Shown here piece by piece: positions 1 through 64,000 of a stretch of DNA of 64,000 nucleotides. The DNA comes from Verrucomicrobiia bacterium (GTDB lineage: Bacteria > Verrucomicrobiota > Verrucomicrobiia > Limisphaerales > UBA8199): NCBI GenBank assembly GCA_035946615.1, contig DASYZB010000012.1:1-64000 (forward strand). Direction: 5' to 3'. The notes below the pieces were generated by a model. That model searched no databases. It was not told where the DNA came from and saw only the letters and a list, made by a program, of their open reading frames with translations. The position numbers and the translations under genes were made by a program. The number at the start of each line of letters is the position of its first letter. The stretch's first letter is position 1.

Positions 1-164
1 AAGACCCAATCCGGCCTACGGCCTACTTGGTACTGCCCCATTCAGTAGCGCTCCTGATCCCTACCCATGGAATCAGAACATCGTTTGATCCTGCTCCCCC
101 TCGCCGCGCCCGCAGCACCAGTTCGCTAAGGATCCGGGCGGAAGGGTGATCAGGTTGATCAGAC

Positions 165-536
165 TTGCGCGGCATCCTCGTGTGTGCTTTTCTATTGCCC
201 AGCGTGTTACGCTTAAAACTCAACTGGTTCAATATCACCGCCCGCCTCCTTGGCGGTGTTTTAGCCGGAGGCCTTTTGGTCTTAGAGTTACTTGCGGCGG
301 ACGGCGCCTTCCACAAAGCCCTGCATCAGGGCGGGAAATCGAACTGCATCATTTGCCTTTTCGTCAAAGGGCAAGTGCATTCGCCTCAATCGGCGCCGAT
401 CCTTCCGGGCTGCGTCTGGCGCTCGTCTGATCTCAGCCCGCGCGTGGAGCCCATTGTCCTGGTGAGCTTCACGTACCTTGCTTCTTTCAGCCGCGCGCCG
501 CCGGCTCTCGCATTCCTTCTGTCGGTCGTGGCCTAA
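165..536 (+). CDS. small membrane protein with His/Cys cluster, RND-operon leader
   Basis: The predicted protein has 123 residues from a TTG start; an in-frame GTG at 204 is an alternative. Residues 27-44 form a hydrophobic segment. They are followed by H50, H54, a CIIC pair (C61, C64) and H72, and the C-terminal 27 residues are again hydrophobic. A membrane segment followed by closely spaced His and Cys residues suggests a periplasm-facing metal-binding site. The gene reads in the same direction as the heavy-metal RND operon that starts 142 bases downstream, so a role in sensing or handing over metal is plausible, but this is inference. I recognise no named family with certainty. The overlapping frame at 146-430 lacks these features and was treated as a shadow. 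Confidence 0.55.
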   Translation: MRGILVCAFLLPSVLRLKLNWFNITARLLGGVLAGGLLVLELLAADGAFHKALHQGGKSNCIICLFVKGQVHSPQSAPILPGCVWRSSDLSPRVEPIVLVSFTYLASFSRAPPALAFLLSVVA

Positions 537-678
537 AGGCAAGTTGTAAGACTCCACGGCTCGGCCCTTGGCCTTCGGCCCTTCTCCTGGTTTTCAGCCC
601 ATTGGAGTCCAAAGTCTTTTGCGGACGAACCGAATTGCCCGCACGGAATCACGACAAGAGTACTAGAGTCCTTGAACC

Positions 679-1851
679 ATGAAAGCGTGCCCTCAGAAAT
701 CAACTGCATGGTTGCGGTCCGACACGACAATCAAAGCTTTGCTCTTTGCAGCGAGCCTGGTTACAGCAACTTCCTCCTCCCACGCCGCAGAGGCGGTTCC
801 GACACCTGGGGCTGTGGTCAGCAACCTTGTCCTGACTGCGGCGCAGCGACAAAAAATCCACACGGAAACAATCAAATCGTCCACCTTCCGCCGGACGATC
901 GAAACGAGCGGCACGGTCAGCTTTGACGCCGACCAGGCAACTACTGTTTTGGCTCCGGTCTCGGGTCCGGCGTTGCGGCTTGTGGCCTCGCTAGGGGCGA
1001 AAGTTCAGGCCGGGGATGTGCTGGCGACGGTCGCCTCGCCGGACTACGCCACAGCTGTCAGCGCTTATCGTAAGGCGGTGACAACGGCGAAAAATGCCCG
1101 CCGCATTGCTGACCTGGCCGAACAACTTTCGCACAACAATCTTTCCCGAAAGGAGGTCGAGCAGGCCCAGACGGACGCGGCCAATGCCGAAGCCGACCGT
1201 CAGGCCGCGCTGGCACAGCTTCGCGCTCTTGGGGTGGAGACCGCGACCATCCAGGCCATCCAGGAGAACCGGTCACTGCCGGATGGGCTGGGGATTATCC
1301 GCTCACCGCTGGCAGGAACGGTCGTCGAGAAACTGATCACGCCCGGCCAACTCTTGCAAGCCGGCACAACCCCGTGTTTCACCGTCGCGGACCTGTCCCA
1401 GGTTTGGGTCATGGCGAACATTTTCGAATCTGATATTGCCTCCATCGCGGAAGGTGACCGGGCCGAAGTGCTCTGCAGCGCCTCGGCGACCAACCTTCCG
1501 GGCACAGTGGATTACATCTCGGCCATTATCGACCCGAGCACACGCGCCATTGGGGTGCGGGTCATTGCAAATAATCCTAACGACGTTCTTAAAAAGCAGA
1601 TGTATGTGCGCGTCTTAATCCATTCGAGTCGAGACCAAACGGGCTTGTTGGCGCCGGTCTCGGCGGTGTTGCGCGATGACGAGGACCTGCCGTTCGTCTA
1701 TCTGGCCAATCCCGACGGCAGTTTCTCGCGGCGGCGTATTACTCTGGGCAGCCGCGTCGGCGACCAGTATGAAGCGACGGGCGGCCTCAAGGCAGGCGAC
1801 CAGGTTGTTATCGAGGGCGGCTTGTTTCTGCAATTCCTGCAAAGCCAGTGA
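679..1851 (+). CDS. RND efflux periplasmic adaptor (CusB/HlyD family)
   Basis: This 390-residue membrane-fusion protein should link an inner-membrane RND pump to an outer-membrane channel. The N-terminus has a charged start and a hydrophobic stretch ending near the Ala-rich SSSHAAEA, consistent with a signal peptide. Around residues 90-118 there is a lipoyl-like half-domain (LAPVSG to QAGDVLATV). A helical hairpin follows (about 125-185), then the second lipoyl half (IIRSPLAGTVVEKLITPGQ), the barrel region (VWVMANIFESDI) and a membrane-proximal domain near GLKAGDQVVIEGG. Length and order match CusB/CzcB-type adaptors. Its stop overlaps the GTG start of the pump gene (GTGA), so translation is probably coupled. 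The substrate is inferred from the pump. Confidence 0.93.
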   Translation: MKACPQKSTAWLRSDTTIKALLFAASLVTATSSSHAAEAVPTPGAVVSNLVLTAAQRQKIHTETIKSSTFRRTIETSGTVSFDADQATTVLAPVSGPALRLVASLGAKVQAGDVLATVASPDYATAVSAYRKAVTTAKNARRIADLAEQLSHNNLSRKEVEQAQTDAANAEADRQAALAQLRALGVETATIQAIQENRSLPDGLGIIRSPLAGTVVEKLITPGQLLQAGTTPCFTVADLSQVWVMANIFESDIASIAEGDRAEVLCSASATNLPGTVDYISAIIDPSTRAIGVRVIANNPNDVLKKQMYVRVLIHSSRDQTGLLAPVSAVLRDDEDLPFVYLANPDGSFSRRRITLGSRVGDQYEATGGLKAGDQVVIEGGLFLQFLQSQ

Positions 1852-4800
1852 GCGCCTCTGAATTTCCATTGCCGGAAGGACAGCGGCGTTCAAGTTCGAT
1901 TATCAATCGGGTTGTCGCTTCGTCGCTGCGGCAACGTTTCCTGGTGGTCCTGGCGACGCTCCTGCTCATCCTGACCGGAACCTGGTCGCTCAATCGGCTG
2001 CCGGTCGAGGCCTACCCGGACCTTTCGCCGCCCATGGTCGAGATCATCACCCAATGGCCGGGGCGCGCCGCCGAGGAAGTCGAACGGCTAATTACCGTGC
2101 CAATCGAAGTCGAAATGAACGGCACCCCGAACATGACTGTCCTTCGCTCGATCTCACTCTATGGTCTGTCCGACGTTATCCTGACTTTTCGCAACGGCAC
2201 GGATAACTACTTCGCGCGCCAGCAGGTCTTCGAACGCATCCCGGACCTGACGCTGCCTGCGGGTGTAACGCCCTCGGTAGCGCCGCTGTTTTCGCCTTCA
2301 GGCTTGATTTATCGTTACGTGCTTCAGAGTCCTGACCGATCGCCTCTCGAGTTGAAGACCATTGAAGATTGGATAGTCGAGCGCCAATACAAATCGGTCT
2401 CCGGGGTGGCGGACGATTCGGGCCTTGGCGGCGAGACGATGCAGTATCAGGTGCTCCTGGACCCGGTGAAGGTCGCCGGCGCCGGGCTGTCTGTATCGCA
2501 AATCGTCACTGCCCTTGGCGCCAACAATGACAACGCCGGCGGCGGGTTCTATTCGGAGGGGGGACAGTTCTATTACGTGCGCGGCTTGGGCCGGTTGCAC
2601 ACGCCGGAGGACATCGGCAAGGTCGTCCTGGCGGTCCATAATGGAATTCCTGTTCTGGTAAAAGACGTGGGCCAGGTCGTGATCGGCCACGCGCCGCGCC
2701 TGGGCCAGTTTGGATACCAGGACCAGGACGACGCCGTGGAAGGGGTCATTCTGATGCGCACCGGCGAGAAGACCCAGGAGGTGCTCGAGCGCGTTGAGGC
2801 CAAAACCCGGGACCTCAATCAGAACGTCCTGCCCAAGGACGTCAAAATTCACACCTTTTACAACCGAAGCGACCTGATTTCGCTGACGACCGAGACGGTC
2901 GAGCGCAATCTCCTGCGGGGCATGGTCCTGGTTGTCATCGTGCTGGTCTTCTTTCTTTATGATTTTCGCGCCGGCTTGATTGTCGCGACCACCATCCCGC
3001 TGGCATTGTTATTCGCCTTCATCTGCCTCGATTTGCGCAACGTCTCGGCCAACCTCCTCTCCATCGGCGCAGTCGATTTCGGCATCCTGGTGGACGGGGC
3101 GGTCGTGATGGTGGAGAACATCTTCCGCCAGCTCGCCGCGCGCCAAGGCCAGACCTTCACGATTATGGAGGTCATCGCCGATGCCGCGGCTGAGGTGGAC
3201 CGCCCGATCTTCTACGCCGTGGCGGTGATTGCCGCAGGCTTCCTGCCGATTTACGTTTTGTCCGGACCCTCAGGCAAACTCTTTACGCCGATGGCCGACA
3301 CGATGATCTTCGCGCTGATCGGCTCGCTCATCGTCACGCTGACCCTGCTGCCGGTGGTCTGTTCCTGGGCCTTCCGCAAAGGCGTTCGTGAGCGGCGCAA
3401 CGCCGCCTTCGAGGCGGTCCGGTCGGCTTACACCAAGGGCCTCGATTTCTGCCTCGCACATCCCTGGGGAGTCACACTGGCGTCGGCGCTGGTGCTGGCC
3501 GGCTCGCTGTTGCTGCTGCCCGCCATTGGCGCCGAGTTCATGCCGCATCTGGACGAAGGCGCGCTCTGGATTCGCGCCACCATGCCCTACACCATCTCCT
3601 TCGAGGAATCACGCAAGATAGCGCCCCAGGTCCGCCAAATCCTGCGCTCGTACCCTGAAGTTACCGTGGTCGCCTCAGAGCATGGCCGCCCCGATGACGG
3701 CACCGACCCAACCGGCTTTTTCAACGTGGAGTTCTTCGTCGGCCTCAAGCCCTATCGTGAATGGAAAGGAAAGTATCGCACGAAAGCAGAATTAATTGAA
3801 GCCATCAACGACAAGCTCATCGCCTTTCCCGGCATCATCTTTAATTACACCCAGCCGGCTGAAGACGCGGTCGATGAGGCTGAGACCGGCCTGAAGAGCG
3901 CGTTGGCGGTGAAAGTATTCGGCACGGACCTCAATACGCTCGAGAGCAAAGGCAAGGCCATCAAACATGTGTTGGAAGGGGTTCGCGGGATCAAGGAGAT
4001 CACCCTGGTCCAGGAACTCGGCCAGCCCAGCCTCACGGTGAACACGGATCGCGCCAGGATCGCCCGCTATGGGCTCAACGTGGCGGACATCAACGGGCTG
4101 ATCGAGGCGGCCATTGGCGGTTCCGCCGCTACCCAAGTGGTGCAAGGCGAAAAGCAATTCGACCTGGTCGTGCGGCTGGAGCCGCAATTCCGCAGTAACC
4201 TCGACGAGATCGGCAACATCCTGGTCTCGACGCCAGACGGCTCGCAAATCCCATTGAAGGAATTTGCCGATATCCGCGTGCAGAACGGCGCTTCCTTCAT
4301 CTACCGCGAGGACAACTCGCGCTATATCGGTGTGCAATTCTCCGTCGAAGGACGCGACCTGGCGGGCGCGGTGGACGATGCCCGGCGCCAGGTCCAGGCC
4401 CAAGTCCCGCTGCCGCAGGGTTACCGGTTGGACTGGGGCGGCGAGTACAAAGATTACACCGCCTCGAGGCGCCAGCTCAACGTGGTGCTGCCCCTGACCT
4501 TGTTTGTGATCTTCCTGCTGCTGTTCGCGCTCTACCGCAACTTTAAGTTCCCGCTCATCACAGTTTTGGGGGTGTTGCTGTCGGCGCCGGTGGGCGGCAT
4601 CGTGGCGCTGTGGTTGACGCATACGCCCTTCTCGGTTTCCTCTGGAATTGGGTTTCTGGCCCTGTTCGGCGTCTCAGTCCAAACGGCTGTGGTCTATATC
4701 TCTTACGTGAACGAACTGCGCGGCAGCGGCATGGAATTCCGTCGAGCGATTCGCGATGGAGCGATCCTGCGGCTGCGGCCAATCATGATGACGGCGCTGG

Positions 4801-4976
4801 TAGCCGCTTTAGGGCTTCTTCCGGCAGCCATTGCCACCGGGGTCGGCACCGATTCCCAGAGGCCGTTCGCGCTGGTCATTGTTAGCGGCCTCTTTACGCG
4901 GCTTCTGATCAGTATTTTTCTGATGCCCGCTCTGTATGTCATCGTCGCCCGACCGTTGGACCGGCTGGAGGTATGA
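1848..4976 (+). CDS. heavy-metal RND efflux pump, CusA/CzcA family
   Basis: This 1042-residue inner-membrane proton antiporter has the usual two-repeat RND architecture: a TM helix at about 27-47, a large periplasmic loop, TM helices around 360-530, a second periplasmic loop, and the last TM block from about 880. The heavy-metal RND signature in TM4, DFGILVDGAVVMVEN, lies at residues 410-424 with acidic residues D410, D416 and E423. This separates it from drug-type AcrB pumps. Start is GTG at 1848 overlapping the adaptor stop, and the end overlaps the next start (ATGA). The ion (Cu/Ag, or Zn/Co/Cd) cannot be read from sequence alone. The TM11-region motif GVSVQTAVVYISYV differs from the classic CzcA and CusA forms as I know them, so this may be a separate subgroup. 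Confidence 0.95.
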   Translation: MSASEFPLPEGQRRSSSIINRVVASSLRQRFLVVLATLLLILTGTWSLNRLPVEAYPDLSPPMVEIITQWPGRAAEEVERLITVPIEVEMNGTPNMTVLRSISLYGLSDVILTFRNGTDNYFARQQVFERIPDLTLPAGVTPSVAPLFSPSGLIYRYVLQSPDRSPLELKTIEDWIVERQYKSVSGVADDSGLGGETMQYQVLLDPVKVAGAGLSVSQIVTALGANNDNAGGGFYSEGGQFYYVRGLGRLHTPEDIGKVVLAVHNGIPVLVKDVGQVVIGHAPRLGQFGYQDQDDAVEGVILMRTGEKTQEVLERVEAKTRDLNQNVLPKDVKIHTFYNRSDLISLTTETVERNLLRGMVLVVIVLVFFLYDFRAGLIVATTIPLALLFAFICLDLRNVSANLLSIGAVDFGILVDGAVVMVENIFRQLAARQGQTFTIMEVIADAAAEVDRPIFYAVAVIAAGFLPIYVLSGPSGKLFTPMADTMIFALIGSLIVTLTLLPVVCSWAFRKGVRERRNAAFEAVRSAYTKGLDFCLAHPWGVTLASALVLAGSLLLLPAIGAEFMPHLDEGALWIRATMPYTISFEESRKIAPQVRQILRSYPEVTVVASEHGRPDDGTDPTGFFNVEFFVGLKPYREWKGKYRTKAELIEAINDKLIAFPGIIFNYTQPAEDAVDEAETGLKSALAVKVFGTDLNTLESKGKAIKHVLEGVRGIKEITLVQELGQPSLTVNTDRARIARYGLNVADINGLIEAAIGGSAATQVVQGEKQFDLVVRLEPQFRSNLDEIGNILVSTPDGSQIPLKEFADIRVQNGASFIYREDNSRYIGVQFSVEGRDLAGAVDDARRQVQAQVPLPQGYRLDWGGEYKDYTASRRQLNVVLPLTLFVIFLLLFALYRNFKFPLITVLGVLLSAPVGGIVALWLTHTPFSVSSGIGFLALFGVSVQTAVVYISYVNELRGSGMEFRRAIRDGAILRLRPIMMTALVAALGLLPAAIATGVGTDSQRPFALVIVSGLFTRLLISIFLMPALYVIVARPLDRLEV

Positions 4977-6706
4977 GCCAAACTTTAACAACAGGAACTG
5001 AATCGATGTGCTTTAACCCTCTTGGGAGCGCCCCAGGCCCGGGCCTGTCATTACGCTCTTCTTGCATGCTGCCTTGGCCAGAGGCCAAGGGCCTCCCCTA
5101 TACCAGCCCCGGGCAACGCCCTGGGAAAGGCAAACCAGACTCCGGTTTGCAGGCCAACGGCCTGCCTCATAGGGAGAGCCATAAGGCCGGCCATTGTCCT
5201 GCAACCACTCACGCCTCGGCCTGCTCCCAGGGAGTGTCACCCGGGAAAATTTCTGCATGGGTCCCGCTTCTAGTCTTATTCCTGGCCGGCTGTGCGGTCG
5301 GCCCCAATTTCAAAAGGCCGGCGGCTCCCCAAGTCAGCGGTTACGCCCCGGGTCCGCTTGGCTCGACCACCGGCACGACCAATATGCCTGGCGGAGCACC
5401 GCAACACTTCCTGAGCGGCAGTGATATTCCCGCAGAATGGTGGAGATTGTTTCATTCCAAACCGCTCGATGAGTTGATTGAACTCTCGCTCAGCAACAAC
5501 CCCACCATCAAAGCGGCCCAAGCTGCTCTCACCATGGCGAAAGAAACTGTCCTGGCTCAGCGAGGCGCCTACTGGCCCAGCATCACGGGAAGCTTCTCGG
5601 CGGCCCGCCAGAAGACCTCCCAATTGATTTCACCGACACCCAACTCAGGGGCGCTGTACTTTAGCTTATATACTCCTCAAGTCAGCGTCTCCTACGTGCC
5701 GGATGTCTTTGGCCTGAACCGCCGGACGATGGAATCCCTGAAGGCCCAAGAAGGGCAGGCGCGCTTTGCGCTCATGGCGACCCATATCACCCTGAGCGCG
5801 AACGTAGCGGCTGCCGCCATTCAGGAAGCCGCCTTGCGCGGACAAATCGACGCCACCCGCCAACTGGTGGACATCAACTCGAACATGCTCCAAAAACTTC
5901 AGGACCAGTACGCTAAAGGTTACGCGGCCCGGCTGGACGTTGTCGCTCAAGAGGCGCAACTGGCCCAGGTCGCGGCCACCCTGCCGCCTTTGCTCAAGCT
6001 ATTGGCCCAGCAACGCGATCTCCTCTCCGCTCTTGCTGGCCGGTTCCCCAGCCAAAGCCCTGCCGCGCGCTTCGAGCTTGCCGACCTGCATCTGCCACAG
6101 GACTTGCCTCTGAGCCTTCCCTCGCAACTGGTCACCCAACGCCCGGACGTGCGCCAGGCCGAGGAAAGCCTTCACGCCGCCAGCGCCGAGGTTGGGATTG
6201 CCATCGCTAATCGCCTGCCCAATATCACCCTCTCGGCCGATGCCGGCACCATGGCCTTGGAGGCGGGTCAGATTTTTTCAAGTCCGGAAGGTTTCTGGAC
6301 TTTGGCGGGAGGTTTGACCCAGCCCATTTTCCAAGGCGGGGCTTTGCTGCACAAACAAAGGGCCGCCAAGGCAGCCTATACACAGGCCGCCGAGCAATAC
6401 CGGGCGACGGTCCTGACCGCCTTTCAGAATGTGGCCGACACATTGCACGCGCTCCTGCAGGATGCCAACAGCCTGCGCGCAGCGGCCGCCTCGCGAGATG
6501 CTGCCAAGGCCAGCTTGGATTTGGCTCGGAATCAATTTGAGGCCGGCTACTCCGGCTATCTCCCCTTTTTAACGGCGGAACAGGCCTATCAACAAGCCTC
6601 CATCCTCCTGGTGCAGGCCCAGGCCAGCCGCTACGCCGACACCGCGGCTCTCTTTCAAGCCCTCGGCGGCGGTTGGTGGAACCGCGCGGACCTCAGCAAA
6701 AACTAA
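4973..6706 (+). CDS. outer-membrane efflux lipoprotein (TolC/NodT family) with repeat-derived N-terminus
   Basis: The outer-membrane channel of the RND system. The recognisable protein begins with a lipoprotein signal, VPLLVLFLAGC, followed by AVGPNFKRP, the hallmark start of NodT/CusC-type factors. Two OEP repeats follow, the second around SLPSQLVTQRPDVRQAEESL. In the annotated 577-residue frame the lipobox Cys sits about 105 residues in. The first roughly 85 codons are low-complexity translation of a hairpin-repeat array (5034-5236), not a normal leader. The ATG at 4973 overlaps the pump stop (ATGA). A GTG at 5234 would give a conventional lipoprotein signal peptide and may be the working start, perhaps reached by reinitiation. 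Either the repeat invaded the gene 5' end in frame, or the true start has shifted downstream. Confidence 0.88.
   Translation: MSQTLTTGTESMCFNPLGSAPGPGLSLRSSCMLPWPEAKGLPYTSPGQRPGKGKPDSGLQANGLPHRESHKAGHCPATTHASACSQGVSPGKISAWVPLLVLFLAGCAVGPNFKRPAAPQVSGYAPGPLGSTTGTTNMPGGAPQHFLSGSDIPAEWWRLFHSKPLDELIELSLSNNPTIKAAQAALTMAKETVLAQRGAYWPSITGSFSAARQKTSQLISPTPNSGALYFSLYTPQVSVSYVPDVFGLNRRTMESLKAQEGQARFALMATHITLSANVAAAAIQEAALRGQIDATRQLVDINSNMLQKLQDQYAKGYAARLDVVAQEAQLAQVAATLPPLLKLLAQQRDLLSALAGRFPSQSPAARFELADLHLPQDLPLSLPSQLVTQRPDVRQAEESLHAASAEVGIAIANRLPNITLSADAGTMALEAGQIFSSPEGFWTLAGGLTQPIFQGGALLHKQRAAKAAYTQAAEQYRATVLTAFQNVADTLHALLQDANSLRAAAASRDAAKASLDLARNQFEAGYSGYLPFLTAEQAYQQASILLVQAQASRYADTAALFQALGGGWWNRADLSKN
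5034..5236. repeat. array of short GC-rich hairpins inside the reading frame
   Basis: Consecutive inverted repeats: palindrome CAGGCCCGGGCCTG (5034-5047); CCTTGGCC/GGCCAAGG with loop AGA (5072-5090); an imperfect CCCGGGC/GCCC-T-GGG stem with loop AAC (about 5107-5125); CAAACC/GGTTTG (5131-5149); GCAGGCC/GGCCTGC with loop AAC (5149-5165); and CTCCC/GGGAG (5224-5234). Three stems share 3-base loops, two of them AAC. The region stays open in the frame of the outer-membrane factor. Confidence 0.8.
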
Positions 6707-6873
6707 GCGATGCAGTTTGGGACAAAATGAGCGAAGTGCAAAATGAGCAGTTCTGCTCCCTGTCACGGAACGAACATGCAAGGCCGAGGCGGGCGAGAAG
6801 CGCTTGAAACGGCTTGACCTTCGCTGGCCGCGGACCACCGGGCTAAAGCTCTGGTGTTAATGAGAGTCGAGTC

Positions 6874-8098
6874 GTGCGCGTGCGTGAAATACTTCGGGTT
6901 AACCAAATGACAAGACATGACCAGTCGGAAGCATTCCTGGCGAAGGTTAAGGTCGATTTGGAGCGAATTGGAGGTCTTCACCAACTTTCAAAGCGCATAT
7001 TTCAACTGGCCACAGCGTCTCTTTATTACACGATGGCCCTTCTGCCCGATGGCAAGATTCTGGGCGGGGTAAATCGATTCAATCCAGACGGAACCCTGAA
7101 TGAAACCTTTGCTGGCTGCGCTTATACGCAAGCGAGCGGCTTGGCGGCTAAATCCCGATGGGACTTTAGACACGACATTTAATCCCAGCACCCACGGCTT
7201 CACGTATTGCATGGTGGTCCAGCCAGATGGCGCCATTCTCGTCGGCGGCGATGCCATCGGGTCGGACATTGCCCAGGGCAGCGCGCTGGTCCGATTTCAT
7301 CCCGACGGCTCCCTGGACGAAGGTTTTAAGGCGGCGATTCCTTATCCTGGCCTCGTTTTTTCGATAGCGTTGCAGGCGAACGGAAAAATGATCATTGGCG
7401 GCCATCTAACGGACGTCAGCGGTGTAAGCCGGACCAACCTGGCCCGCCTGGACCCTGATGGCTCCCTGGACCCAACCTTTAATCCTGGCGTGGGAAGCGA
7501 TTCCTGGGAAGTGGACTCGCTGGCCTTGCAAGCGGACGGGAATGTCGTTGTTACAGGTCCGTTCACTACCTTGGCCGGGCAGAAGTCCTTTGATTCCGGA
7601 CGGCTGCTCAATAACGAACCCGCCGTTCAATACCTGACCTTCGACGGTTCTACCGTCTCCTGGACCCGCGGCGGCTCCGCGCCGGAGGTCTGGCGGGCAA
7701 CCTTCGAGTATTCGCCGGATGGCATCTCCTGGACTAACCTGGGAGAGGCCACCAGGGAGCCCGGCGGCTGGGAAATGACTGGGCTGTCATTGCCCGCCAC
7801 CGGCAGAATCCGGGCGCGCGGTTACACAACCGGGGGATATGGTAATGGCTCCAGCTGGTTCGTGGAAAGCCTCTGGCCCCCGGCGCTCGTTATCTCGAAT
7901 GCCCGGGTCTCGACCTCAGGCCAGGTGCAGCTCGAGGCCAGTGGCCCGAGTGGCCAAACCGTTGTGCTTGAGAGTTCGCCGGACCTCAAGACGTGGATAC
8001 CTGTGGGCACCAACACCCTCCTCAGTGGAGCAACCCCGCTCATCGATCCACAGCCCGCCCAGTCTCTCATGCGTTTCTACCGGCTGCATCTGAAGTGA
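6874..8098 (+). pseudogene. delta-60-repeat secreted protein, decayed and frameshifted
   Basis: The region encodes at least three delta-60-type repeats, with motifs such as VVQPDGAILVGG, LVRFHPDGSLDEGF, LQANGKMIIGG and LARLDPDGSLDPTF, in the frame that is open from 7100 to 8098. A preceding repeat (LLPDGKILGG then RFNPDGTLNETF) lies in a different frame open from 6874 to 7182. The reading frame therefore shifts at about 7100-7160, and this repeat has also lost its middle part. No signal peptide is visible at the 5' side. The C-terminal part (about 7910-8098) looks like the beta-rich tail, ending in MRFYRLHLK, that is common at the end of large secreted Verrucomicrobiota proteins. I read it as the surviving 3' portion of a longer surface protein. 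A shorter functional product from 7100 cannot be excluded. Confidence 0.7.
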
Positions 8099-8418
8099 AG
8101 GAAGAAAGAGCGACTTGCTCCTTGGTGCCGCCCTCTCGATCCGCGGTTTGCCTGGTGGGAGCCTATTGCGTTATGCGCAATGTGGCTGGCCATCCGGCTG
8201 CTCAGGCGCATAATTGAGAATTGGTTTTATCCTGATGATTTTTAGCCTTCCACAAGTAGAGATCTCGATCCTGTAGAATTAGCTTTGCCAGATCTGGCCA
8301 GAAACGACCTTCGAGTCGCGGCGGGCGCGCCAATCCTTACCATGTAAAATCAGGTGCTTTGGAACGCAAGGCTGCTCAAGCTGCTCAAGCTGCAGGCCAA
8401 TTAAAATACACTCTTTTC
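8099..8418. other. intergenic, no gene seen
   Basis: Between the delta-60 remnant and the 3' end of the Omp85 gene. It contains only a short tandem repeat of CTGCTCAAG (about 8372-8390). No credible coding frame, RNA gene or terminator was recognised. Confidence 0.5.
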
Positions 8419-10641
8419 TCAGAATGGGAATCCCAGGGAAAACAACACCGTCCCGGAAGGATCGCCTGGCCTTGGATTGAGGTTATATCCGTATTCAAGC
8501 CGGACCGGTCCAATCAAACTTCTCCAACTCAGACCGAGGCCGACCGAGAACAACGCGGTATCAAAGGGATAATGGTCGATGTGTTCGGCGAATCCGAGAT
8601 TGTCTGAGAACAGCACCACCGACCATTTTGCCGTCAGGGCTTGCTCCAGTTCGATCGACCCCAGCAGGTAGCACTCCGCGCCCAGGATTTGGCCCAAAGC
8701 GTTGCGCGGCGAGGCCTCGCCCTCCTGGTAACCTCGAATGGAATTGTCCCCTCCGGGAAAAAAACGCGAATTAAAAGGAAGATTGTTGGCTGCACTGCCA
8801 AAGCTCACATCAACGCCATGGCTCAGCCCGATGCTCAGGTAACGGCCACCGCCCAGTGCATGATACCACGACGGCTCGAGGATGATGCGCTGGTAATTGG
8901 CGTCTCCACCCAAATAGGAAGTGCCGGTTTCGAATGTCAGGAACACCTTATACCCCTTGCGCGGATAGAGCGGGTTATCGCGGCGGTCGAATTTTACCTG
9001 GGCAATGATCGAGCCAACCGCCGGGTTGGTCAGGCCCTCGCTTGAAACGCCCTGAAAGGTAGTGAAATCCTGCGCGCTGAGGATTTGATAATTATAGCGA
9101 AGGCTGACATCGGTCGCCTCCTGCTGAAAGTACTTATGCAACCCTACCCCCCCGCCATACTCGAGGCGCAGAAACGAGATTTCCTGGCGCCTCAATCCAT
9201 TGCCGTTCGCAAATAAGTCGATGTCTTTGCCCACCAGTTCCGGCACTGTATAATTCAAATTGCCGCTGGATGACTTGAACGACTGAATGATCGTGAGGTC
9301 TGCGTGATGCGCCGCGCCCCAGAGATTATTGGCCTCGATCTCGACTCCGCCGCGCAACAGTTCGTAACTGCCCCAACCGAAGAGCAGGCTCACGTTGAGT
9401 GTTTTAACCTCCGTCACCTGGTAGAGCACATCGCGCGTCTGGTCGTTGACCGGCAGATACTCGAGGTTCACGCTGTTGAAAACTCCCAGCCGCGCCAGGC
9501 GATAGCGGGCCTGCTCCACTACAATCGGGTCCAGCAGTTCCCCTCGATGAATCCGAACGCTCCGCGACAACAACCCCGGGCGAGTCCGCTTTTGTCCCTC
9601 GAACTCGACGGCCCCAATCCCGACTTGATAGCCGCTCTGCACCCGGGCCTCGAGGTCCACCCAGACGTAATTGGTTCGCCTCTCGTTGCGCAAGGTCGTT
9701 ACCTCAACCGATGTGTCGGGATACCCGCGATGATACTGGTTGGTCTTGATGCTGAGCGTGAAATCCTGCTGCCATAACCTCGAGTCGGGCGCATTCGGGA
9801 AAAACGTCTTGCTCTCCTCCGGGTGTGGCGACCCTTGATAAAAAAAGTCTTCATGCACCGAGTGGACGAGAAACTTGGGCCCTTCCTCGATACGGATGAC
9901 AACGCTGACCGCGCCGGTTTTGTCGTCCTGGCGCAAGCCTGCAGGTTCGAGCTTCGCATGGGTGTAGCCCTGCTCGTCCAGGATGTCGCTCAGGCTCGAT
10001 AGCCCCTGGCGCAGCCGCTCGGGCGTATAGATGCGGCCCCGTTTAATATTCAACAGCGTTTGGGTCTCCATGAAATAGGAGCGCGCCTTTTTCTCAGGCG
10101 CCGATTGCAACCCCTCAAATACCAGGCTCTTGAAGTAATAGAGAAGCCCTTTGTGAATATAGAAATGCACACTCTTGATGGGCAGCGGCCGCGGCAAAGG
10201 ATTCTCCAGCAGCGCCGCGGCATCCGTGTCGATTTGGGCGCCTTGGGACAGGCGTATGCGAATCAGAATCGAGGGCCGCAGATACCCGTCGCGCTTAATC
10301 TTCGAGGTGAGAATCAGCGCCGAGTCCTCTACAAAACTGGGTCCAAAAAGTTCAGGCTTTTTGCCGCTCAATTCCAGCGTGCGCAAGATGCGCTTGAGTT
10401 CTCGATTTCCCAAAAAGCCGTAACCCGTAATGCTCAATTGCGCTGGTTTTGGTTTGGGCGCGCTGGAAACCACCGCGGCTCGGCCAAACCCCGTTGGAAT
10501 CGACAAAACCCAGCAACAGCAAAGCGCGCCCAGCCTGTTCCAAAAACGCGCCGCAATAGTTCCCGCCACCCGGCCCGCCCCAAGGCCGCGCCGAGACAAA
10601 TGAAGGAGAGGAGGTCGTCCTACTTTGAATAAATGCGCCAT
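8419..10641 (-). CDS. Omp85-family outer-membrane assembly protein (TamA/BamA-like)
   Basis: The predicted product has 740 residues. After a basic, hydrophobic N-terminus it shows POTRA-like modules (for example ITGYGFLGNRELKRIL near the start, then IGAVEFEGQKRTRPGLLSRS around 330-400). These lead into a C-terminal 16-strand barrel region. The conserved loop-6 motif appears as FFPGGDNSIRGYQEGE, the IRGY being the counterpart of the BamA/TamA VRGF. The chain ends in LGFPF, with the terminal Phe typical of outer-membrane barrels. The gene follows tamB with a 22-base overlap (10620-10641), so it belongs to the same transcript. The pairing with TamB favours a TamA role in moving proteins or lipids to the outer membrane over being the essential BamA, but sequence alone does not settle this. 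Confidence 0.9.
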   Translation of the reverse strand: MAHLFKVGRPPLLHLSRRGLGAGRVAGTIAARFWNRLGALCCCWVLSIPTGFGRAAVVSSAPKPKPAQLSITGYGFLGNRELKRILRTLELSGKKPELFGPSFVEDSALILTSKIKRDGYLRPSILIRIRLSQGAQIDTDAAALLENPLPRPLPIKSVHFYIHKGLLYYFKSLVFEGLQSAPEKKARSYFMETQTLLNIKRGRIYTPERLRQGLSSLSDILDEQGYTHAKLEPAGLRQDDKTGAVSVVIRIEEGPKFLVHSVHEDFFYQGSPHPEESKTFFPNAPDSRLWQQDFTLSIKTNQYHRGYPDTSVEVTTLRNERRTNYVWVDLEARVQSGYQVGIGAVEFEGQKRTRPGLLSRSVRIHRGELLDPIVVEQARYRLARLGVFNSVNLEYLPVNDQTRDVLYQVTEVKTLNVSLLFGWGSYELLRGGVEIEANNLWGAAHHADLTIIQSFKSSSGNLNYTVPELVGKDIDLFANGNGLRRQEISFLRLEYGGGVGLHKYFQQEATDVSLRYNYQILSAQDFTTFQGVSSEGLTNPAVGSIIAQVKFDRRDNPLYPRKGYKVFLTFETGTSYLGGDANYQRIILEPSWYHALGGGRYLSIGLSHGVDVSFGSAANNLPFNSRFFPGGDNSIRGYQEGEASPRNALGQILGAECYLLGSIELEQALTAKWSVVLFSDNLGFAEHIDHYPFDTALFSVGLGLSWRSLIGPVRLEYGYNLNPRPGDPSGTVLFSLGFPF

Positions 10642-13600
10642 TTGAACCCGGCATCAAAATCGCCAAAGCGGTCGTATTCCCCTTCCAAAGACCAACGGTC
10701 GGTCAGTTTGTATTCGATATGATACGTCGGACGGCCCTGGTCGCTAATCTCCTCCCCGGAGCGGATGGTTAACCGCTGCTGGGCCTCGTCGCCAAAACCG
10801 AGCTTAGACAGCATCCCGCGCCCGAGGAACACGCCCATGGTTTGGGCGCGCTGCTGGGGCGTCAAGCTGAAAGTCCCTTGCGGCAATTGCCCGGCGGTTA
10901 CCATCAATAGAATCTGCTCCGAACTGAGCGGGGGCGTCGAGTTGAATTGAATGATCGGCGAATCCGCCGGCCCGGTGACCTCCATCCGGATGTCGTAGCC
11001 GAACTGCTTCGAGGCCGCTGTAATAGCAAGTTCTGGCCGATACGGGTCGGCGCTGGTCAGATTTACCAACCCTTGCTGGACCTGCAGGCTGCCAAAAGGA
11101 AAAGTCACCGCGCCAGAATCAATGCGCAAATCGCCAAGGGCAATGGGGTCTTCCAAGGTGCCACTCACCTTGAGATTGGCCGACACTTCCCCGTTGAAGA
11201 GCGTTGTGCGGACTTTGAGGAAGCGCTCCCCTTGTACCTCCACATTCAACCGCCAATCCGCCAGCAAGGGATCGGCCACGCTGAAATACGGTGGCCGCTT
11301 CTGGGGCGTGGCCACTTTGCCCGGAATCAGGTCCGCCAAATCACTTAAAAAATAACTGTCCCGCAAGGTGGCGATGCCCGAAACCAGCGGGGGAGCGCCG
11401 TTTGTTTTGACAACTCCCAGCAGCAGGTCGCTTCGGATTATCGACGAGGGGCTCCGCGACAGCGGGACATCGCTCCCACTGAGTGAGAACTCGAATGGTG
11501 GCAGAGTTCCGTCTAGCCAATCCGTCCCGCGCAAGTCAGCCTGGCCGGTGAGATTAAGCCTGGCGCTGCTGACCTGGGCTGTGGCCTGCTCCAACTTCAG
11601 CATGCGATTGTTCAGCCGCATTTTGACATTAATATCACGCACGGGACCAATGCTGCCCAGCGGGCGTGTGCGCGCCTGGATAATTTCCAACTGTCCCTCG
11701 AATTTTCCGCCCGCCAGCAGCGAGATATCCAGATCGAGTTCACCCTGAGGCGCCAGCAACTCGGGAAACAGTGGTTCAAAAGCCCCCAGCTCCGCCTCAT
11801 GCATGAGCAGCCGCCCGCTGGCCTTTTGCCATGATGGCAGCTTTTTCTGCTTGAGCCCGGCCCAAAATCCCCGGCCCAGCGGCAGTTCTCCCGTGCAGCT
11901 CAACAGTTGGCCCTGGACCCGGACGCTCCCCTGAGTCAGACGCGCCTGCTCGCGGTCCAATTGAACCTTCACATCGAGGTCCTCCAACGCGGGCAGCGCG
12001 GCGCGCGCGCCCCGAAACTGCACTTGCGCCGCGCGTAAATTGATGTGTCCTTGAGGAGAAGCCCAAGTGCCCGACACATTCACATCGAGGTTCGGTTTTC
12101 TGAGCGTTGTCCCGGTCCACTCAGCCAGAGTGCGCCAAAAAAAGGCGCTCGGCTCGGTGCTGGCACTCAGTTGCAGAGGCCGGGCCATATCGATCTGCAC
12201 GATGTTACTCGCGGACGCCGGGTTCAGCGTTATGGGAATCAATCCACGCACCACGGCCACAACCGACGTCTGGGAATTGATCGCAAAGTTGGTGATCAGT
12301 ATCCCGGATGCATCCCCAGCCGCTTTCAAATCGAGGCTCAGTGGCAGAGAGCCAGAGGCCACCTCGCTGCTTCGAGAAGAAACTAGCTTTCCTGCTTCCA
12401 CTGATTTGGAGGGCTTTCGAGCCGGGGGGTTTGTTAAATCCGCCTGGCTCAGCAGCCAGCCGGGCGGTTCGCTCACAACCGCCTTGGCCGCCAAATCGAG
12501 CCCAAAGGCAACCGGCCCGTTGGTCCAACTCGACCTCGCTTGCAGTTTCTCTATTTCAACATCCGGCAATTGGTTGGTGAGAAATGAGCCTAGCAGACCG
12601 CTATGGATGCCGGCTAATCTGAGCTGAAGGGTCCCCCGCCTTGGCCACTCGAATGTTGCCTGGCCTTGCGCATCTCCCCCCGGACCTCTGAACGCAAGAG
12701 GACTCGTGGCAACCTGCATGAGATTGCTCCCTTTTGAATAGCCCACGAAAACATGACACGGCTGCGTCAAGCGCAACAGGGGTTGCTGGTTGGTGAATAG
12801 ATCAAGCGACGCCAGGTCGATCTCCAACCCGTCCCCGGACCCTCTTGCCGAACCCGTCAGGCGAAGAGTCGAGTGGCCGGCCATGGCCTCTGCATTGATT
12901 TGCGAAATCGTTTCCTCCTCCCCTTTCCACCGCAGACGCACTTCCAGCGGGCGCAGACCGGGACGTGAAACCCCCGCAGCGTTCACTTCACCCCCATGTT
13001 GCAGATGCTCCAACGGACCATTCAAGCTCCCTGAGACCGCAAGCTCCCGATACGAGTAACCACGCGGCAACCAGCGCCCTGGCAATGGCCCGCGAAATTC
13101 AAACGAACCCGCTGCGACTTCTTTCTTCTGCAACTCGATTCTGCCATGAGCCGTGATCTCTGAACCATCGGTAAATCGCCCCGCGGCTCGGGTCACCTCC
13201 AGCCAAGGCCAAACCACTGACCCTTGAACCCTTGCCTCCTGCGCTCGCACCGATGCAGTCCCAATTTCCGTCCCTGCCAAATCGAATCGCGCCACCGGGA
13301 GTTTGCCCGGGCCAGGAAAAAAATCCGCTTTCCCTTCCAGCCGGCCCGTTACCGGCACGAACGGCTGCTGCCCCAGGTCCGCCGACACCATCAAGGTCGT
13401 CGGCGCCCGCAGAAGCCGGCCCTGTCGATAAATTGTCGCCGGCTGTCCTAATCTCGCCGTCAACCATGGCGAGGAAATATCCGCCGTTTGGACCGCAACG
13501 GCGTTAGTGTCACCGCTGGCCCGCAACTCCAGTTTGAACGGAGGGACATTCGTTTGGGCTTCGCCTGGCCGGCCATTGGCGTTCAGGTCAAAAGCAAATT

Positions 13601-14432
13601 CTCCCTTCTGCCATGTCCCGGACAACGACCCCTCAAGTTCCTGGTACGGCATATCCACTGCCTTGCCTGGCAGATGGAAATCAGCCGCGCGCAAGCTGGC
13701 GCTTTCCGGCAGGGTTCCGGTCCGGCCAAATTGCGCGGCCAACTGGATATGATTGCTCCACCACAAACCGCTGGCCTGCACACTGAGTCCCAACGAATTA
13801 GTTGCCAATGCAATTGACGCGTCGAGCCGAAGCGAAGGGGAATGCACCTGAAGGGCAAAAGGCGTTCCATTGCCGAGGTTGGCATCGAGGGCCAAGCGCT
13901 CCCCTCGGCTCGGCAATTCAACCCCCGCTCGTAAAAAACCATTTTGCCATAAAACTGTGGGAATCAGAATGGACCTCGTCTCGACCTGAAGCGCTCCATT
14001 AGAAAGGGCTGCTGCCGGAACCGAGCGCCGCAGCCAGGCGAGCAATTCGGAAGCCGTTTGGAATTCCGCGGAAACGGAGGTTTGGCTGGAGGCGGCGCTG
14101 GCAAGGGTTTCCAGCCGCCAATCTGCAATGCTCAAAAAGGTTTTTGGATTGGCAGGGCCAATGGCCTTGCGCCATAGCCACGCGCTCGGAACCAAAGCAT
14201 CGAGGCGGGCGGCATGAAATCTTAGGCCGCTGGTTGTGAGAGAGACATCACGGAGCGAAAACCGGGCGTAACCCTCGCGCTGGTACTGCCCATAATGGAC
14301 CCCCTGACTCGAAGCCAAGGGCCTCAGCACCCATGGAAACCATAAAGGCAACGCCAGCACCAGCGACAGCAAGCCTGCTGCGCTAAAACCAATGACAAGG
14401 AGTACTTTCCTGTAATGCCGGCTCCAAGGCAT
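10620..14432 (-). CDS. tamB: translocation and assembly module protein TamB (AsmA-like, DUF490)
   Basis: This protein of about 1270 residues has one N-terminal membrane anchor (VLLVIGFSAAGLLSLVLALP), a very long periplasmic beta-rich body and the typical TamB C-terminal domain. That domain is recognisable by FPFGSLQVQQGLVNLTSADP, SSEQILLMVTAGQLPQG and the ending YDRFGDFDAGFKWRIYSK. TamB spans the periplasm and works with the Omp85 partner encoded immediately downstream. I chose ATG 14432 (MPWSRHYRK, directly ahead of the anchor) over an upstream in-frame TTG at 14450. The order tamB then tamA is the reverse of the E. coli tamA-tamB order. Confidence 0.92.
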   Translation of the reverse strand: MPWSRHYRKVLLVIGFSAAGLLSLVLALPLWFPWVLRPLASSQGVHYGQYQREGYARFSLRDVSLTTSGLRFHAARLDALVPSAWLWRKAIGPANPKTFLSIADWRLETLASAASSQTSVSAEFQTASELLAWLRRSVPAAALSNGALQVETRSILIPTVLWQNGFLRAGVELPSRGERLALDANLGNGTPFALQVHSPSLRLDASIALATNSLGLSVQASGLWWSNHIQLAAQFGRTGTLPESASLRAADFHLPGKAVDMPYQELEGSLSGTWQKGEFAFDLNANGRPGEAQTNVPPFKLELRASGDTNAVAVQTADISSPWLTARLGQPATIYRQGRLLRAPTTLMVSADLGQQPFVPVTGRLEGKADFFPGPGKLPVARFDLAGTEIGTASVRAQEARVQGSVVWPWLEVTRAAGRFTDGSEITAHGRIELQKKEVAAGSFEFRGPLPGRWLPRGYSYRELAVSGSLNGPLEHLQHGGEVNAAGVSRPGLRPLEVRLRWKGEEETISQINAEAMAGHSTLRLTGSARGSGDGLEIDLASLDLFTNQQPLLRLTQPCHVFVGYSKGSNLMQVATSPLAFRGPGGDAQGQATFEWPRRGTLQLRLAGIHSGLLGSFLTNQLPDVEIEKLQARSSWTNGPVAFGLDLAAKAVVSEPPGWLLSQADLTNPPARKPSKSVEAGKLVSSRSSEVASGSLPLSLDLKAAGDASGILITNFAINSQTSVVAVVRGLIPITLNPASASNIVQIDMARPLQLSASTEPSAFFWRTLAEWTGTTLRKPNLDVNVSGTWASPQGHINLRAAQVQFRGARAALPALEDLDVKVQLDREQARLTQGSVRVQGQLLSCTGELPLGRGFWAGLKQKKLPSWQKASGRLLMHEAELGAFEPLFPELLAPQGELDLDISLLAGGKFEGQLEIIQARTRPLGSIGPVRDINVKMRLNNRMLKLEQATAQVSSARLNLTGQADLRGTDWLDGTLPPFEFSLSGSDVPLSRSPSSIIRSDLLLGVVKTNGAPPLVSGIATLRDSYFLSDLADLIPGKVATPQKRPPYFSVADPLLADWRLNVEVQGERFLKVRTTLFNGEVSANLKVSGTLEDPIALGDLRIDSGAVTFPFGSLQVQQGLVNLTSADPYRPELAITAASKQFGYDIRMEVTGPADSPIIQFNSTPPLSSEQILLMVTAGQLPQGTFSLTPQQRAQTMGVFLGRGMLSKLGFGDEAQQRLTIRSGEEISDQGRPTYHIEYKLTDRWSLEGEYDRFGDFDAGFKWRIYSK

Positions 14433-14552
14433 GCGCCAACATACTCCCAAACCCTTTCTATAGAGAAGAGAGAAGAGATTAAACCGCCGTTCGGTCCCGT
14501 TAGTTCCCCCTTTGACTCTGGACCCTCACATCCCTAAAGTCATTACGCTTTT

Positions 14553-15122
14553 GTGAACCGCAAACGCCTTCTCATCATCGCCGCCCTCGCCGCCGGGTTG
14601 CTGACCCTCATTGTCGTCGCTGGAGTGGTCTTTCCCCAACAACTCCTCTGCGTGGACAACGGAAACGTGCAGGCCGACGCCCTGGTCGTCCTGGGCGGCG
14701 GTTCGTACGAGCGCCCGCTGCGCGCAGCCCAATTATTCGCCGACCACGCAGCGCCGCGCATTCTGGTGAGCGGGCGCGGGGATTGCGAGACGAACAGACA
14801 ACTGCTCGAATCGCGCGGAGTGCCGGCCCAAGCTATCCAAATCGAGTGCAATTCGAAAAACACCTTCCAAAACGCCCTGTTCAGCATCCGCTTGCTCCGG
14901 GCTGATGGGGCCAGGCGCGTTATCCTGGTCACTTCCTGGTATCACTCAAGGCGCGCCCTGCGGTGCTTCCAACATGACGCCGCCGACATCCAATTCTTTT
15001 CACGCCCCGCCTATTTCGGGTACGACCGCTCCGAATGGCGTCGGCAAGGCATGTGGCATTACATCGGACTGGAGTACGTGAAGCTGGCCGGGTATTGGCT
15101 TCGCTATGGGGTAAGGCCATGA
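14553..15122 (+). CDS. DUF218 (YdcF/SanA/ElyC-like) membrane protein
   Basis: This 189-residue protein has an N-terminal TM segment (residues 5-25) and a DUF218 fold. Visible landmarks are DALVVLGGGSYERPLRA, ILVSGRGDCETN, the ECNSKNTFQNA stretch and VILVTSWYHSRRAL, all characteristic of the YdcF/SanA/ElyC group. Some family members act in cell-envelope metabolism (ElyC in E. coli); the biochemical activity is unclear. Start is GTG. The next gene, an exosortase, starts one base after this stop, so the two are certainly co-transcribed and probably act together at the envelope. That link is an inference from spacing. Confidence 0.87.
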   Translation: MNRKRLLIIAALAAGLLTLIVVAGVVFPQQLLCVDNGNVQADALVVLGGGSYERPLRAAQLFADHAAPRILVSGRGDCETNRQLLESRGVPAQAIQIECNSKNTFQNALFSIRLLRADGARRVILVTSWYHSRRALRCFQHDAADIQFFSRPAYFGYDRSEWRRQGMWHYIGLEYVKLAGYWLRYGVRP

Positions 15123-15123
15123 C

Positions 15124-16680
15124 ATGACTTTAATCGTTCTTCTGTTTCTTTGGATTCGGCTGGTCGAGCAATTGCGCTGGGAATGGACCTTCAACCCGCA
15201 GTACGGTTACGGCTGGGCTGTGCCCTGCCTGTGCCTGTACCTGGCCTTTAGGCGAATCCGGGCTTCCGACCCACAGTCGCAACCTGCACCTCAGCCCGCC
15301 GGCACATGGTTCCTGGCCGTCGCAGCCCTGCTCTACGCCCCCATACGCCTCGTGCAACAGGCCAATCCCGAGTGGCGCCTGGTAAGCTGGACTCTCGCCT
15401 TCGAGGTGATCGCCATGACCCTGCTCCTGGCCGGACAATGGCGCGCGCCAGTGAAACGCTTGCTCAAAACCCGCATTCTGTTCCCGTTGCTTTTCTTCCT
15501 GCTGGCCGTCCCCTGGCCAACGCTGATGGAAAGCCCGGTTATTCGATGGCTCACCGGCGCGAATGCCGCGGCAACCGTCGAGGTCCTCAACCTGGCCGCC
15601 ATTCCCGCTATCCAACACGGCAACTTGGTCGAAGTGCGCACTGGCATCGTCGCCATCGACCCGGCCTGCAGCGGCATTCGCTCCTTTCAAGCGGCTCTGA
15701 TGCTCGCGGTTTTTTTCGGCGAGGTCTATTCCTTAACCGCCTTGCGACGGGTCATCTGTGTAATGGCCGCCTTGGCCTTAACATTCGGATTCAATCTCAT
15801 CCGGACAACCGTGCTCTGCTGGGTGGCAGCCACGAAGGGCCCAGCCGCCATCGCCGCTTGGCATGACCCAGCCGGTATAGCGATTCTTGCAGCATGCTTT
15901 CTTTGCCTGTGGTATCTCGCGTCCGCAAACCGCCCGCGCGCATCCTGTAGAGGCCGGCGCGAGGAGGCTCCTGTCTCAAATGGTTTCCTCAGGAATATAA
16001 AAGCCCTGCGCACCTCCTGGCGCCCCATCCCCTTCAAGTTGGCTGCCGCCCTTGCCGGCTGGCTTCTGGTAGTCGAGGTCGGCGCCGAGTGCTGGTATCG
16101 CGCCCACGAAAACCCTCGTACAACAGCCCCATTGAGCTGGACGGTCGAATTCCCCAAAGCTCAGCCTGCATTCCAGGAGCTTTTTCTCAATGCGGACGCG
16201 CGCCGCGTTTTGCGTTATGACCAAGCCCGCTCCGCAGCGTGGGATGAAGGCGCCAACTTGAAATGGCAGGCGATTTTCCTCCGTTGGAATCCGGGGCGCC
16301 TCGCAGCGCACATGGCCAAAAGCCACATCCCCGAAGTCTGCCTGACGGCCGCCGGAGCCCAATTGACCCGCCAAATCGGCCCGCGCCAACTCGATATAGG
16401 TGGACTCGCACTGCCCTTCAAGTGCTATGCCTTCACACAAGGCGCCTCGCAGGTCCACGTGCTTTATTGCCTGGCAGAAGATCGACACGGCTCCCTCAAT
16501 ACCAAAGGGGCCACAGGTTACCGGGGCCGGCTCCAGGCAGTCGTTGATGGCCGGCGCAATGGCGGCCAACGCTCACTCGAACTGGCTGTCTGGGGAATCG
16601 ACGACGATGCCCAAGCCGACCAAGCCCTGCTGGCCCAAGCCCGTAATCTCATTCGGCTGCAGCCGCAACCCTCATCGTAA
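15124..16680 (+). CDS. exosortase with fused EpsI-like C-terminal domain
   Basis: This 518-residue protein has multiple TM segments in its first ~300 residues, carrying the exosortase active site: Cys182 in DPACSGIRSFQ, Arg227 in FNLIRTT and His247 in WHDPAG. After a second hydrophobic anchor (about 305-325) the C-terminal ~190 residues look like the EpsI/exosortase-associated domain, with the motif SHIPEVCLTAAG. Exosortases cut and process proteins with PEP-CTERM-like C-terminal sorting signals and are usually linked to exopolysaccharide production. The fusion puts enzyme and accessory domain in one chain. No PEP-CTERM-like target protein was recognised in this window. A second, unfused exosortase/EpsI pair lies at 46.0-47.8 kb. 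Confidence 0.9.
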   Translation: MTLIVLLFLWIRLVEQLRWEWTFNPQYGYGWAVPCLCLYLAFRRIRASDPQSQPAPQPAGTWFLAVAALLYAPIRLVQQANPEWRLVSWTLAFEVIAMTLLLAGQWRAPVKRLLKTRILFPLLFFLLAVPWPTLMESPVIRWLTGANAAATVEVLNLAAIPAIQHGNLVEVRTGIVAIDPACSGIRSFQAALMLAVFFGEVYSLTALRRVICVMAALALTFGFNLIRTTVLCWVAATKGPAAIAAWHDPAGIAILAACFLCLWYLASANRPRASCRGRREEAPVSNGFLRNIKALRTSWRPIPFKLAAALAGWLLVVEVGAECWYRAHENPRTTAPLSWTVEFPKAQPAFQELFLNADARRVLRYDQARSAAWDEGANLKWQAIFLRWNPGRLAAHMAKSHIPEVCLTAAGAQLTRQIGPRQLDIGGLALPFKCYAFTQGASQVHVLYCLAEDRHGSLNTKGATGYRGRLQAVVDGRRNGGQRSLELAVWGIDDDAQADQALLAQARNLIRLQPQPSS

Positions 16681-16720
16681 CCGCCTTTGTTGAAAACAAC
16701 ATCGCCGGTTCCCCTCCAGT

Positions 16721-17509
16721 TTAGAGCCTCGCCGCGCTCATATCTTGAACCGCATTTTCGGCCGGTCTTGGGAAAAGCCTCGCCCCGCCCAGCCCGTTCC
16801 TGGCCAACCGAAACCGCAGCCCGGTCCCCAGGCAACCCAAACCGTATTTGATACTCCGCCGCAAATTGATCGATGAGGCTTCCGGAAAATATTTGGTCGG
16901 ACAACTCACTTCAGCAATCGTGAAGCCGTGCCAGAGGATTTGGGCCAGCATCTGATTATCGAAAACGAAATCATCCGAGTTTTCCGCCAGGCGCAGCGTT
17001 TCGAGGATTTGCCTCGAAAACGCGCGATAGCCCGTATGATATTCAGACAGCTTCGCGCCCAGGAGGATATTCTCGGCAAACGTCAGAGCGCGATTCGAGA
17101 CGTATTTCCATAGAGGCATTCCCCCTCTCAAGGCGTAACCGCCCAGAATGCGGCTGCCCAGGACACAGGGATGGAGGCCATTGCCGATAATCGAGACCAT
17201 CGCCGGAATGAGCTTGGGGGTGTACTGGTAATCGGGATGAATCATAATAATGATGTCGGCGCCCGCCTCGAGGGCCAGACGGTAGCAAGTCTTTTGGTTG
17301 CCGCCATAGCCCATGTTGACCTCATGCACGTGCACCTGCATCCCTTTCAGAGTGCGCGCCACAGCCACTGTGTCGTCACGGCTATGATCATCGACCAGGA
17401 TAATGCAATCCACCAACTCCTGCTCCATGACTTCTTCATAAGTCTGGCGCAAGGTTTTGGCCGCATTATAGGCCGGCATCACTACCACCACTTTTTTGTC
17501 TCGATACAT
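16721..17509 (-). CDS. family 2 glycosyltransferase (dolichol/polyprenyl-phosphate sugar synthase-like)
   Basis: This 262-residue cytoplasmic GT2 begins VVVVMPAYNAAKTL, with the acidic nucleotide-sugar pocket at VDDHSRDDT and a DxD-like HPDYQYTP motif. The later acceptor-side motif is EYHTGYRAFSRQIL. There is no large C-terminal membrane domain, as in short DPM1-like enzymes. It probably transfers a sugar to a polyprenyl phosphate or to a glycan precursor. It is convergent with the exosortase gene (41 bases apart) and divergent from guaB. Whether it serves the exosortase locus is unknown. Confidence 0.9.
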   Translation of the reverse strand: MYRDKKVVVVMPAYNAAKTLRQTYEEVMEQELVDCIILVDDHSRDDTVAVARTLKGMQVHVHEVNMGYGGNQKTCYRLALEAGADIIIMIHPDYQYTPKLIPAMVSIIGNGLHPCVLGSRILGGYALRGGMPLWKYVSNRALTFAENILLGAKLSEYHTGYRAFSRQILETLRLAENSDDFVFDNQMLAQILWHGFTIAEVSCPTKYFPEASSINLRRSIKYGLGCLGTGLRFRLARNGLGGARLFPRPAENAVQDMSAARL

Positions 17510-17633
17510 AAACGGGCTGAAACATTAAAAGGCAATCCAACCCGCCGCGCAATGCTGCATAACGCGGGCCAAAACCCCTAGATATGGGCATGTTTTTTCT
17601 TGCTCTTGAGGCGGGATTCTGTTTGTAGAATGC

Positions 17634-19199
17634 ATGGCAATAAGCAAAGAGTCCGACGGCCTCGATTCAAAGTTTTACAAACCTGCCGATGCGTTCTTTC
17701 CGGCGTATAACAACATCGGGCTGACCTATGACGATGTAACACTCGCCACGATGTATTCGGAGGTGTTGCCTCGGGAAACCCAACTCGACACAAATCTGGC
17801 TGAGGGTTTGCATCTCAATATCCCGGTTGTTTCGTCTGACATGGACACGGTAACTGAGTCCCGGATGGCCATTGCGATGGCGCTCAATGGCGGGCTGGGC
17901 CTGGTTCATTACAACATGCCTGACCGCGAGCAACTCTCGATGGTCAGCCGCGTCAAAAACCATGTCCACGGCCTCATCCAGGAGCCGATCAAGGCGACAC
18001 CCGACCAGTCGATTGGCGATATCCTGGATTTAATCGAAAAGAAACATTTTACCTTCAGCACGTTTCCCGTGGTGGATGGACAGGGCAAGCTGGTGGGCCT
18101 GTTGCCGGGGCACGTGGTCAAAGCGCGTCATGCCAAACGCAAAGTCATCGAGGCGCTGACACCCCGGGCGCAGGTCCAAACCATTCCGCGCAAGGAGTTG
18201 GGCCGTGACCCCATCGCCAAGGCGGATAAATTCTTTACGGACCATCCCGGCATTCACAAGTTGCTGGTGGTGGACGATCAGGACCGGTTGCACGGTTTGT
18301 TCACCCTGAGCGACGTCGAGCGCATCTCCCAGGAGCGCAACGCCCAATTCAAACCGGCCCGTGATTCCCAGTTCCGCTTAATTTGCGGCGCCGCCGTGTC
18401 CGCCACCCGCAATGCCTTTGGCGAATTGGACCGGGACCGCATCCTGGCGCATGTCGAGGGGCTGGTTGAACGCGGCCTGGATGCCGTGGCTGTTTCGACC
18501 GCGCACGGACACAGCAAAGGCGTGGGCGATACCGTGCGGATGTTGCGCGATGCCTTTCCGAAACTGCCGATTATCGCCGGGAATGTGACCAGCGGCGCCG
18601 GGGTGGAATTCCTTGCTGAGTGCGGGGCCAATGTGATCAAAGTGGGCCAGGGGCCTGGTTCGATCTGCACCACGCGGATTGTGGCGGGAGTGGGCATCCC
18701 GCAATTGACGGCGCTGTATGTTTCTTCGCGGGCGGCCCAACGCAAACGCGTGTCGCTGCTGGCCGATGGGGGCATCACCAAGTCCGGCGACATCGTCAAG
18801 GCCCTCGCGCTCGCTAGCGCGGTCATTTGTGGGGGCATCCTGGCGGGCTGCCCGGAAGCCCCGGGCGAGGTAATGGAGTTCAGCGGCAAACTTTACAAAC
18901 AATATCGGGGCATGGGCAGTCTGGCGGCGATGAAGGTCGGCTCGGCTGCGCGCTATGGCCATGGGCCGGATTTAACACGCAAAGTCGCTCCGGAAGGCGT
19001 CGAGGCCTTGAAAGAGGTGACCGGCTCGGTGGACCGCGTCCTGGCCCAGCTCATCGGAGGCATCCAGTCCGGAATGGGTTACCTGGGCGCCGCGAATCTG
19101 GACCAACTGCGTGAGAAAGCCCGGTTCATCCGAGTCAGCCCCGCCGGCCAGCGAGAAGCCGCCCCGCATGATGTGGTTGAGTTGAAGACGGGAAACTAA
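17634..19199 (+). CDS. guaB: inosine-5'-monophosphate dehydrogenase
   Basis: This protein converts IMP to XMP with NAD+, the committing step of guanine nucleotide synthesis. The 521-residue chain has the TIM-barrel start ([17 protein letters not shown]), two CBS domains (about 115-235) inserted in the barrel, and the catalytic loop [15 protein letters not shown] with Cys345. The phosphate-binding part is [17 protein letters not shown]. Length and order match bacterial GuaB. The ATG at 17634 is preceded by an AT-richer stretch but no clear Shine-Dalgarno. It stands alone between genes on the other strand. Confidence 0.96.
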
Positions 19200-19215
19200 A
19201 GCGCGCGAATCCTTA

Positions 19216-20067
19216 TCACTGCCCTGCGGCTGCGGCCCTCTTCTTGAGTTCAGTGATTTGTTGTTCCAGCGCCGCCGGGTCAGGGGAAATTTTGGCGGCC
19301 ATTCCCAGATATCTGGCTGCTTGCGCGAACCGGCCCGTTTTTTCTTCGAGCCGTCCCAGGTGCACCTCGATCTGCTCGAGGTCTCTTACGTCAGGGTTGC
19401 TTTTGCCCATTTCCTGTTCGCCCCAACGGCGCAGGGCCAGCTCCCAGACATTGCGCGCCCGATTGGAGTCATGATCATTCTCGTCGTAGAGGCGTCCGAG
19501 TTCGTACAGGATTTCGAAGCTATTGGGATTGTTGCGCAGGCCCTCGCGGAGGAATTGCTCCGCGTCGGAGACTTTGCCCAGGTCGCGCAACCAATACGCG
19601 GCCACCGTGTAGGTCTCAACCCGCTGCGGGTCCAGATCGGTAGAGATTCGCAACCAAGGCAATATTTCGCGTTCGTTGCCGCCTTGTAAATGGGTGTGCC
19701 TGGTCACCAGGAAATTCCGGCCAAAGCTCTCAATCCAGTCCCGTGGCGGGCCGAGGAAATTCATCCGGCGCTCATGCTTTTCCTCTTCAGGGGACCCTTC
19801 TTTGCTGGTCATGTGCTTGCTGTCGATGCGGGCGCGGGCTTGGTCGAAGATCGAAGGATAATAGCCACTGTGAAAATAAACGTCTGCCTCGATAAAGAAA
19901 TGGTTAGCGAACAAGCGCAGGCTATCGCCCAGGAGCACTTTCAAAACGCTGTCCGAGTCGCTTCGGCTGGTCCAGGAATAGACATGCGGTTGCAGGATGG
20001 TCGCCAGGCCGACGCAACCGCTGCCCAGCAGCAGCAGAACCAGGAATCGCGTGGTGGCCGATTTCAT
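19216..20067 (-). CDS. TPR-like membrane-anchored protein of the ABC export operon
   Basis: The 283-residue product starts with a hydrophobic segment (FLVLLLLGSGCVGLATIL) that could be a TM anchor. A mostly helical, TPR-like body follows, clearest in AEQFLREGLRNNPNSFEILYELGRLYDEND and the later RFAQAARYLGMAAKISPDP. I chose the ATG at 20067, which shares one base with the stop of the upstream permease (TAATG). The frame is open further upstream, but that part only mirrors the permease. It is the last gene of a six-gene minus-strand operon; a scaffolding role for the ABC system is an inference. Confidence 0.8.
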   Translation of the reverse strand: MKSATTRFLVLLLLGSGCVGLATILQPHVYSWTSRSDSDSVLKVLLGDSLRLFANHFFIEADVYFHSGYYPSIFDQARARIDSKHMTSKEGSPEEEKHERRMNFLGPPRDWIESFGRNFLVTRHTHLQGGNEREILPWLRISTDLDPQRVETYTVAAYWLRDLGKVSDAEQFLREGLRNNPNSFEILYELGRLYDENDHDSNRARNVWELALRRWGEQEMGKSNPDVRDLEQIEVHLGRLEEKTGRFAQAARYLGMAAKISPDPAALEQQITELKKRAAAAGQ

Positions 20068-20846
20068 TACAAATTCAACGACCGCCGGCGGAACACCAAC
20101 CAAGCCCCAAAGAGCAGAAAGGTTGTGTAGAGCGCGGCGTACAGGGTGGCCAGGGCGCAGTCGGTCCAGGCAATCAACCCATGATCGTAAATCACGAAAT
20201 CCCGTAAGTCGTACCATTCCAGGTGGGGCAGGGCGAAATAGATGGCATAGACAATCGTGCGCAACGGTTCGGATTGTTGGAGGGCGACCTGGTTGAGGTG
20301 GCGCCCCAGCAGCAGGATGCCCAGGATAACCACAAAGCAAATCGTCGCATTAGAAGAAGGGGCGGTAAATACGACCGAACCCAGAAGCACCAGGGCCACA
20401 ACAATCCCGAGCATCGCCCATTGCAGCCAAAGGGCCTGAAGGGTTTGCAGCAACGGCCAGTGGTTTTCACGCGAGCCGCTGATAATCGCGAAGAACAGGT
20501 AGAAAACCAGCAGACAAAGCCCGGTGGCCAGCCAGCACCCCACGAATTTGCCTACCACGACCTGGGCGCGGGTCACCGGCTTGGCCAGCAGGGGGAAGAT
20601 TGTCCGATTCTCTCGCTCGGCAGGGATTTGGCGGGCGGTAGTGCCGATGGCAATCACCAGGGCGGAAATCCAGATCAGGAGCAGGCAAATGTCCTTCAGA
20701 TAGCGGACAATCTTTGGGTCGTGGAAAAAGGTCACTGACCCCATCAATAGAGTTAGCACCGCCGTCAGAACGAACAGGACATAAAAATCCTTCCGGCGAT
20801 AGAGTTCTTTAATGACAACGCCCGACAGGGCGAGGACGGTGTTCAC
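20067..20846 (-). CDS. ABC-2 type transporter permease (NosY-like)
   Basis: This 259-residue integral membrane protein has about six TM segments. Examples are VLFVLTAVLTLLMGSVTFF near residue 25-45, LLLIWISALVIAIG at about 55-70 and the C-terminal TTFLLFGAWLVFRRR. Between the first TM pairs is the motif ERENRTIFPLLAKPVTRAQVVVGKFVG, the coupling-helix region of NosY/ABC-2 permeases. It overlaps the upstream ATPase gene by four bases (ATGA), so both are translated together. The substrate is unknown. Confidence 0.9.
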   Translation of the reverse strand: MNTVLALSGVVIKELYRRKDFYVLFVLTAVLTLLMGSVTFFHDPKIVRYLKDICLLLIWISALVIAIGTTARQIPAERENRTIFPLLAKPVTRAQVVVGKFVGCWLATGLCLLVFYLFFAIISGSRENHWPLLQTLQALWLQWAMLGIVVALVLLGSVVFTAPSSNATICFVVILGILLLGRHLNQVALQQSEPLRTIVYAIYFALPHLEWYDLRDFVIYDHGLIAWTDCALATLYAALYTTFLLFGAWLVFRRRSLNL

Positions 20847-21613
20847 GCCGTCACCTCCGTTGCGTAGCCAATGATGTTGAGGAAAATCTTTTCGAGGTTC
20901 GCGTGGTGTTCTTCGATTAGATCGGCCACGCGTCCTACCACCTTCAATTCGCCTTCATTGATGATCGCGATGCGGTCGCATACGGTCTCGACCTCGCCCA
21001 ATTCATGCGAGGAAAAGAAGACCGTCTTGCCCTGGTCTTTGAGGCGTTGAATGATTTCGCGCACCTTCATGCGCCCCAGCGGGTCGAGGCCGCTGGTCGG
21101 TTCGTCCAGGATGAGCAAGTCCGGGTCGTTGATGAGGGCCTGGGCCAGGCCAACCCGCTGCTGCATGCCTTTGGAGTAGGTTTTGATGGGACGCTTTGCG
21201 GCCTGATCCAGTTCGACCAGCTTTAGCAACCAATCGATGCGCCGATCGGTTTCGGCGCGACTGATGTGGAAAATTCGGGCGTAAAATCGCAGCAATTCCT
21301 CGGCGCTCAGAAACTTGTAATAATAAGTCATCTCGGGCAGGTAACCGATGCGCCGGCGGGCGATGGGCTGGCGCACATCGACGCCAAACAGGGAGGCCGT
21401 CCCGCTGGTGGCGTGCACGAAACCCAGCAGCACGTTCATGGTTGTGGTTTTGCCGGCGCCGTTCGGGCCTAAAAAGCCAAAGACTTCTCCGGCATGAACT
21501 TTTAAATTGAGGCCCTTTACGGCCACTTTAGTTCCTTGCCGGCGTGTTTGTCCCTTAAACTCAACGGTTAAATCTTTTGTCTCGAGGATAGTTTCCATTA
21601 CCTGCGCGCCCAT
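20843..21613 (-). CDS. ABC transporter ATP-binding protein
   Basis: A 256-residue ATPase with Walker A GPNGAGKTT, a signature loop in the form YSKGMQQRVGLAQAL, Walker B LLILDEPTSGLDPLG and the switch His in FFSSHELGEVE. The C-terminal tail after INEGELKVVG is typical of ABC-2 export ATPases such as NatA/CcmA-like proteins. ATG 21613 is favoured because AGGAG lies four bases upstream; it also overlaps the end of the preceding frame. A second ATG at 21598 has no such site. It should energise the NosY-like permease downstream and possibly the large permeases encoded upstream. Confidence 0.94.
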   Translation of the reverse strand: MGAQVMETILETKDLTVEFKGQTRRQGTKVAVKGLNLKVHAGEVFGFLGPNGAGKTTTMNVLLGFVHATSGTASLFGVDVRQPIARRRIGYLPEMTYYYKFLSAEELLRFYARIFHISRAETDRRIDWLLKLVELDQAAKRPIKTYSKGMQQRVGLAQALINDPDLLILDEPTSGLDPLGRMKVREIIQRLKDQGKTVFFSSHELGEVETVCDRIAIINEGELKVVGRVADLIEEHHANLEKIFLNIIGYATEVTA

Positions 21614-21620
21614 TAGACTC

Positions 21621-23194
21621 CTAGATTACAGGTTGCGTTCGGTTTGGAACAACAATGTTTGATTGGTATTGCTGTGCGACGACTTGACGAATGTCCAAAT
21701 GCATCCGGCTGCTGCCCCAGATGATAAAGACGATGTCCGCGAGAATATCGAGCAGACAAAAGGAGAGAATCGAAGGCAGCACCAGCACAAACAAAATCGT
21801 CAGGGCGGAGGCGAGGCTGGGTTTTTTGGTGGTCAGGGCGAGGGCCATGCCAACCCAGCAAACCGCCAAAGAATCCATTACCATCCGGACCAGATAAACC
21901 CCACCGCCGAATGAACTGAAGAGAATCTCAGGGGCCGCGTCGAAATTCAGAGTAGAAACTGCTTGAATCAGGCGGACGCTTGCAGGCGTCAGCAGCAGGA
22001 TTGCAAAGGCGGCAAACGGCCATCGAAAGTTTTCCCATAGGGCCTGAATTTGGCCGCGGACGATCTCGCGATCGGAGAGCGGGGTGCACAAGAGCAATTC
22101 CAGCGCTCCATCGCGGCGGCCGTCGGAAAAGAAGCGGCAGGCTTGCAAGGCGATGAGCGCTTTCAGAGCAAACCCAAATGGCTTGGCGGCGTAGGAGGCG
22201 AATAACCAGTTTGCGGCTGTGCCCCCGGTTGCCAGCAGGCCCCATGCGACTACAAGGCCCAACCCTGCGACAACAGCCCAGGCCTCCAGCGGTTCTCTCC
22301 TCCTGCCCGCAAGAGCCAGAGGACCGGGTTTTTGCCGTGCAAGGCAGGTCGAGTGCGAGTTGCTCTTGGGGCGGTTCTGCTGCCCCGTTTGAAGCGGCTT
22401 CGGAATAATGTGGTAAAACCCAGGCCGCTGGTGTTCTCCAGCGAAATATAAGGCACAAGCCCACTGGCCCCGGCCAGAAAAGACCAGCCAAGGAGGTTTG
22501 AGATAAGTAACGCACTCGAAAACGCCCGTGGTTGCCGGGGATAAAAATTCCCGGCTGAATAATGGAAAGCATAGAAAGGGCTAACCCAGGCTGGATGGAT
22601 GCGATGGGCGAGTTGGCCGGGCATTCTGGTTCCGGCGAGCAGGGGCAGGACGGCGCCGAACAAGAGCACAACAAACAGGGCGCCGAGCATGGCGCGCTCG
22701 GAATGACGCATGAAAGTGGAGACGAACATGCCGGCTGCCAGAGAAAAGAAAAGCGTGTTCAGCAGGGCCAGCGCCATGCGCCAGAATTCGGACCCGGTCA
22801 CCCCTCCCAGCAGCAGCGGAAAAGCGGTTACCGGCAGGAGCGCGAGCAAACAGTAAAAAGCATTGAGCGAAGTGGCCATGAGTTTTCCCAGCACGATGTC
22901 ATAGCCCTTCAAATCAGTGAGAAACAACAGGCCCAGCGTCCCCTCGCGGCGCTCCTGGCTCAGAGCATCCGACGTGAGATAGCCGCCAGCCAGCAGGCAA
23001 AGGACGAAGGCATAAAAAGTAAGCATTTCGAATAGAATCTGACCGACCTTCCGTCCGCTGATGAAGGATGCCCCTATCAAAGAAATGCCTCCGTACACGA
23101 TTGCCCACAGTGCGGTCCACCAGCGGACTCGGAAGGTGCTTCGACGCCGGGACGCCGCGCGAAGCTCACGTTGCGCTATTGGGAGGAATGTCAC
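21621..23194 (-). pseudogene. large ABC-2 permease, second paralog, split by a frameshift
   Basis: The two halves of one permease lie in different frames. The 5' half (start GTG 23194, FLPIAQRELRAASRRR) runs to a TAG at 22250. The 3' half is open to 21621. Read in the second frame upstream of 22262, the sequence gives LALAGRRREPLEAWAVV, which lines up with the upstream paralog (ARIRLRPLSIWAVL). One base is therefore gained or lost near 22300-22325. Shared landmarks with the paralog are QERREGTLGLLFLTDLKGYD and DGALELLLCTPLSDREI. The whole would be about 525 residues with roughly 12 TM segments. It may be a true inactivation or a sequencing/assembly error in a single base. The 5' end overlaps the paralog's 3' end by 29 bases. 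Confidence 0.82.
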
Positions 23195-24896
23195 GGGAGA
23201 GGGCGGCTCGGCGATTTGCGGTGAGAGGGATTTGCGGAGCTTGCCCGGAGTCAGGGGCGGTTCGCTGGAGCAGCCTTTCCCAAAAGCCAGGCGAGTAACG
23301 CTGCTGGGCGGCCAGGCGGAACTCAGTGAGAAGTTTCTGCCGGGCATAAGCGGCAAAGCCAAAATCTGCGGCCAGGCCCAGTATGAACCACAGAGCCAGG
23401 AAGAAGTGCCAGGAAACGTCTGGTGGCGGCGAACCGTTCATCTGGCTCACAGCGCCGATGAGGATGACCAGGGCAATGCCCGCCCAGGGGCACAGGAGAA
23501 TCCTGGCCAGGCTCTGGCTGGCGGCGCGCGCGGCGTTTTTAGCGGTCAGCCCCTGCCACATCGCCACCCAATAGAGCGCGGCCAAATCGGTCACCAGCAT
23601 CAACATGCCCGCCACCCAAACCGAGACCCACAACCCGCGCTCATCATCGATCACCAGATCGGGCAGACCAGCCCGCACAAAGACGCATTCGATGCACAAC
23701 ACAGCCAGCACTGGGCCAAGAAATTGCCGTTGCAGCGCCAGGGCCTGGCCGGCCAAAATCTCCCGCACGCTCAGAGGGGTTGAGAGCAGCAGTTCGAGCG
23801 TGCCCGCTCTGCGCTCCTCCGCCAGGGTGCGGGCGGCCTCTGCCGCAAAGGCTGATTTGATGAAGAAATTCAGAAGCAGACCGGTGGTCAGATAGACCCC
23901 TTCATTGAGCCAGTCGCGCCTGAACTTGGCCAGGCCCCATAGCCAGCCGCAGCCAAAGAGGGCGAGAACTGCCCAGATGGAGAGGGGCCTGAGGCGAATG
24001 CGGGCGGCAAGCCACAGGAAGGCATTGGTATCGAGCAACCGCTTGCGAAAGGCCAAGCGCTGAGCCATCTCGCCGTAGGCCCACTGTTGCCACCATTCTC
24101 GCCAGCGCGCGCCAAAGGTTTTGGCGCTTCTTTCCTGCCAGCAATGGGGCGCGATGAGACTGGCAGCCAGCAGGCACAGCCAACCCATCCCATGGACAAC
24201 CAGCATGGAATACAAAAACTGGTCTGGCCGGGTTCGATAAAACCCCGCAAAAGCCAGATTGAAACTGTAGGCCGGGCTTGGCAGAAGGAACAACTCCGGG
24301 ACAGAAGGCGCTCTGGTATGGGCGATCCACATCGCGCCGAGAGCCGGCGCGGCGGCAGTGGGCAGCAACAAAAGGACCAGGGTCAGGGCCGAGGCTCGTT
24401 GGGCCGACCGGCTTAAAGTCGAGACCAGGATGCCAACCGCAAGGGAGAAGAAAAGCGTGTTGAGGATAACCAGGGCGAGCCGAGCCACTTCACCCGCCGT
24501 GATGCCTCCTATCAACAGCGGGATGCCCAGCATCGGCACCGCAGCCAGCAGGGCGTAACATGCGTTTAGCGAATTGGCCGCCAGTTTCCCTAAAACCACG
24601 TCGTAACCCTTGAGATCGGTTAAAAATAAGAGACCTAACGTTCCTTCGCGCTTTTCCTCGCTGAGACAATCCGCCGTTGAACGCAGCCCGCTGAAGAGGG
24701 CAAAGAGGCCGGCGCTGCCGGTCAGAACAGTCAAAAGTCCCTTCCCCAGGTCGCGCGAGGGGCCGCTTTGCATCACCAGGAAAAGCCAGGCTCCGGCGAT
24801 GATCACCGCCAGGGCCGCCGCGCTGCGCAGCCAATAAGTCCCTCGCCGCCTGGCGGCGACGCGCAATTCACGGGCCACAATAGGCAGGAAACTCAT
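23166..24896 (-). CDS. large ABC-2 type permease, first paralog
   Basis: This 576-residue protein has two similar halves, each with a cytoplasmic coupling motif: EKREGTLGLLFLTDLKGYD in the first half and ERRAGTLELLLSTPLSVRE in the second. Around them lie about 12 TM segments. It looks like a fused tandem ABC-2 permease, so it may need only an ATPase partner. It begins right after the lipoprotein gene (16-base gap) and is followed by its own frameshifted paralog and the ATPase. The substrate is unknown; the operon context suggests export of, or action on, envelope material. Confidence 0.87.
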   Translation of the reverse strand: MSFLPIVARELRVAARRRGTYWLRSAAALAVIIAGAWLFLVMQSGPSRDLGKGLLTVLTGSAGLFALFSGLRSTADCLSEEKREGTLGLLFLTDLKGYDVVLGKLAANSLNACYALLAAVPMLGIPLLIGGITAGEVARLALVILNTLFFSLAVGILVSTLSRSAQRASALTLVLLLLPTAAAPALGAMWIAHTRAPSVPELFLLPSPAYSFNLAFAGFYRTRPDQFLYSMLVVHGMGWLCLLAASLIAPHCWQERSAKTFGARWREWWQQWAYGEMAQRLAFRKRLLDTNAFLWLAARIRLRPLSIWAVLALFGCGWLWGLAKFRRDWLNEGVYLTTGLLLNFFIKSAFAAEAARTLAEERRAGTLELLLSTPLSVREILAGQALALQRQFLGPVLAVLCIECVFVRAGLPDLVIDDERGLWVSVWVAGMLMLVTDLAALYWVAMWQGLTAKNAARAASQSLARILLCPWAGIALVILIGAVSQMNGSPPPDVSWHFFLALWFILGLAADFGFAAYARQKLLTEFRLAAQQRYSPGFWERLLQRTAPDSGQAPQIPLTANRRAALSRDIPPNSAT

Positions 24897-24912
24897 TCGA
24901 GCCGAGGGCCCT

Positions 24913-25293
24913 TTACCTGTCCCTCACTTCGTCTCCAACATTGGCATCCCCGGCCACGAGGTCTCCCACCACATTATCGTCCATTTGCGGTCCGGTGACT
25001 TTGACTTCACCGACCTTCAGGCCAAGGCGGTACACATTGAGCCGCTCATCCAGAACAGGCAGATGCCCAATCGGGAAATTCAACACGACGAAACGGTCCG
25101 TGGAATTGACGCGCACGACCTTTCCTGTCAGGCCGGTCTCCGGGGTGATGATGAGTTTTTGATTCGAGGCGGCGTCTGAATAAGGGGAGGAAGGGAGCGA
25201 GGCGAAGCCCGCCTGCGTTTGAGCCGGCCTATTGTGCGCGCAGCCTGCGAGCATCAGGCTGCCCAGGACCATCACCGAGAGCAAGATTCGCAT
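24913..25293 (-). CDS. small lipoprotein, first gene of the ABC operon
   Basis: This 126-residue lipoprotein starts with MRILLSVMVLGSLMLAGC, a clear type II signal peptide with lipobox LAGC. The mature part is a small beta-rich domain with GKVVRVNSTDRFVVLNFP, PVLDERLNVYRLGLKVGEV and a C-terminal DLVAGDANVGDEVRD. I have seen this pattern as an uncharacterised Verrucomicrobiota family. ATG 25293 is preferred to the upstream in-frame start at 25314 because it gives a clean signal peptide. It is the 5' gene of the ABC-2 operon. Confidence 0.82.
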   Translation of the reverse strand: MRILLSVMVLGSLMLAGCAHNRPAQTQAGFASLPSSPYSDAASNQKLIITPETGLTGKVVRVNSTDRFVVLNFPIGHLPVLDERLNVYRLGLKVGEVKVTGPQMDDNVVGDLVAGDANVGDEVRDR

Positions 25294-25385
25294 ACTGCAG
25301 TAAAGTCCGCTCACCCAAAGAGGTCAACAAGCAATGTGCCGAGAATGAGTTTGATCCTTTGCTGCAGAGGATTAGTTTCTGTGCC

Positions 25386-25751
25386 ATGGAACATGCACCC
25401 GGGTTTCTGAAGATCGTCAATGAAGAGCGGCCTTACGTCAAAGAGATCACCGTCGAACAAGCGCGTGAGCGATTGGCCAGGAATCCTCAAGCGCTGCTCA
25501 TCGATGTGCGTGAGGACGCCGAATGGGAGAAGGGCCATGCCGCCCAAGCGATGCATTTAGGCAAAGGCGTTCTGGAACGGGACATCGAAGCGGCTGTTCC
25601 CGGCAGCGACCGGGAAATCATCATGTATTGCGGAGGCGGCTATCGCTCGGTGTTAACGGCGGCCATGGCCCAGCGAATGGGCTATCGAAATGTCTATTCG
25701 CTCATAGGCGGCTATAAGGCGCTCGTGAAAGAAAAATGGCCAATGGCCTAG
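25386..25751 (+). CDS. single-domain rhodanese-like sulfurtransferase
   Basis: This 121-residue protein has one rhodanese domain: LLIDVREDAEWEKGHAAQA at the front, then the active-site loop MYCGGGYRS with the catalytic Cys, and GYRNVYSLIGGYKAL near the end. Single-domain rhodaneses carry sulfur from donors such as thiosulfate or act as persulfide carriers. No partner gene lies nearby to narrow the role. ATG 25386 was chosen over a TTG at 25359. It is divergent from the lipoprotein gene. Confidence 0.9.
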   Translation: MEHAPGFLKIVNEERPYVKEITVEQARERLARNPQALLIDVREDAEWEKGHAAQAMHLGKGVLERDIEAAVPGSDREIIMYCGGGYRSVLTAAMAQRMGYRNVYSLIGGYKALVKEKWPMA

Positions 25752-25925
25752 GGAGGACAATCCGAGTCGCAGCTTCGCGATGATGCGTTGCCGGAGTTCT
25801 CGCGGGGCCAGCACTCGAACGTGTGGCACCCAGGAGAGCACCCAGCGGGCTAGCTCCTTGCGGCTCGAAGTCTCCAGCCGCAACTCGAGGCTGCCGTTGC
25901 GCCGCTGCCGGGGTGCCGGTTGGCT
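25653..25925 (-). pseudogene. remnant of a WYL-domain regulator C-terminus
   Basis: Reading the minus strand from 25925 gives RQRRNGSLELRLETSS followed by ELARWVLSWVPHVRVLAPRELRQRI. This is the typical end of a WYL-domain transcriptional regulator (ligand-sensing domain plus C-terminal extension). An in-frame TAA lies just upstream (25926-25928) and the N-terminal part of the gene is missing. The frame also runs on into sequence antisense to the rhodanese gene, so the original stop is probably lost. It is a fragment, not a working regulator. Confidence 0.65.
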
Positions 25926-26040
25926 TTATGGTTGTCTCATCAATGGCGGAAAATGCTCGAAAATGCGCCCGGGCACAGAAAAACCAATTCTCCTTCACCC
26001 GCGCAGCGTACAAAACAATTCGCGTGCCAAAAAGCAGCCG

Positions 26041-26482
26041 GGCACGTTCACGATGGGCAGCCCTCCGAACGAGGCGGAGCGGAATTCCGACGAGGTCCAG
26101 CACAGGGTGACCATCAGCCGGGGGTTTTGGATGGAAAAGTATTTGGTGACCCAAGGGGATTATCTCTCCCTCATGGCGACCAATCCGAGTTATTTCACGT
26201 CCGCCAATGGATATTCGAATGATTTGACTCGCCCGGTGGAGACGGTAAGTTGGTATGATGCGAGCAATTATTGTGTGTTGCGGACGCAGCAAGAGCGGGC
26301 GGGGGGCCTGATTCCCTCAAATTATGTGTATCGGCTGCCGACGGAATCGGAGTGGGAGTATGCGGATCGGGCGGGAACGACGACGGCGTTCTATCTGGGG
26401 AGTGGACTGTACTCGGGACTACCCGGACTGGTGGTTCAACGTCAACGGCTTCCGCGTCCTGCTGATCTCAGGTCAGCCGTGA
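26041..26482 (+). pseudogene. SUMF1/formylglycine-generating-enzyme-like fragment with internal deletion
   Basis: The 5' part encodes FGE-sulfatase domain hallmarks: GTFTMGSPPNEAERN, GFWMEKYLVTQGDYLSLM, PVETVSWYDASNYC and YRLPTESEWEYADRAGT. After LGSGLYSG (about 26418) the frame no longer matches. In the +1 frame from 26414 the sequence resumes as RDYPDWWFNVNGFRVLLISG and stops at TGA 26482, which resembles the end of the same domain. The roughly 80-100 residues that normally lie between these parts are missing, so an internal deletion has also shifted the frame. No proper start or signal peptide precedes it. Such proteins in Verrucomicrobiota are often secreted and of unknown substrate. Confidence 0.75.
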
Positions 26483-26519
26483 ACGGGAACGGTCAGGCGG
26501 AATCGGGGCTCAGCGAAAA

Positions 26520-26864
26520 TCAATCCCACCGCGATTTGTGCCTGGCGATGTTGTTCACAAACAATCCTTTTACTTCTGGCCTTCTCGCTGCCCCAAGGAA
26601 CGCAACCGCTGGTCTCCACCGCCCACGATCTTGCCCTCTCGGGTTCGTGTTCGCCCGTCCGATTGCGGGAATGGCCTTGGAGATTGGCTCGATATTGACG
26701 GGGTAATTGGATGCCGTGGACCCCGCTTGATTATATGCCTCCAGCCACTGGCACAACCGCTTTACTTGATACACGGGCTCATGCGAGCCGAAGGTTTGCC
26801 AGATGATTATGCCGAGAAAGGCTGTCAGGCAAAGCGCCACGCGCACCTTAGCACGGCGACTCAT
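26520..26864 (-). pseudogene. membrane-anchored N-terminus, probably truncated gene
   Basis: A 114-codon frame. Its first ~45 residues look genuine: a basic start, one TM segment (VALCLTAFLGIIIWQTF), then EPVYQVKRLCQWLEAYN. This resembles the start of membrane-anchored HEAT-repeat proteins common in Verrucomicrobiota, which have a VYQGK-x-LS-x-WL-like stretch after the anchor. The remainder is Arg/Pro-rich and does not look like a folded domain. I infer a gene cut short after its anchor. It may still be expressed as a short membrane peptide. Confidence 0.4.
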
Positions 26865-27036
26865 TAGTGTTTTCTCTGCCTGGCCCGTTTGGTCTCGATC
26901 TGCCGGGGGCTTCGGCGCGTAAGCTACTGGTTACACTGCATAGCGAAGGGTGCCGGACCGTGTACTGTAGCAGTGTTTAGTCCAACACACCAAGCTGTAA
27001 AAAGCAGCTTAAACAAAACAGACCTAAAATATATTT

Positions 27037-27351
27037 ATGTTTAGAATTCTAAGGGCTTTTATTAACGTTGTCTTGAGCATTGTCGCACTACTGTTAACTT
27101 TCAGATTGATATTTAAGTTTTTGGTAGTTAATACAGGCACGCCGTTCGTTGCCTGGCTTTATGGTGTCACAGCGCCGCTTGTAGCGCCATTCTCTAAAAT
27201 TCTTCCGAATTGGAAGTTTTCAGGTTTCGTGGTTGATTTTGCTACCGTTGCAGCGCTTATCGTGTTTGCTTTAGCCGGATCATTGCTTCTGATGCTTTTT
27301 CCCTATTCTCGTAGAGTGGCTGTAACAGATGGTGTGCCCACTAATGTCTAG
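27037..27351 (+). CDS. YggT-family membrane protein, AT-rich
   Basis: This 104-residue protein has two to three TM segments (about 8-32, 40-58 and 70-92). Its loops match the YggT family: FKFLVVNTGTPFVAWLYGVT, APLVAPFSKILPN and VDFATVAALIVFALAG. YggT proteins are small membrane proteins linked to osmotic or envelope functions whose mechanism is poorly known. By hand count the three sequence lines 27061-27240 hold 74 G/C in 180 bases (about 41%), far below the flanking genes, and it uses AT-ending codons freely. This suggests acquisition from a lower-GC donor. It stands alone in a patch of remnants. Confidence 0.85.
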   Translation: MFRILRAFINVVLSIVALLLTFRLIFKFLVVNTGTPFVAWLYGVTAPLVAPFSKILPNWKFSGFVVDFATVAALIVFALAGSLLLMLFPYSRRVAVTDGVPTNV

Positions 27352-27419
27352 CGAGGCGGAGTCAATTCCTTTCAATTCGTTCCAGAAGCACCGACGGCAG
27401 CGGAACGGATGTTGCACCT

Positions 27420-28040
27420 TCAAACCTTCGGATCGTCGTGACGGGCGGCGCTGGTGTGGTTTGTCCAAACCGCGCGCATCGTTAATTCAGCGTCTTCGAG
27501 AACCGTCACCTCACGGCGATAGGCATCCTGGCCGGCCTTCCTCATTTCCACAACATGCGCGCCGGTACCGAGTTTAATTCGAGCCGGGGCGTTGCCCACA
27601 AAAAGGCCGTCAACGAAAAGCTCGCACAATCCGTCCTCCGCTTCAATGTTGAGGGTGCCGTGTTTCGAGTTCGCTTTCGGCCCGTTGGCGGCGGTGTGGT
27701 CAGAAGCAAGTGAATCGGTTGGGCGCATTGAGCCGCCATCCTGGGGGGCGTTAGTCGCCGCCGGCTTAGGCCTGGAACGGTCGGCTTTGATTAACGTGAG
27801 TCGCGAAGGCAGCGGCTCGGGGGGAGCGGTTTTGCGAAAACTCGCCAGCCACTCGGTCTCCTCGCGTTGCAAGCGCCGCTGGCGGTAGCTGTCCCAGATC
27901 AGAAACGTGACCCCCACCATACCGAGGGCAGCCACGTAGGCCAGCGGCTCGGTCGCCAGGCGCTTGACCGGCTCAGGCAACCGCGACAGCAGGGCGGCTT
28001 GCACAGGCAAAAGAGGCAACAATCTTGAAATTGGATCAAT
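27420..28040 (-). CDS. PEGA-domain membrane protein
   Basis: This protein of 206 residues from ATG 28040 (an upstream in-frame start at 28067 is less likely) has one TM segment (LAYVAALGMVGVTFLIW, about 33-50), a charged, Pro-rich linker, and a C-terminal PEGA domain: GTLNIEAEDGLCELFVDG, then IKLGTGAHVVEMRKAG. PEGA domains are short beta modules found on surface-layer proteins and after kinase domains. With no kinase here, the protein may be a membrane-tethered binding module. It has no evident operon partner; the transporter gene upstream ends 276 bases away. Confidence 0.75.
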   Translation of the reverse strand: MDPISRLLPLLPVQAALLSRLPEPVKRLATEPLAYVAALGMVGVTFLIWDSYRQRRLQREETEWLASFRKTAPPEPLPSRLTLIKADRSRPKPAATNAPQDGGSMRPTDSLASDHTAANGPKANSKHGTLNIEAEDGLCELFVDGLFVGNAPARIKLGTGAHVVEMRKAGQDAYRREVTVLEDAELTMRAVWTNHTSAARHDDPKV

Positions 28041-28126
28041 CATCACACTAATAAACAATGGCACCATGGACTCTTTATCCTGAAACCGGGCAGCGGTCCA
28101 TACGAAAAGCGATGTTCCGTGTTGGT

Positions 28127-28155
28127 GGCTGAAACCGTTGAAAACGGTTTCAGCC
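28127..28155. repeat. 13-bp perfect inverted repeat
   Basis: GGCTGAAACCGTT (28127-28139), loop GAA, AACGGTTTCAGCC (28143-28155). It lies between the transporter and PEGA genes, with no T-run, so it is more likely an interspersed repeat than a terminator. Confidence 0.75.
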
Positions 28156-28225
28156 GTGCTGCGCCGCCAGCGGCACAGTAAAAGCGCCTAAGCGTGGGGC
28201 AAGGCAAAGGGCCTCCTCTCCCCGG

Positions 28226-28250
28226 CCCTCTCCTCCAAGTGAGGAGAGGG
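28226..28250. repeat. CCCTCTCC-type inverted repeat, copy 1
   Basis: Arms CCCTCTCCTC (28226-28235) and GAGGAGAGGG (28241-28250) around the loop CAAGT. The CCCTCTCC core recurs at 40750 and, in part, at 55113. It sits just beyond the 3' end of the transporter gene. Confidence 0.75.
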
Positions 28251-28316
28251 GGACAGACTGTCAGTCAGCCCAACCGGCAGTACCGCCGCGCTTCAGCGCG
28301 CTTGCACTGGCATTTG

Positions 28317-29555
28317 TCACTGGCACATCAATAGGACCATCCCAACCAGCATCGTCAGGATTGTGACCGGAATCCCGTAGCGGGCATAATCCCAAAACCC
28401 AAACTCGATGCGCGCCCGGGCGCTTTCCAGGACGATGATGTTGGCCACTGAACCCAGAATCGTAAGGTTCCCGGCAAAGGTTGTCGCCAGGGCCATCACC
28501 TTCCACATTAAAACCGGTTGCACAAAATGGTGAATCCACTCTCCCGCCACCAGCACGAACGGGACATTGGAGAATAGGTTCGAGCCGAGCACCGAAAACC
28601 ATGCCAGATTCCACCCTTGGCTGGCCGGTGAAGCGCCGAAGACACCTTGAATTCTCTCAAAAAGTTGATTGGGCAGGCCTGTTCCGCTGAGTCCTTCAAC
28701 CACGACAAAGAGCGCCGCGAAAAACACCAGCAAATGCCAATCAATCAACTTGAGCACCTCATGGGTGTCGCGCCGGGCCAAAACCATCAGCAATACGCCG
28801 CTCCCCAGCGCCGTCCAGGGGAGATTCAATCCAGCAATAAATCCGGCGAAGGCGAGAACCAGGATGGCAAAGGTCAGCCCGAGCAAGCGGCGGTCGAGCG
28901 GCCGTGTTTGCGGTTCGGGCCGATGAATGAGAGGTTCACCCAGCACCTTTCGGAAGCCGATGCGCAACACGCCGTACTCGATTGCCAACCCTGCGACGGC
29001 TACCGGCGCCATTGAGGCCGAGAAACGCAGAAACGGAATGCGGGAAAGATGCCCGATAATCATATTTTGCGGGTTGCCCACGAGAGTGGCGACGCTGCCC
29101 AGATTGGCGCTCATGGCCAAGGCCAGAAGGTAGGGCGGCAGCGGCAGTTTGCCTGAGAGCACCACGGCGATGACCAACGGGGTGAGCATGAGGCAAACCG
29201 TATCATTGACCAGCAATGCCGAAAGTCCGCCCGAGACGCAGATCAAATAGACCAGCAGCTCGTTGGGCGTCCTGGCCCGGAGCAAAATCCAATCCGCTGC
29301 CCAGTCGAAGAAACCGGCCAGGTACAGGTAAGCCGAAACGAGCATCATGCCCAGCAGCAACACCAGGGTATCGTAATCGACGGCCTGATAGGCCTGTTCT
29401 GGAGTCATCACGCCGCAGCCGACCATCAGCACCGTTCCCATGAGCGCCGCCGCTGGCCGGTTCACTGGCAGGATATTCAGGCGCCGCCCGCTGATGAGCA
29501 GGTACGTGAGGCAAAAAATCGCCGCCGCAACGAGCTCTTTGGCTTGCGGATTCAC
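28317..29555 (-). CDS. ArsB/NhaD/SLC13-type ion transporter
   Basis: This 412-residue integral membrane protein has about 11 TM segments. Family markers are [20 protein letters not shown] and [20 protein letters not shown], which match the NxxT/NPQN signature of the ion-transporter superfamily covering ArsB, NhaD and SLC13-like carriers. The second half repeats the pattern less strictly ([19 protein letters not shown]). The substrate (arsenite, sodium/proton, or a dicarboxylate or anion) cannot be decided; no ars genes are nearby. Its start overlaps the end of hisF by four bases (ATGA), so it is translated from the hisF transcript. Confidence 0.88.
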
Positions 29556-30349
29556 AAAGGCTCGTGCCGGGCCCCAGTGAGCCTTACCGGGATGCCCCTT
29601 TTGGACAGGAATGCCTTCACCTCCTGGACCGTGTGCTGGCCGAAATGAAAGATGCTGGCCGCAAGCACCGCATCGGCCCTGCCCTCGAGCAGAACCGCAG
29701 CCATGTGCTCCAGTTGGCCGGCCCCGCCGCTGGCAACCACCGGCACCCCCACGGCTTCACTGACGCGCCGCGTAATCTCCAGGTCGAACCCTGCCTTGGT
29801 TCCATCGGCATCGATGCTGTTGAGAACAATTTCACCGGCCCCCAATGAAACGGCGCGCTGGGCCCATTCGACCGCTTCCAAACCTGTGGCCTTGCGCCCT
29901 CCGTGTGAAAAAACCTCCCACCGGCCCTGCCCTGCCCGTTTGGCGTCAATCGAAATGACGATGCATTGGCTGCCGAACTTTTCGGCCCCAGCCCGGATGA
30001 GGTCCGGGTTGGCCAAGGCCGAGGAGTTGATGCTGATTTTATCGGCGCCCGCCCGGAGCATGGCGTACATGTCTTCGACCGAGCGCAGCCCTCCGCCAAC
30101 TGTAAGCGGCATGAAACATTGGTCGGCGGTGCGTTCGATAACATCGACCATGGCAGCGCGGCCATGGGCGCTGGCCGTGATGTCGAAAAAAACCATTTCG
30201 TCAGCGCCTTGTTCATTATAGCGCATGGCCAGCGCCACGGGGTCGCCCACGTTGCGCAGCTCCCCGGCCTCTGCCTTGCCAAACTGGACGCCACGCGTGA
30301 CCTGGCCCGCATGGACATCAAGGCAGGGGATGACCCGTTTAGCTATCAT
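29552..30349 (-). CDS. hisF: imidazole glycerol phosphate synthase cyclase subunit
   Basis: HisF forms a complex with the HisH glutaminase and makes imidazole glycerol phosphate plus AICAR in histidine synthesis. The 265-residue TIM barrel starts [20 protein letters not shown] with catalytic D11. Phosphate-binding turns are visible in [14 protein letters not shown] and [13 protein letters not shown], and the second catalytic Asp is in [10 protein letters not shown]. No other his gene is in the window, so the pathway is scattered. The stop overlaps the start of the ion-transporter gene. Confidence 0.96.
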
Positions 30350-30473
30350 ACGGCCAAATAAAAGCCGTTAGAATGGCCGCGTGCAATAGGGAAGTCTGAG
30401 GGCATGTTTCGAAAAATGCCCGCTGGCATCCTCCGGGTTGTCGTCGTCCTACTCGAAAAGGCGGGTCCGCAGT

Positions 30474-30875
30474 TCAGCGGCTAGTTGACCCGGGTGTTGC
30501 CGTACCAGGACTGGTAGGCTGCGTTGCCTGGCTCAAGGCGACCGCCAACTCTTCGACGGAAAATGGCTTATACAAAATCGAGACAGCGCCCAGATGCTGG
30601 GCAACCCGCAGGAGCGGGCCCCCGGCAGGTTTGCCCGAGATGGCGATGATGCCCAGCCGGGGCGCAATTTTGCGAAGCCCGATGATCGTCTCCAAGCCAT
30701 CCTGGTTGGGCATGTAAAGATCAGTGATGACCAAATCCAGGTGGCCTTGCATCGCCAGTTTCATTCCCTCCTGGCCGTCGGCGGCGAGAACCACCTCATG
30801 CCCAAGGGCGCGAAGCATCTTTTCCAGGACAACCCGGAAGGGCGCTTCATCGTCAATTGCCAGAATTCGAGCCAT
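30474..30875 (-). CDS. single-domain response regulator (CheY-like)
   Basis: This 133-residue receiver domain alone has acidic pocket residues D8/D9 in AIDDEAPF, phospho-acceptor D52 in VITDLYMPNQDG and Lys103 in YKPF. A Ser/Thr/Pro-rich tail follows. With no output domain it probably acts by protein contact. No kinase gene is adjacent. Confidence 0.9.
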   Translation of the reverse strand: MARILAIDDEAPFRVVLEKMLRALGHEVVLAADGQEGMKLAMQGHLDLVITDLYMPNQDGLETIIGLRKIAPRLGIIAISGKPAGGPLLRVAQHLGAVSILYKPFSVEELAVALSQATQPTSPGTATPGSTSR

Positions 30876-30959
30876 AGTTAATCAGTGAGGTCGATTGTAT
30901 CTTTTTGGCTTACAAAGGCTAACCATTTCGCGAGGTTTTGTTTACATAAATTGTTCCAG

Positions 30960-30982
30960 GCTCCTGCCAACAAGGCAGGAGC
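30960..30982. repeat. 9-bp inverted repeat
   Basis: GCTCCTGCC (30960-30968), loop AACAA, GGCAGGAGC (30974-30982), in the gap upstream of the response regulator. No T-run follows on either strand. Confidence 0.7.
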
Positions 30983-31101
30983 GGGCATTTCACTCGTGGA
31001 GCGTTGGGACGAAACCCAGGCGCGCCGCCTCTTTGGCCTTCGGACTTTGGCGGTGATAGCCAACCACAAACAGACCTCCACATAAGACGTGCAGGAGAAT
31101 C

Positions 31102-31374
31102 TTATCCGGCAAATCGGCAAATCGGCAGCAACGCCATCCCAGGTTTGGGAATGGTCACCTGATGCTGAAGATTGCTGTAGTTGAGGGTGGGGGAGATGCC
31201 AATCTGCGTCCATTTACCCGAAATCAGGCTTGGGGCTTGCTCCAAAACAAAACTCATAGACGGCACAGTCCAAGTCAGGGAAAGATTGTTAGCCAACGAG
31301 GATGCATTCAGTAAAGGCGTTGGTATCGTCTGCCGAGTGTAAATGAGGCCAGTCCATCCAGCCTGGACCCCCAC
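31102..31374 (-). pseudogene. C-terminal fragment of a secreted beta-rich protein
   Basis: The 90-codon frame reads LSLTWTVPSMSFVLEQAPSL, then GKWTQIGISPTLNYSNLQHQVTIP. This is the short tail pattern found at the extreme C-terminus of large secreted Verrucomicrobiota proteins, and is like the tail of the delta-60 remnant at 7.9-8.1 kb. The upstream body of the gene is absent. The 718-base stretch 30876-31593 holds only this, the fragment at 31383-31499 and one inverted repeat. Confidence 0.5.
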
Positions 31375-31382
31375 TGCTCCTA

Positions 31383-31499
31383 TCAGCTTGAAACCATCGG
31401 CAGAACAGGCCGCCGGAACTCCAGTTCGTGCTTGGAGCGCTCGATTGCCTCTCTGCTCGTAAGCATGGCAGCCTTGGCCCGGGCATAAGCCTCCTCACT
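31383..31499 (-). pseudogene. short 3' end remnant of an unidentified gene
   Basis: A 38-codon frame bounded by stops reads SEEAYARAKAAMLTSREAIE and ends in ELEFRRPVLPMVSS. It has the look of a helical, secreted or pilin-associated C-terminus, but its only ATG is internal and I do not recognise the family. It is probably the end of a gene whose 5' part has gone. Confidence 0.35.
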
Positions 31500-31593
31500 C
31501 TAAAGTCAATGCTTAATCAGGCTTTATGGGCTTCAGGGGAAAAATCACCGACTGATCTTGACACCAAGGGTCTAGTGAACTTATGCCTCGCTG

Positions 31594-33144
31594 GTGAAAT
31601 TTAATTCGTTTGCCCTCCTCATGGTTCTTCCGGCGATAGCCGTTTCTCAATTCAATTTGCTCGCTTCGGAAACTGGCGAGCAACCTCACGAAGCAGCCGT
31701 CATTCTGACCCCAAAGCCGCCCGCCACACCGCGCATCAATGGCGCGCGGCTCTTCGGCGTTCGGCCCAATCACCCTTTCTTGTTCACTATTCCTGCGACT
31801 GGCGAGCGGCCAATGCAATTCGCAGCGGATAACCTCCCAAACGGGCTTAGCATTGACCCTGCCTCCGGCCAGATTACCGGCGCTATTAAGCTGCCCGGCG
31901 CCTATACCGTCGTGTTGCGCGCCTCAAACCACCTTGGCAGAGCGAAACGCAAACTCAAAATCGTTAGCGGCGATGGCCTTGCATTGACTCCGCACATGGG
32001 CTGGAACAGTTGGTATGTGTGGGAAAGCCGGGTTACTGACAAAATCATGCGCGAGGCGGCTGACGCGATGGTCAGCAGCGGCCTGATCAATCACGGTTAC
32101 CAATACATCAATATTGACGATTGCTGGGCGGTCAAACCCGGCGCAACTGACCCCTCGCTCGGTGGCGCGCCACGCGATGCGCAAGGCAGGGTCAATCCCA
32201 ACGCCCGTTTCCCCGATATGAAGGCCCTCACCGATTACATCCATTCCAAGGGCCTCAAGGCCGGCATTTACACATCGCCCGGCCCGCTGACCTGCGCGGG
32301 CCACGTCGGGGCCTATCAGCACGAGGAATTGGACGCCGAGCGTTTCACCGACTGGGGCTTCGATTTCCTCAAGTACGATTGGTGTTCCTACGGCCAAATC
32401 GCGAAAGACAACAGCCTGGCGGAATTGCAAAAGCCATATCGAGTGATGAGCGAGATACTGAGGCGGCAAGACCGCGACATCGTGTTCAATCTTTGCCAGT
32501 ATGGCATGGGCAAAGTTTGGACCTGGGGCAAAGAGGTTGGAGGAAACAGTTGGCGCACAGCGGGTGATCTGGGCGGTTCATTTGAAGGAATTCCCGTGGC
32601 GTTGTTTCGCGACGGTTTTGATGTCTGTACGCGAAACCAATTGGACAGGTTCGCAGGCCCTGGGGCCTGGAACGATCCCGATTACCTCCTGCTGGGCTTT
32701 CTAAGCAACTGGAAAGGACAAACCGCTCCCACCCCGCTGACGCCCAATGAACAATACACCCAAGTCTCTCTCTGGTGCCTGCAGGCCGCCCCGCTGATCT
32801 TCAGCGGAGACCTCACGCGGCTGGATGACTTCACCCTCAGCCTGTTAAGCAATGACGAGGTGATCGCTGTGGACCAGGACTCCCTGGCCAGGCCGGGCAG
32901 GAGGGCCAGCCTCGACGAAGGCGGCGAGGTCTGGGCCAAAGACATGGAGGACGGCACGAAAGCCGTCGGGCTCTTTAACCGCGGAGAATCTGAAAGGACC
33001 GTGAGAGCCAAATGGGCAGACCTCGGTTTAAGGGGCAAACACGCCGTGCGCGATCTGTGGCGCCAGCAAGACCTGGGAAAATTCAGCGCGGAATTTCACG
33101 CTACTGTTCCCCGCCACGGTGTGGTGCTGGTTTTAGTGAAATAG
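31594..33144 (+). CDS. GH27 alpha-galactosidase with N-terminal Ig-like domain
   Basis: This 516-residue secreted enzyme is predicted to remove terminal alpha-galactose (or related alpha-linked sugars). GTG start; a signal peptide runs to about residue 25 (ALLMVLPAIAVSQFNLLAS). Residues ~50-125 form an Ig-like module (GLSIDPASGQITGAIKLPG) of the putative-Ig/He_PIG kind. The GH27 barrel starts at MGWNSW (M135). The nucleophile is D262 in LKYDWCSYG and the acid/base D325 in WRTAGDL; WNDPDYLLLG is also conserved. A beta-sandwich C-terminal domain ends the chain. It stands alone, upstream of a nucleotidyltransferase pair on the other strand and the sugar oxidoreductase operon. Confidence 0.93.
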   Translation: MKFNSFALLMVLPAIAVSQFNLLASETGEQPHEAAVILTPKPPATPRINGARLFGVRPNHPFLFTIPATGERPMQFAADNLPNGLSIDPASGQITGAIKLPGAYTVVLRASNHLGRAKRKLKIVSGDGLALTPHMGWNSWYVWESRVTDKIMREAADAMVSSGLINHGYQYINIDDCWAVKPGATDPSLGGAPRDAQGRVNPNARFPDMKALTDYIHSKGLKAGIYTSPGPLTCAGHVGAYQHEELDAERFTDWGFDFLKYDWCSYGQIAKDNSLAELQKPYRVMSEILRRQDRDIVFNLCQYGMGKVWTWGKEVGGNSWRTAGDLGGSFEGIPVALFRDGFDVCTRNQLDRFAGPGAWNDPDYLLLGFLSNWKGQTAPTPLTPNEQYTQVSLWCLQAAPLIFSGDLTRLDDFTLSLLSNDEVIAVDQDSLARPGRRASLDEGGEVWAKDMEDGTKAVGLFNRGESERTVRAKWADLGLRGKHAVRDLWRQQDLGKFSAEFHATVPRHGVVLVLVK

Positions 33145-33316
33145 GCGAATGGGACATGCGGTTGTGTGTGGTTAGCGACCCAGAGGCGGCGCGCCCGGGC
33201 TTCGTCCCTGCGCTGCATAAGTTAGATGCCCGGTGCGGCCTTGTTGCGCCAATGCCCGCGCCGCCTCTATGTCTCTCACCGTCAATGGTCGTTGAGCGAC
33301 TTTTGGCTTGCGCCTG

Positions 33317-33622
33317 TTATGGCTTAGATTCGCTTTGTTCCCGCTCCAAGGCGCGCGCGAAACTCACAATGCGCCGGATCAAACCATTATAATAGGAGTG
33401 CGCGCCTGCCCCAAGGCGTTCTTCAATACGAGCATAAAGCTGGTGTTCGTATGGACCAGGGAATCGCGGCGTCGGGACTCGAATCCCCAGCCGCCTCAAC
33501 CTTGGGGCCGCGATCAGAACCAGCAATGCACAGTCGGTCCTCTGGTCCTGGGACAGGTCCTTGAGCCCCTCTCGCACCAGGTCTTCACCCGGCATCGTAC
33601 CTATAGGATTGACTGGGTTCAT
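33317..33622 (-). CDS. small protein paired with a nucleotidyltransferase, unknown function
   Basis: This 101-residue helical protein includes PGEDLVREGLKDLSQDQR and GPYEHQLYARIEERLG. I do not recognise the family. It starts within the last four bases of the nucleotidyltransferase gene (33619-33622, ATGA overlap), so the two are co-translated. A two-gene unit of a small helical protein and a nucleotidyltransferase is the layout of several toxin-antitoxin and abortive-infection modules, but no such role has been shown here. Confidence 0.6.
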   Translation of the reverse strand: MNPVNPIGTMPGEDLVREGLKDLSQDQRTDCALLVLIAAPRLRRLGIRVPTPRFPGPYEHQLYARIEERLGAGAHSYYNGLIRRIVSFARALEREQSESKP

Positions 33623-34164
33623 TCACTCGCGGCGTTGGCAAGAAAATCCTGGACCTTCTTGCTGAACTGTCTCGAATCGATGGCCGGGAACCGCACCAGA
33701 CCCGGCTCGATTTGAGCAAAGCTCCTCCTCAAATCTTCGCTTGTTACATACCCTCCACGAATTAGGCTCGCCACATCTTCCAGGTCCTGTGAATGGCCGC
33801 GTTCCAGCTTGGCAAGGGCCTGCAGAGAGAAATCGTAATGAAAAAATTCCACCGGTCCAATCGAAGCGATAGGGCGGCTGCGTTCCCGCCAATCGGGCGC
33901 GGCCGGAATGAAATTATCGGGAGAGGCGAGTTCGACATTCACATCGAGCTGGTTTTTCAGGAGCGCAATGGCCTCAAAAGCCCCCTGAGGCTCAGGGTCC
34001 AGCTTCAGGTCGATGTCGATTGTCTGTTGGCGAAAGCCGAGGAGCAATGCCGTCGCGCCGCCCGTGAAGTAAACCTTTCCCGGGCTGCGCGCGGCCGCCG
34101 CGAGTTCATGCATGAACTGTTTGAGCGTTTCGACGGTGACGCTTCGCCTCATGTCCCGCAGCAT
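33619..34164 (-). CDS. nucleotidyltransferase-fold protein (DUF6036/AbiEii-like)
   Basis: This 181-residue protein has an N-terminal nucleotidyltransferase core: VYFTGGATALLLGFR followed by the acidic pair in TIDIDLKLDPE, which fits the G-G/S and DxD pattern of the AbiEii/DUF6036 group. Later motifs are VEFFHYDFSLQALAKLERGH and the helical DLEDVASLIRGGYVT. Such enzymes may transfer nucleotides to tRNA or protein targets, as in type IV toxin-antitoxin systems, but the activity is inferred. The small gene downstream overlaps it. It is convergent with the GH27 gene and divergent from the oxidoreductase operon. Confidence 0.75.
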   Translation of the reverse strand: MLRDMRRSVTVETLKQFMHELAAAARSPGKVYFTGGATALLLGFRQQTIDIDLKLDPEPQGAFEAIALLKNQLDVNVELASPDNFIPAAPDWRERSRPIASIGPVEFFHYDFSLQALAKLERGHSQDLEDVASLIRGGYVTSEDLRRSFAQIEPGLVRFPAIDSRQFSKKVQDFLANAASE

Positions 34165-34289
34165 ATAGGTCTTGCGCGTGTTCTTTCAAGCGCCGCGCTT
34201 CATGCGGCCTAAGTTTAGCTTTTGCCAAAATTGGTGTAGCCAGGCCTTGGCTTGGGTCTATTCAATCTCTTGACCAAAATGACTGCCCT

Positions 34290-35699
34290 ATGACTTCATT
34301 CGAGACTGTGCCACACAAAGAGCTTACCCGCCGCCGCTTCATCCGTGGCACGGCTGCCGCTGCCTTGGCGGCATCGGCGTTTCCCGCGATGATGCCAGGC
34401 TCGGCCCTGGGCCAGAACGGCGCTGTCGCACCGAGCAACCGCCTGAGCGTGGGGGTGATCGGCTGCGGGCCGCAGGGCAGGGGAGACATGAGCGGCTTTC
34501 TCAACGAGAAAGATTGCCAGGTGGTGGCCGTATGTGACGTCAAATCCGACCAACTCGATGTGGCGCGGCATGCGGTCAACCGGCATTACGACAATAAGGA
34601 TTGCCAAACCTATCATGACTTTAGGGAACTAGTCATGCGCAAGGACATCGATGCCTGCCTGATCGCCACCCCTGACCACTGGCATGTCCTGACGGCGCTG
34701 GCGGCCGTAAATTCCGGCAAGGACATCTACCTGGAGAAACCGCTGGCGGTCTCGCTGGAAGAGGGGCAGGTCCTGCGCAAGGCCGTCCGCAAGCAGAAGA
34801 GAATCTTCCAATTCGGGACGCAGCAACGCTCCGGGCCGATGTTTTGGCGAGCCTGTGAACTGGTGCGCAATGGCCGGATTGGCAAGCTGCGACACATCAA
34901 TGTTTGGGCGCCGGGCAGCTCCCCGGGAGGTTCGGTCAAAGAGAGCACCCCGCCCCCTGGACTGGATTATGACTTCTGGCTCGGCCAGGCCCCCATGACG
35001 CCGTACACCCAAGACCGATGCATTGACGATTCGAACCGGAAGACCTGGTGGTTTATTTCCGACTACACGCTGGGCTTTGTCTCCGGCTGGGGCGTTCATC
35101 CACTGGACATCGCTCTTTGGGGCGGCGGCGAACTGCTCGGCGGGACCGTCGAGGTCGAAGGGCGCGGCACCTTTCGCAACACCGAAGGGGTGTGCGACAC
35201 CGCCACGGTCTGGGAGGTGGATTATAAATTCAGCAGCGGCGTGACAATGAAATTCATCGGCGTTCCGAACGGGCACAATCAAGGAATGCCGACGGGTGAT
35301 CCGTGGCTCTATCAGGATGAATGGAAGACGCGTTACCGGCGCATCGAAAGCCACGGCACGGCCTTCGAGGGGAGTGATGGTTGGGCGCACATCGACAGGA
35401 GCGGGATTAACCTTCAGCCGGAGGACCTCATCGATGTGAACCCAGATAGCTTGGAGGTGTCCCTGGTTCACAGTCCGGGCCACGTCCGTAACTTCCTGGA
35501 TTGCATGAAGAGTCGAAAGGACACCGTCTGCCCCGTTGAGGCAGCAGTGGCGGTGGACACGCTTTGCCACCTTGCGGATGCGGCCATGCGGTTGGAGCGC
35601 CGGCTGACGTTCGATCTCAAAGCGGAGCGTTTTATCCATGATGAAGCGGCCAACCAACGGCTCAAAGCGCGCCCCATGCGCAAACCGTGGCATTTATGA
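34290..35699 (+). CDS. Tat-exported Gfo/Idh/MocA family oxidoreductase
   Basis: This 469-residue NAD(P)-dependent sugar or polyol oxidoreductase opens with a twin-arginine signal (LTRRRFIRGTAAAALAAS). A Rossmann nucleotide-binding motif follows (VGVIGCGPQGRGDMS), then the catalytic-domain motif IYLEKPLAVSLEEG with Lys of the EKP triplet. The C-terminal part carries family landmarks such as WWFISDYTLGFVSGWGVHPLD. Tat export with the cofactor bound is common in this group in Planctomycetes/Verrucomicrobia. It overlaps the DUF6807 gene by four bases (ATGA), so it heads a catabolic operon. Confidence 0.93.
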   Translation: MTSFETVPHKELTRRRFIRGTAAAALAASAFPAMMPGSALGQNGAVAPSNRLSVGVIGCGPQGRGDMSGFLNEKDCQVVAVCDVKSDQLDVARHAVNRHYDNKDCQTYHDFRELVMRKDIDACLIATPDHWHVLTALAAVNSGKDIYLEKPLAVSLEEGQVLRKAVRKQKRIFQFGTQQRSGPMFWRACELVRNGRIGKLRHINVWAPGSSPGGSVKESTPPPGLDYDFWLGQAPMTPYTQDRCIDDSNRKTWWFISDYTLGFVSGWGVHPLDIALWGGGELLGGTVEVEGRGTFRNTEGVCDTATVWEVDYKFSSGVTMKFIGVPNGHNQGMPTGDPWLYQDEWKTRYRRIESHGTAFEGSDGWAHIDRSGINLQPEDLIDVNPDSLEVSLVHSPGHVRNFLDCMKSRKDTVCPVEAAVAVDTLCHLADAAMRLERRLTFDLKAERFIHDEAANQRLKARPMRKPWHL

Positions 35700-36742
35700 T
35701 GGATAAAGTTGTCAGAATCGCTCGGTTCTGCGCGGCGATGGCGCTGATGGCTTCGGTGGCGGCCGCGCAGGGCGTCCCCGCACCCGGCGCCGAAACTTTT
35801 CGTGTGCTGGCCGCGGGCAAAACATCCGCCGATTTTTCCCCAAACTCTCTCCCAGCCACCAACCTCGCTTGGACCCGGGGAGCCGAGTCCCTCGCCCTGG
35901 TGCAGGCCGAAAAGATTGTCTGGCAATTTAACTACGGCGCCGTCGCGGCCAAACCCTTCTTCCATCCGGTGGCGGTGGCAGGAGGACCGGTGTTGACCTG
36001 CGACCGGCCACCGGGCCACACCTGGCACCACGCCTTATGGTTTTCGTGGAAATTCATCGATGGTGTCAATTATTGGGAGGAGGACCCGAAGACCGGCGTG
36101 GCGGCGGGACTGACGACCTGGCGCGAACCGCAGATTGAAACGCGCCCCGATTTCTCCGCCCGCATCGCGATGGACCTCAGCTACCACCTTCCCGGTCAGC
36201 CGCCGGTCATGACCGAGCATCGCGTGATTGAGGTCTCGCCGGCGGACAAGAATGGCGCTTATTCGCAGGACTGGACGATGACATTCCGTGCCGCGGACAA
36301 AGACGTGGTTCTGAACCGCACGCCCCTGCCCGGTGAATCGGGCGGGCAACCCTGGGGCGGCTACGCCGGCTTGTCGGTCCGGTTCGCAAATGAGATCAAA
36401 GACGCCCGCGCCCTCACGCCGCGCGAACAGGTGGGCTTTGCTGAGGGAAAGTATCGCGGAAAAGCGGCGGCGATGGACTACACCGGAATTTTTGAAGGCC
36501 GGGAAGCGGGCATTGCCATTTTCGATGTGGCCGCCAACCTCAACAGCCCCTCGCCGTGGTATGCCATCAGCGATAGCTCGATGCATTATTTCAGCCCGGC
36601 GGTCATCCAGGATGGGCCGCATACGCTCCCAGCGGGCCAGAGCTTCACGTTGCGTTACCGGGTGGCGATTCATCCGGGACGCTGGAGCCTGCAGCAGTTG
36701 CGCCAGGCGGCGGACCAGTACGCGACGGCCAGGAGCAAATAA
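35696..36742 (+). CDS. secreted DUF6807 (PmoA-like) protein
   Basis: This 348-residue protein starts with MMDKVVRIARFCAAMALMAS, a signal peptide. The body matches the DUF6807 family: VLTCDRPPGHTWHHALWFSW and YWEEDPKTG near the middle, then DYTGIFEGREAGIAIFDV and DSSMHYFSPAVI. These proteins are common beside Gfo/Idh/MocA oxidoreductases in sugar loci, and their activity is unproven. Start ATG at 35696 overlaps the preceding stop (ATGA). It lies 28 bases ahead of the TIM-barrel gene. Confidence 0.9.
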   Translation: MMDKVVRIARFCAAMALMASVAAAQGVPAPGAETFRVLAAGKTSADFSPNSLPATNLAWTRGAESLALVQAEKIVWQFNYGAVAAKPFFHPVAVAGGPVLTCDRPPGHTWHHALWFSWKFIDGVNYWEEDPKTGVAAGLTTWREPQIETRPDFSARIAMDLSYHLPGQPPVMTEHRVIEVSPADKNGAYSQDWTMTFRAADKDVVLNRTPLPGESGGQPWGGYAGLSVRFANEIKDARALTPREQVGFAEGKYRGKAAAMDYTGIFEGREAGIAIFDVAANLNSPSPWYAISDSSMHYFSPAVIQDGPHTLPAGQSFTLRYRVAIHPGRWSLQQLRQAADQYATARSK

Positions 36743-36769
36743 ACCTTTAACACCAACCAGAAAGGAAAC

Positions 36770-37666
36770 ATGGGCAGGATCAAGCTCGGCATCAACATGG
36801 AATTTGTTCGCCACGAGGACAAGAATTTCGACTGGGGGGTTGCGAAAGCCGCGCAGCTTGGCTATGAATTTGTCGAGCCGATGCTGCACTGGGGCCGCGA
36901 GTTGCTCAGCGAGGCGGGTTACTTTCACAGCGTTTCCATTCTCGACGACCCTCTCCGGATCAAACGCGCCTGCGAGCGGCATCAGATCAAACTATCCGGC
37001 TTTTCCGCGCACACCCCGTTGTGCAAGCCGGAAATCAGCGTGGAATATCTCAAGCAGGCCATTCGCTTCGCCGCCGAATGCGGTGCTCCAGTTGTCAACA
37101 CTGACGAAGGCCCAAAACCAGCCTGGACCACCGAGGCGGAGGACCACGTCTTAATGCGCTACACCCTGTTCGAGGCGGCGCAGGTTGCCGAACCGCGCGG
37201 CATCCTTATTGGCCTCGAACCGCACCAATAATATAGCAAACATCCCGACGGGCTTGATCGCATTTACCGGCTGGTGCAGAGTCCCGCTCTCGGCATCAAT
37301 TTCGACACCGGCAACAGTTATTTGTGCGGACATGACCCTTGCGAGTGGCTGGAAAGGGTTCTCGACCGTTTGGTCCATTTACATGCCAAGGACATCTCGG
37401 TGGAGCAGTCCGCCAGCGACCGCGGCAAAATCACCGGCACACCCGTCGGCTGCGCCTGCGGCGACGGAGTCATTGACTGGGCGCGTGTCATTCGCATCTG
37501 CCGGAAGGCAAAGCGGGACGTGGTGTTCTCGGTGGAGTGCGGGACCGTGGAACAAGCCGAGCGCTCATTCAGGCATCTGACGAAATTGATGGCGGAGCCT
37601 GGCGCCGCCGGGGAAGCCGTTTTGCAGAAAAGTTTGGCGGCCATCGCCGCCCGCTCTTTCACTTAG
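36770..37666 (+). pseudogene. xylose-isomerase-like TIM-barrel sugar isomerase/epimerase, interrupted by in-frame TAA
   Basis: The ATG is preceded by a good ribosome site (GAAAGGA). Residues follow the sugar phosphate isomerase/epimerase barrel: IKLGINMEFVRH, ACERHQIKLSGFSAH, GAPVVNTDEGP and ILIGLEPHQ. A TAA at 37229-37231 then stops the frame. Without any frameshift the same frame continues YSKHPDGLDRIYRLVQ, LGINFDTGNSYLCG, HLHAKDISVEQ and FSVECGTVEQAERS to the true end at 37666. Only one codon is at fault (CAA is the preceding codon). It is either a recent nonsense change or a base error. Intact, it would be a 298-residue third enzyme of the operon. Confidence 0.85.
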
Positions 37667-38114
37667 CAGAGGCCTCCGGCGTTTCCGCGTGCTCGGACCA
37701 ATAAATCCCCAGCATCCGGATGCGGTCTCTGAACCGAGTCCACTCGATAGGCTTGGTCATGTAAGAATTGACCCCCAACGCATAGGCTCGCTTGATGTCC
37801 TCTTGCAGCGGCGAGGACGACATCACCACCACCGGGATGACCCGCTGCTCGGTCGCCGCCTCGGAGCGGAGCCACTCCAGAAAATCGAACCCGCTCATCC
37901 CAGGCATCTTCAAATCCAGCAAAATCACATTCGGCACCGGAAACTTCGCGCGGTCCGCATATTGGCCTTCGCCTCTCAAGTATCGGACGGCGTTTCTGCC
38001 GTCAGTGACAATGCGCAGGCCCAGGTAGGCCGGGGCTTGCTTGAATTCGCGCTCGACGAAGAACGCGTCATTGGGGTCGTCCTCGACGAGCAGGAAGTAG
38101 GTTGGTTTAGCCAT
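37659..38114 (-). CDS. single-domain response regulator (Rcp1-like)
   Basis: This 151-residue receiver has acidic residues in LLVEDDPNDAFF, phospho-acceptor D67 in VILLDLKMPG and Lys121 in MTKPIEW. The DPNDAFFVEREFK start and the long loop before D67 place it near the Rcp1-type regulators that pair with phytochrome-like kinases. It overlaps the isomerase gene tail-to-tail by eight bases. Confidence 0.9.
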   Translation of the reverse strand: MAKPTYFLLVEDDPNDAFFVEREFKQAPAYLGLRIVTDGRNAVRYLRGEGQYADRAKFPVPNVILLDLKMPGMSGFDFLEWLRSEAATEQRVIPVVVMSSSPLQEDIKRAYALGVNSYMTKPIEWTRFRDRIRMLGIYWSEHAETPEASAK

Positions 38115-38335
38115 AAAAGAGCGCGCTCACCTGGTATTGGTCACTATCGCACAGAAAACGGGCTGCTGCCACGCAGGACCCACCCCTGGCGCTATTTTGG
38201 CGATAATGAGCCTTGAAATTCAAAAATTGGGGACAACACCCGCCCAAATTACGGCTGCGGCCCGTTGCTGCCACATCTGGCCCCGAGTACCTTATGAAGG
38301 GAGACTTGTTCTTGGTATTTTACTTCGTTTTTGCT

Positions 38336-39325
38336 ATGAACCTAAAATCGGTCTGGGGCCTTTTCAAAGAGACAATAAACGAGTTCAACCAGGACCGTGT
38401 CCTGCGCCTGGCTGCTGCCACGGCTTATTATGCGATTTTTTCCATCGGTCCGTTGCTGGTGCTGGTAGCCGGGCTGGGCGGATTGATCTTCGGCCAGGCG
38501 CGGGTGAGAATTGAAGTGACGCGGCAGGTGGGGTCCTTTGTGGGCCCAAAATCCGCCGAGGTCATCGATTCGATGATGAGCGCGCAATTGATGCACGGCA
38601 GCCGCATGGCCACTCTCATCGGAGCAGTGGTCCTGTTCCTGGGCGCTACAGGGGCCTTTGGACAGTTGCAGGATTCGCTGAATACCATTTGGGGAGTGAC
38701 GACCAAACCCGGCCAAAGCATCGTCGCCTTTATCCGCGACCGTTTTTTCTCGCTGGCAATGGTGTTGGTGATCGCGTTCCTGCTTTTGGTTTCAATGGCC
38801 TTAACGGCTTTCGTGAATATTTTTGCCAAGTACCTTGCCACTCTTATCTCAGTGCCGCCCTGGTTGGCCCCGGTGTTCAACGCGGTTCTCTCTGTCGCCA
38901 CAACGGCTCTCCTGTTTGCCTTGATATTCAAGATTCTGCCCGATGTGAAGATTCGCTGGCGTCACGTTCGTGACGGGGCCATCGGCACAGCCCTGCTTTT
39001 CGCCGGCGGGCAACATCTCCTGGCCCTTTATCTGAAGCATGAAACCAGTGCCGCCGCGTATGGGGCCGGCAGCGCGTTTATGGCCATCCTTCTCTATGTC
39101 TATTACTCTTCGGTGATTCTTTATCTGGGCGCCGAGTTCACTCAGGTGTACGCCAGGTTCTATGGCTCTCGACTCGAGCCCAGCAAGTACGCCATCCGCA
39201 TTACGGACCACGAACGCGCCGAACAAGGAATGCCAACCAATGAGCAAATTGAGCGGGCCGCCCGCCGTAACACACAACCCGCCCAAGGTGCAAAGCCCGG
39301 CACAGCGCGCCCAGGCAGCCGTTAG
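38336..39325 (+). CDS. YihY/virulence factor BrkB family membrane protein
   Basis: This 329-residue protein has about six TM segments. Family marks are LRLAAATAYYAIFSIGPLLV at the front, GATGAFGQLQDSLNTIWGV in the middle, YGAGSAFMAILLYVYYSSV and YLGAEFTQVYARFYGS at the end. The family is widespread and its function unsettled. ATG 38336 fits the usual length; in-frame starts at 38294 and 38213 would add an unusual leader, and none has a clear ribosome site. Confidence 0.87.
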   Translation: MNLKSVWGLFKETINEFNQDRVLRLAAATAYYAIFSIGPLLVLVAGLGGLIFGQARVRIEVTRQVGSFVGPKSAEVIDSMMSAQLMHGSRMATLIGAVVLFLGATGAFGQLQDSLNTIWGVTTKPGQSIVAFIRDRFFSLAMVLVIAFLLLVSMALTAFVNIFAKYLATLISVPPWLAPVFNAVLSVATTALLFALIFKILPDVKIRWRHVRDGAIGTALLFAGGQHLLALYLKHETSAAAYGAGSAFMAILLYVYYSSVILYLGAEFTQVYARFYGSRLEPSKYAIRITDHERAEQGMPTNEQIERAARRNTQPAQGAKPGTARPGSR

Positions 39326-39349
39326 GACGCTCCAGACTCTCCACGCCGA

Positions 39350-39721
39350 TTACATCGGGGCGGCTTTGCCCGAGGGACAAATCATTAAGCAAGCCCAACC
39401 GGCGATGAAGCTGATGCCACCTACAGGGGTGATCATCCCGAGCCAGCGCAGATTGGTCAGCGCCAGCAGGTAGAGCGAGCCGGAAAAGATGACGATGCCG
39501 GCCAAAAACAGCCACCATGGGCCACGCCGCAAAGGGGTGTGTTCGGCCAGGATGAACAGCATGACGGCATGGATGAAATGGTAAAAGACGGCCTTCTCCC
39601 AGATAGCGGCGGTCTGGTTGCGTTCCAGGAGTGGGCGCAAGCTATGCGCGCCGAATGCCCCGAGGCCAACGGCCATCAACCCGAAGGCGGCTGCCAGGCG
39701 CAAGGCGGTTGAGTTGGTCAT
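39350..39721 (-). CDS. DUF423 (YgdD-like) small membrane protein
   Basis: This 123-residue protein has four TM segments. The DUF423 signature AAFGLMAVGLGAFGAHSLR is at the start, with WEKAVFYHFIHAVML next and PVGGISFIAGWACLM at the end. The function of the family is unknown. It is convergent with yihY and lies 21 bases downstream of the protease-like gene, reading in the same direction. Confidence 0.9.
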   Translation of the reverse strand: MTNSTALRLAAAFGLMAVGLGAFGAHSLRPLLERNQTAAIWEKAVFYHFIHAVMLFILAEHTPLRRGPWWLFLAGIVIFSGSLYLLALTNLRWLGMITPVGGISFIAGWACLMICPSGKAAPM

Positions 39722-39742
39722 AATGATTCGCGGGCTTTGGTT

Positions 39743-40639
39743 CTATTTAGTCTCAACAGGCGCCTCTTTCTTTTCGCCGGCAGCGGGGGTTTCTTTCTCT
39801 TTCTTTTCGCTGGCTGGCGGGGCTTGTTTGGCTGCCTTGAGGATGTCCTCGGCGGGTATGATGATTGCCGTGATGTTCGCTTGCTGCGGGCTTAGAATCC
39901 CCATACCGCCCCCGCCGTGGTTTTTCAATGCGCGCATGACAAAGACGCCCAGGACCTTGCCGTCCAGGGTGAACGCCGGACAGCCCAGGGCCGTCATGGT
40001 CAGGGAGTTCTCGGGGACGTAAAAGAGGCGGGGCCGTTCGACAATGGCGGCGATGCGCTCGACCGAGGCGGAGTAGGCGCGGCCAGCGGCGTTGCCAAGC
40101 CGGTTGAGGGTGATGACCTGATCGAGCAACCCGGCCTTGGCGTTTTGGGCCAGGTCGAGAGCGATGAAGGGATTGGCCGGAGGGGCCTTGGGCCGCACAA
40201 AGGCAAGGTCCAGGTCCCGGTCACGCAGGACCACCTCGGCAGGTATTTCGCTGCCGTCGTCCAGGAGAATCTTAATATCACTGAGCTCAGTCTCCATTTT
40301 GAACTTCGAATCGTCATCCGACATGCCTGACATCATGCTTTGGATCATCTGCCCGGGGTCAGTGGCGGCGAGCGATAGAACAACGAGGCCGGAAGGGTCG
40401 AGCACCGTGCCAGTCACATCCTGGCGCGATTCGTTGGCCTGGCCGCCCATGCCGCCCATGGAAAACTTGCTTTTGACGACCAATTGGACAGTGACCACGG
40501 CGTGCTGGTTTGCTTTGAAAATGGCCCTGCCCTTCTCCGCCAACTCATCGGCGAGGGCCGGGCCACCGGCAAAAGCCATGAAAGCGGCCAATAGCATCGG
40601 CAGCCGGCAATACGGAAACAGCCGTGGAGTTCGAGTCAT
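39743..40639 (-). CDS. secreted trypsin-fold protein lacking the catalytic triad
   Basis: This 298-residue secreted protein has a signal peptide (MLLAAFMAFAGGPALA) and a chymotrypsin-like fold in outline. VTGTVLDPSGLVVLSLAATD stands where HtrA proteins have the strand leading to TNxHV, and TALGCPAFTLDGKVLGVFV stands where the GNSGGP loop should be. The usual His and Ser are therefore absent, so it is unlikely to be a protease. The C-terminus is a Lys/Glu-rich low-complexity tail. It lies downstream of a full-length HtrA protease on the same strand (193-base gap) and may regulate or bind substrates for it. Confidence 0.75.
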   Translation of the reverse strand: MTRTPRLFPYCRLPMLLAAFMAFAGGPALADELAEKGRAIFKANQHAVVTVQLVVKSKFSMGGMGGQANESRQDVTGTVLDPSGLVVLSLAATDPGQMIQSMMSGMSDDDSKFKMETELSDIKILLDDGSEIPAEVVLRDRDLDLAFVRPKAPPANPFIALDLAQNAKAGLLDQVITLNRLGNAAGRAYSASVERIAAIVERPRLFYVPENSLTMTALGCPAFTLDGKVLGVFVMRALKNHGGGGMGILSPQQANITAIIIPAEDILKAAKQAPPASEKKEKETPAAGEKKEAPVETK

Positions 40640-40749
40640 AGGATTCCTTTTATTTTGTGATTGCTCAATTCATTAGACACTCGGAGACGAGGCATTCCCC
40701 GCCCCTGGAAGAGCTAAACCTGGGGCCGTGGCATAGACTAAGGGGAGAC

Positions 40750-40776
40750 CCCTCTCCCCTTCGGCAGGGGAGAGGG
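40750..40776. repeat. CCCTCTCC-type inverted repeat, copy 2
   Basis: Arms CCCTCTCCCCT (40750-40760) and AGGGGAGAGGG (40766-40776) around the loop TCGGC: an 11-bp perfect stem between two minus-strand genes. The core is shared with 28226 and 55113. Confidence 0.75.
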
Positions 40777-40831
40777 AGATGCATCGGCAGATTAAAGATG
40801 TAGTTCATGTTAGGGAGGCCTCAAGTAACGG

Positions 40832-42898
40832 TCACGATTTTTTCCAAGCGGGTTCGAGTTCGACAAAAACGGTATGAATGCCACGCAGCACCTTCAATAC
40901 GACAAAGGACCTTTTGTCGCGAGCGATGGCGGTCATAACAGATTTGAGGGCGTCCACATCCGGGACGGGTTGGCCGTCCACCTCGACGATGAGGTCATCG
41001 ACGTAGAGGGAGCCGAGTTCAGCCCAGCCTCCGGACTTGACATCCTCGACCAGGACGCCGCGCTGATCGGCCGGCCATTGCTGGTCGGCAGTATCAAAGA
41101 AGGCTATATTGCGGGCGGTGAAATCGAAATCATCGTTTTGATACTTCTTCATCTCACGCCGGAGTTTGGGCGAACGCTCGAGCCCCACTGGGATGGACAG
41201 CCGGTTTGTGCCGCGCAAGACGGACAACCGGATTTGGGCGCCGATATCGTATTGGCGAATCAAAGCCGCGAAATCCTCCTCGTCCTCGGGCCCGGAGGCG
41301 GTGAGTTTTTGGTCATCGACAGCGGTGAGGAAGTCGCCGGGTTTGAGGCCGGCTTTGTCAGCGGTGGTATTGGGATAGACCTCGGTAATATAGAATCCTT
41401 TGAGGGCCGGCTGACCGATCTGGCGGGCGATGTCGCGGCTGATGACATGAGTCTCTACGGGCAGCCAGGCCTTTGTGACTTCAAGCCCCGGGTCGCGCAG
41501 TTCCTGGATGCCGAGCTTAACAACCGTCAAATAGCGCTGGGACTCGCGTTCGAAGGTGGCAATGGCCGGAGTCAGATCGGTGCGGCCTTTGGTCAATGCA
41601 TCGGTCAGGCGGACCAATTCCTCGACATTCTTGACCGGGGTGTGATTGACCTCGGTGATGACATCTTTGGAATCCAGAGCGGGTTTGGCTTCCCCGGCGG
41701 GGCCACCGGGGCGGACGGAGGTGACCAGGACGCCTTCTTGATTGGTGCGTTTCATTTCTTTGGCAGCCAGGAAAGAGAGGTTGCGCACAGTCAATCCCCA
41801 TTGTTTGAGTTCCTGTTCTTTGGGGTTGAGTTCGCCGCGTTCGACCGGGCGGATGGCAAAGGTCATTTGCTGGCCGGCGCGCAGGACGACGGCACTGACG
41901 TCTTTATCGAGGGGGAGGCTGGTGGACAGGCGCATGAAATCGGGCAGCTCCTCATCAAAACGAACCGTGGTAGCCTTGCCATTCAGGCTCAGAAGCAAAT
42001 CGCCCGCTTGCAGGCCCGCCTCGGCGGCAGGGGACCCGTTGATGACGCCGCTGATGATAACTCCGCGCGCATCTTTGACTTCGGTGTGTTTGAAAAGCGG
42101 CTGCACATCCAGGCCCAGCCAGCTCCGCTGGATTTTGCCATGCGCGATGAGTTCGCGCGCGATGCCCTGGGCGAGATTGCCGGGAATGGCGCCGCTGAGG
42201 CCAAAGCGGATTTCGTTAATGCCAATAATCTGGCCGGAAAGGTTCACCAGCGGGCCGCCGGAATTGCCGCCGTAGATGGCGGCGTCGTGCCCAATCCATC
42301 GCACCAGTGAACCCACATCCTCGCCGTCGAGCCGGAAGCGGCCCAGGGTACCGAACATGCGGGGCATAATCATTTCGCCGTTGCTGATGATGCCCAGGGT
42401 GACTGATTGCGACAAGGCCATGGGACTGCCCATCGCCAGGACTGGGTCGCCCACGCGAATTCGAGAGGAATCGCCGAAGGAGGCTGGGACAAACTCGCGG
42501 GGCTGCCCGGGTTTGAGCTTGATGACGGAGATATCGGTCAGCGGGTCGGTGCCGACCAACTCGGCCTCGATTTCCTCGCGGTTCCAGAGGGTGCAGATCA
42601 ACCGCGCGGCATGACCGGCCACATGATGGTTGGTGATGATATAACCGTCCCGGGTGATGATGGCTCCGCTGCCGACGGCCTGTTGCTTAAACTCACGCCC
42701 GTCGCGGTATTCGGTCATCACGACGCGGATGCGGACAAGAGAAGGCCGCATATGGCCGATGGCCAGGTCGATAGCCGCGCGCACATCGGGGCTCATCTCC
42801 TGTCCCGCGAATGCGTTCTGCGCGCCAGCGTCCGCGAGAATGAAGGCCAAGCCGATAGTGAGGGTGGCAGGAAGTTTGGACCAGTGTTTCACGGCCAT
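40832..42898 (-). CDS. HtrA/DegP-type serine protease with four PDZ domains
   Basis: This protein of 688 residues from ATG 42898 (the frame extends upstream to 43039 but without a signal peptide) has a signal-like start (LTIGLAFILADAGAQ). The S1C protease domain carries catalytic H92 (TNHHV), D122 (LTDISVIKL) and S213 (GGNSGGPLV). Four PDZ-like domains follow: VIISGVINGSPAAEAGLQAG, VLVTSVRPGGPAGEAKPALD, YITEVYPNTTADKAGLKPG and VLVEDVKSGGWAELGSLYV. DegP has two, so this is an enlarged relative. It should act in periplasmic protein quality control. Its minus-strand neighbour is a catalytically dead relative of the fold. Confidence 0.92.
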   Translation of the reverse strand: MAVKHWSKLPATLTIGLAFILADAGAQNAFAGQEMSPDVRAAIDLAIGHMRPSLVRIRVVMTEYRDGREFKQQAVGSGAIITRDGYIITNHHVAGHAARLICTLWNREEIEAELVGTDPLTDISVIKLKPGQPREFVPASFGDSSRIRVGDPVLAMGSPMALSQSVTLGIISNGEMIMPRMFGTLGRFRLDGEDVGSLVRWIGHDAAIYGGNSGGPLVNLSGQIIGINEIRFGLSGAIPGNLAQGIARELIAHGKIQRSWLGLDVQPLFKHTEVKDARGVIISGVINGSPAAEAGLQAGDLLLSLNGKATTVRFDEELPDFMRLSTSLPLDKDVSAVVLRAGQQMTFAIRPVERGELNPKEQELKQWGLTVRNLSFLAAKEMKRTNQEGVLVTSVRPGGPAGEAKPALDSKDVITEVNHTPVKNVEELVRLTDALTKGRTDLTPAIATFERESQRYLTVVKLGIQELRDPGLEVTKAWLPVETHVISRDIARQIGQPALKGFYITEVYPNTTADKAGLKPGDFLTAVDDQKLTASGPEDEEDFAALIRQYDIGAQIRLSVLRGTNRLSIPVGLERSPKLRREMKKYQNDDFDFTARNIAFFDTADQQWPADQRGVLVEDVKSGGWAELGSLYVDDLIVEVDGQPVPDVDALKSVMTAIARDKRSFVVLKVLRGIHTVFVELEPAWKKS

Positions 42899-43213
42899 CC
42901 TCTTATTTAGAACAAAACCAGCCAGAAGCAAGCGGCCGATGGCAAACCGCACTGCGGCATTCAAAACGCTAATCTTCGCTAATCGAAGGGCATGGTCCAT
43001 GACCAGTGGATGACAAGCCGCGACAAAGGCTCTTCCCACCGCACCACGGAGAACAGTAATTTGGCAAAGGCTGGTGCATGTGACAAATTAGGCCGTCCCA
43101 TGCGTGAGAAATGATGGATTATTCTCATCGATCCGCCGAGCTCGAGGCGCCGCGGCGAAAGGCCTTCCGACTTGGGCTGCGCCTCGCCGACAGCTTTTTT
43201 GTGAGCTAGGTTG
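42899..43213. other. intergenic, no gene seen
   Basis: The divergent gap between the HtrA start and a small membrane frame on the plus strand. It contains an 8-T run near 43194 but no convincing gene, terminator or promoter. A weak inverted repeat around CGAGGCGC/GCGCCTCG lies at about 43142-43190. Confidence 0.45.
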
Positions 43214-43602
43214 ATGGATTGGTTCTACGGCTTGTGGGCGCTGATTGGGCTGATCCTCTGTTTAGTTTTCATTCCTATAGCGATCCGGCCCAATCTTCTG
43301 GTGGCTTGGACAATCCGGCGGCCAATGCAACTGAAACTGAGGCCGGAACGGAGCAGCGCAAAAAGAGCATTCCGAGGCGCGATTTAGGAGAATGGTTCAA
43401 ACGTCGAGTTCCGAAAAGCCAGAGGCTTGTGGTTTGGGTCCTTTTTCCACTGGGTTATGTTGCCGTATCTTCACTCGCTGACAATGGAGACCTCCGGGCT
43501 GTCCCGCAGGGGATGCTTAGGCTGGCGATCATCGCCCCGGTAATTCTCCAAATCTTCTGGATACCCAACGACAGGCTTCATAGGCTTATAGATGCGTTTT
43601 AA
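43214..43602 (+). pseudogene. small membrane protein, apparently frameshifted
   Basis: From ATG 43214 (TAGG a few bases upstream) a 57-codon frame gives a TM segment (LWALIGLILCLVFIPIAI) and a basic stretch, and stops at 43387. From about 43390 the frame that started at 43219 gives RLVVWVLFPLGYVAVSSLAD and RLAIIAPVILQIFWIP, two more TM segments. The simplest reading is one ~128-codon membrane protein with a frameshift near 43370. Two overlapping small genes are possible. I do not recognise the family. Confidence 0.4.
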
Positions 43603-43664
43603 CGGGCCGGCGTGACGCGGCTGCAGGCAGTCCGAATGAGCAAGTTGTTCCGGCCCCGCCCATG

Positions 43665-44648
43665 CTACACCTTCTTGCGGAAATACTCGATGGTGCGCAC
43701 CAACCCTTGGTCGAGGGGGACTTTGGGTTCCCAACCCAAGAGCTTGCGGGCGCGGGAGATGTCGGGTTGGCGCTGCTTGGGGTCATCCTGCGGCAGGGGC
43801 TTAAAGGAAACCCGGCTTCGGGAACCGGTGGCGCGGATAATCTGCTTGGCAAAATCGAGCACGGTCATTTCCGCGGGATTGCCAATATTCACCGGCAGGT
43901 TGTAATCACTCAACATCAACCGGTAAATGCCCTCGATAAGGTCCGATACATAACAAAAGCTGCGGGTCTGGAGGCCGCGCCCAAAGACGGTGAGCGGCTT
44001 ATTCTCGAGCGCCTGGCTGATGAAGGCGGGGACAACCCGTCCGTCATTCAGGCGCATGCGCGGCCCGTAGGTGTTAAAGATGCGCACGACACGGGTTTGG
44101 ACCTTATGCTCGCGGTGATAGGCCATGGTCATGGCCTCTGCAAAGCGCTTGGCTTCGTCGTAACACCCGCGAGGGCCGATCGTATTCACATTGCCCCAGT
44201 AATCCTCCGTCTGCGGGTGGACCAGCGGGTCGCCGTAAATCTCCGAGGTCGAGGCAATCAAAAACCGGGCGTTTTTGTTCTTGGCCAACCCGAGGGCTTT
44301 ATGGGTGCCCAACGAGCCCACTTTGAGGGTTTGGATGGGCAATTCGAGATAATCAATGGGGCTGGCCGGCGAAGCGAAATGCCAGACGTAATCCACCGCC
44401 GCATCCAGGAACAGGAACTCGGTCACATCCTGCTGGATGAACTTGAAATTCGGGTTACCGCCCAGGTGCGAAATGTTATCGACCGTTCCCGTGACGAAAT
44501 TATCGATGCCAATGACCTTGTGCCCGCGCGCCAGAAGCAAATCCGTCAGGTGCGACCCGAGGAAGCCGGCGGCGCCAGTGACGACGCTGGCCGGGGGGCG
44601 GAGGGGAGTCGAACGCCGCGCGGGGTTGCTTCCCGGGCGGCTCTTCAC
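43665..44648 (-). CDS. SDR family UDP-glucuronate decarboxylase-type enzyme
   Basis: This 327-residue NAD-dependent enzyme starts with the nucleotide-binding loop [18 protein letters not shown]. It has the catalytic YxxxK in [22 protein letters not shown] before it, and [17 protein letters not shown], all as in UDP-glucuronate decarboxylase (UXS), which makes UDP-xylose. The GTG start at 44648 overlaps the stop of the sugar transferase gene (GTGA). It is the last gene of the exopolysaccharide/exosortase operon and probably supplies a sugar nucleotide to it. Confidence 0.9.
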
Positions 44649-46036
44649 TTGGCCCCCGCTCCGGTCAGCACGACCGGGACTGTGCGGCAAAGGATTTTAA
44701 AATCGAGCCAGAGCGACCAGTTATCGATGTACTCGAGGTCCAGGCGGACCCAATCCCGGAAGTCGCGCAGGTTATTACGCCCGCTGACTTGCCACAGGCA
44801 GGTCAGACCCGGTTTGACGCTGAGGCGGCGCCGATGTGCCATGTCATGGAAGCGGCGGACCTCATCGACCGGGAGAGGCCGCGGGCCGACGAGGCTCATC
44901 TCGCCACGGAGCACGTTAAAAAGTTGCGGGAATTCATCGAGGCTGAATTTGCGCAGGAAACCGCCGACGGGTGTGATGCGGGGGTCTTTGGTGACCTTGA
45001 AAACCGGCCCGGTCATCTCGTTCATGGCGGCCAATTCATGTTTCACCTGCTCTGCATTGGTAACCATGGTGCGGAATTTGTAAATGGTAAAGGGCCGTCC
45101 GTTGAGCCCGGAGCGCTGCTGGCGGAACAGGATGGGGCCCGGAGAGGTGAGCTTAATAGCGAGGGCAGCCAAAAAGAGGAAAGGCGCCGAGAGTATCAGC
45201 AGCAGGATGGCGCCGATAAAATCGCCCAATTGCTTGAGCACACCTTGCCATGAGGCCTCCGGCACGGAGCGAAATACCATGATGGGCTGGCCGTAGAAAT
45301 CATCGAAGGTGGTGTGTGAAATTTGGGTCTTGAAAAAGTCCGCCAGCAACCAGACCTCGACCCCTTCGAGCTCGCAAGCGCGGATGGCGGTTTCGACCTG
45401 GTCGAAGAAGGAGCGTTTGGAACTGACAATAACGCCGTTGACGGAGTGCTCATGGAGCAGTTCGACCAGGCGCTCGACGGGGGTCTGGTTGAGGTCTAAT
45501 TCGGCTACGACATCAAAGGCCTCGGGTGATTTGGACCTCAGCTCGTTGCGCATGCGGGCAGTCTCCTCGACGGTGCCCATGAGCAGAAACCGGCGCCGGA
45601 ACTGGGCTTGGGCGACCTTGCTTCGGAAAGCGCGCATGAGCAGTTCTTCCTTGAGAAACACCAGGCTGAAACTGATGCACCCAAACCAGATGGGCACCCA
45701 GCGGGCCACTTCCCGGCGTGAGAGGAACAAGGCAAGAATCAAGATCAGGGCCGTCAGGGCGCAGCCTTTGAATAAGCTCCAGGCAGTGGAAGCGCGCGAG
45801 CACAACAGCGCCCGGTTATAGAAGCCCTGGGCTTCAAGGACCAGTGGCGCGGCGGGAATCAGGATGAAGAAGAGCCAGGCATATTCCTCGAGTGGCCGGA
45901 CTTCATTCAAATGAAACGATTGGATGATCACCTCGCTGGAACGCAGCATGTAAGCCAGCGAGAAGCTCACGGCAAAGATGGCCGCGTCCATGAATTGATG
46001 GACCTGCATCCGAATCAGGCGGTCGCGGCGCAACAT
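44645..46036 (-). CDS. polyprenyl glycosylphosphotransferase (exopolysaccharide initiation)
   Basis: This 463-residue membrane enzyme starts glycan assembly by moving a sugar phosphate from UDP-sugar to undecaprenyl phosphate. It has four N-terminal TM segments, a CoA-binding-like middle domain, another TM segment (about 280-300), then the C-terminal sugar transferase domain with [48 protein letters not shown] and [17 protein letters not shown] 46036 lies five bases beyond the EpsI-like stop. It is the fourth gene of the five-gene operon. Confidence 0.93.
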
Positions 46037-46040
46037 GGTC

Positions 46041-46790
46041 TTATGGATGAAGGGAAGCGGCGGTCGTCGGGGCCTTGGGATAAAGCTCAAATCCCGGGGC
46101 CGACGCAGCGATGAATGCCTTGGTGCGCTCGAAGGTGGCATCTTCCTGGCCGGGCTCGCATAAGGCCAGGCAACTGACGTAGGCCCAGCGCTGGAGCACG
46201 CCGGTGCGAATGACTCTTTTGGCCATCAGATACATGCGTTGGAAACCCGAGGCGCTGGCGCTTAGCGCATCATCGGCTACATACCAATACACATAGACGG
46301 CTCGAACTGTCTGGGGCGGTCCACCGCTGGGGGTAAAGCGGCCCGTCGCAATGAGCTTAACCACCGGCAAATCGTAGGCGCAAGGACTCCCAACGCGGAC
46401 CTGGGCCTGCTCCGAGGCGGCCTGATCGATGTGCAACCCCTGGCCTTCGAGACAAAACTGCGGCTTGTGCAGGCTCGTCCGGTCTCCACCCATGAGCACC
46501 ACGTTCAAATCCAGCCTAAAGCCGTCCGGGGCGGTGTAGCGGCGATGGCCGTAACTGGTGTCTGGAGGCAGAGTTCCTTTGGTGATGTCATCCACATCAA
46601 TCCACTGTGAATCGTAATAAAGGACTCGTTCAGGCAGATCGACTTGCAGCCGGCTGCTGCCAGCCAGCGGGTGCGTGCGGACGCCGGGGGGGCCCAGCTT
46701 TTGATGAGCCCGCAGCGGCGCCAAAAACAGAGCCGTGCCCCCAATCAGGGCAAGAACCAGGACAAAACAACTCCATTTCAGCGTGTTCAT
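46041..46790 (-). CDS. epsI: EpsI-like exosortase-associated protein
   Basis: This 249-residue protein begins with one TM anchor (MNTLKWSCFVLVLALIGG). The periplasmic domain holds the EpsI-type motif SLHKPQFCLEGQG and VYWYVADDALSASASGFQRM. EpsI proteins accompany exosortases and are needed for exopolysaccharide production in methylotrophs; their reaction is unclear. ATG 46790 overlaps the exosortase stop (ATGA). The longer open frame upstream (to 47045) is only a shadow of the exosortase gene. Confidence 0.88.
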   Translation of the reverse strand: MNTLKWSCFVLVLALIGGTALFLAPLRAHQKLGPPGVRTHPLAGSSRLQVDLPERVLYYDSQWIDVDDITKGTLPPDTSYGHRRYTAPDGFRLDLNVVLMGGDRTSLHKPQFCLEGQGLHIDQAASEQAQVRVGSPCAYDLPVVKLIATGRFTPSGGPPQTVRAVYVYWYVADDALSASASGFQRMYLMAKRVIRTGVLQRWAYVSCLALCEPGQEDATFERTKAFIAASAPGFELYPKAPTTAASLHP

Positions 46791-47788
46791 GGCTGTTCGG
46801 AGCGCGCCGGGGCATCGGCTGATTTGGGACGGCGCCCGCGCAAAAAGTGTTCCAGGAGCAAGAGTCCGAGGAATGCCAGCGCGTAAGGAAGCAAGCTCAG
46901 GATGCCGCCAGGACCCCCATCGTGAACGCGATTGCCCAATTTCTGACCCCCGATTTCCGCCGCGATGATGATCGATAACATCCGCAACAGGTTGCCTAGG
47001 ACGGCTAGAGGGACGGCGGCAGCCATCATAGTCAGTCGTTTCCACCAGGCCGGGAAGGAACTAAAGCCCAGAATGACAGCCAAAGCCAGCGTGGCAATCA
47101 GGCTGCGAATGCCGCTACAGGCGGCGGCGACCTCATATTGGTAGTGACCGGACGGATCGATCAGGCTGGTGCCTTGGCGAATCACGTCGATGGCCAGGAA
47201 GAAATGCGACACGAACTCGACCAACTCAGAGACCAGCAGCCGCAGCCGAAACGTAATCGGGATAGCCAGTGACCCCAGCGGGACACAGAAACCAAAGAGA
47301 ATAAAAGGAAAAAAAGAGGCCCGCAACCAGGGCCAGCCCCAGGCAAGGCCGGTCAGCCCGTACACGCCAATGAACAGGGCTATGATCGACAGACGGGGCT
47401 GTTGCACGATATACCCAAGGACGTGTATTCCCAGGCCAAGGCCGACCAACAGCAAGCCGGGCCACCAGAATTGCAGTTTAAGAGCCAGCAGTTCCCGCCG
47501 TTTCAACCAGAATAGAAACAGCACCACCAAGGGGATCAGGACTGCGTAACCCTCGTCGGCTTCGAAGAGGCTCTTGCCGCCGCCACTATAGGCAATGTAC
47601 ATCCAGCGCAACAGCGAAGGGGTAGCTGCATAACCGAACGTTGAATTGCCCAAAAATTCGAATAACGCCAGCCAGGCTGCCAGCAAGACCAGGAAAAAAA
47701 CCTTATTCGGCAGCCGATGCCAAACCGAGAGGAACTCGATCCGAAATTCCTCGAGAATACCGTTGCCGGGTTGATTTTCCATCTGCAC
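46787..47788 (-). CDS. exosortase/archaeosortase family protein
   Basis: This protein of about 333 residues has about eight TM segments. The active-site residues are C224 in AAACSGIRSL, R269 in LGNLLRML and H289 in RVHDGGPGG. Unlike the exosortase at 15.1 kb it has no fused EpsI domain; a separate EpsI gene follows with a four-base overlap. Start is ATG 47788, with a second ATG two codons on. It lies in an exopolysaccharide operon, as is typical for this family. Confidence 0.92.
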   Translation of the reverse strand: MQMENQPGNGILEEFRIEFLSVWHRLPNKVFFLVLLAAWLALFEFLGNSTFGYAATPSLLRWMYIAYSGGGKSLFEADEGYAVLIPLVVLFLFWLKRRELLALKLQFWWPGLLLVGLGLGIHVLGYIVQQPRLSIIALFIGVYGLTGLAWGWPWLRASFFPFILFGFCVPLGSLAIPITFRLRLLVSELVEFVSHFFLAIDVIRQGTSLIDPSGHYQYEVAAACSGIRSLIATLALAVILGFSSFPAWWKRLTMMAAAVPLAVLGNLLRMLSIIIAAEIGGQKLGNRVHDGGPGGILSLLPYALAFLGLLLLEHFLRGRRPKSADAPARSEQP

Positions 47789-47927
47789 GCGAATTCGAGA
47801 TTATTGGATACAAAATCGGCGCAAGTTGCTCAATCAAAATCGGCGCCACTGAAACCGGGGAATGACCAGAAGCCGCCGATTGGCAGCTACGTTGTCACTG
47901 GCCCTGGCTTCAGATTGCCGGTGCCTG

Positions 47928-49022
47928 TCAGCCTGCTTCGCAGAAAAGCCCTTCGGCCGCTTTCAGGACGGCGGGCAAGCTCTGGATATCTCTGGCTACC
48001 AGGCACTGGACCCAGCCATGCGAGTGATAATGCTCCGAAGAGGTTGAGCGGAACAGGGCCAGGGTCGGAACGCGCAATGCCACGGCCATATGATAAGGAC
48101 CCGAATCGCTCGAAATGAACAAACTGCACGCCTTAATTGCGCCGGCCAATTCCAGGATGCTGGTGTGTCCGGACAGATCGAGCACCGGGCAGGCGCCCTG
48201 AAAGCGGGCAAGAAAATGCCGGTTGATTTCCTGTTCGAAGGGCGCGCCGGTGAGCACGAGAGCAAAAGCATGTCGGCGCTGCAACTCGGTGACAAGTTGC
48301 GCCAAAAGGTCCAGCGGCGGTCGTTTGCCTTCAGCCCCCGCGGTGCCGCAGCCAATGTTAAGGCCCACCAGCCGTTGGGCGCCCTTGATGCCGGGTTGTT
48401 CGAGCAGGCGCGCTCGAAACCCACGGCCTTCTTCGGTTTCCTGCAACTCGATGGGTGTGCCGCCCCGGGCGATACCCAAAGCTGCCAGCGCTACAAAATC
48501 GCGCTCCGCATACTCCAGGGGCACGGCCATCCCATGGCTCCGCGCATAAGTCCCGGCTGAGGGGGCAGCCAGATTGTAGCACCACGCTCGAAACGGAACT
48601 TCCGCGATGCCGATGCTTTTGGCGCCCGTTTGGCGTCCCAGAATCCGCGCCAGAAGCGAGGTGCGGAACCCGTTCGGCTCGAAATCCACAATCAAATCTG
48701 GCCGGGTGCGGGAGGCTACGGCGCTGGCCTCGCGGAGGAGCCGTTTCCAACCGGCTATGCCCTGGGTCCGTTTGTCAGAGACCTGGAAACTGGCTAGCAA
48801 GTGATGGCGGGCTATGAGCTGTTCGGAAGCGGCGCCAGGGTCGCGCGTGAGAAACCAGAGATGCAGTTCAGCATACGGAAAGCGATTGCGCAATGCGCGC
48901 CAGGCAGCCGAACTGCGCAACAGATCGCCTACCCCGGCGCTGTGAGCCTTGATGAGCAGGATGCTCCGAGGCTGGATGGCCGCAGAATCAGCATGTAAAG
49001 GGATCAATGGCGCGCCGGGCAT
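47928..49022 (-). CDS. family 9 glycosyltransferase (heptosyltransferase-like)
   Basis: This 364-residue protein with the GT9 fold has an N-terminal half with ILLIKAHSAGVGDLLRSSAAW and a C-terminal half with VGLNIGCGTAGAEGKRPP, DLSGHTSILELAGAIK and LFISSDSGPYHMAVALRVPT. GT9 enzymes add heptose or related sugars to LPS-like glycans. The gene is 139 bases upstream of the exosortase and is likely the first gene of the exopolysaccharide operon, although the gap is larger than the internal ones. Confidence 0.9.
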   Translation of the reverse strand: MPGAPLIPLHADSAAIQPRSILLIKAHSAGVGDLLRSSAAWRALRNRFPYAELHLWFLTRDPGAASEQLIARHHLLASFQVSDKRTQGIAGWKRLLREASAVASRTRPDLIVDFEPNGFRTSLLARILGRQTGAKSIGIAEVPFRAWCYNLAAPSAGTYARSHGMAVPLEYAERDFVALAALGIARGGTPIELQETEEGRGFRARLLEQPGIKGAQRLVGLNIGCGTAGAEGKRPPLDLLAQLVTELQRRHAFALVLTGAPFEQEINRHFLARFQGACPVLDLSGHTSILELAGAIKACSLFISSDSGPYHMAVALRVPTLALFRSTSSEHYHSHGWVQCLVARDIQSLPAVLKAAEGLFCEAG

Positions 49023-49100
49023 CCTCCCAAGGCTACCAGTTCGCTCCGCACCAAGCGACGGTAAAAGGGCCTCCCTGCAAGTCCTTATTCTCGTCAGATC

Positions 49101-49129
49101 GTAGCAGCCGACGCCACGTTGGCTGCTAC
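49101..49129. repeat. 9-bp inverted repeat downstream of the M48 gene
   Basis: GTAGCAGCC (49101-49109) and GGCTGCTAC (49121-49129) around an 11-base loop. It sits between the end of the M48 gene and the start of the GT9 gene. No T-run follows in the minus direction, so termination is only possible, not shown. Confidence 0.7.
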
Positions 49130-49148
49130 GGAACAGGACGTGATTCAG

Positions 49149-50411
49149 TTAAGTGACGCCCGATAGCCGTTCCAGAGCGCGCTCCCTTTCCAGCAGAGTG
49201 GGATGCGAGTAATAAAAACCGCTATAAACGGGGTGCGGGGTTAAATTGGACAGGTTTCGCTCGTTGAGTTTGCGCAATGCCCCCACCAGGGAACGGGTCT
49301 CGTTGAGAACGCGCACTGCGAAGGCGTCTGCCTGGTATTCATACCGGCGCGACCACCAATGGGCCAAGGGCGAAAACCAAAACGTAACGATTCCTGATAA
49401 TAGCGCGAATAACAACAGCGCCGGGGCAATGTTGCCCGGCACAAAACCGAAAGCGCTATAAAACCAGCTTGCTTGCGCCAGTAATCCCAGAAGATAAAAC
49501 CCTGCCAGAGACACCAAGGCCGAACCGGCCAGGAGTTTGAGGATATGCTTTTTTTTGTAATGCCCGATTTCGTGAGCCAGAACCGCCTCCAGTTCAGGCT
49601 CGGTCAACTGCTGCATAAGCGTGTCGAACAGGACGATTTTCCGGAACCGGCCAAACCCGGTGAAGAAGGCATTGGAATGGCGGGAGCGTTTACTGCCGTC
49701 CATCACCTGGATTTTTCGGGCGGGAAAATGGGTGCGCGCCGCCAGAGCCAACAGCCGCTGGCGCGGGCTGCCTTCAGAAAGGGGTGTGAATTTATTGAAT
49801 AAAGGGAGGATGAGAATGGGCGCCAGCACAGCCATCACAAGTTGAAAGCCCAGAAGCGCTCCCCAGGCCCAAAACCACCACCATCGACCGGTCCACTCGG
49901 CTAGCTTCAGTATCAACAGCGCCAGTGGATAACCGAGAATCAAGGCCAGCAACAGGCCCTTGACCCGATCTGTCCACCACACTCTTTGAGTGCTGGTGTT
50001 AAATCCGAAGCGTTCTTCCAGGCGGAATTGGGCATACCAATCGAAGGGCAGGTTAGTCAGCGATAAGAGCAGGCCGATTAGAAACAGGCAAGCGGCCATG
50101 GCCCAGGCCGAGGGGCCAAATCTGCGGATAAAAAAGGCTAAGCACCATGGCAGGATGCCGCTGAAGAGCACAATGGCCAGGAGAAGGGCATCATAGCTGA
50201 GTTCCACCTGGTGAAGGCGGCTTTTAGCCAGGGTATAGCGCACAGATTGGGCATAAGCCGGCTCATCGATGACCGTTTTGAAGGCCTCGGGGACCCCATG
50301 AGCTCGCGCCAAGACGTGCCGGCGGTTCAAACGCTCGAGCCCAAGTTGCGAAGCCCATCGGGCCGCTAACAACACCAGCACAACACCCATCACCCACTGC
50401 GGAGCAATCAT
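49149..50411 (-). CDS. M48 family (Ste24/CAAX protease-like) zinc metalloprotease
   Basis: This 420-residue integral membrane metalloprotease has several TM segments (about 75-95, 100-120, 150-170 and 175-200). The zinc-binding HEIGH is at residues 280-284 within VLAHEIGHYKKKH. The Ste24-type approach sequence HSNAFFTGFGRFRKIVLFDT precedes it, and EYQADAFAVRVL carries the third zinc ligand. It probably degrades or matures membrane proteins. It ends 127 bases before GT9 and lies 22 bases downstream of dapL on the same strand. Confidence 0.92.
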   Translation of the reverse strand: MIAPQWVMGVVLVLLAARWASQLGLERLNRRHVLARAHGVPEAFKTVIDEPAYAQSVRYTLAKSRLHQVELSYDALLLAIVLFSGILPWCLAFFIRRFGPSAWAMAACLFLIGLLLSLTNLPFDWYAQFRLEERFGFNTSTQRVWWTDRVKGLLLALILGYPLALLILKLAEWTGRWWWFWAWGALLGFQLVMAVLAPILILPLFNKFTPLSEGSPRQRLLALAARTHFPARKIQVMDGSKRSRHSNAFFTGFGRFRKIVLFDTLMQQLTEPELEAVLAHEIGHYKKKHILKLLAGSALVSLAGFYLLGLLAQASWFYSAFGFVPGNIAPALLLFALLSGIVTFWFSPLAHWWSRRYEYQADAFAVRVLNETRSLVGALRKLNERNLSNLTPHPVYSGFYYSHPTLLERERALERLSGVT

Positions 50412-50433
50412 ATTCTAACTTACTGCTCCAGTT

Positions 50434-51681
50434 TTAAAACTCGAACCGGACATCTTCAAGCCTTCGGGCGATCTCGCCCAGGATGCGGCTTTCCTCGGCC
50501 AGGTCTTTGGCAACAAACGTGACGCTGAACCGCAAGTAAGCTCCGGCATCATCCCAGGGCACAGTCGAAATCAGCTTCTCGGAAATCAGCCATTGGGAGA
50601 CCTTTTCGGCATTGTTAAATTCGATTCGCTTCGCATCCGCTGAAATGGCAGCCCGTGGCGCGCCCACATAGAGGAAGAAGGAGCCTGGTGGTTTGCGCGC
50701 CTTGAAACCCGCTCGGGCCAGGACCTCGACCAGTCCATTCATGCGGCGCGAATACTTCGCGGCGATTTGTTCGGTTATCTCTGGGTGCTCAAATCCATAA
50801 GCAGCGGCGTGCTGAATAGCCAGGAACTGCCCCGAATCGGTGTTGTCCTTGATGTCGCCGTAGGCCTTGACCAGCAGTTCGTTTCCGGCGACGAACCCGC
50901 AGCGCCAGCCGGTCATGTTGAACGTCTTGCTCGCCGAATGCAGCTCGATACCGACCTCCTTTGCCCCGGGCGTGACCAGGAAGCTCATGGGCTTGCCGTC
51001 GAATACGAGCGCTGCGTAGGCCGCATCATGCACAATCACCAGGCGATTCTCCTGGGCAAAAGAGACCGCCTTCTCGAAGAAGGCCGGAGTGGCTCCAGCC
51101 CCCGTGGGGTTGTTCGGATAATTCAGAACCAGGACCTTTGCCTGGCTCAGGACCTCGGCAGGGATCGAGCGCAAATCCGGCAGGAACTGGTTCCGCTCTG
51201 TCAAAGGCAACTGATAAACCTGACCGCCGTAGTATTTGGCGTGGGTGCCGAACACAGGGTAACCCGGGGTAGTCATGAGCACATAATCACCCGGATTTAT
51301 CAAGGCGGCCGGCAAAATGGATAACGCGGCCTTGCTCCCGATCGAGTGGAGCACCTCAGTTTCGGGATTGATGTCCTTTACCCCGCAGACTCGTTCCAGG
51401 TAACGCGCCGCGGCCTGTTTCAGGACTGCGTCTCCATTATCCGCATAGCCGCGGTTTTCGGGTTTTCGGGCCTCACTGCAGAGCTTTTCAACCACCTCAG
51501 GAAACGCCATCTCATCCGGTTCGCCCACGCCAAGGTCGAGAATCTCGCGCTCGGGATGAGCCAGCATGGCGGCGCGCCGGGCGCGTTTGATCTTCTCGAA
51601 TTTGTAGATCGCGTGGGATTTGCCATATTGCTTACCCCCAATGCGCTGGGCAAACAGGTTCTGTATGTACGATTCAGACAC
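50434..51681 (-). CDS. dapL: LL-diaminopimelate aminotransferase
   Basis: This PLP enzyme of 415 residues converts tetrahydrodipicolinate directly to LL-diaminopimelate, for lysine and peptidoglycan. Visible are DLGVGEPDEMAFPEVVEKL, NYPNNPTGAGATPAFFEK, the PLP lysine in SASKTFNMTGWRCGF and the Arg-containing YLRFSVTF near the end. The pattern matches the second DapL type known from Verrucomicrobia and methanogens. It overlaps no gene but lies three bases downstream of the TPR gene on the same strand, so they share a transcript. Confidence 0.9.
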   Translation of the reverse strand: MSESYIQNLFAQRIGGKQYGKSHAIYKFEKIKRARRAAMLAHPEREILDLGVGEPDEMAFPEVVEKLCSEARKPENRGYADNGDAVLKQAAARYLERVCGVKDINPETEVLHSIGSKAALSILPAALINPGDYVLMTTPGYPVFGTHAKYYGGQVYQLPLTERNQFLPDLRSIPAEVLSQAKVLVLNYPNNPTGAGATPAFFEKAVSFAQENRLVIVHDAAYAALVFDGKPMSFLVTPGAKEVGIELHSASKTFNMTGWRCGFVAGNELLVKAYGDIKDNTDSGQFLAIQHAAAYGFEHPEITEQIAAKYSRRMNGLVEVLARAGFKARKPPGSFFLYVGAPRAAISADAKRIEFNNAEKVSQWLISEKLISTVPWDDAGAYLRFSVTFVAKDLAEESRILGEIARRLEDVRFEF

Positions 51682-51683
51682 GG

Positions 51684-52331
51684 TTAGGTCTCGGGTTCCG
51701 GTTCGTCGCCCATCGCGCGCAGTTGATTGCGGGCAGCCCTGGCCCGGCGAGCGGCGACAGTCTGGCCGAAGTCCTTTTCGATGCGCTCCAAAAGGGCCAT
51801 GGATTTTTCGGGTTCATTAAGGCGGCCATAGAGCTTGGCCAGGTGCAGGGCGGTCCAGGCGGCCTGTTCTGCAGGCGGCTTGTGCTTGAGCAACTCTTCG
51901 TACTCCAAGGCGGCGGCCAAATAGTTCTCCAAATCATTTTTATAAATCTCGGCGATGCGCGACATGGCGTGCAAACCATCGGGGTGTTGCTGCAAGTAAT
52001 CGCGCAGCACCTGGATAGCCCCCAGCGGATTGCCTTCCTTGCGGATGCGTTCTGCCTCATCGAGTTCTGGGCCGGGTTCGACGGGCCGGCCACCCTGCAG
52101 AAACCATTGCTCGGCGCGTCCGCCAAAGAAATGGGAGAGATCGTAAGCGCACAGGCAGCCCAGGAGAATTAACGCCAGGAGAAACGCCCCCAGAAATGCC
52201 ATCATCTCCGAGCGCGAGGCCCCGGGCGTCTCGTGAACCACCCGCGAATGCTCGTGGCCAAAATAGTAGCCAAATCCTGCCACGCACAATGCGAGGACAA
52301 GATACGCGACCGCTTTAAAAGCCCTGTTCAT
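51684..52331 (-). CDS. TPR-type membrane protein, unknown function
   Basis: This 215-residue protein has two TM segments ([18 protein letters not shown] and [20 protein letters not shown]). The following region is helical with TPR-like repeats: [38 protein letters not shown] and [21 protein letters not shown]. It sits just upstream of dapL. No function can be assigned; a scaffold role in the membrane is possible. Confidence 0.75.
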
Positions 52332-52422
52332 AAGTCAAATCCGTGCCCGGGAGCGCCACAAGGTGTTTGATAAAAACCGCAACGCCCGTCACATCCTTCA
52401 AACGCGGCTCGTCCCGCGGGGG

Positions 52423-52662
52423 TTAGCCCCGATCCACAAACGTCAGCATTTCATCCGGTTCGCCGATGTAGCGCACACCGCCATCATCATCGGAAATCGT
52501 AACACCGCGCTCCGTCCCGGAGTAGTCCTCGAAACCGGGAGCGAATTCCTCGGATTCACCATTGCTGACAAAAACGACGGTTGCAAAGGCGCCCTGATGC
52601 TCCACCCGGTCGCCCGCGTGGACCTCTTCGCCGCTTATATAATGAAGCACTTCATAGTCCAT
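52423..52662 (-). CDS. small acidic conserved protein
   Basis: This 79-residue, strongly acidic, beta-rich protein has [32 protein letters not shown] and [18 protein letters not shown] as its recognisable stretches. The pattern resembles small conserved proteins of unknown role seen in other Gram-negative bacteria. It is divergent from the DAHP synthase gene, with 105 bases between the starts. Its start fits the ATG at 52662. Confidence 0.65.
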
Positions 52663-52767
52663 AGTGAGGCGGTGGAAAGATTAGCTTCGCCGGGCCCCGG
52701 TTGCAAGCCCGCAGCAACCCGCGATTCCAGGCTTTCGCTGGGACAGCCTCTGGTTATACTCCCCGCG

Positions 52768-53838
52768 ATGCGCCCGACCCAGAATCTTAGAGTAAAAGAA
52801 GCCGTGCGGTTGTTAACCCCGCGCGCGCTTAAGGCGGAAGTGTCGGCAACCGAAGCGTCCAACCGCACGGTAGTGGCCGGACGTGAAGTGGTCGCGCGCA
52901 TCCTGGAGCGGCGCGACCCCAGGATGTTGGCTGTCGTGGGGCCCTGCTCGATTCATGACCTGGATGGCGCTTTGGAGTACGGCACCCGCCTGAGCGCCTT
53001 GCGCCAGGAACTCCAAGGTCAGATGGAGATCATCATGCGGGTCTATTTCGAAAAGCCCAGAACCACCATTGGATGGAAGGGCTTAATCAACGACCCGCAC
53101 CTGGATGGGAGCTATGATATCGAATATGGATTAAAGAAGGCGCGGCGCCTGTTGCTGGAACTCACGGCAATGGGATTGCCCGCTGGAACGGAGTTTCTCG
53201 ACCCTATCATTCCGCAGTACATCGATGATCTGGTGACTTGGGCCGCCATTGGCGCGCGCACGACCGAATCGCAGACTCATCGGGAGATGGCCAGCGGCCT
53301 CTCGATGCCAGTAGGCTACAAAAATGCCACCGACGGCAGTTTGCAAATTGCATTGGACGCTATGCTCTCGGCGCGCGCATCGCACAGTTTTCTTGGGATT
53401 GACCAGGAGGGGATTACCAGCATTATCCGCACGACAGGCAACCCGGTGGGACACCTGGTTTTGCGTGGTGGCCGCTCCCGGCCAAACTACGACGCCGCCA
53501 GCCTGCGCGACGCAGAGGCAAAACTGGCAGCCGCCGGCCTGCCGCCGGTGCTGATGGTCGATTGCAGCCACGCGAATTCCGGAAAACAACACACCCGCCA
53601 GGAGGAAGTCTGGCGCAGCGCCGTCGAGCAACGGGCCGCTGGCAACCAGGCCCTGATTGGGTTGATGCTGGAGAGCTACCTGGAAGAGGGCAATCAACCT
53701 TTCCCCAGCAGCCCGTCCAATCTGCGCTACGGCCTTTCCATCACCGACGCCTGTGTGGGCTGGGAGGCCACAGAACGGATGTTGCGCTGGGCCGCCTCGC
53801 GGCTGAGAACCAGTTCGCCCCTGGTGGCTGCCGCCTGA
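52768..53838 (+). CDS. 3-deoxy-7-phosphoheptulonate synthase (class I DAHP synthase)
   Basis: This protein of 356 residues from ATG 52768 ([12 protein letters not shown]) should condense phosphoenolpyruvate and erythrose-4-phosphate at the start of aromatic amino-acid synthesis. The class I AroF/G/H pattern is clear: [62 protein letters not shown] and [10 protein letters not shown]. The frame is open upstream to 52363, but that leader is antisense to the small acidic gene and unlikely to be translated. It is followed by pgsA after eight bases, probably in one transcript. Confidence 0.94.
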
Positions 53839-53845
53839 GACCTCA

Positions 53846-54436
53846 ATGAACCTGCCGAACAAGCTCACCGTTTCGCGCTTTGTCCTGACGGTTGCCTTCC
53901 TGGCAGTGATGTTTTCGGGCGTGCCATTCCATCAAACCGTCGCTTTGGGATTGTTTATCGCCGGGGGGATTACTGACTTTCTGGATGGCTACATTGCCCG
54001 GCGCGACCGGCTCATCACGAACTTCGGGATTCTGATGGACCCCCTGGCAGACAAGATCATGGTCTGCTCCGCTTTTATTGCTTTTGTCGGGTTGAACTGG
54101 ATGCCCGCCTGGATGGTGGTCATCGTTGTGGCCCGCGAGTTGGCCATTACCGGCTTGCGTTTGCTGGCTGCTTCCAAAAACGTCCTGCTGGCCGCAGAAG
54201 GCTATGGCAAACACAAAACGATTTCACAAATCGTCGCCATTATTTCGATCCTCGTCCTGCACAGCTATCTTCAATGGGGCACTGCGGGCAAAACGGTGTT
54301 CGGCCTTGAGATTTTCCATGCATCCTGGGTGGGGTGGGTTGCGGAGATTTCAATATGGGTGGCTGTATTGCTCACGTTCGTCTCAGGATGGCTGTATCTG
54401 TGGAGGAATCGCCGGCTTTATCTGGACGACATGTGA
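53846..54436 (+). CDS. pgsA: CDP-diacylglycerol-glycerol-3-phosphate 3-phosphatidyltransferase
   Basis: This 196-residue membrane enzyme makes phosphatidylglycerol phosphate. The CDP-alcohol phosphotransferase signature DG-x2-AR-x8-G-x3-D-x3-D is seen in TDFLDGYIARRDRLITNFG followed by ILMDPLADK. Six TM segments and the start MNLPNKLTVSRF fit PgsA. The downstream gene encodes the matching phosphatase. Confidence 0.94.
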   Translation: MNLPNKLTVSRFVLTVAFLAVMFSGVPFHQTVALGLFIAGGITDFLDGYIARRDRLITNFGILMDPLADKIMVCSAFIAFVGLNWMPAWMVVIVVARELAITGLRLLAASKNVLLAAEGYGKHKTISQIVAIISILVLHSYLQWGTAGKTVFGLEIFHASWVGWVAEISIWVAVLLTFVSGWLYLWRNRRLYLDDM

Positions 54437-54445
54437 TGAGCGGCC

Positions 54446-55060
54446 ATGTCCCTGACCGAAATCATTTTGATTGTGCTGCTGGTGCTGGTCCTGCTGACGG
54501 CAAAGGGCCTGCCAAGCAACGTTGTCCAATCCTCCGCCGATTGGCTGGATGAATTCTTGCTTTGGGTGGCCCAGGGATTCGGACTGGGCCGCATCCCGGT
54601 TGCGCCAGGGACCTTTGGCTCGGTGCTTGGGGTATTCTGGTTCGAGCTACTGCTGGCTACGGGGAGCTTTTGGGCCTTGGTCACCGGAACGATTGCGGGC
54701 CTTGGGGTTTCAGTTTGGCTTTGCGGCATCGGTGAGCAGCTTCTGGGGAAGAAGGACCCGGGCTCTGTCGTCCTCGATGAGATCGCAGCGATGCCGATTT
54801 GCTTCTTTTCCTGGGTGCTCATCCAGATTCGAGAAACCGGCTCCCTGCCTGAACCCGGCTATTTCTTTTCCGGGCGTTGCTGGCCTCTGACTCTCGTGGT
54901 TTTTGCCTTATTCCGGTTGTTCGATGTGACGAAACCCTGGCCGGTGCGCCAAAGCCAGGCCCTGCCGGGCGGCTGGGGCATCACCATCGACGACGCCCTG
55001 GCCGCCCTTTATGTCAATGGCGTGGTGCTGTTGGCCTATGAAGCCAGGGCGTTACTATAA
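54446..55060 (+). CDS. pgpA: phosphatidylglycerophosphatase A
   Basis: This 204-residue membrane phosphatase turns phosphatidylglycerol phosphate into phosphatidylglycerol, the step after PgsA. After an N-terminal TM segment it has the PgpA motifs GLGRIPVAPGTFGSVLGV, VVLDEIAAMPICF and RLFDVTKPWPVRQSQ. The last of these precedes GGWGITIDDALAALY. The gene begins nine bases after pgsA. A T-run-flanked inverted repeat about 50 bases beyond its stop may end the transcript. Confidence 0.92.
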   Translation: MSLTEIILIVLLVLVLLTAKGLPSNVVQSSADWLDEFLLWVAQGFGLGRIPVAPGTFGSVLGVFWFELLLATGSFWALVTGTIAGLGVSVWLCGIGEQLLGKKDPGSVVLDEIAAMPICFFSWVLIQIRETGSLPEPGYFFSGRCWPLTLVVFALFRLFDVTKPWPVRQSQALPGGWGITIDDALAALYVNGVVLLAYEARALL

Positions 55061-55112
55061 ACTCAGGAGTCCCTGACATGAATTAAATCTTAAATCTGAC
55101 GATGCTTCTCCC

Positions 55113-55137
55113 TCTCCCCTTCCGAAGGGGAGATTTT
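55113..55137 (+). terminator. possible rho-independent terminator after pgpA (CCCTCTCC-type repeat, copy 3)
   Basis: Arms TCTCCCC (55113-55119) and GGGGAGA (55127-55133) pair around TTCCGAA, and the central bases extend the symmetry. TTTT (55134-55137) follows at once. The stem core is the same as in the repeats at 28226 and 40750, so a mobile repeat may have been adopted as a terminator. Confidence 0.5.
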
Positions 55138-55462
55138 GACCACGCCGAGCACGTCACGCCACTGGCGGTCTGATATTTCTCCGCCCTTTCGATACCAATC
55201 AAGTTTGGTAAGGGGACGGTGTCTTCGGCCGACGCAAAAAAAAGCTCAAGGGCAGATGTTTGGCCTACGGACTTTTTCTGGCGGCGAGCGAATTGGGATT
55301 GGGCAAAAGGGTCGCGTCAGCGTACAAATACATCCACCTTTGTCATTGTTTCCAGGTGGACGAGGTTGAAGAAGCCCTGAGTTTGGATGCCGGCCCGGAT
55401 GGCTGGCATGCCGGCGTAAAATTCCGGCTTTAATGTTACCGTGCAGTTAAGTCAGCCTTCCC
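55138..55462. other. intergenic between pgpA and smc, no gene seen
   Basis: The convergent gap between the plus-strand DAHP-synthase/pgsA/pgpA group and the 3' end of smc. It contains an eight-A run near 55237 and scattered short palindromes (GCCGGC at about 55390 and 55411). No open frame here looks real. Confidence 0.45.
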
Positions 55463-58400
55463 CTACTTCGCCATGACCACTTCGATTGTCTCGTCCCGGT
55501 TGTGCGCGGCGTCATCCTCCGCGTCGATGCCTCGCGTTGTGGCGGGGGTTTCGAGCGCGGCCGGCGGCTGCAGGTTCGACTGCTCATCGGACTTGTGGAA
55601 TTTGACGCTGACAATCTTGCTGATGCCGTGTTCCTGCATGGTGACACCATAGAGCACATCGGCCATGCCGATGGTGCGTTTGTTATGCGTGATAATGATG
55701 AATTGAGAATTCTCGATGAACCGCTGCAGCACGCGGATGAACCGGTTGATGTTTGACTCATCTAAAGGCGCATCCAGTTCGTCCAGAACGCAGAATGGGC
55801 TGGGCTTGACCTGGTAAATGGAGAAGAGCAGCGCCACAGCCGTCATCGTCTGCTCACCGCCCGAGAGAAGAGAAATCGTCTGTAACTGTTTGCCGGGCGG
55901 GCGGGCGACGATGTCAATGCCGCTTTCGAGCAGGTCGTTTTCATCCATTAGGACGAGGTCGGCTTTGCCGCCGCCGAAAACCTCGGTGAACATCGTTCGG
56001 AAATTGGCGCGGATTTGCTCGAAGGTCTCGCGGAACATCTCGCGGGTTTGGGTGTTGATGCGATTGATGACTTCAAGCAATTGGGCCTTGGCCTGGACGA
56101 GGTCCTCGTGCTGCTTGCTCAGGAATTGATAGCGCTGTTCGGTTTCCTCGTATTCCTCGATAGCCACCAGGTTGACCGGGCCGATCTCATCAAGGCGTTT
56201 CTGCAACGTCTCGATCTGTTGCCCCACCGCTTGCCAATCGGTTGCGCCACCTGCCGCTGCCATCTCCTCGGGGGACATGACATGCACCCGGGCCGGGCCT
56301 TCATCGGCAAAGGTAATCGTGATGCATTCGCTGCGGATGTCGTCCAGGTTCAGATGATATTTCTGTTGAACCCGTTCTCGGAGGTTCTGCACGGCCATAT
56401 TCTTCTGGGCCAACTCGACTTCGAGACTGCCCCGGCGTTCCTGGGTTTGGCCCAAAACGCGGCGCTGCTCGCGCAACAGCTCTTCCCGTTGGCCAATCTG
56501 TTGTTCCTGGTCGTGCTTGAGGGCCAACAACTCGCCCAACTCGACGTTCACTTTCTCCCGGTCGTGCTGCAACCCCGCAATCTGCGCGCGCGAATCCTGG
56601 ATTTCGGATTCCGCCTGCTCCTTGCGTCCGATAAACGAGCCGGTCTCGTTTCGCTTTTGCTGTATCATCTGAGTCAGCTCGCTCAGGCGCTGCGCCAGGG
56701 ATTCCCTTTGTTGCCTGAACGAGGCGCACATCTGCTCCTCAGTGGCGAGGGCGACCTTGCTCTCGGTGAGGCCGGCATTGGCGGCATCGCGTTGCTGGCG
56801 CAAACTCTCCAACTGCGCTGTCCTTTGGGTAACGTGGGCCTGACAAGATTGCTCACGCGTCTCCAATTCACCCGCCCGTGTAGCAAGTAAAGACCGCTTT
56901 TCAAGGCCCTCCTGTTCCTGGGCCGCCAGGCTCTGGACCTCAAATACCACCGTGTCGATTTTCTGGTGCAGCAACCGGCGCGAGTTTTGCAATGCGTTGA
57001 ATTCTCCTTCATGGGTCGCGATGGCGACTTCCTGGGCGCGCAGGTCCGTCTGGGCCTGTTGCAGGCCCGCTTCCAATTCGGTCTGCTCGCTTTGCAACGA
57101 GCCTTTGCGGCGGCTGGTTTCCGCAATCAACTCCTGCAGCCGGCCGAGCACGGCCTGCAAATCCGCAATCTGGTTCTTTCTGGCCAGGAGCGAGGCAGCG
57201 CCCTTGCCGTTGCCATTGCCGTTCGCATGGCCGCCAGTATAAATCCCATGGCGGCTGAGCAGCTCGCCCGCGAGGGTTACGTAAGAGAAAGCACCGTGGC
57301 TCTGCTGCCAAGCCGCAGTGGCCGCATTTAAGTCGCGCACGATGCGGGTCTGGCCGAGCAGACGTTCGAGCAAAGGCTGCACAGCGCTTTCTCCCTCGAC
57401 GACCGACACGGCTTCGAGGGGAACACCGTTCAAAGAGGGATTCTGAATCGGGCCAGATGGGCTGGTGGCCGCATTGCCATTGCGCATGAAGGCGAGCGGG
57501 GCGATACTCGCGCGTCCCAGCCGGTTAGCGCTCAGGTCGTTGAGAATCTCGTGGGCCGACTCGGGCTGTTCGGTCAGGACGACCTGCAGGTGATGGCCTA
57601 GGGCCGTTTCAATGGCCGTGACGAATTCGTTCGGGACGCGAATTTTATCCACCAGCGAACCTAAAACGTGGCGGGATTGTTTCAGGGCAGCGAGCGAGCC
57701 TTCGCTGAAACCTTCGTGGCCGGCCTGGAGCTGCTCGAGGACGTTCAGGCGCGAGCGTTTTTCGGCCTGCTGTTGCAACAGTTGGTCCTGCTCGACCGTT
57801 GCCCGGCGCAGCTCTTCCTGGAGTTCGCGCAACCGGTTCTGCCGTTGCTGGACCGTTCCCTGCTGGTTCTGCGCGTTGAGTTTCTCGGCCTGCACATCCG
57901 CTGCGAATTCCTGCAAGCGCGTCTCGAGGCGTGTTCGCTCCTCTTCAAGCTGAATCTTCTCGGCTGAGAGTTTCTCCAATCGCACGGTATTGCCCTGCTT
58001 CTGGAGGTCCAACGCGGTGAGTTCATTGCGCACGCGAGTTAAATCCTGGGCAGCGGCAAAGGCATCCGCCTGCGCCTGGCGCAGTGCTTCCTGGCAGGCG
58101 CGCACGTCGGCTTCGAGTTGGCGAAGAGCAGCCTCCTGTACACTCAAAGTGCCTTGATGACCGGCCAATGCAGCCTGGGACTGATCGAGCTTGGCCGCAA
58201 CAGCCGTTAACTCCTGGTCCGCAATGTGACGACGTTCTTCCGCCTGGGCAATCTCAGCCAAGGCCCGGGTATTCTGCGCGGCCAATTCGCGCAATCGTTC
58301 CTCATTGAACTGAATCCGGCTCTCGTGTCGGTCCATATCCCCTTTCAATTCGAGACCACGCTGCTGCCGGGAGCCGATCTCCTGCTCCAAAGCCGCAAGA

Positions 58401-59242
58401 CGTTCACGAAGTTGGGCAATTTCATCCTCACACCTCAAGACTTGCGCTGACCCGGATTCGATTTCATTGCGCAGAGCCTCGGCGGCGGCCTGCCGTTCCT
58501 GGATTTCTCGCTGGAGCACATCAAATTGGTGGCGCGCGAGTTGTGTGTCCAGATGTTGCAACTCCAGCGAGAGTTGCTTGTATCGGCGGGCTTTGCCTGC
58601 CTGGCGCTGCAAAGAGCCGATTTGCCGTTTGACTTCCCGGACCAGGTCCTCGACCCGCACCAGGTTCTGCTCGGTGTATTCCAGCTTGCGCAGGGCCTCT
58701 TTCTTCTGCGCCTTGTATTTCGTGATTCCAGCGGCCTCCTCGAAGATCATCCGCCTGTCTTCCGGTTTGCTCGAAAGGATTTGGGTAATGTTCCCCTGGG
58801 CCATGATGCTGTAGCTTGTCCTCCCCACGCCGGTACCCATGAACAACTGCTGCACGTCCCTCAACCGGCAGGGGGTCTTATTGATGAAATACTCGCTGCC
58901 GCCATCCCGGAAAACCCGCCGGGTGAGGGTGACCTCGTCATAGGCAATCTCCACTCCCGCCGCATGCAGCCGTTCTTCCCCGACTCCGCCGATGGTTAAA
59001 GACACCTCAGCCATGCCGAGCGGTTTGCGGCCATCGGTGCCGTTAAAAATCACATCGGCCATCTCATCACCACGCAAGGCCTTGGCGGACTGTTCGCCCA
59101 GTACCCAACGTATAGCGTCTGAGACGTTCGACTTACCACACCCATTGGGGCCCACGATGGCCGTTACACCGGGCTGAAAGTTCAGGGCGGTCTTATCTGC
59201 AAATGATTTGAACCCTAAAACAGTTAGATTCTTCAGATACAT
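55463..59242 (-). CDS. smc: chromosome segregation protein SMC
   Basis: This 1259-residue ATPase is the core of bacterial condensin. The N-terminal head has Walker A GPNGCGKSN (residues 31-39) and the Q-loop region (about 145-155, YSIMAQGNITQIL). Long coiled coils surround a hinge near 520-680, which contains a Gly/Asn-rich insert (GGHANGNGNGKG). The C-terminal head has the ABC signature LLSGGEQTMTAVALLFSI and Walker B SPFCVLDELDAPLDESN. The last ~65 residues are a less conserved tail. Start ATG 59242 (MYLKNLTVLGFKSF) is the usual SMC start. No scpA or scpB gene is in the window. Confidence 0.96.
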   Translation of the reverse strand: MYLKNLTVLGFKSFADKTALNFQPGVTAIVGPNGCGKSNVSDAIRWVLGEQSAKALRGDEMADVIFNGTDGRKPLGMAEVSLTIGGVGEERLHAAGVEIAYDEVTLTRRVFRDGGSEYFINKTPCRLRDVQQLFMGTGVGRTSYSIMAQGNITQILSSKPEDRRMIFEEAAGITKYKAQKKEALRKLEYTEQNLVRVEDLVREVKRQIGSLQRQAGKARRYKQLSLELQHLDTQLARHQFDVLQREIQERQAAAEALRNEIESGSAQVLRCEDEIAQLRERLAALEQEIGSRQQRGLELKGDMDRHESRIQFNEERLRELAAQNTRALAEIAQAEERRHIADQELTAVAAKLDQSQAALAGHQGTLSVQEAALRQLEADVRACQEALRQAQADAFAAAQDLTRVRNELTALDLQKQGNTVRLEKLSAEKIQLEEERTRLETRLQEFAADVQAEKLNAQNQQGTVQQRQNRLRELQEELRRATVEQDQLLQQQAEKRSRLNVLEQLQAGHEGFSEGSLAALKQSRHVLGSLVDKIRVPNEFVTAIETALGHHLQVVLTEQPESAHEILNDLSANRLGRASIAPLAFMRNGNAATSPSGPIQNPSLNGVPLEAVSVVEGESAVQPLLERLLGQTRIVRDLNAATAAWQQSHGAFSYVTLAGELLSRHGIYTGGHANGNGNGKGAASLLARKNQIADLQAVLGRLQELIAETSRRKGSLQSEQTELEAGLQQAQTDLRAQEVAIATHEGEFNALQNSRRLLHQKIDTVVFEVQSLAAQEQEGLEKRSLLATRAGELETREQSCQAHVTQRTAQLESLRQQRDAANAGLTESKVALATEEQMCASFRQQRESLAQRLSELTQMIQQKRNETGSFIGRKEQAESEIQDSRAQIAGLQHDREKVNVELGELLALKHDQEQQIGQREELLREQRRVLGQTQERRGSLEVELAQKNMAVQNLRERVQQKYHLNLDDIRSECITITFADEGPARVHVMSPEEMAAAGGATDWQAVGQQIETLQKRLDEIGPVNLVAIEEYEETEQRYQFLSKQHEDLVQAKAQLLEVINRINTQTREMFRETFEQIRANFRTMFTEVFGGGKADLVLMDENDLLESGIDIVARPPGKQLQTISLLSGGEQTMTAVALLFSIYQVKPSPFCVLDELDAPLDESNINRFIRVLQRFIENSQFIIITHNKRTIGMADVLYGVTMQEHGISKIVSVKFHKSDEQSNLQPPAALETPATTRGIDAEDDAAHNRDETIEVVMAK

Positions 59243-59441
59243 GATATTTGAGAAAAGAGAGCATACTCGCTTAATTTAGTAAAGCGAAAAACCACAATAT
59301 ACAGCGCACCGTCAGCGTCGGAGCACAACTAATTGGTGAGGAACCGAGATTTGAATTGTGCCAGTTTCCGCTGTTTTGCTATGCTTTCTTGTCTGTCAGG
59401 TCATTATTGCCTAATCCAGGCCCTGATTTCAAGTAAATTTA

Positions 59442-60947
59442 ATGAAAACTTCGCGCGCTGGTCTTCTGGCAATAGCCGTTGCCGCCATCGGAAGCGTGGC
59501 GGCGGGGCGCGCCGCCCAGACTTTCACTTACGAGCCCTCCTCGGAAATGCCTCCCAACCCTATGCGCGAGATGCGGGCCGCCTGGGTGGCTACCGTTGCC
59601 AACATCGATTGGCCATCGACCAACAACCTGAGCACCGCCCGCCAAAAAGCCGAGTTGGTGGCCATTTTTGACCGCGCCGCTCATTTGAAACTGAACACGA
59701 TTATTTTTCAAGTGCGCCCGACCTGCGACGCCCTTTATGCCTCATCCATCGAGCCATGGTCTGAGTATCTTACCGGGACGATGGGCAAACCGCCCGAGCC
59801 ATTTTATGATCCGCTCACCTTTGCCATCGAGGAGGCGCACAAGCGCGGGCTGGAATTGCACGCCTGGTTCAATCCGTATCGCGCCCGGCAAGCGCTCGCC
59901 AAATCACCGATTGCGCCCAACCATGTCAGCAGGACCCATCCGCAAATGGTCCGCCAATATGGAAAATCCTTGTGGTTGGACCCGGGCGAAAAGGAGGTGC
60001 AGGCCTACTCGCTGCGGGTCGTCATGGACGTGGTGAGGCGCTACGACATCGATGGCGTCCATTTCGACGATTATTTCTATCCTTACAAAGAGCAGGATGC
60101 ATCGGGCAAAGAACTCGATTTCCCCGATGGCGCGAGCTGGCGCAAGTATGGACAAGGCGGCAAGCTCAATCGCGAGGACTGGCGGCGCGAGAATGTGGAC
60201 AGCTTTATTCATGCGGTCTATCAGTCGATTAAGGCAGCCAAGCCGTGGGTCAAATTTGGCATCAGCCCGTTCGGCATCTGGCGTCCGCACAATCCCCCTC
60301 AAATCCAGGGCTTCGATCCTTATGAAAAACTTTATGCCGACTCGCGCAAATGGCTCATGAACGGGTGGGTCGATTATTTCGCGCCACAGCTCTATTGGGG
60401 CATCGAGCCGCCTGAGCAAAGTTTTCCGGTGCTTCTGCGCTGGTGGGCGGGGCAGAATACAAAGGGCCGGTTGCTTGCGCCCGGCCTGGATACGACCAAA
60501 GTGGGCCGCCGCTGGAAACCGGAGGAGATCATCGAGCAAATCCGCCTGACCCGCAGACAGCCCGGCGTGGGCGGTCATGTACATTGGGATATGAAGGCCC
60601 TAATGCGCAATGAGGCCTTGGATGCGGCTTTGGAACGCGAGGTCTATGCGCAGCCCGCCCTGGTCCCTTCCATGCCGTGGCTGGAGTCCGCCAGACCGCA
60701 AAAACCGGCGCTCACCATCGCGCCTCGCGGTGGTGAAGTCCAAGCGCGCTGGGGGCCGGCGACCCAGCAAAAGGCTTGGTTATGGCTTCTGCAGACCCGC
60801 ACCGGCCAGAATTGGACGACGCGGATTCTGCCTGGTTGGGAAGTCTCCTGCGCATTGGGCCAGCCGTTGCCAACGGTAATCGCGCTACGCGCGCTTGACC
60901 GCTTCGGGAACTTGAGTGAGCCCTTGGTGCTGCGCAGGCGCAATTAG
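59442..60947 (+). CDS. secreted GHL10-family glycoside hydrolase (DUF187/YngK-like)
   Basis: This 501-residue protein has a signal peptide (AGLLAIAVAAIGSVAAGRAA) and a TIM-barrel glycoside hydrolase-like 10 domain. Landmarks are MREMRAAWVATVANIDWPS, IIFQVRPTCDALYASSIEPW and YDIDGVHFDDYFYPY, where the Asp pair is expected to be catalytic, and FAPQLYWGIE. Some relatives act on peptidoglycan or related glycans, but most are uncharacterised. A short Ig/Fn3-like module may end the chain. It is divergent from smc and convergent with the thioredoxin-like gene. Confidence 0.9.
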   Translation: MKTSRAGLLAIAVAAIGSVAAGRAAQTFTYEPSSEMPPNPMREMRAAWVATVANIDWPSTNNLSTARQKAELVAIFDRAAHLKLNTIIFQVRPTCDALYASSIEPWSEYLTGTMGKPPEPFYDPLTFAIEEAHKRGLELHAWFNPYRARQALAKSPIAPNHVSRTHPQMVRQYGKSLWLDPGEKEVQAYSLRVVMDVVRRYDIDGVHFDDYFYPYKEQDASGKELDFPDGASWRKYGQGGKLNREDWRRENVDSFIHAVYQSIKAAKPWVKFGISPFGIWRPHNPPQIQGFDPYEKLYADSRKWLMNGWVDYFAPQLYWGIEPPEQSFPVLLRWWAGQNTKGRLLAPGLDTTKVGRRWKPEEIIEQIRLTRRQPGVGGHVHWDMKALMRNEALDAALEREVYAQPALVPSMPWLESARPQKPALTIAPRGGEVQARWGPATQQKAWLWLLQTRTGQNWTTRILPGWEVSCALGQPLPTVIALRALDRFGNLSEPLVLRRRN

Positions 60948-60991
60948 CGCCTGTCACGGAATCTAAAACCAAGCTCTAACAGAGAGGTTCT

Positions 60992-61780
60992 TTACTCCGA
61001 CTCGGAAAAGATTTCCTGAAGCTTCTTTTCTGTAATGGCGCCTGGGTGGCCCTGGTAGCGGACCATGCCCTTGGAATCGATCAGAAGCACACAGGGAAGG
61101 CTGGTCACGCCCGCCGCTTCAATCAATTTTCCCTTGGTATCAATTGCCAGCGGGAAAGCGATCTTAGGATCGGTTATATCCGTCACATCGCTCTCGGGAC
61201 CGGAGCTGACTCCGATTACAACCAATTTATCGGCAAACTTCTTTTGAAGGGCATTCCATTCCGGGATCGCCTTTCGGCATGGAATACTCCATGGCGCCCA
61301 AAAAGCGACAAGAACGAATTTGCCGTCAAGGTCGGGCTTGTCCTGCAGCCACCGGTCGATTTTAAGCGGCGGAGCTGCTTTGCCGATCGGCGACTGGTCC
61401 GAGACGGGGTCGGCCAGGCTCTGTTCAGAAGTCTGAGGCAAAGCTTGGGCTGAAGCGGCCTTTGCTTCTGCGTTTGCGGCCGCAGTCGAGGCTATAAAAC
61501 TTTGATAGCGGGCATCCTCGTCGAGCTGTTTTGCCTCCGCTTTGGCCGCTGTCCGGGGATCATAATGGAACTGTTTCTGCAAATCGGCGGGTAAATACTT
61601 GAGCTTCACATTGGCGATGCCGCCGTCGTAATTGAAATAGATGTCGGTTGTATTGACCCCCAGCACCGTCACATTAGTGTATGTCGTGCCCGCGATTGTG
61701 AGGGAAGGCAGCTTAAGACCCTGGGCATTTAACCCAAAAGCCAGCAGCATTCCACACAGGCAAATCAGGCGAGAGATCAT
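60992..61780 (-). CDS. TlpA-like thioredoxin-fold protein with single active-site Cys
   Basis: This protein of 262 residues from ATG 61780 has a signal peptide (MISRLICLCGMLLAFGLNA), a short beta domain (YTNVTVLGVNTTDIYFNYDG), an Ala-rich linker and a TlpA/thioredoxin domain (about 131-262). In the active site the usual WCxxC reads WAPWSIPCRK. The N-terminal Cys is replaced by Ser165 while Cys168 is kept. Such a protein cannot do normal dithiol exchange and may act through a monothiol or bind without redox turnover. The in-frame start at 61822 gives a less clean leader. Confidence 0.87.
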   Translation of the reverse strand: MISRLICLCGMLLAFGLNAQGLKLPSLTIAGTTYTNVTVLGVNTTDIYFNYDGGIANVKLKYLPADLQKQFHYDPRTAAKAEAKQLDEDARYQSFIASTAAANAEAKAASAQALPQTSEQSLADPVSDQSPIGKAAPPLKIDRWLQDKPDLDGKFVLVAFWAPWSIPCRKAIPEWNALQKKFADKLVVIGVSSGPESDVTDITDPKIAFPLAIDTKGKLIEAAGVTSLPCVLLIDSKGMVRYQGHPGAITEKKLQEIFSESE

Positions 61781-61913
61781 GGCCAGGGATATGCCTGAAC
61801 TTGCCCGGTTTGACAAGCGCATTATCTTTGAGTGAGGTCTTTACCCCATTTGGGGGCAGGAACTCGGCGCGTAGAGTACGCGATTACGTCATATCAGGCT
61901 TATCGAAAAGAAA

Positions 61914-63434
61914 TTGCGCATTTTAATGGTGGAAGACGAGGCCCATGACGCCACGTTGGTCGAGCATACCCTGAAGGAGGGGGGATTTGATTTCTGCTTT
62001 AAGCGGGTCGATTCGGAGGAGGGGTTCTTGCGAGAACTCGAGCGCTTCCAGCCCTCGGTCATCCTCTCGGACCACGGCCTTCCAGCCTTTGACGGCTTCT
62101 CCGCCTTGTCCATAGCCCAACAGAACTCACCGGATGTCCCCTTCATATTTGTGACCGGCTCCCTGGGCGAAGAAATGACTATTAAGGCGCTCAAAAGCGG
62201 CGCGGCCGATTTTGTGCTCAAGCATCACCTGGCCTCCCTTCCCCCGGCATTGCACCGGGCGCTGCGCCAGGCCGAGTTTCGGCTCCAGCGCAAGCATGCC
62301 GAGGAAGCGCTGCTTTCGAGCGAAGAACGCTACCGCAGCCTGGTGGAGATTTCCCCTGACGCACTCTACGTCCAAACCGAGGATTGCATCGTCTTTATCA
62401 ACTCCGCCGGCGTCAAACTGCTGGGGGCTGCCAATGCCGATCAGTTATTTGGCCGGCCCGTGCGCGACATCATGCCGGCGCAGGATTGGAAAACGTTGCA
62501 GCAACGGCTGCGCGGCATGCGAGAGGAAGGCAAACCCGTTCCATTCGCCGAACAGAAAATGTTGCGCCTCGATGGATTGCAAGTCGATGTCGAACTGGCC
62601 GCCGCCCCGCTGATCTTCGCCGGCAAATCCGCCGCGCAGGTCATCGCGCACGACATCACCGAGCGAAAGCAGGCCGAAGAGGAAATCCGCCGGTTGAACT
62701 TGGATTTGGAGCGGCGTGTGGCGGAGCGCACGGCGGAACTCGAAGCGGCCAATCGCGAGCTCGAGGCCTTCAGTTACTCGGTCTCGCATGACCTGCGCGC
62801 CCCCTTGCGGCACATCGAAGGATTCGTCGAGATTTTATGCAGCGGCAGGACCGCCCGGCTGGATGAGGAGTCCCGGCGTCATCTTGAAACAATCACCGAT
62901 TCGGCCCGGCAGATGGGGCGGCTGATTGACGACCTCCTGGCGTTCTCGAGGACCGCCCGGGCTGAATTGAGGAAAACTCGAGTGGACCTCGCGGCGCTCG
63001 CGCAGGGCGCGATTCGCGACCTGCAGCAGGAAGCCCAAGCCCGCAACGTGGAATGGGTCCTCACAGACCTCCCGCAGGTTGAAGCGGACCCCGCCCTGCT
63101 GCGCCAGGTGATGCTCAATTTAATTGGCAACGCCCTCAAATACACGCGCACCCGCAAGCTGGCCCGCATCGAAATCGGGGCAAAGGGCAACAACAATGAG
63201 GAGATCATTTTCGTCGCAGACAACGGCGTGGGGTTCGACATTCGTTACGTTCATAAGCTGTTTGGGGTATTCCAGCGCCTGCATCGGGCGGCTGAATTCG
63301 AGGGCACCGGCGTGGGCCTGGCCAATGTCCGGCGCATCATCCATCGCCACGGGGGCCGGACCTGGGCCGAAGGCGAACTCGATAAAGGCGCGACCTTCTT
63401 CTTCTCCCTGCCCCGGAGCGCTGGGACTGCTTAA
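61914..63434 (+). CDS. hybrid sensor histidine kinase (REC-PAS-HisKA-HATPase)
   Basis: This 506-residue cytoplasmic kinase from TTG 61914 begins with a receiver domain ([13 protein letters not shown], phospho-acceptor D53 in [13 protein letters not shown]). Next come a PAS domain ([19 protein letters not shown] to about 265) and a coiled coil. The HisKA domain has H292 in [13 protein letters not shown], and the ATPase domain has the N-box [22 protein letters not shown] and [12 protein letters not shown]. There is no TM segment. With an N-terminal receiver it probably takes phosphate or signals from another kinase. The kinase half resembles phytochrome-like HK subfamilies, and no response regulator gene is adjacent. 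Confidence 0.92.
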
Positions 63435-63585
63435 CCCGCCGCAAAAGAACGCAACCCTTCCTGGTTGCTTTCTTCTTTGCGATCCTTCCGTTCTTTTGCG
63501 GCAATTTGCGGCATTCGCTTATTCGCCGCTGATTCCGCTTGCCTCCATCCAGCCGACCGGATTTGCTGTCGGCCACAAGCACGCT

Positions 63586-64000
63586 ATGAACGAATTGAAG
63601 ATAGGTCTTATCGGCTACGGGTTCATGGGGCGCGCCCACTCGAACGCATTCCGCAAGGCCCCAAATTTCTTCGAGCTCCCCCGCCGGCCAGCGTTGCGGG
63701 CCGTGTGCGGACGCGACGCAGCCAAGCTGAAACCCTTTGCCCAACGTTGGGGCTATGAATCTCAGGAAACCGATTGGCGCAAGCTCGTGGCGCGCCCGGA
63801 CATCGACCTGATCGACATCGCCTGTCCCAACGACATGCACCAGCAAATCGCTCTGGCGGCGGCAAAGGCCGGCAAGATGATCCTTTGCGAGAAACCCTTG
63901 GCCATGAATGGCGCCCAGGGCCTGGTCATGGTTCGCGCCATTGAAAAAGCCGGCGTGCCCAATATGGTTTGGTACAATTACCGTCGCGTCCCCGCTGTCA
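63586..64000 (+). CDS. Gfo/Idh/MocA family oxidoreductase, cut by window end
   Basis: From ATG 63586 an open frame runs to the window edge without a stop (138 codons visible). It starts with a Rossmann motif ([19 protein letters not shown]) and continues with [20 protein letters not shown] and [14 protein letters not shown], which holds the conserved Lys of the EKP triplet, and then YNYRRVPAV. Unlike the enzyme at 34.3 kb it has no Tat signal, so it is probably a cytoplasmic sugar or polyol dehydrogenase. The C-terminal substrate domain lies beyond the window. Confidence 0.9.

Follow-up and report, generated by a model that had tools for sequence, protein, structure and literature searches.

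A probable non-autonomous derivative of an IS200/IS605-type transposon in the leader of an efflux channel gene of Verrucomicrobiota

Several described systems of palindromic repeats are close to the element which we discuss here. The PATEs of Haloquadratum have no transposase. They derive from parents which have lost their core and their near-terminal palindromes are common to IS605-type transposons; they persist where intact transposases are scarce (PMC3119063). The TIR repeats and TIRtrons (TIRYT) of Di Nocera et al. are long inverted repeats, some of them self-complementary, which flank a Y1 transposase. Members of the TIR family are also interspersed, either single or dimeric, with a reported motif GGGGWSAS (PMC3733652). 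The Rickettsia palindromic elements (RPE) and the intragenic REPs of Opitutus terrae are palindromic repeats found in frame inside coding genes, often at the N-terminal end (PMC3733652). Finally, the IS200/IS605 insertion sequences have a Y1 HUH transposase and hairpin ends (PMC8266576).

The window which we have analysed is a stretch of 64,000 nt from a Verrucomicrobiia bacterium (contig DASYZB010000012.1, positions 1 to 64,000). It has an operon of three RND efflux genes: a HlyD-type adaptor (679–1851), the pump and the outer-membrane channel (Table 1). The reading frame of the channel is uninterrupted from 4886 to 6706. Its ATG at 4973, which overlaps the pump stop, is likely to be the ancestral start; in 11 of the 13 channel homologs with the same overlap an RND pump was confirmed to be adjoining. 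The lipobox Cys is preceded by 106 residues when counted from ATG 4973, and by 19 from GTG 5234. Channel homologs with 47–70% identity mostly have about 16–28 residues before the Cys, and the long leader of the window channel is found in none of the homologs compared. This difference in length indicates an insertion, deduced from homologs whose identity to the channel is no more than about 70%; its exact ends are not fixed. The leader is 78–90 residues above the usual length. The recognisable element supplies about 55 of them and region 4977–5080 contributes about 20–30 residues beyond what the element explains. We found no significant second copy of 4970–5085 in the genome, including the palindrome at 5034–5047. 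The first-pass annotation had proposed that an interspersed repeat entered the gene. This is borne out by the many other copies in the genome and by homologs which lack a leader of about 100 residues: once aligned with the channel they show short leaders, and there is no trace of the conserved 100-residue leader that would have spoken against an insertion.

Table 1. Features of the channel gene and of the element within the window
Feature	Position	Strand	Evidence or remark
RND efflux pump gene (AcrB/CusA type)	1848..4976	+	PF00873 E=4.1e-260; immediately 5' of channel gene
Outer-membrane channel (OMF) ORF, element included	4973..6706	+	PF02321 E=1.1e-41
ATGA overlap, channel start / pump stop	4973..4976	+	4-nt overlap also in 13 homologs
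In-frame alternative ATG	5006..5008	+	AGGA (4993-4996) 9 nt upstream
Palindrome CAGGCCCGGGCCTG, perfect, outside repeat family	5034..5047		Inverted-repeat search
Left half-unit H1-H2-H3, near-canonical	5081..5175	+	Covariance model R1, 98.2 bits, E=1.5e-20
Stem-loop H1 GAGGCC-AAG-GGCCTC	5081..5095		Copy alignment
Stem-loop H2 CCCCGGGC-AAC-GCCCTGGG, one mismatch	5107..5125		Copy alignment
Stem-loop H3 GCAGGCC-AAC-GGCCTGC	5149..5165		Copy alignment; perfect-hairpin count
Right half-unit, inverted, decayed	5176..5267	-	R1 19.2 bits, E=0.013; nhmmer 5180-5235 E=2.8e-6; inverted repeat
GTG, candidate downstream start	5234..5236	+	In frame, within decayed H2'
Lipobox LAGC of channel protein	5282..5293	+	Cys codon 5291; aligns with homologs' lipobox

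The element itself covers positions 5081–5245. It is formed by two inverted half-units of about 95 nt with three stem-loops each (H1-H2-H3 / H3'-H2'-H1'). In the right half-unit H3' is found at about 5181–5204 and H2' at about 5226–5245, while H1' is unrecognisable. The consensus of the aligned copies starts with H1 GAGGCC-AAA-GGCCTC, followed by CYTYATACCAG and H2 CCCAGGGC-AAC-GCCCTGGG; then come a variable 22-nt spacer, H3 GCAGGCC-AAC-GGCCTGC and CYTYATAG. A BLAST search of the hairpin region against its own genome gives 25 matches at E ≤ 1, itself included, of which about 20 are clearly significant; the best other copy has 85% identity across 157 nt. Covariance model R1 detects 25 half-units in this genome, in about 20 sites which are mostly intergenic, so that the search for the hairpin set suggested by the first reading does yield further copies. 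In 293 kb of unrelated genomes the model gives one weak match. Inverted pairs are present at six sites: contigs C73, C111, C115, C10, C9 and the window. With a size of about 165–190 nt, the element is too short to encode a transposase. In contig C71 (L013:1874-1968) the ribosome-binding region of a glycosyltransferase gene of bshA-like type is occupied by a half-unit, which stops a few bases short of the ATG.

Most stem cells in the family are paired (95.8%), and cells with a double change number 11, as compared with 4.3 in shuffles. The stem covariation score is 0.122 versus 0.057 in shuffled alignments (0/500 reach it), and 0.043 or less in slid controls. Swaps of the compensatory type, from G-C to C-G, are found in H1 of 6/16 copies and in H2 of 4/16: changes in the stems are partly compensatory. 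Inverted repeats do occur in region 5034–5236 and two of them have AAC loops, as had been annotated, but only two of them are perfect and the others are imperfect. Perfect hairpins (stem ≥ 6, loop 3–6) in 5034–5246 are two, versus 0.36 expected from dinucleotide shuffles. The RNA folding energy of 5006–5300 is unexceptional (z −1.27; 22/200 shuffles are equally stable), so the hairpins by themselves are weak evidence; we judge them real because of the repeat family and of the paired changes in its stems. An Rfam scan of 4700–5600 gave no match. The encoded residues had been considered of low complexity, but the stretch is repeat-derived and does not have this character.

Related genomes point to the origin of the element. 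Half-unit matches are found in all 13 genomes of the family which were searched, its own included, with most of them in G006–G010 and G012. The order half-unit, tnpA, inverted half-unit occurs in three places (G008:C183, G008:C896 and G009:C240), and further Y1 genes have half-units nearby (G008:C583, G003:C173, G007:C118). The flanked transposase belongs to PF01797 (Y1_Tnp) and is above the cut-off of the NCBIfam IS200/IS605 model NF033573. The HUH (DHVH) and YxxxQ (YIDRQ) motifs are present in the transposases of L236 and L238. A PDB sequence search with the transposase gave nothing at E ≤ 0.01. The two copies of the transposon in G008 are near-identical and lie on separate contigs (C183 and C896, loci L236 and L237), which indicates recent movement. 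Their common sequence spans TTCATACCAG to CTGGTATGA and the outer hairpin H1 differs; H1 may be a target palindrome, outside the mobile unit. The L237 tnpA has a one-base deletion relative to L236. In the window genome there is a fossil on contig C29 (L021:2221-2340), where H1-H2 is joined to the last 21 tnpA codons: H2 is fused to EEYRDLLKKYHIAFDEQYVWD*, which has 74% identity with the tnpA C-terminus. This assembly, which is 96% complete, did not yield any intact cognate transposase, and present mobility in this genome is therefore unproven.

The half-units which flank tnpA in the relatives and the C29 fossil identify the element as an IS200/IS605-type derivative without transposase. The dimer corresponds to both transposon ends minus the core, with the same half-unit arrangement found around tnpA. 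As in a MITE, its terminal inverted repeats are shared with an element which carries a transposase. We found no empty site, and target-site duplications are not expected of IS200/IS605 elements. We conclude that a non-autonomous palindromic derivative of an IS200/IS605-type transposon has very probably been inserted in the channel leader. In contig C46 a related Y1 transposase, which is intact and has 40% identity, is enclosed by palindromes of a different family (GCGTCGC-GTA-GCGACGC, CCGTGGGCC...; L024:1330-1386, 1905-1990). One palindrome of this family also abuts the C10 half-unit (L017).

The present structure could have arisen as follows. In the intact transposon tnpA lies between two triple-hairpin half-units which are inverted relative to each other, and the loss of tnpA would bring the halves together. 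A copy of the resulting element would have been inserted between the start which overlaps the pump stop and the lipoprotein signal, and its right half would have decayed since. The frame would have stayed open because the palindromes of the element contain few stop codons. The ribosome most likely starts at ancestral ATG 4973 or at ATG 5006 and would read across the element; signal peptidase II, by cutting before the Cys (5291), would then discard the extra residues. Mobilisation in trans, the start codon used and the removal of the leader are steps which we infer. It would be unusual for an export signal to lie about 100 residues into the protein.

Such read-through is plausible from the sequence: the frame is open, and the element may be translated as part of a working channel protein. 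The proposal that the repeat is in frame and tolerated can be maintained in part: the frame which begins at the conserved overlapping start is open and there is a parallel case in C73, but openness is at baseline. Open frames through elements are not enriched, 16/61 in gene-like cases versus 199/612 in the baseline (102 clusters); given this frequency, tolerance is inferred. The in-frame copies of the window contig (C12) and C73 differ 8/6/12 times at the three codon positions. Constraint at the protein level is undetectable between these two copies (pS 0.28 and pN 0.125 in the OMF frame), with too few differences to separate the frames, and we rejected this comparison as evidence.

The parallel case is a prepilin-like gene on contig C73 (L009:2816-4117). 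It has a conserved GTG start 130 codons away from FSLIELMI, and the spacer in between contains an in-frame dimer of the element plus other sequence (RASVLDCGSPLPLL). The conserved start reads VKTN in C73, VKANH in L333 and VRSNT in L334; in the relatives it is found about 20–23 aa before FSLIE. Judging from their leaders, both the C73 and the channel protein would lose the extra residues on cleavage. Cleaved export leaders, of lipoproteins and prepilins, might then be places where palindromic transposon derivatives with few stop codons can land safely. The derivatives would be translated in frame from a conserved start at an operon junction and discarded as a peptide by the signal peptidase. 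This idea is speculative and we think it unlikely to hold; C12 and C73 support it so far, with L286 and L281 as weaker candidates in relatives. If true, insertions would survive in leaders which elsewhere in the gene would be lethal. A repetitive leader (RISDFGFRPSFGLRPSAFGF) is present as well in L330, the homolog closest to the C73 prepilin, which suggests that repeats often enter the prepilin leaders of this family. In the relative G009 (L286:844-1100) a protein which looks secreted has a hydrophobic, export-like stretch, and an element gives in-frame ATGs about 30–43 codons ahead of it.

Other explanations should be weighed against the insertion of a translated transposon derivative. The channel may be translated from GTG 5234, in the decayed H2', as had also been proposed. 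The element would then be a spacer which uncouples channel from pump and supplies the start and an n-region (MSPGK). The signal would have a textbook length for a lipoprotein: its 19 residues, inside the range of the homologs, include a lysine and a hydrophobic core. It has also been argued that, where REPs fall at a predicted N-terminus, most of them are extragenic, the true start being downstream (PMC3733652). Against this, GGGA directly adjoins the GTG, so there is no properly spaced Shine-Dalgarno sequence. ATG 5006 is preceded by AGGA at a spacing of 9 nt, and the overlap of start and stop in ATGA is a conserved architecture. Besides, C73 has neither ATG nor GTG downstream of the element; TTG codons alone are available, inside the element or ahead of it. 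A start at GTG 5234 is a serious contender, although we consider it somewhat less probable than an upstream one. The array might instead be a selected RNA regulatory element which sets the channel:pump ratio, since it lies at the junction of both genes, can form RNA hairpins and maintains pairing in the stems of the family. However its folding energy is inside the shuffle range, the genes beside the various copies are unrelated, and many copies lie where two neighbours converge or diverge, the right half is decaying in the window, and homologous operons do without the array. The pairing of the stems is accounted for by the transposase, which recognises single-stranded hairpins. We regard such a regulatory function, which the first reading had also suggested and which has no specific support from the folding, as very unlikely.

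Small palindromes, inverted pairs and the association with Y1-type transposases recall a REP/BIME of the GTAG type, moved by a RAYT (TnpAREP), and on contig C4 a half-unit lies upstream of a RAYT-like remnant. Nevertheless there is no GTAG at the foot of the stems, the conserved flanks being CYTYATA. The unit has 95 nt and three stems, versus 20–50 nt in REPs, and the flanked transposases match the IS200/IS605 model, not NF047646. A REP/BIME origin fails on these defining features and is very unlikely. We rejected the RAYT link by way of C4, whose remnant, the only RAYT-like neighbour of a half-unit, is broken; intact partners elsewhere are of the IS200 type. Finally, the leader could be just long and GC-rich, with no insertion at all. 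Its length does vary, as shown by the C117 paralog, 72% identical, with a leader of about 45 residues. This explanation has practically no chance: 5076–5233 has significant DNA matches elsewhere in the genome, which refute it, and all homologs lack a comparable leader.

The transposon derivative belongs to an uncharacterised repeat family of Verrucomicrobiota, derived from IS200/IS605 and now tied to its parent transposase; a search of open-licence PMC papers gave no account of it. Recurring N-termini coded by repeats (e.g. YTSPGQRPG) can be explained as transposon hairpins, either translated or mis-called, and start codons annotated downstream of such elements should be distrusted. If read-through is true, we have a simple case of mobile DNA which is harmless inside a working gene.

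In comparison with known systems, the window element resembles PATEs: it also lacks a transposase, its palindromes are the ends of an IS605-type transposon and the core has been deleted. However PATEs have an archaeal host and are described without terminal inverted repeats (PMC3119063), whereas here the host is bacterial and the ends are inverted copies of a triple hairpin. Since its two halves are inverted copies, it is PATE-like rather than a strict PATE. It shares with TIRYT the inverted repeats around a Y1 transposase and the interspersed singles and dimers. RPE-4 and RPE-6 have a CGTC tag and no associated transposase; our element has no such tag and its parent is of the IS200/IS605 type. 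The O. terrae repeats are GTAG REPs, and GTAG is absent here. IS200/IS605 insertion sequences differ in that the copy in the window is devoid of a transposase gene; its parent has several hairpins at each end, in inverted orientation. The landing place is unusual but probably harmless, and the kind of element is already known from PATEs (PMC3119063), TIR repeats and N-terminal in-frame REPs and RPEs (PMC3733652).
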